A stretch of DNA of 15,382 bases, taken from contig JAKIXL010000004.1 in NCBI GenBank assembly GCA_022709105.1, positions 364 to 15,745 on the forward strand, given 5' to 3'. The stretch's first letter is position 1; every line of letters starts with the position of its first letter. Both the position numbers and the translations under genes were made by a program. Below, piece after piece: positions 1 to 15,382 of the stretch. This DNA is from Thermoplasmatota archaeon (lineage in GTDB: Archaea; Thermoplasmatota; Thermoplasmata; Methanomassiliicoccales; Methanomassiliicoccaceae). The notes under the pieces were generated by a model that searched no databases, had not been told where the DNA came from, and saw nothing but the letters and a program-made list of their open reading frames with translations.

Positions 1-678
1 ATAAGGGCAGCCAGGGAGCTGCGTTCCAGGTCCAGGGCGGTCGCGGTGTTCGCCGACGAGATGTCAGCCTTCGGCATAGATGAGCTGGAGTACCGCAGCG
101 CACAGGCCGAGGGCGTGATGTTCTTTCGCACGCAAGAGGCCGTCGTCTCGGCCGGTCCATCGAAGATAATGGCGACGGACCTCGTGGCCGGAAGCGTGGT
201 CAACATAGCCCCGGACATGCTGGCCGTGGTGACGCCCGCACCGTTGCGGAACAGAGAGGTACGCATATCCCATCTTTTTTCCGAGGTCCGAGGTTCGCCG
301 AGCATGGGCGCCTCGAGCACGGCCACCGAAGGCGTGCTCTTCGCAGGCCATGAGGACGAGCTCCTGGAGGAGGAGGCCGTTACCGCCGCGAGGGCCGCGG
401 CGACAAAGGCCATGACGGTCGCCCGATCCCCTCCGGACAGGAGGGACCAGGCCGCCATTGTGGACCGCGAGAGGTGCTCGGCATGCCTGACTTGCCTCCG
501 GGTCTGCCCCTTCGGAGCTGCAAGGCCGGGGGAGGAGGGCAAGGCGATCATTGACGGCGCGCGGTGCCAGGCATGCGGGATATGCGTAGGCGCCTGTCCT
601 GGGCGAGCCATCTCGCTGCCCAGCCTCGTCTCCGCGGCCAATGGGCGAGAGGCGATATCCATGGGGAGATGCTCATGA
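1..678 (+). CDS. hdrA: HdrA-like iron-sulfur flavoprotein subunit, C-terminal part (5' truncated)
   Basis: The reading frame is open from the first base, so the gene begins outside the window; the GTG at 46 is internal. The visible 225 residues are the end of an HdrA-type subunit, the FAD/iron-sulfur core of heterodisulfide-reductase-like electron-bifurcating complexes. Two ferredoxin-type [4Fe-4S] motifs are clear: CSACLTCLRVCP (cysteines 159, 162, 165, 169 of the fragment) and CQACGICVGACP (189, 192, 195, 199). Upstream, a stretch ending in GVLFAG resembles the part of HdrA before the last ferredoxin domain, but the usual text after AG is poorly kept. The stop overlaps the next start (ATGA at 675-678). 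Genes for an MvhD relay, MetV and MetF follow, so the subunit probably handles electrons for methylene-H4F reduction rather than for CoM-CoB heterodisulfide. HdrB and HdrC could lie upstream of the window. Confidence 0.85.
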   Translation: MRAARELRSRSRAVAVFADEMSAFGIDELEYRSAQAEGVMFFRTQEAVVSAGPSKIMATDLVAGSVVNIAPDMLAVVTPAPLRNREVRISHLFSEVRGSPSMGASSTATEGVLFAGHEDELLEEEAVTAARAAATKAMTVARSPPDRRDQAAIVDRERCSACLTCLRVCPFGAARPGEEGKAIIDGARCQACGICVGACPGRAISLPSLVSAANGREAISMGRCS

Positions 679-1082
679 GCGAGCCGACGATAGCCATGTT
701 CATCTGCCGGAACGCCAGGGCCGCCCTGACCTCCGCGGACGGCACAGAAATGCCGCTCGCCGGTGTGCAGGTCATCGAGTTACCCTGCTCCGGGCGGGTG
801 GACGAGGTCATGGTCCTCAGGGCCCTGCGGCAGGGGGCCTGGGCGGCGATAGTGGTGGCCTGCCTCGATGGCAATTGCAGGAACTTGACCGGCAACTATC
901 AGGCAAGAAAACGAGTGGATGAGGTCCGCTCTCTGTTGCTCCAGCTCGGCCTGGGGCCCGATAGGGTCAAGATGTTCAGCGTGGCCTCGAACCAGCGAGC
1001 GGTCCTGGCCGAGGCGGTCCGCAAAGTGATGGACGAAGCACGAGAAAGAGGGCCGATAAGGATACTGGAAGGTGACCGATGA
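675..1082 (+). CDS. mvhD: MvhD-like [2Fe-2S] electron-transfer subunit
   Basis: This 135-residue protein belongs to the MvhD/FrhD-type 'hydrogenase iron-sulfur subunit' family, which carries electrons between HdrA and a partner enzyme. Supporting motifs are LPCSGRVD (Cys38), ACLDGNC (Cys63, Cys68) and GNYQARKRV, in family order. The first motif, normally a CxxC-like pair near the N-terminus, is reduced to one cysteine (Cys11 in FICRNAR), leaving four cysteines in the conserved core. I chose ATG 675 because it overlaps the hdrA stop, follows a GGGGAGAT sequence, and gives MSEPTIAMFIC, a normal family N-terminus; the frame is open further upstream only by reading across hdrA. The end overlaps metV by ATGA (1079-1082). 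With metV and metF next door, its likely partner is the methylene-H4F reductase. Confidence 0.85.
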   Translation: MSEPTIAMFICRNARAALTSADGTEMPLAGVQVIELPCSGRVDEVMVLRALRQGAWAAIVVACLDGNCRNLTGNYQARKRVDEVRSLLLQLGLGPDRVKMFSVASNQRAVLAEAVRKVMDEARERGPIRILEGDR

Positions 1083-1678
1083 TAATCGCCGAGCGCAAGG
1101 ACCTGAAGCAGATAACTGAGATGCTGGAGGGCCGGAAGCGCGTCCTGGTGGCGGGGTGCCGGTCCTGCGTTTCGATCTGCCACGCGGGAGGGGAGAAGGA
1201 GGTCGCCATCATGGCCGAGGCCCTGAGGCTGAAAGCAGAGCGTGAAGGCCGGGAGATGGAGGTCAGCGAGGTAGCGGTCGAGAGGCAGTGCGAGAAGGAA
1301 TGGGTCAGAGGGATCGAACGCCAGGTGGCGGCCGGCGATATCGTGCTGAGCATGGCTTGCGTGGAAAAGTGCGGTGGCTGCGGGGACTGCGTGCTGCATC
1401 TCACCGGAGGGGTCTGCCCGATCGCAAGGTGCGCGAAGTCCCTGCTCAACGGGCCTTGCGGCGGTTCACAGGACGGCAGATGCGAGGTGGACCGGGAAAC
1501 GCCTTGCGGCTGGGAACAGATATATCAAAGCCTTGGAAGGCTGGGACGTCTCGACCTGTTGGAGGTGAACATCCCTCCCAGGAGCTGGCTCCCCTCCCGT
1601 TCCGGAGGCCCCCGCAGGACCGTCCGGCCTTCAGTGGCAAAGGGGGCGGAGGAGAGGGCGGCGGAGGTCAGGAGATGA
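1079..1678 (+). CDS. metV: MetV-like, methylenetetrahydrofolate reductase iron-sulfur/zinc subunit
   Basis: The 199-residue product matches the MetV family (MTHFR C-terminal domain), the cysteine-rich partner of MetF in acetogen-type methylene-H4F reductases. The N-terminal part has VLVAGCRSCVSICHAGGEKEV (Cys27, 30, 34). The C-terminal part has CGGCGDCVLHLTGGVC (98-113), ARCAKSLLNGPCGG (117-129) and DGRCEV...PCGW (133-145). MetV binds iron-sulfur and zinc centres and connects MetF to the electron source. In MetV proteins as I remember them, about 30 residues containing an ALNTTF-like segment lie between the LSLAC-like and CGGCGDC motifs. Here SMAC (91-94) is followed almost at once by VEKCGGC, so this subunit looks shortened inside. 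The last 40 residues are basic and low in complexity. ATGA overlaps on both sides imply translational coupling. Confidence 0.88.
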   Translation: MIIAERKDLKQITEMLEGRKRVLVAGCRSCVSICHAGGEKEVAIMAEALRLKAEREGREMEVSEVAVERQCEKEWVRGIERQVAAGDIVLSMACVEKCGGCGDCVLHLTGGVCPIARCAKSLLNGPCGGSQDGRCEVDRETPCGWEQIYQSLGRLGRLDLLEVNIPPRSWLPSRSGGPRRTVRPSVAKGAEERAAEVRR

Positions 1679-2586
1679 GGTCAGGCAGCAATCTGGAAAG
1701 GGTCTTGGAGAGCGGACGCTTCGCCGTCACCGCGGAGATCGGGCCGCCAAGATCGGCAAGCTCCGAAGCGGTCAGGAGGAAGGCAAGGCTGCTGAAGGGG
1801 AGCGCCGATGCGTTCAACCTCACCGACAATCAGACGGCCATCGTCCGTCTCTCGAGCATGGCATCGTCGGTGGCATGCCTGCAGGAGGGCGTGGAACCGG
1901 TCATGCAGATGACCTGCCGTGACCGGAACAGGATCGCCATGCAGGCCGACCTCCTCGGCGCCTGCTCGCTGGGGATCAGGAACGTGCTGTGCATCTCCGG
2001 CGACCACCAGACCTTCGGCAATCAGAAGGAGGCGAAGAACGTGTGGGACATCGATCCCATACAGCAGCTGATGGTGTTCCGCCAGATGCGCGACCTCGGC
2101 CAGACGTGGGGAGGCGACGGTCTGGAGGAACGGCCGCAAGTGCTCCTGGGCGCCGCCGCCAACCCGTTCGCCGACCCCTTCGAGCTCCGGGTCGTCCGCC
2201 TAGCGAAGAAGGTCAACGCCGGCGCCGACTTCATCCAGACGCAGGCGATCTTCGACCTCGACAGGTTCGAGAGGTTCATGGGCATGGTCCGCGAGCGCGG
2301 GCTCGATCGCAGGACCCACATAATTGCCGGAGTGATACCACTGCGATCGGCCAATGCCGCCAGGTACATGAAGGCCAAAGTGGCGGGGATGAGAGTACCG
2401 GATGAGATAGTGGACCGAATGAGCAGAGCCACAGACCCTAAGAAGGAAGGGGCCAGGATCTGCGTGGAGACGATCGACCGACTAAGAGCGATGGAAGGCG
2501 TGCACGGCGTGCACATCATGGCCATCGGGTGGGAGGAGATAGTGCCGGAGATCGTAAGGGAGTGCGGCCTGGACCACCGCCCCTAA
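1675..2586 (+). CDS. metF: Methylenetetrahydrofolate reductase catalytic subunit (MetF)
   Basis: A 303-residue TIM-barrel flavoprotein expected to reduce 5,10-methylene-H4F to 5-methyl-H4F. Landmarks are VTAEIGPPR near the N-terminus (Glu21 where the MetF catalytic glutamate lies), NLTDNQTA, QMTCRDRNR, NVLCISGDH (Asp110, at the position of the flavin/folate-binding aspartate), ADFIQTQAIFD and AGVIPLRSA. The length fits the short bacterial MetF/MetFV class, with no regulatory domain. The frame is open upstream to 1288, but that would overlap all of the second half of metV; ATG 1675 overlaps the metV stop (ATGA) and follows GGAGGTCAGGAG, a good ribosome binding site. Most archaea use Mer with methanopterin and F420, so a MetF joined to MetV, MvhD and HdrA suggests folate-dependent C1 metabolism with Hdr-type electron input. 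Confidence 0.93.
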   Translation: MRSGSNLERVLESGRFAVTAEIGPPRSASSEAVRRKARLLKGSADAFNLTDNQTAIVRLSSMASSVACLQEGVEPVMQMTCRDRNRIAMQADLLGACSLGIRNVLCISGDHQTFGNQKEAKNVWDIDPIQQLMVFRQMRDLGQTWGGDGLEERPQVLLGAAANPFADPFELRVVRLAKKVNAGADFIQTQAIFDLDRFERFMGMVRERGLDRRTHIIAGVIPLRSANAARYMKAKVAGMRVPDEIVDRMSRATDPKKEGARICVETIDRLRAMEGVHGVHIMAIGWEEIVPEIVRECGLDHRP

Positions 2587-2644
2587 GTAAGGGCGAAAGG
2601 ATCGGGGAGCTCCATATCGACCAATATTATTCACAGCGAACAAT

Positions 2645-2660
2645 GCCAAAGATATATCCA
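2645..2660 (+). promoter_or_regulatory. Probable archaeal TATA promoter for the gene at 2687
   Basis: The purine-rich, BRE-like CCAAAG is followed by GATATATCC. The box begins at 2652, 35 nt before ATG 2687. No Shine-Dalgarno sequence is seen in front of 2687, as expected for a leaderless or near-leaderless transcript. Confidence 0.5.
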
Positions 2661-2686
2661 TGCTCCAGCATATTCACCCTGTTACC

Positions 2687-3481
2687 ATGGATGAGAAACG
2701 TTGCTGGTTTTGCCGCCGCGGAAGAAGGGAACTGTTGGAGGAGCTCCCTGATGGGTTCTGGGACGAGCAACAGGAGATGTTCTTCGATGTCGAGGTCATC
2801 GGCAGGGTCAGCGGCGTGGACAAGGTGCGTCCAGGGGACGTTCCGCACAGTCGCCGTTTCCGGCGAAAGGGGGCCCCTGAGGATGAAGTGCATGCCTTCG
2901 ACGACAAGCGCTTCGCCATCGTCGGAAGGAAATGCTCGAAGGTGAGCGTGTGCCGGATCTGCAGGAGCCTTGAGACCGCGATCACATCGATCTCAGAGGA
3001 TGGAAGAGGTGCGGTCCCGTACCGAGCGATATATCCGCCAACGGCCGAGGAGATGGCGGTCGCAAGGTACTGGGAGAAGTACCGCTCCGAGGAGAAGAAG
3101 CTGGAGGCGGACTATCCGGACGATGCGTATCGAGTACTGCTCGCGATCCAGCGTATGTATGTCGGCGCACCCATAACCCTATGGGACCTGTCCCAGGAGA
3201 TGAACGTGTTCAACCACCGCTCGCTCGAACGGCCAGTGTCCCACTTGCTGGAACAACTGCCTGGACTGGGGATGTTGGACCGCAAGACGTTGACCGTGTA
3301 TATGAACGAAGGGAAGGAGGGGATGTCGATGATCGAAGAGTTGGTCGAAAGGTATGAGGATTTCTACCGCCAAAGGGATGTGAGCGTAGCGGTCCCAGAG
3401 GCCCCGGCCCGAAGCTACGAGGTGCTTGCCAAAATAAGGAAGCTGAACTATTCGGACGATGGCAGATATTCAAAGTGGTAG
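2687..3481 (+). CDS. Hypothetical protein with paired-cysteine motifs and possible winged-helix domain
   Basis: I do not recognise this 264-residue protein. It opens with CWFC (Cys6, Cys9) in a basic context (RRGRRE) and has a second cysteine group, KCSKVSVCRIC (Cys83, 89, 92). Cys6/Cys9 with Cys89/Cys92 could form a zinc site. Residues of roughly 140-215 (AYRVLLAIQRMYVGAPITLWDLSQ... to ...LLEQLPGLGMLDRKTLTVYM) read like a winged helix: a helix, an ITL.DLS turn, a second helix and a strand pair, so DNA binding is possible. No membrane segment is visible. I placed the start at ATG 2687 (MDEKRCWFC) and not the in-frame ATG at 2660, because the TATA-like box at 2652-2657 would make a transcript starting near 2680-2687. 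The gene is not coupled to metF; the gap is 100 nt. Confidence 0.75.
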   Translation: MDEKRCWFCRRGRRELLEELPDGFWDEQQEMFFDVEVIGRVSGVDKVRPGDVPHSRRFRRKGAPEDEVHAFDDKRFAIVGRKCSKVSVCRICRSLETAITSISEDGRGAVPYRAIYPPTAEEMAVARYWEKYRSEEKKLEADYPDDAYRVLLAIQRMYVGAPITLWDLSQEMNVFNHRSLERPVSHLLEQLPGLGMLDRKTLTVYMNEGKEGMSMIEELVERYEDFYRQRDVSVAVPEAPARSYEVLAKIRKLNYSDDGRYSKW

Positions 3482-3494
3482 GGAAGAAAAAGCT
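3481..3494 (-). terminator. T-rich terminator candidate for the small minus-strand ORF
   Basis: Read on the minus strand this is GCTTTTTCTTCCC, a pyrimidine run with five consecutive T about 60 nt past the stop of the small ORF at 3552. Archaeal transcription commonly ends at such T-runs. It touches the end of the convergent gene (stop at 3481). Confidence 0.35.
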
Positions 3495-3551
3495 GACGGG
3501 AGGCCCTTGCGACCCGCCATTGGGTTTCACCGTGCAGGGAGCGGAGCAAGC

Positions 3552-3647
3552 TCAACTGCGTCCGCGTCCGCCCGCCCTTATCCGGACATAGGTCCAGCAT
3601 GCCGCAAAGAATACAACGGATCCGCTGAAGTATACCAGCTCGTACAA
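3552..3647 (-). CDS. Putative 31-residue single-span membrane protein (TTG start)
   Basis: This is too short for standard ORF calling but well supported by signals. On the minus strand a near-consensus Shine-Dalgarno AAGGAGGTGA (3662-3653) stands 5 nt before a TTG at 3647. The 31 codons encode MYELVYFSGSVVFFAACW followed by TYVRIRAGGRGRS: a hydrophobic stretch of roughly 18-20 residues and then a strongly basic tail, the pattern of a single membrane helix with a cytoplasmic C-terminus. purH in this window also appears to start with TTG after GGAGG. Upstream lie an AT-rich promoter-like region and a palindrome; downstream lies a T-run. An overlapping ORF in another frame, from ATG 3666 to 3448, is the main rival; its composition is unconvincing. 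The function is unknown. Confidence 0.5.
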   Translation of the reverse strand: MYELVYFSGSVVFFAACWTYVRIRAGGRGRS

Positions 3648-3716
3648 TGCGTTCACCTCCTTCCATTTAACCCCCCTCGGGGCCTGAAACAACTTTGGAC
3701 CAGGCAGTATTTATTG

Positions 3717-3732
3717 TTATCTAAATAGATAA
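3717..3732. repeat. Inverted repeat TTATCT-AAAT-AGATAA, operator candidate
   Basis: Perfect 6-bp arms around a 4-nt centre, about 70 nt upstream (minus strand) of the small membrane ORF and next to its TATA candidate. The position fits a repressor or activator site, but AT-rich DNA yields such palindromes by chance. Confidence 0.4.
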
Positions 3733-3862
3733 TTGTAAACATTTTATTAATGATTTCTTACATTCGGCAACGCGCCCGACCCCCTGATTTATGTTTGGAA
3801 AGTAAAGCTTGCACGTTCAATAATCCCACTCACGTGAAAATCCAAGAAGGCCATCGACCGAG

Positions 3863-3892
3863 CGGAAATAAAAGAAAGGAAAAAAGAGGTTT
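3863..3892 (-). terminator. T-rich terminator of the cysteine-rich surface protein gene
   Basis: On the minus strand, 23-50 nt past the stop codon at 3915, the sequence reads CCTCTTTTTTCCTTTCTTTT followed by ATTTCC. This pyrimidine tract with T6 and T4 runs and no strong hairpin is a typical archaeal intrinsic terminator. Confidence 0.6.
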
Positions 3893-3914
3893 TACGTGAC
3901 GCAGGCGCGTCGTC

Positions 3915-5924
3915 TCAGTCAGGCATCTGTTCCTCGTCCTCGGGCATCTCGAAGCAGGCATAGGCCCCATAGAACATCATTTGCTTGTTGGTGACAGCAA
4001 AGCCATCATCACCATGCATGACGCTCACAGAGTTGCCGGCAACGAGCAGGCCGCGGATATTGACGTCCACAGGCTCGCAGTGAACGCAGATCGTCATGCA
4101 ATCGTCGTCACGGTCGATGGACCGGAAGGAGACCTCAGCGCAAGCATCCTCTCCCGTGACCTTGGAGCAGCCCTCGTAATGGATGGCCGTAACGACATCA
4201 GCGCACCTGGTGCAGCCTTCGCCTCTGTAGATCACTTCCGACCTGGCGGCGACATCACAGAAGACACTGAGCCTTACCGACCCGTCGCAGAAGACCATCT
4301 CCACGAGCTGGTGGTAGCTCACCTCGGTGCGGAAGGTCATGGTCGAGCCATGACAGCCTTCGAGCGGAACGCAGTTCTCGCAGGAGTAGGCCGCGGAGGT
4401 CTCCATCGTCACCTTATCAGGCAGGAAGGGGACCTCCAGTGGCAGGCAGTAGTATGCTCCGTCCAGCTCCGAGTCATCGTCCCAGTTGCAGGCGCCCGCA
4501 TAAGCGACGTTCTGGAGAGGGTTCTCGCAGAAATCGATCATCGCCGCTCCGTCCAGGCAGAATGCGACCTGGTAATGGTAAGTATAGCTCTGCCCTGGGC
4601 AGAGGACCGGCATGCAGGACAGGTCCACATCAACGCAGGCAACGTCTATCCAGCAGGACCCGTCCCACCACTGTACGGTGTCAGTGACGAACAGCCCCTC
4701 AGTAGAGTAGTCGCCGCAGTTGGTCACGGTTATGGAGCCACAGACGACGAAATGGCCCTTGTCGCTTATCACGTACTGTTCGACAAGAACGGGCTGGGCA
4801 TCATCGGCGAACTGCATGATCTGTGGCTGTACGACCTCTTCTGTGCAATCAGAGGGGAAGTTCAGCCCCAGCTTGATGTCCTCGGTCCATCTGACATCCG
4901 CCGTCTTGCAGACCTCCAACATGGTCTCGAACGCCCCGCTGTATATGCACAGGGACACACAATCGCTCACGACGGTGCAGCTATCGCACGCGGTCAGAAC
5001 GGCCTCGTTGTTGAGCAGGTAGGCCGAATCACGAGGTGCGCAAACATTGGAGATCTCCAGGTTCACGCAGACCTCGAAGTGACTGCACTTGTCGTCGAGC
5101 ATCCAAGGTCCAGTATCGGTCAGGGCCCTGACCTTGAACCCACAGGGAACGTTGAACACGTCGACAAGGCTGGCGCGGTCATCGATAACGGTACGATCGG
5201 GTTCGCAGGGCAGGTCGAACTCAGCGCAGGCCCTGACCCCGGAAGGCTCACCGCAATCGTCGGCGAAGTTGGAGATCGTGACATCAGCGACGTTACGATA
5301 GATGGCTCCCTCGCAGGGCTCGAACTCATACTCGTAATAATAGGTATAGCACTCCCCGGCCGCTAGCACTGGATGGCAGGAAGTGTCCACCTCGAAGGAC
5401 GCATGGTCAGTGAACGCGCCGCACTCCCTAGATATCTGGATGGTATCGCAGATCGCCAGGTCGACCGTATCGAAACAACCGGTATTGGTCACCACAACGG
5501 CCCCTCTGACCCCGAAGACCTCATCTACGCAGGCCTTTGAGCGCTCGGCCGTTATGATATAGGATATGCATGAGGTCTCGCCCGGCTCGACCTGTATCCT
5601 GCCGGCGCCCATGTTCGCAAGCGCTCCCCTATCGTTGGCATTCAGCTCCTTGACGACGCTCCAAGAGTATCTGGTGGCCATCTCCCAGAAACCGGTAGCG
5701 GTCTTGCAAACCGTGATCGTCGTATCGCAAGGCGCTAGTTCTTTGGCATCGCCGTCCATATCGTTGCAATCGTCTTTCTCAGCAGGGCATTGCTCGCCTC
5801 CGTTCGGGCGTTCGTCCTGCGGGTCGTTCCCCTGGTCCGCGAGCACCAAGGTAGTAGGACCTTTCAAGGCAACTATGGCAACCGCACTGATCATTATGAT
5901 CAGGGCTACCGCTAACGCTATCAT
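3915..5924 (-). CDS. Cysteine-rich exported surface protein with internal duplication
   Basis: A 669-residue protein with a hydrophobic N-terminus (residues 2-20, ALAVALIIMISAVAIVAL) acting as signal peptide or anchor; it has no positive charge before the hydrophobic core. The rest is polar, acidic, and contains 48 cysteines (about 7%), suggesting a disulfide-stabilised extracellular protein. Two units of about 180 residues repeat: TVCKTATGFWE (71-81) matches EVCKTADVRWTE (337-348); VVVTNTGCFDTVDLAICDTI (143-162) matches ITVTNCGDYSTEGLFVTDTV (398-417); SCHPVLAAGECYTYYYEYEF (182-201) matches SCMPVLCPGQSYTYHYQVAF (436-455). The style, VEPGET..SYIITAERS, resembles DUF11-like beta-sandwich modules of bacterial and archaeal envelope proteins. 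A third cysteine-rich part fills 515-669. ATG 5924 follows GAGAGG; an in-frame stop lies not far upstream with no other start. No sorting motif or C-terminal membrane helix is seen. Its exact role is unknown. Confidence 0.8.
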   Translation of the reverse strand: MIALAVALIIMISAVAIVALKGPTTLVLADQGNDPQDERPNGGEQCPAEKDDCNDMDGDAKELAPCDTTITVCKTATGFWEMATRYSWSVVKELNANDRGALANMGAGRIQVEPGETSCISYIITAERSKACVDEVFGVRGAVVVTNTGCFDTVDLAICDTIQISRECGAFTDHASFEVDTSCHPVLAAGECYTYYYEYEFEPCEGAIYRNVADVTISNFADDCGEPSGVRACAEFDLPCEPDRTVIDDRASLVDVFNVPCGFKVRALTDTGPWMLDDKCSHFEVCVNLEISNVCAPRDSAYLLNNEAVLTACDSCTVVSDCVSLCIYSGAFETMLEVCKTADVRWTEDIKLGLNFPSDCTEEVVQPQIMQFADDAQPVLVEQYVISDKGHFVVCGSITVTNCGDYSTEGLFVTDTVQWWDGSCWIDVACVDVDLSCMPVLCPGQSYTYHYQVAFCLDGAAMIDFCENPLQNVAYAGACNWDDDSELDGAYYCLPLEVPFLPDKVTMETSAAYSCENCVPLEGCHGSTMTFRTEVSYHQLVEMVFCDGSVRLSVFCDVAARSEVIYRGEGCTRCADVVTAIHYEGCSKVTGEDACAEVSFRSIDRDDDCMTICVHCEPVDVNIRGLLVAGNSVSVMHGDDGFAVTNKQMMFYGAYACFEMPEDEEQMPD

Positions 5925-6064
5925 CTTCGTGTTTCCTCTCGTATCAAACCCCCCAATAGGTTTCCGCGATTATTTGACAACCAAATATTATTAATACTTT
6001 CTATTCGTTTACTTTTATTATAACATTATAGATATTTATTTTATAGAAAAATATTATCTCCAAT
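5925..6064 (-). promoter_or_regulatory. AT-rich promoter region of the cysteine-rich protein gene
   Basis: About 140 nt, in strong contrast to the GC-rich genes. On the minus strand several TATA-like boxes occur, for example TATTAATAATATTT (about 5984-5997) and CTATAAAATAAATA further up. The nearer box would start a transcript with a leader of about 35 nt containing GAGAGGA, about 8 nt before ATG 5924. I cannot say which box is used. Confidence 0.45.
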
Positions 6065-6073
6065 AATAATGAC

Positions 6074-6089
6074 TGGCCTATATAGGCCA
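6074..6089. repeat. Perfect 16-bp palindrome TGGCCTATATAGGCCA
   Basis: The palindrome is flanked by a second, interrupted pair of arms, AATAATG (6065-6071) and CATTATT (6093-6099), giving a near-symmetric 35-bp element. It lies 17 nt past the stop of the minus-strand nuclease gene and 150 nt upstream of the cysteine-rich protein gene. It may be an operator for the latter or a hairpin ending or stabilising the nuclease transcript; after it, the minus strand reads TTATTATTGG and then ATATTTTTC. Confidence 0.65.
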
Positions 6090-6105
6090 TAACATTATTG
6101 AACGA

Positions 6106-6879
6106 TCATTTTTGACATAGTCCCTGAAATTCGCACCAATGGCACAGAGGGCCGCTGCGGCAATGGAAATCATCGGCAGCCTCGATGTCATCTATGAGAT
6201 GGGACATTCGAACCTCAAGTTCCTGCAGTTCTTTCAAGGTCCGGGAGGACGTAAGCTCCTTGTCATGCGCTAGATAATGCCACTTCAGACGTACCTCTTG
6301 GACCTCAGGGACGTTCTGCCTTACCCCTATCTCGTAAAGGGCCAGCTGGCGATCGCCATTCACCTCTCTGGAGGATGGGAGCCGGCGGCCGGTCTTGAAG
6401 TCGTGGATCTCGTACACGCCGTCGCCCATGCACCTGAGCATATCGATGAAGCCGATGAACCTATGCCTCTCTCCGATAATGAACCGCAGCTCATGCTCGA
6501 CCCCTATTATCTTTCCTCCAGTGAACGGCTGGTGACGGCGATGGTAGGCCTGCAGGCCGGCTCTTGCGGCCATTCGATGGTCAGAGACAGTCTCGCCCCT
6601 CTTCACTATCCTCACCAAGGAACCCTCATAATTGTCTTCCCAAACCTTGTCGAAGTGCTCCATCAGCTCTGCCGCCGTCAGCACATGGCCCTTAGCGGCA
6701 TTCTCATGAAGATGCTGGAGCGAGAGATGGACCATGGTGCCGGTAAAAGCCTCGATCCCTCGGACCTCGTCCACCTCGACCTTGTCCACGTATTTGTACT
6801 GGTACCTTCTGGGGCATTGCTCATAACAGCTCAGCCGTGAGTGCGAGTACACCTCGGCGCTAAGCGTCCCATCTTTCAT
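6106..6879 (-). CDS. PD-(D/E)XK nuclease with probable iron-sulfur cluster (Cas4/RecB-like)
   Basis: This 257-residue protein has the RecB/Cas4-type nuclease motifs in order: SRLSCYEQCPRRYQYKY (14-30), FTGTMVHLSL with His51, FIGFIDML with Asp146, IHDFKTG with Asp160 and Lys162, and QLALY with Gln178 and Tyr182. The C-terminus carries CHWCEFQGLC (Cys246, 249, 255), which with Cys22 (or Cys18) makes the one-plus-three cysteine set that holds a [4Fe-4S] cluster in Cas4 and AddB. It should cut or resect single-stranded DNA ends. No cas gene or repeat array is visible, so a stand-alone repair exonuclease is more likely than a CRISPR adaptation protein. Upstream on the same strand, 73 nt away, lies the AcsE-like gene; co-transcription is possible without an obvious functional link. 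The start has only a weak purine-rich leader (GGAAAGAGAG). Confidence 0.85.
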   Translation of the reverse strand: MKDGTLSAEVYSHSRLSCYEQCPRRYQYKYVDKVEVDEVRGIEAFTGTMVHLSLQHLHENAAKGHVLTAAELMEHFDKVWEDNYEGSLVRIVKRGETVSDHRMAARAGLQAYHRRHQPFTGGKIIGVEHELRFIIGERHRFIGFIDMLRCMGDGVYEIHDFKTGRRLPSSREVNGDRQLALYEIGVRQNVPEVQEVRLKWHYLAHDKELTSSRTLKELQELEVRMSHLIDDIEAADDFHCRSGPLCHWCEFQGLCQK

Positions 6880-6952
6880 ATCGCTCTCTTTCCTGGCGCG
6901 CTTGAGCGCCCTTGATCTCAGCTAGGGCAAACGTCCTAATGGTCCTTTCCTT

Positions 6953-7729
6953 TCAATCCCTGAGGAAATCGTCGCAGTACAGCCTCTCGTTCAGCAGTAC
7001 CCGCCCGGCTTTGATGGTGGCCATAAGCTCAGGGTCCTCGGGATCGCATATCGCGGCCGATAGGCCGGCCCCGAGAAGCATCGCCAGATAGGTCCGGTTC
7101 AGCAGACTGCGCTGCTTGGCACCGTTGGAGACATTGCTCAGGCCCACCACCGTGCGGGGGGCGGGCTCGTCAAGCGTCTGGAACATCTGCACCGCCTGAA
7201 CCACCTTGCGGCCCTGGTCCTGGGCCGCCGAGGTCGGAAGCACCAGAGGGTCGAGGTACAGTCGGTCGGGCATGATGTCGTGCTCCATGGCCTTGGTCAT
7301 CATGAGCATGGCCATCTCCGCCCGGGCGTCCGCCGAGTTCGGAACGCCCCTTTCGTCCATGCATAGGCATATGATCTCTGCGCCGTGCTCTCGGCACAAC
7401 GGGAAGAACCTGTCCATTCGTTTTTCCTCAGCGGTGGTGGAGTTCATGATGACCCTGTTCTTGGCGGCCTTTAGCCCAGCCTCCATGGTCCGGGGGCCGG
7501 AGGTATCAAGGGACAGCGGTGCCGTGGTGACCTCCTGCACTGTCGACACCAGCCATTCCATCGCCGCCGGCCCGTCATCGCGTCCCGGTCCAACGTTGAT
7601 GTCCAAGGCCTCGGCGCCATGCTCCAGCTGGCGAACGGCGAGCTCCTGGATGAATCTGGCGTCCCGGCGGTCTATCGCTCTACCTACCGATGCGAACTGT
7701 CCATTGATCCTCTCAGAGATGATGAGCAT
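6953..7729 (-). CDS. acsE: AcsE-like methyltetrahydrofolate:corrinoid protein methyltransferase
   Basis: A 258-residue pterin-binding TIM barrel that should move the methyl group of methyl-H4F to the cobalt of a corrinoid protein, such as the corrinoid iron-sulfur protein of CODH/ACS. Numbering from ATG 7729, the folate- and catalysis-related residues I recall for Moorella AcsE fall at the same numbers: Asp75 (LSLDTS), Asn96 (IMNSTTAE), Asp160 (YLDPLV) and Asn199 (GLSNVSNG). ALDINVGPG (41-49) is the usual first pterin motif. The frame is open to 7825, but the family N-terminus MLIISERING and a TATA-like box 35 nt upstream support 7729. MtrH or MetH-type domains are alternatives, but the length and residue match favour AcsE. 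It lies apart from any corrinoid protein gene within the window. Confidence 0.88.
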   Translation of the reverse strand: MLIISERINGQFASVGRAIDRRDARFIQELAVRQLEHGAEALDINVGPGRDDGPAAMEWLVSTVQEVTTAPLSLDTSGPRTMEAGLKAAKNRVIMNSTTAEEKRMDRFFPLCREHGAEIICLCMDERGVPNSADARAEMAMLMMTKAMEHDIMPDRLYLDPLVLPTSAAQDQGRKVVQAVQMFQTLDEPAPRTVVGLSNVSNGAKQRSLLNRTYLAMLLGAGLSAAICDPEDPELMATIKAGRVLLNERLYCDDFLRD

Positions 7730-7756
7730 GCTTCCGGTGCGAAAAAGGCCGCAATG

Positions 7757-7767
7757 TGATAAAAGCA
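7757..7767 (-). promoter_or_regulatory. TATA-like box for the AcsE-like gene
   Basis: On the minus strand, GCTTTTATCAC; the box begins at 7764, 35 nt before ATG 7729. This favours a leaderless or very short leader transcript and argues against the upstream in-frame start at 7825. Confidence 0.45.
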
Positions 7768-7869
7768 TATCTGCCGCCGGCCGATGGCCAGCGCGGCCAT
7801 AGGGAAAGCTGCCGTCCAATCCCAAAGTAGTTAATGCCGATGAAGGATAGGAGCACCCTGTGAGGCACG

Positions 7870-8205
7870 ATGAAGCGCGACTTTGAGGAAGAAGAACGTG
7901 ATGAGGAAGAGGACCTGGAAGCAGATGAGGAGGGGTTCGATGAGGAGGAGCCGATCATGGCCGAGAACGCCGTTGTGGACGTGGCGTTCGGCGAGCCCGA
8001 CGACGGACCCGAGGAAGAGCAGAGGGTCATTGACTGGGTGTCGAGCTTTCCTCCAGGTGAGTTCCAGAGGCAGGTGGCCGACCTGTTCCTCTCGGACGGG
8101 GAGATCTACGTCATGATGGACAAGATGACCGTCGTGCTCCCCCTTGTGGAGCTGTTCAGGCTCCTGCAGAGCTCGGGGGCGGTCCGGGAAATGGAAGAGC
8201 AGTGA
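7870..8205 (+). CDS. Acidic hypothetical protein
   Basis: I do not recognise this 111-residue protein. The first 27 residues contain 18 Asp/Glu, forming an unstructured acidic tail; the rest (residues 45-105) looks folded and amphipathic, with EQRVIDWVSSFPPGEFQRQVADLF and hydrophobic LVELFRLLQSS segments. No cysteine, histidine cluster or membrane segment is present. Such acidic proteins may bind basic partners or metal ions, but nothing here shows that. ATG 7870 follows TGAGG. An alternative start is ATG 7957 (residue 30), preceded by a GAGGAGGAG-like purine run; it would drop the acidic tail, which would then partly be a ribosome-binding region. The gene is divergent from the AcsE-like gene (140 nt gap) and is followed by a strong hairpin and purH. 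Confidence 0.65.
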   Translation: MKRDFEEEERDEEEDLEADEEGFDEEEPIMAENAVVDVAFGEPDDGPEEEQRVIDWVSSFPPGEFQRQVADLFLSDGEIYVMMDKMTVVLPLVELFRLLQSSGAVREMEEQ

Positions 8206-8212
8206 GGGCCCA

Positions 8213-8235
8213 GGCCGCCGGGTGGCCCGGCGGCC
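8213..8235 (+). terminator. Strong hairpin between the acidic gene and purH
   Basis: GGCCGCCGGG, loop TGG, CCCGGCGGCC: a perfect 10-bp, all-GC stem starting 8 nt after the stop codon at 8205. No T-run follows, so it is not a classical rho-independent terminator. It could protect the 3' end of the upstream mRNA, pause polymerase, or simply separate the two genes. Confidence 0.5.
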
Positions 8236-8239
8236 GAGA

Positions 8240-8256
8240 ACATTCATTAACAACCT
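8240..8256 (+). promoter_or_regulatory. Possible TATA promoter for purH
   Basis: CATTCATTAACAACC is the only AT-rich stretch just upstream of purH that fits a TATA box, about 70 nt before the TTG start. It would give a leader of about 40 nt containing the GGAGG site (8306-8310). Confidence 0.35.
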
Positions 8257-8317
8257 CGGGATATTCCCTTGGCAAACTGTTCTCTCAGCTTGCCTCACTC
8301 GCTTTGGAGGCTATGAT

Positions 8318-9874
8318 TTGGTCAAGATCGAACGCGCCCTGATAAGCGTGTCCAACAAGGACGGCATCGTCGATTTCGCCCGTAGGCTAAAGGACCATGG
8401 GGTCGAGATCATCTCCACCGGGGGCACCGCGCTACTGCTGGAACGAAATGGAATAAAGACGACCAGCATCTCCGACGTCACTGGATTCCCGGAGATGATG
8501 GACGGCCGGGTGAAGACGCTGCACCCCAACATCCACGCGGCGCTGTTGGCCCGAAGGGACCACCCGGAGCACATGAGGCAGCTTGAGAGGATCAAGGTCA
8601 AGAAGATCGACATGGTGGTGGTGAACCTCTATCCCTTCCGCGACACCGTGAAAAAGCCGGGGGTCACGCTGGATGAGGTGATCGAGAACATCGACATCGG
8701 CGGGCCGTCGATGATAAGGGCCGCGGCCAAGAACTATGAGGCCGTGGCAGTGGTCACCGAGCCGGCGCGCTACGGGCCTCTGCTCGAGGAGATGAGCGTG
8801 AACGGGGGCAGCATCGGAAAGGAGACGCTCAAGGCATTGATGCTGGAGGCGTTCCGCTCCACCGCGAACTATGACGCGATGATCGCTCAGCATCTTGCCG
8901 GGGAGTTCCCGGGGCCCCTGTTCCCCTCTACGCTCACGATAGGCATGGAGAAGGTCCAGGACCTCCGGTACGGCGAGAACCCAAGCCAGAAGGCGGCCTT
9001 CTATGGCGATCCCTTCGTTACAGGCGTCGCCGTCTCCAGAATGAAGCAGCTTCATGGCAAGGAACTGTCGTTCAACAACATCCTGGACATCGAGTCCGCG
9101 CTCTCTCTGCTCAGGGAGTTCGAGGACCGAGCCTGCGCAGTGGTGATCAAGCACACCAACCCTTGCGGCATCGCCTGCGATGACGACATATATGACGCGT
9201 TCATGGTCGCCTACAACGTGGACCCCATCGCTGCGTTCGGCTGCGTCATCGGCCTCAACCGGGAGTGCGATGTGAGGACCGCGGAGGAGATATCCAAGCA
9301 CTTCGTGGAGATAGTTTTCGCGCCCTCCTTCGAGCCGGCGGCTCTGGAGCTTCTAAGCAAGAAGAAGAACATCCGCCTGATGACCACCCCTGGCCCCATA
9401 ACCCTCGCGGACGCGCCTAAGATCAAACTGAAGCATGTCAAGGGCGGCATGCTGGTGCAGACCGCTGACAACTACCAGGTCACAGAGGAGAACCTGAAGG
9501 TCGTGACCAAGCGCGCCCCGACCCCTGAGGAGATCAAGACAATGCTTTTCGCCAACCGGATATGCAAGCACATATGGTCCAACACCGTCATCCTCGCGAA
9601 GGGAGAGAGGGCGGTAGGGATCGGGGCCGGGCAGATGTCTAGGGTGGACTCGTCGTTCATCGCCGCCCACAAGGCCGGCGAGAACGCCAAGGGCTCGGTC
9701 ATCGCCTCGGACGCCTTCTTCCCCTTCCGCGACGGCGTGGACGAAGCTGCAAAGGCTGGGGCCACGGCGATCATACAGCCTGGGGGCAGCATCCGGGACC
9801 AGGAGGTAATCGACGCAGCAAACGAGCACAACATGGCGATGGTGTTCACCGGGGTCCGGGTTTTCCGGCACTGA
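8318..9874 (+). CDS. purH: Bifunctional IMP cyclohydrolase / AICAR transformylase (PurH)
   Basis: The last two steps of purine synthesis: AICAR is formylated with 10-formyl-H4F and closed to IMP. The N-terminal MGS-like cyclohydrolase domain is shown by RALISVSNKDG, EIISTGGTA and MMDGRVKTLHPNIHAALL; the C-terminal transformylase domain by LRYGENPSQKAAFY, VVIKHTNPCG (Lys278, His279, the catalytic pair), NVDPIAAFGC and GIGAGQMSRVDS. At 518 residues it is close to bacterial PurH (about 530), so both domains are complete. No ATG suits the N-terminus: I chose TTG 8318, giving (M)VKIERALIS, because GGAGG stands 7 nt before it; the frame continues to 8144 only through the acidic gene and the hairpin. 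Many archaea use PurP and PurO, so PurH fits the other folate enzymes here. The 3' end overlaps the convergent PIN gene by 29 nt. Confidence 0.95.
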   Translation: MVKIERALISVSNKDGIVDFARRLKDHGVEIISTGGTALLLERNGIKTTSISDVTGFPEMMDGRVKTLHPNIHAALLARRDHPEHMRQLERIKVKKIDMVVVNLYPFRDTVKKPGVTLDEVIENIDIGGPSMIRAAAKNYEAVAVVTEPARYGPLLEEMSVNGGSIGKETLKALMLEAFRSTANYDAMIAQHLAGEFPGPLFPSTLTIGMEKVQDLRYGENPSQKAAFYGDPFVTGVAVSRMKQLHGKELSFNNILDIESALSLLREFEDRACAVVIKHTNPCGIACDDDIYDAFMVAYNVDPIAAFGCVIGLNRECDVRTAEEISKHFVEIVFAPSFEPAALELLSKKKNIRLMTTPGPITLADAPKIKLKHVKGGMLVQTADNYQVTEENLKVVTKRAPTPEEIKTMLFANRICKHIWSNTVILAKGERAVGIGAGQMSRVDSSFIAAHKAGENAKGSVIASDAFFPFRDGVDEAAKAGATAIIQPGGSIRDQEVIDAANEHNMAMVFTGVRVFRH

Positions 9875-10370
9875 CCGGGGCCCCGGTCATCTCCAGGAGG
9901 TCGTTGGGCCGCATGGTGCGCACCGACCGCACATGCGAGAACCTGCCCTCATTGGAGCACACCACCGCGCCGGGTATGCTGCGGCCGATTGCAAGTATGA
10001 GGGAATCGACCATGGACAGCCCCTCCCCCCGGCGGCTGAGCTTGTCCCCCTTTCCAATACGGACGTAATTGGCCTCCCTGATGAGGTCCATGGCGATCAT
10101 GGCGTGCTCCTCCTCCACCGACTGGACCCGGATGTGCGGGAGTGCCAGGAGCTTCCTTAAGGTCTTTCTGGCCCGGTCCGGGTCCTTTGTGACGTCCAGG
10201 ACAACATAGAAGACCTCGACCAGGACCGGGGTCGGCAATATGCCGGTGAACTCGCCCTGCTCCACCCTTTGGAGCAGCTCGACCGAGCCGCGGCTCCGGG
10301 CATCGCGGGAGCGGACGAATGCGTCGATGATCACGTTCGTGTCAACGATCACCGGCCTAGGAGCGGACAT
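9846..10370 (-). CDS. PIN-domain ribonuclease, probable VapC-type toxin
   Basis: A 174-residue PIN-domain protein. Acidic catalytic positions are visible: Asp10 in VIVDTNVIIDA, Glu52 in TPVLVEVFY, Asp122 in SMVDSLILA, and Glu141 in SNEGRF where many PIN proteins have Asp. VapC toxins cut tRNA or rRNA in a Mg/Mn-dependent way. It is somewhat longer than usual (about 130-145) owing to a C-terminal extension. The start ATG 10370 lies inside the end of the upstream gene (14-nt overlap) behind GGTGAGG, so the pair is translationally coupled. The 3' end runs 29 nt into the convergent purH, and a 16-bp palindrome sits on that junction. A housekeeping PIN endonuclease is possible, but the small partner gene favours toxin-antitoxin. 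Confidence 0.8.
   Translation of the reverse strand: MSAPRPVIVDTNVIIDAFVRSRDARSRGSVELLQRVEQGEFTGILPTPVLVEVFYVVLDVTKDPDRARKTLRKLLALPHIRVQSVEEEHAMIAMDLIREANYVRIGKGDKLSRRGEGLSMVDSLILAIGRSIPGAVVCSNEGRFSHVRSVRTMRPNDLLEMTGAPVSAGKPGPR
9873..9888. repeat. Perfect 16-bp palindrome at the purH / PIN gene junction
   Basis: GACCGGGG directly joined to CCCCGGTC. It begins within the purH stop codon and encodes part of the C-terminus of the PIN protein (T-G-A-P-V). An all-GC cruciform or hairpin here could act on both converging transcripts. Confidence 0.6.
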
Positions 10371-10602
10371 CCCTCACCTTCTTTCTCAGCTCGCGGACGT
10401 CTATTGCGCAGTCTTCCAGGCAGCCGATGATGTCGCTGCATCGAGAGATGTCCTGCTCCCTGCCCTCCTCGCCGCGCACAGGCAACAGCCGTTCAAGGGC
10501 ATCGACCCTTGCCTCCAGCGCATCCAGGCGCCTCTCGGTGGAGCCTATGGTCCTTGGTCCCCGGTCTCGGGACCTACGCTTTCCAGTTGCTCTCTCGGCC
10601 AT
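10357..10602 (-). CDS. Probable antitoxin partner of the PIN protein
   Basis: A small protein of 81 residues from ATG 10602 (83 from the in-frame GTG at 10608). The N-terminus is very basic (AERATGKRRSRDRGPR), suited to DNA or RNA binding or to masking the toxin; residues 25-45 (RRLDALEARVDALERLL) show a heptad-like leucine pattern, probably a short coiled coil; a later helix contains two cysteines. I see no AbrB, ribbon-helix-helix or Phd signature, so the class is unknown and the antitoxin role is inferred from size, charge and the 14-nt overlap with the PIN gene. A TATA-like ATTTATCC box begins at about 10639 on the minus strand, 31-37 nt before either start, suggesting a leaderless or nearly leaderless message. 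Confidence 0.6.
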   Translation of the reverse strand: MAERATGKRRSRDRGPRTIGSTERRLDALEARVDALERLLPVRGEEGREQDISRCSDIIGCLEDCAIDVRELRKKVRDVRS

Positions 10603-10630
10603 GAGCACCGGCCCTCAGATGGCAGTTGTA

Positions 10631-10641
10631 GGGATAAATGA
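10631..10641 (-). promoter_or_regulatory. TATA-like box of the toxin-antitoxin pair
   Basis: Minus strand CATTTATCCC, 31 nt before GTG 10608 and 37 nt before ATG 10602. It lies in the 53-nt gap after the Vps62-like gene, so the pair probably has its own promoter. Confidence 0.45.
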
Positions 10642-10655
10642 TGTTGGGCCGCGGG

Positions 10656-12371
10656 TCATGCCGGGCCGCCCTGTACCTTCTGCTCGCCCTCCATCTTCCT
10701 CGATGCAAGATGGAGCGCTCCGCCGGCGATCATAAGCACGCCGGCAACGACCAGCAGGTACGCTCCCAGGCCTATCCCCCATTGCACGCCAACGGTCCCG
10801 AGGTCCGAGGTTGTCACGCTCTTCTCTCCGCCGAACGGGCTGGAGGCCATAACGTCGATGATGGTCTCTATCGAACGGTCTTCGGCAGGCGCGAGGGAGG
10901 CCACTACGCTGCCCACGGAGGCTATGGCGATCACCACAGCGATCAGGGGAAGGAACATCGCAATGCCCCTGGTTATGCTCTTGCGGCCGATCCTTGTCCG
11001 CTCAGCTGCCACTGTGGACATGACGAAGGCCAGCAGGCCGACGACGATGAACGCCCATAGGGGCACTGGCAGCGCACCTATCTGTACGACCCCCATCTCC
11101 AGGTCGAGGGTGTTGATCTGGATGCCGGATATGCCGTCGATGTTGAGCACCTTCTCATATCCAGTGGTGGTGAACTCCGAGGTGTTGGCGTCGATCGATG
11201 CTGTGTAGAACGGCATGAACGCCGCCACCAGGCCGATGATGATCCCGGCGATGACCAGCACATTCGCGATCCCCCGGCGGCCTCTGAGGTCCAGCAGCTC
11301 CACGTACGGGGGGCGCAGCTCCCCGGCACGTCGCTTCCTCACCGCTCTCCGGACCATGAGGAAGAGCGGCACAAGCAGTAGGGCGATCAGGATGAGGGCG
11401 AGATATGAAAGGACCAGTTCCACGGTCAGCATGGTGCCGTCCAGCGCAGCACGCGAATCCGCCCACGCGATGCTCCACATCTGTCCGTCCATGCGGAATG
11501 CCGGTCCGAACGGGCCGCGCTGCCCCATGGCCTCCGACGCCGGGGCGCCCCAGTCCCCCCACCTTCCTGAGTAGTCTATCCAAGACTGTGATGCAGGATG
11601 GTTGCCTGCCCCAAGCTCTCCGAGTAGCACGAGATCGTAGTCTGCGGACCTCAGCACCTTGCCGTTGCCGCCCACCACATCCTGAGCCGGCCCCATGGTG
11701 CCCTGGTACGGACGATAATAGTTGGCGTGGCTTCCCCTCGCGACGTAAACGACCGGAGCGGAGCCGTCCTTCTCCACCTGGCCCCAGGCGGCCTTCTGGC
11801 CCTGTTCGTGCTGGCTGTAGGCGGCATATGAAGGGACCTTGGAGGCATCGAGGACGACCTCGACCATCTCCCAATCACCCTCATGGTTGTTGAACGTGCC
11901 TCCATTGAACACGTAGAAGAACCAATACTGGATGCCGATCCCCGTCGAGTCCGAGGTGACCCGGGCATAGACAGTGTGGCCCGCACCAGACCCGTTGGCC
12001 CTGTATTCGTCTATTATGCCCCCATCGGTCAGGTTGCCGGCGCGATGGTCGAGATAGTAGTTCCGGGACGGATCGGCGTATCCGCCCAGCGTCGTCGCGC
12101 TGGGCGTTGACGTCACCAGAACAGACGAGCTCCCAACGGCCTCCTTGAGGTCGCATCGATCGATGAAGTAGGAGACATCGACAGGGAAGACCTGCTCCCC
12201 GGAATTGAACTTCAGGACGGGGGCGTACAAGGCAGCAAGGTCGCGCTTCTCTTGGTCCGTGAGAGCCGGAGCGGCCGAGACGTTCATCATAGGGACGAGC
12301 AATGCGGATGACAGCAGGATCGCCGCAACGATCGCGATGGTCAGGGCTACAGTTCTCTTGGACTTGGACAT
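10656..12371 (-). CDS. Exported Vps62-like domain protein with C-terminal membrane segments
   Basis: A 571-residue protein. Residues 1-35 form a signal peptide (MSKSKRTVALTIAIVAAILL, then a VSAAP-like cleavage region). The exported domain (about 40-290) has motifs of the Vps62-like family: YAPVLKFNSGEQVFP, IQYWFFYVFN, NHEGDWEMVEVVLD, VVYVARGSHANYY and IDYSGRWGD. About five hydrophobic helices follow, including LTVELVLSYLALILIALLLV with a basic RRAVRKRR stretch after it, and later LWAFIVVGLLAFV and GIAMFLPLIAVVIAIA. The family is widespread in fungi, plants, bacteria and some archaea, with no settled biochemical role. ATG 12371 was chosen over GTG 12383 because GGTGGAG (12384-12378) then serves as its ribosome site, 6 nt away. 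A TATA-like TAATTAA at 12417-12423 fits a leader of about 23 nt. Confidence 0.8.
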   Translation of the reverse strand: MSKSKRTVALTIAIVAAILLSSALLVPMMNVSAAPALTDQEKRDLAALYAPVLKFNSGEQVFPVDVSYFIDRCDLKEAVGSSSVLVTSTPSATTLGGYADPSRNYYLDHRAGNLTDGGIIDEYRANGSGAGHTVYARVTSDSTGIGIQYWFFYVFNGGTFNNHEGDWEMVEVVLDASKVPSYAAYSQHEQGQKAAWGQVEKDGSAPVVYVARGSHANYYRPYQGTMGPAQDVVGGNGKVLRSADYDLVLLGELGAGNHPASQSWIDYSGRWGDWGAPASEAMGQRGPFGPAFRMDGQMWSIAWADSRAALDGTMLTVELVLSYLALILIALLLVPLFLMVRRAVRKRRAGELRPPYVELLDLRGRRGIANVLVIAGIIIGLVAAFMPFYTASIDANTSEFTTTGYEKVLNIDGISGIQINTLDLEMGVVQIGALPVPLWAFIVVGLLAFVMSTVAAERTRIGRKSITRGIAMFLPLIAVVIAIASVGSVVASLAPAEDRSIETIIDVMASSPFGGEKSVTTSDLGTVGVQWGIGLGAYLLVVAGVLMIAGGALHLASRKMEGEQKVQGGPA

Positions 12372-12687
12372 GGTACTCTCCACCCGGCGTTCTGAACAGA
12401 GGGATGATGGAGCCAGTAATTAACATTATTCTCTTAGATGATAAATATCCATAGAAAGGCCGCCTGCATGGATAAGGGCAGCGCTCGAGCGCATTAAAGT
12501 GCCGGTGATGGGGCCGCGGCCTGGAGCTGGACGAGCGCCGCTCCGTGCCATTGCCAGAAGGCCGTCGGATTAGGAAGACAGCATAAAAACCGATCACGAA
12601 ATCGTGGACGGTGCGGTCCAAGATAATCATCATAATTATTCATAATCTATCATAATCTTTAATAACAAAGAACGGATAGGCAAAGCG
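12372..12687. other. Intergenic region between divergent genes
   Basis: 316 nt holding the promoter and SD site of the Vps62-like gene (minus strand, 12376-12425), the palindrome GCGCTCGAGCGC (12481-12492), a small inverted repeat CACGA-AA-TCGTG (12595-12606), three 10-bp tandem repeats (12631-12660) and the promoter of the carbonic anhydrase gene. The GC-rich middle (about 12460-12590) shows no coding pattern, tRNA or other RNA that I recognise. Confidence 0.5.
12631..12660 (+). repeat. Three 10-bp tandem repeats in the carbonic anhydrase promoter
   Basis: CATAATTATT, CATAATCTAT and CATAATCTTT follow one another directly, one helical turn apart, ending where the TATA-like TTTAATAA (12658-12665) begins. 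That box is 30 nt before ATG 12688. Such phased repeats could bind a regulator upstream of the TATA element. Confidence 0.55.
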
Positions 12688-13242
12688 ATGAGGACAGCGG
12701 TGGAGATCGGGATGCCGAAGATCAGCCGCAGCGCGTTCGTGGACCGCTCCGCCGCCGTCATCGGGGACGTGACCATAGGTGACGATGTGTACATCGCTCC
12801 TAACGCCTCCATCCGCGCGGACGAGCCTGGCTCGAAGATGATCATTGGGGAAGAATGCAACGTCCAGGACAACGCAGTGCTTCACGCGGTGAGCGGCTCC
12901 GAGCTGCGCGTTGGGAAAGGGAGCACGTTGGCCCATGGATGCATTGTCCATGGGCCATGCACCGTCGGCGAGGGCCGTTCCATCGGTTTCGGCAGCGTGG
13001 TGTTCCAAAGCGCCCTGATGGACGGCTGCGTGGTCATGCACCGCGCTTTCGTCCACGGGGCGACAGTGCCCGCAGAGCGCCTCATCGCCGGCGGGGCCAT
13101 CATCGACGGTCATCTGGGTCATAGCGATCACTTCGAGGTGCCGGAGGACATAGCACGGTTCGTGGGATCGGTGCGGTACGCCAATGTCGAGCTGGGCCTC
13201 AGGTACCGACAGGGCGAGCGGCGCGGTCCTAGGGATGGATAG
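12688..13242 (+). CDS. Gamma-class carbonic anhydrase, CamH-like
   Basis: A 184-residue left-handed beta-helix protein expected to interconvert CO2 and bicarbonate. Hexapeptide turns run through residues 20-115 (VIGDVTIGDDVYIAPNASI and following). Compared with Methanosarcina Cam, the zinc ligands are present as His66 (VLHA), His83 and His88 (LAHGCIVHGP), and nearby residues Arg43, Asp45, Glu46 (RADE), Asn58, Gln60 and Asp61 (NVQDN) match those around the Cam site. The long acidic loop after the first histidine, with its proton-shuttle glutamate, is absent, so it is CamH-like. ATG 12688 is 30 nt from a TATA box; ATG 12712 (MPKISRSAFVD) is a good alternative with GGTGGAG 6 nt upstream. No signal peptide is seen, so it is cytoplasmic. 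A regulator and PEP carboxylase genes follow on the same strand. Confidence 0.85.
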   Translation: MRTAVEIGMPKISRSAFVDRSAAVIGDVTIGDDVYIAPNASIRADEPGSKMIIGEECNVQDNAVLHAVSGSELRVGKGSTLAHGCIVHGPCTVGEGRSIGFGSVVFQSALMDGCVVMHRAFVHGATVPAERLIAGGAIIDGHLGHSDHFEVPEDIARFVGSVRYANVELGLRYRQGERRGPRDG

Positions 13243-13255
13243 TGGTGAAGCAGAA

Positions 13256-13564
13256 ATGTTAAATCAGGAAAACCGCTCATCGCCAATGAAGGCATTGGAG
13301 GAAGATACGAAATGGGTCCTGGGCGTGGACCGGCGCCTGGTCGTGATAAGGGCGCTGGACACCGATGGCGCGTTCAGCGCTTCAGAGGTGGCCGAGAGGA
13401 CAGGCCGCTCCGTTCAGAACGTCAGCCGGGCAATGGACGAGATGGAGACCATGGGCCTGATCGAGTGCCTGACCCCTGAGAAGCATAGCTGGAAGCGCTA
13501 TATCCTGACCGAAAGAGGGAAGAAGGTCATCCACGACCTCAAAGGCAGGAAGATGATACACTGA
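13256..13564 (+). CDS. Winged-helix transcriptional regulator
   Basis: A protein of 102 residues with a winged-helix DNA-binding domain: RRLVVIRALDTDGAFSASEV, then ERTGRSVQNVSRAMDEMETM as recognition helix region, LIECLTPEKHSWKRYILT as the wing, and a C-terminal RGKKVIHDLKGR helix. It resembles small MarR/ArsR-like archaeal regulators; no ligand or metal-binding residues (no cysteine cluster) are visible. The start is uncertain: ATG 13256 has GGTGA 7 nt upstream; ATG 13235 overlaps the carbonic anhydrase stop, and ATG 13286 could be read from a leaderless transcript (GTTAAATC at 13259-13266). Lying between carbonic anhydrase and PEP carboxylase genes, it may control these neighbours. Confidence 0.8.
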   Translation: MLNQENRSSPMKALEEDTKWVLGVDRRLVVIRALDTDGAFSASEVAERTGRSVQNVSRAMDEMETMGLIECLTPEKHSWKRYILTERGKKVIHDLKGRKMIH

Positions 13565-13601
13565 CGGCCCATATGATGGCAAAGGAAGGAGCGAGAACAC
13601 C

Positions 13602-15068
13602 ATGATCCCCAAGATACCACGCTGCATGAGCACCCAGCACCCAGATAATGTCAACGCGCCCTTCTTCGCTGAGAGCTCGGAGATGGGAGGGGAGGACGAG
13701 ATACAGGAGGCGTACTATGTGTTCTCGCACCTGGACTGTGAGGAGCAGATGTGGGACTGCGAGGGCAAGGAGGTCGACAACTACGTGGTCAAGAAGCTCC
13801 TCTCCAAGTACGATTGGTACTTCAAGGAGAAACAGCTGGGAAAGGACGTGTTCCTCACCCTTAGGGTCCCGAACCCATCGGTGGAGAAGGACGAGGCAAA
13901 GATCCTGCTGGAGACGCTGGAGTCGATACCCCGCTCCTTCGACACGGCCAAGCTGTTCTACGCCAACGACATCCCGCCCATATTCGAGGTCATCCTCCCG
14001 ATGGCCGCCTCGGCGACCTCCCTGGACCGCATCTACCGCTACTACCACGACTTCGTCATCGGCAAGCAGCACATGACCTTCGGCAAGACCAAGGGCACGC
14101 TCGCCGACTGGATCGGCACATTCGAGCCTGACAACATCAACGTCATCCCGCTGTTCGAGGACCTCGAACACATGATGGACGCGCACAACATCACCCGCGA
14201 CTACATGAAGGACAAGGAGCTAGAACACCAACGGGTGTTCCTCGCCCGCTCCGACCCGGCAATGAACTATGGGCAGGCAAGTGCCATACTCATGAACAAG
14301 ATCGCGCTGTACAACTTCCAGCTGCTGGAAGAGGAGACCGGGGTCAGCATCCAGCCGATCATCGGGGTCGGCTCCGCGCCGTTCCGGGGCAATCTGAAGC
14401 CATCGAACGTGGACCATATCATGGGAGAGTACCCCTCGGTGCAGACCTTTACCGTCCAGTCCGCGTTCAAGTACGACTATTCACACGACGATGTACGCGA
14501 AGGCATCCGGGCGATCAACGACGGCTCGAGATCGAAGGCCATGGAGGTCGATCCCCAGCGGTGCAAGGAGATAATATCCAAATGCTCCGCTTCCTACCGG
14601 GAGAAGATCATCAAGCTCGCGCCGCTCATCAATGAGGCGGCGAGCTATGTCCCGAGGAGGAGGAAGAGGAAGCTGCACATCGGGCTGTTCGGATACTCCC
14701 GCAGCCTTGAGGGCGTCGTTCTTCCCCGGGCAATCGGCTTCTGCTGCGCCTTCTATTCTGTAGGCATACCCCCGGAGATCCTTGGCCTTGATGCGCTGGA
14801 CGACAGCGACCTGGATTACTTGAGACAGGTCAGCCCTCATTTCGATGACAACATGAAGGACGCGTTGCGGTTCATGAACCCCGCATCCCTAAAGACCCTG
14901 CCCCTGAAGGTCCGCATGTCCATAGACAACCTGGACCTCGACTACGAAACGGACGAGGAACATTGCGCGATAACCTCACTGATCATGGACAATCTGAAGA
15001 ACAGCACCGGCAAGGGGATGGAGGAGTCGGTCCTGCGGGCCGCGCATTTAAGAGGGTTCCTGGGCTGA
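13602..15068 (+). CDS. ppcA: Archaeal-type phosphoenolpyruvate carboxylase
   Basis: A 488-residue protein of the archaeal PEP carboxylase family (PpcA), which makes oxaloacetate from PEP and bicarbonate in the cytoplasm. The N-terminal signature IPRCMSTQHPDNVNAPFF is characteristic. Other conserved parts are FEVILPMAASA, HMTFGKTKGTLADWIGTFEPD, VFLARSDPAMNYG, IIGVGSAPFRGNLKP (an active-site region) and the C-terminal RAAHLRGFLG. The length fits the family (about 480-540) and not the 900-residue bacterial/plant enzyme. ATG 13602 follows GGAAGGAG at about 12 nt and lies 37 nt after the regulator stop, so the genes may share a transcript. In autotrophic archaea this enzyme feeds the incomplete citric acid cycle; the nearby carbonic anhydrase could supply its bicarbonate. 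Confidence 0.95.
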   Translation: MIPKIPRCMSTQHPDNVNAPFFAESSEMGGEDEIQEAYYVFSHLDCEEQMWDCEGKEVDNYVVKKLLSKYDWYFKEKQLGKDVFLTLRVPNPSVEKDEAKILLETLESIPRSFDTAKLFYANDIPPIFEVILPMAASATSLDRIYRYYHDFVIGKQHMTFGKTKGTLADWIGTFEPDNINVIPLFEDLEHMMDAHNITRDYMKDKELEHQRVFLARSDPAMNYGQASAILMNKIALYNFQLLEEETGVSIQPIIGVGSAPFRGNLKPSNVDHIMGEYPSVQTFTVQSAFKYDYSHDDVREGIRAINDGSRSKAMEVDPQRCKEIISKCSASYREKIIKLAPLINEAASYVPRRRKRKLHIGLFGYSRSLEGVVLPRAIGFCCAFYSVGIPPEILGLDALDDSDLDYLRQVSPHFDDNMKDALRFMNPASLKTLPLKVRMSIDNLDLDYETDEEHCAITSLIMDNLKNSTGKGMEESVLRAAHLRGFLG

Positions 15069-15089
15069 GCTTGGAGCGGTCAGGTCGGT

Positions 15090-15100
15090 GCATTTAATAG
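15090..15100 (+). promoter_or_regulatory. TATA-like box for the RACo-like gene
   Basis: GCATTTAATAG; the box starts at 15093, 32 nt before ATG 15125. No SD sequence precedes that ATG (CTTTCGCCCACTC), so the message is probably leaderless. Confidence 0.5.
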
Positions 15101-15124
15101 CTGCGCCGGGCCTTTCGCCCACTC

Positions 15125-15382
15125 ATGGGCCACACGGTCACCTTCTACCCGGGCGGCACGGTAGTAGAGGTTCAGGACGGGGAGACAGTGCTGGACGCGG
15201 CCGTGGCCGCGGGAGTGCAGGTCAACAGCGTATGCGGCGGCAAGGGCACCTGCGGCAAATGCCTTGTCATCGTGGACGGGCCGACCGGATCAGAGACCAG
15301 GAAGCTGAGCCCTGAAGAGCACCAGCTGGGCTACCGCCTCGCTTGCCAGACCACGGTGCGGGGCGATATCACGGTGTTCATA
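15125..15382 (+). CDS. RACo-like corrinoid activation protein, N-terminal [2Fe-2S] domain (3' truncated)
   Basis: Only the first 86 residues are in the window. They form a plant-type ferredoxin domain: CGGKGTCGKC (Cys37, 43, 46) and a later LACQT (Cys74), matching the C-x5-C-x2-C...C [2Fe-2S] pattern. The text VTFYPGGTVVEVQDGETVLDAAVAAGVQV and RKLSPEEHQLGYRLACQT is typical for the N-terminus of RACo/DUF4445 proteins, the ATP-dependent reductive activators that return oxidised Co(II) corrinoid to Co(I). A stand-alone ferredoxin or another enzyme with such a domain cannot be excluded without the rest. With AcsE and MetFV in the same window, activation of a corrinoid iron-sulfur protein or a methyltransferase corrinoid protein is plausible. 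Confidence 0.75.
   Translation, partial: MGHTVTFYPGGTVVEVQDGETVLDAAVAAGVQVNSVCGGKGTCGKCLVIVDGPTGSETRKLSPEEHQLGYRLACQTTVRGDITVFI

Follow-up and report, generated by a model that had tools for sequence, protein, structure and literature searches.

A candidate reduced Hdr-type methylene-tetrahydrofolate reductase with a split HdrA in Methanomassiliicoccales

The window, a stretch of 15,382 nucleotides from an archaeal contig, opens with four plus-strand reading frames (1–678, open at the 5′ end; 675–1082; 1079–1678; 1675–2586), which the sequence and the list of open reading frames place in the order hdrA (end), mvhD, metV, metF. Neighbouring frames share an ATGA at 675–678, 1079–1082 and 1675–1678, the head-to-tail chaining that the earlier note had described. 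An N gap occupies contig positions 258–363, immediately upstream of the window, so that the HdrA encoded here is partial. The first frame (1–678) supplies the C-terminal 225 residues of a protein that we term HdrA-beta, comprising the end of a degenerate TrxR-like domain and two 4Fe-4S motifs, CSACLTCLRVC and CQACGICVGAC, while the 5′ part lies in and before the gap. This segment is 56% identical to the HdrA-beta of one relative (tblastn) and matches profile NF040770 with an E-value of 5e-18, under the cut-off set for the full-length model. The FlpD-like mvhD (675–1082; PF02662, 1e-27) is without the second of the two canonical CxxC cysteines, and metV (1079–1678; PF12225, 8e-30) lacks 34 conserved residues after residue 94. 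The metF frame (1675–2586; PF02219, 2e-41) encodes a methylene-H4F reductase. Further along, the window carries a gene resembling methyl-H4F:corrinoid/Fe-S protein methyltransferases on the minus strand (6953–7825; NF005719, above cut-off), the real start of which is probably near 7729; a plus-strand purH-like gene with MGS and AICARFT domains (8330–9874), which belongs to an island conserved in relatives; and, at 15125–15382 on the plus strand, the 2Fe-2S end of an AcsV-like corrinoid activation protein, whose gene begins here and runs beyond the window, where another N gap follows.

In relatives the operon has five genes. The complete set, hdrA-alpha, hdrA-beta, mvhD, metV and metF, is found in 18 of the 20 relatives' loci that were fetched, and 67 of the 72 junctions in these 18 loci overlap by four bases, which indicates a coupling of the genes beyond chance. 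The four genes noted earlier are thus all present, but the "HdrA" among them is only the C-terminal part of one of the two half-size proteins into which HdrA is split in relatives, with the FAD half in HdrA-alpha and the ferredoxin-bearing half in HdrA-beta. The TrxR fold and 4Fe-4S elements typical of the HdrA family are recognizable in HdrA-alpha by sequence and in HdrA-beta by sequence and by a model of moderate quality (pLDDT 71, pTM 0.58). Among about 8000 candidates sharing most words, 72 proteins are homologues of HdrA-alpha and 37 of HdrA-beta. HdrA-alpha retains the E/K pair of bifurcating HdrA, and the position of K409 is mostly Lys (counts from 17 of 18 sequences, with L030 left out). 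In 7 of the 18 loci HdrA-alpha still carries a 4Fe-4S motif in its inserted ferredoxin domain; the motif is absent from all eight loci fetched from the window's own family, in which HdrA-beta measures 328–368 residues. Two parts of HdrA, the insert that docks ferredoxin and the cluster domain at the N terminus, appear to have been lost in this family. MvhD is retained in every one of the 18 whole-operon loci. A canonical Cys is missing from it in 15 of the 18 rows that could be assessed (of 19; L038 was excluded owing to its start call), and its 2Fe-2S site and its docking to MvhG may therefore differ from the canonical arrangement.

A search for HdrA-alpha on the other contigs of the window's genome matched only a canonical HdrA and an HdrA-like protein on contig C302, so that a five-gene operon in this genome is deduced from its relatives. 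Together with the shortened MetV, this could mean that the operon is decaying here, which we regard as quite improbable: the assembly is 80% complete, is broken into 319 contigs and has N gaps on the operon contig itself, and the reading frames, their overlaps and MetF are intact, with up to 92% identity between MetF and another protein among the matches listed. The 34 residues absent from MetV form part of the fold in the model of a relative's MetV, and their loss is either an assembly error or a real deletion. For that MetV model (pLDDT 86), Foldseek gave only weak matches, chiefly to domains of the periplasmic-binding type, and no solved relative of MetV was found by sequence at an E-value of 1e-3.

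MetF of the window scores 79.9 bits against TIGR00676, the NAD(P)H-dependent MTHFR family, for which the cut-off is 293.7, and an identity as a single-subunit MetF of methionine synthesis was rejected on this basis. We also compared the MetVF proteins of the order with bacterial and other Thermoplasmata MetVF in a tree confined to these groups. Its input of 101 loci consisted of the best 80 loci among the scan matches listed, the 20 relatives and the window; 90 were kept after removal of L048, L049 and L052, taken to be the same contigs as L025, L028 and L036, and of eight loci without an adequate MetF.

The earlier note had equated the gene set with the MetFV/HdrABC/MvhD reductase of acetogens and had proposed a look upstream for hdrB and hdrC. 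The correspondence to this enzyme is not supported. In tblastn searches with the HdrB and HdrC of one relative, no match was obtained on either strand within 6.7–9.8 kb upstream and 8.3–10 kb downstream of metV in the 18 whole-operon loci. HdrB-like genes are present elsewhere in the window's genome, and mvhG-mvhA, in this genome and in another (G001), sit with a different hdrA-mvhD; the operon's own HdrA-MvhD pair is thus not accompanied by the HdrB/C and MvhA/G of a methanogen HdrABC-MvhAGD complex. Of the components of a type IV (Hdr-type) MTHFR, the operon encodes MetF and MetV together and also MvhD, but not HdrB and HdrC; HdrA is included in 18 of the 20 relatives' loci, where it forms a split pair (the window shows part of beta). 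Since HdrB and HdrC are absent near all 18 loci and HdrA is made of two half-size proteins, the system differs from the hexamer of acetogens and represents a reduced variant. The same note had named a lack of HdrB/HdrC combined with trees that place MetF among enzymes of methionine synthesis as an outcome that would refute its inference; the lack is real at the locus, and, judged by family scores, MetF does not resemble the methionine-synthesis type.

In six loci of family f2, metVF occurs without HdrA and MvhD, so that MetVF can do without this module. The methyltransferase gene adjoins metF or sits within about 1.2 kb of it in these six loci. Three metVF-only loci (L040, L077, L137) have an hdrC-hdrB pair downstream of metF, at a distance of about 2.8 kb, so some tie between MetVF and HdrBC may exist there.

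The genome is archaeal, as had been supposed. McrA was found in it, contigs of the same genus carry the name Methanomassiliicoccus sp., and the gene order of the island is common to the relatives; bacterial contamination was rejected on these grounds. Among 61 genomes, none gave a Mer match that reached the cut-off, and weak matches came from seven. The proposal that Hdr-type electron transfer serves instead of Mer and F420 is partly supported by the coupling of Hdr-like genes to metVF, with "instead" applying to gene content only and HdrBC missing from the set. The metVF genes lie in an island with folD, fhs and the methyl-H4F methyltransferase, a gene that relatives share, and the island, which also includes purH, often shares a contig with CODH/ACS genes. 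Across genomes, the presence of metVF follows that of CODH/ACS (Fisher p 4e-5, ignoring kinship). Five of the 37 metV-positive genomes, including that of the window, have no CdhC match, and seven CdhC-positive genomes have no metV. For these counts metV was scored as positive at E < 1e-20 and CdhC at E < 1e-50, with weaker matches scored as negative; this concerned a metV piece at a contig edge in G031, metV in eleven f2 genomes, and CdhC in G026, G032, G039 and G292. The sample includes 17 picked genomes, namely the four metV-positive f2 genomes not already in it and 13 others from the same listing.

It is possible, if rather unlikely, that MetVF works in an oxidative, anabolic direction. Methyl-H4F, derived from the cleavage of acetyl-CoA or from methylated substrates, would then be oxidised to the methylene- and formyl-H4F needed for purines and serine, with HdrA/MvhD removing the electrons, for example to heterodisulfide. 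In its accessible text, PMC6147122 refers to Lang et al. for an oxidative role of this C1-THF pathway among members of the order and states that formate dehydrogenase is missing from all of them; purH is located in the island, and the hdrCB genes near metVF in the three metVF-only loci would fit a flow of electrons to heterodisulfide. However, Fhs is nearly order-wide (59 of 61 genomes) and can supply purines from formate without MetF, and f2 genomes without CODH/ACS have no metV yet retain fhs.

Among the closest known systems is the type IV MTHFR of acetogens, MetVF-HdrCBA-MvhD, from Moorella thermoacetica and Sporomusa ovata. MetV, MetF and MvhD are common to both, and the acetogen HdrA likewise combines two TrxR-like parts with a pair of 4Fe-4S motifs at the C terminus. 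The S. ovata HdrA, given as 942 residues in the available part of PMC9430772, resembles the relatives' alpha and beta joined, and a fused HdrA of 933–980 residues is also found in three Bacillota loci (L060, L062, L064). In contrast, HdrA is here split into two genes, HdrC and HdrB are missing from the operon, MvhD mostly lacks one Cys and the host is a methanogen. Judging from their lengths, the relatives' alpha and beta are too short to include the NAD(P)H-binding GltD part of the M. thermoacetica HdrA. A second relative is the HdrA-like subunit of Hyphomicrobium denitrificans (PDB code 6tjr), which HdrA-alpha of the same genus as the window matches over nearly its full length (335 versus 349 residues). 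Both have one TrxR domain and neither the N-terminal nor the ferredoxin domain, but the position of K409 is Asn in 6tjr and mostly Lys in HdrA-alpha. The 6tjr protein belongs to a sulfur-oxidation system.

An archaeal MetFV-HdrA-MvhD cluster is as such not new, as one has already been reported for Ca. Syntrophoarchaeum (PMC9012536). In the portion of that report available to us, the cluster is discussed in connection with H4MPT and ANME-1, and the number of HdrA genes is not given; compared with its description rather than its sequence, the present operon differs by the split HdrA pair, the H4F island and the linkage to CODH/ACS. The same portion describes tandem HdrA pairs of ANME (HdrA5/6, HdrA12/13), complementary neighbours of which one has and one lacks the N-terminal domain and for which heterodimers were proposed. 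Two complementary HdrA copies are likewise adjacent here, but the pair goes with metVF, and beta of the window's family is too short for an N-terminal domain. For Methanomassiliicoccales themselves, a C1-THF pathway with metF/MTHFR, folD or an H4F methyl branch has been reported (PMC6147122, which lists metF for Methanomassiliicoccus luminyensis, PMC10804542 and PMC11264602), with no mention of HdrA/MvhD beside metVF in the accessible text, and the excerpt of PMC4153887 lists extra mvhD genes for two species without their position. In a literature search that covered few subscription journals, and to the extent that the sources were accessible, we recognised no report of HdrA/MvhD beside metVF in the order.

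We put at slightly below even odds (about 0.48) the reading that these genes form the last part of an hdrA-alpha/hdrA-beta/mvhD/metV/metF operon without hdrB and hdrC, which likely encodes a reduced Hdr-type methylene-tetrahydrofolate reductase of a Methanomassiliicoccales methanogen. That Hdr-type proteins supply MetVF with electrons in an archaeon is likely. These electrons would most likely come from H2 by way of the MvhAG hydrogenase encoded elsewhere, enter through MvhD and the 4Fe-4S pair of HdrA-beta, and pass via the FAD of HdrA-alpha to MetV and then MetF, so that MetVF would take the place that HdrBC hold in heterodisulfide reductase. MetF would reduce methylene-H4F to methyl-H4F, from which the neighbouring methyltransferase would transfer the methyl group to the corrinoid protein CdhDE, and acetyl-CoA could then be made. 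With HdrA split and HdrB/HdrC missing from it, the gene set would probably deliver electrons directly to folate-bound carbon destined for acetyl-CoA.

Reduced ferredoxin might be the donor in place of H2, with HdrA-beta accepting from ferredoxin and MvhD a mere linker. Acetogen MetVF enzymes use reduced ferredoxin in vitro, according to the available parts of PMC9430772 and PMC8760232, and both the Cys lost from MvhD and the inserted-domain motif kept in a minority of HdrA-alpha proteins would fit; we nevertheless consider this donor unlikely, given the absence of that motif throughout the window-family loci fetched and the unbroken retention of MvhD. For the preferred route from H2, HdrA of the window's family, with its docking insert for ferredoxin and its N-terminal cluster domain apparently gone, is likely to conduct electrons without bifurcating them. 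We are doubtful of a broader scheme, in which MetVF replaces HdrBC on the split HdrA and H2 electrons from MvhAG pass through MvhD to the FAD of HdrA-alpha, to be bifurcated to methylene-H4F (for CODH/ACS) and ferredoxin in the families that keep the inserted domain, with the module dismantled stepwise across the order. If it were true, a methyl-reducing methanogen would fix carbon by a bacterial-style H4F branch of the Wood-Ljungdahl pathway.

According to the accessible part of PMC8760232, it is an open question in acetogens which electron donor serves MetVF-type folate reductases physiologically. In the variant the system is narrowed to five gene products, with HdrB/C left out, and the natural steps of domain loss, together with the natural MetVF-only relatives, make the role of each part testable. 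It may show how Methanomassiliicoccales, in which Mer was not found above the cut-off, link acetyl-CoA with H2 and with the pool of folate-bound carbon.

Four plus-strand ORFs, identified by ORF calling and by Pfam and NCBIfam matches, open the window: the end of an HdrA-like gene (1–678, 5'-open), mvhD (675–1082), metV (1079–1678) and metF (1675–2586). The gene names of the earlier note agree with these matches, and the ATGA overlap that it described between neighbours was found throughout the four. The window covers positions 364–15745 of a contig of 27,566 bases, directly after an N gap (positions 258–363), and since the bases 5' of the gap also match HdrA-beta, the ferredoxin-bearing half of the split HdrA of relatives, the window holds only part of one HdrA gene. 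The window's MetV lacks 34 residues that are present in 20 of 20 aligned relatives, with the reading frame kept; in a model of a relative's MetV they are predicted to make up a helix and strands in the N-terminal region, and their absence could reflect either faulty assembly or a genuine deletion. A 273-aa ORF directly 3' of metF (2660–3481) has no Pfam match. The same holds for a 669-aa Cys-rich protein with a hydrophobic N-terminal stretch (3918–5924, minus strand), and an ORF of similar size lies in locus L029 (12082–14106, minus strand). The minus-strand ORF at 10656–12380 gave a weak Vps62-like match (PF06101, E 8e-6) and has hydrophobic segments at the protein's C-terminal side. The assembly (1.79 Mb, 319 contigs, 80% complete) encodes McrA on contig C68, which bears out the supposition of an archaeal genome, and the host is placed in Methanomassiliicoccales; McrA was found in 54 of 61 genomes searched, all of this order.

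When loci of up to ~20 kb around metV were compared from 20 relatives, 18 had the operon order hdrA-alpha, hdrA-beta, mvhD, metV, metF, with a four-base overlap at 67 of their 72 gene junctions. HdrA-alpha (333–491 aa by first start) contains the TrxR/FAD part with a CVGSR motif, and HdrA-beta (328–617 aa) a TrxR-like part without CVGSR and two C-terminal 4Fe-4S motifs; in the four loci compared, they best match the first and second halves, respectively, of the order's canonical 1006-aa HdrA. Residues E356 and K409, which we take to flank the FAD of methanogen HdrA, are kept by HdrA-alpha in 16 and 14 of 17 rows, whereas the single-domain HdrA of 6tjr has N at the K409 place. Judged by the CxxCxxCxxxC motif, the inserted ferredoxin domain is kept in 7 of 18 alpha genes and in none of the eight from the window's family (f1), whose beta genes (328–368 aa) lack the length to encode the N-terminal domain found in longer ones. 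The loss of both suggests that the f1 module is a plain conduit. Compact HdrA-beta has few relatives (37 proteins at E ≤ 1e-3 among 7992 scored). In the window's genome and in a same-genus relative, G001, the canonical HdrA (L130 3536–6556, L129 11131–14151) is a double HdrA of 1006 aa whose second half carries the N-terminal domain. An HdrA-like 382-aa ORF also lies on contig C302 of the window's genome (L142 ~1360–2505), beside an apparent cobalamin-synthesis gene.

The operon had been likened to the MetFV/HdrABC/MvhD set of acetogens. This likeness is incomplete: HdrA is split in two, and HdrB and HdrC gave no match on either strand of the 18 loci, over 6.7–9.8 kb upstream, where the earlier note had proposed to look, and 8.3–10 kb downstream of metV. 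Among the matches listed, HdrC and/or HdrB lie close to a fused HdrA at many of the bacterial loci whose MetV is related. In some Bacillota a fused HdrA of 933–980 aa precedes mvhD-metVF, close in size to the 942-aa HdrA of Sporomusa ovata (from residue numbering in an excerpt of PMC9430772). Split alpha/beta pairs also occur in bacterial loci L061, L092, L115 and L126. One canonical Cys is missing from MvhD in 15 of 18 assessable rows. The second Cys of CxxC is likewise absent from bacterial MvhD beside split or short HdrA (L060, L061, L062, L064, L092, L115, L126, L127), and is kept in MvhD examined beside long fused HdrA (L057, L059, L072, L080, L101).

In a joined MetV and MetF tree (90 rows, quick IQ-TREE, SH-aLRT support only, midpoint root), a 99% branch parts 29 rows of the order from 61 others. 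L080, labelled Methanomassiliicoccales, groups with the 61, beside other Thermoplasmata. The 26 Hdr-coupled rows of the order form one set (98%) and three metVF-only rows another (99%). The remaining two of the 20 loci, both from another family of the order (f2), have metV-metF without HdrA or MvhD, as do four further f2 genomes. Because HdrA-MvhD often stands beside metVF among the 61, including archaeal rows L057, L070, L080 and L101, its loss in f2 would be the simpler reading. A hdrC-hdrB pair ~2.8 kb 3' of metF in three metVF-only loci, L040 (4859–6002), L077 (14363–15503) and L137 (14238–15378), is hard to square with the complete loss of every Hdr-like gene there.

Our best explanation, held tentatively at a probability of about 0.48, is a reduced Hdr-type methylene-tetrahydrofolate reductase fed via HdrA/MvhD. 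By the likeliest route, electrons from H2 would enter the operon's MvhD via MvhAG, pass to the HdrA-beta clusters and the HdrA-alpha FAD, and then reach MetF through MetV. In the window's genome and in G001, mvhG-mvhA adjoin another hdrA-mvhD, and more than one hydrogenase of this type may be encoded in some relatives. The missing MvhD Cys and the occurrence of MetVF without HdrA-MvhD in f2 argue against this route. The module might instead run in the oxidative direction, a putative alternative to methylene-H4F reduction that has published support in a portion of PMC6147122 and would suit the hdrCB near metVF in three loci; these pairs slightly lower our confidence in the reductase and raise it for oxidation, which we consider the less likely of the two. 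As to reduction in place of Mer/F420, Mer (TIGR03555) exceeded the cut-off in none of the 61 genomes, with weak matches in seven, in line, as far as gene content goes, with the earlier proposal, although the HdrBC of an Hdr-type set gave no match in the 18 loci.

MetFV-HdrA-MvhD clusters have been reported in Ca. Syntrophoarchaeum, and ANME archaea have tandem HdrA pairs proposed to act as heterodimers (both in sections of PMC9012536), and excerpts of PMC6147122, PMC10804542 and PMC11264602 report folate-pathway genes in Methanomassiliicoccales. Literature searches brought up no paper that places HdrA/MvhD next to metVF in Methanomassiliicoccales, and we therefore regard the arrangement in this order as a new variant of clusters known elsewhere.

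In G001 (L024) the operon lies in an island, most of which recurs in other loci: folD, fhs, a DUF3786 gene and a deacetylase-like gene precede it, and a nuclease-like gene, a methyl-H4F:corrinoid methyltransferase, purH, PEP carboxylase and an AcsV-like activator follow. CdhE and CdhD are on the window's contig, ~23 kb from metV. Among the 61 genomes, 32 have metV and a strong CdhC, five metV alone (including the window's), seven CdhC alone and 17 neither; both genes share a contig in 17 of the 32, in 15 cases within 45 kb. Within f2, strong CdhC occurs in 6 of 6 genomes with metV and 3 of 30 without it, four of the latter having a weak match. Fhs, by comparison, is found in 59 of the 61 genomes, so metVF goes along with CODH/ACS more closely than with the folate pathway in general.
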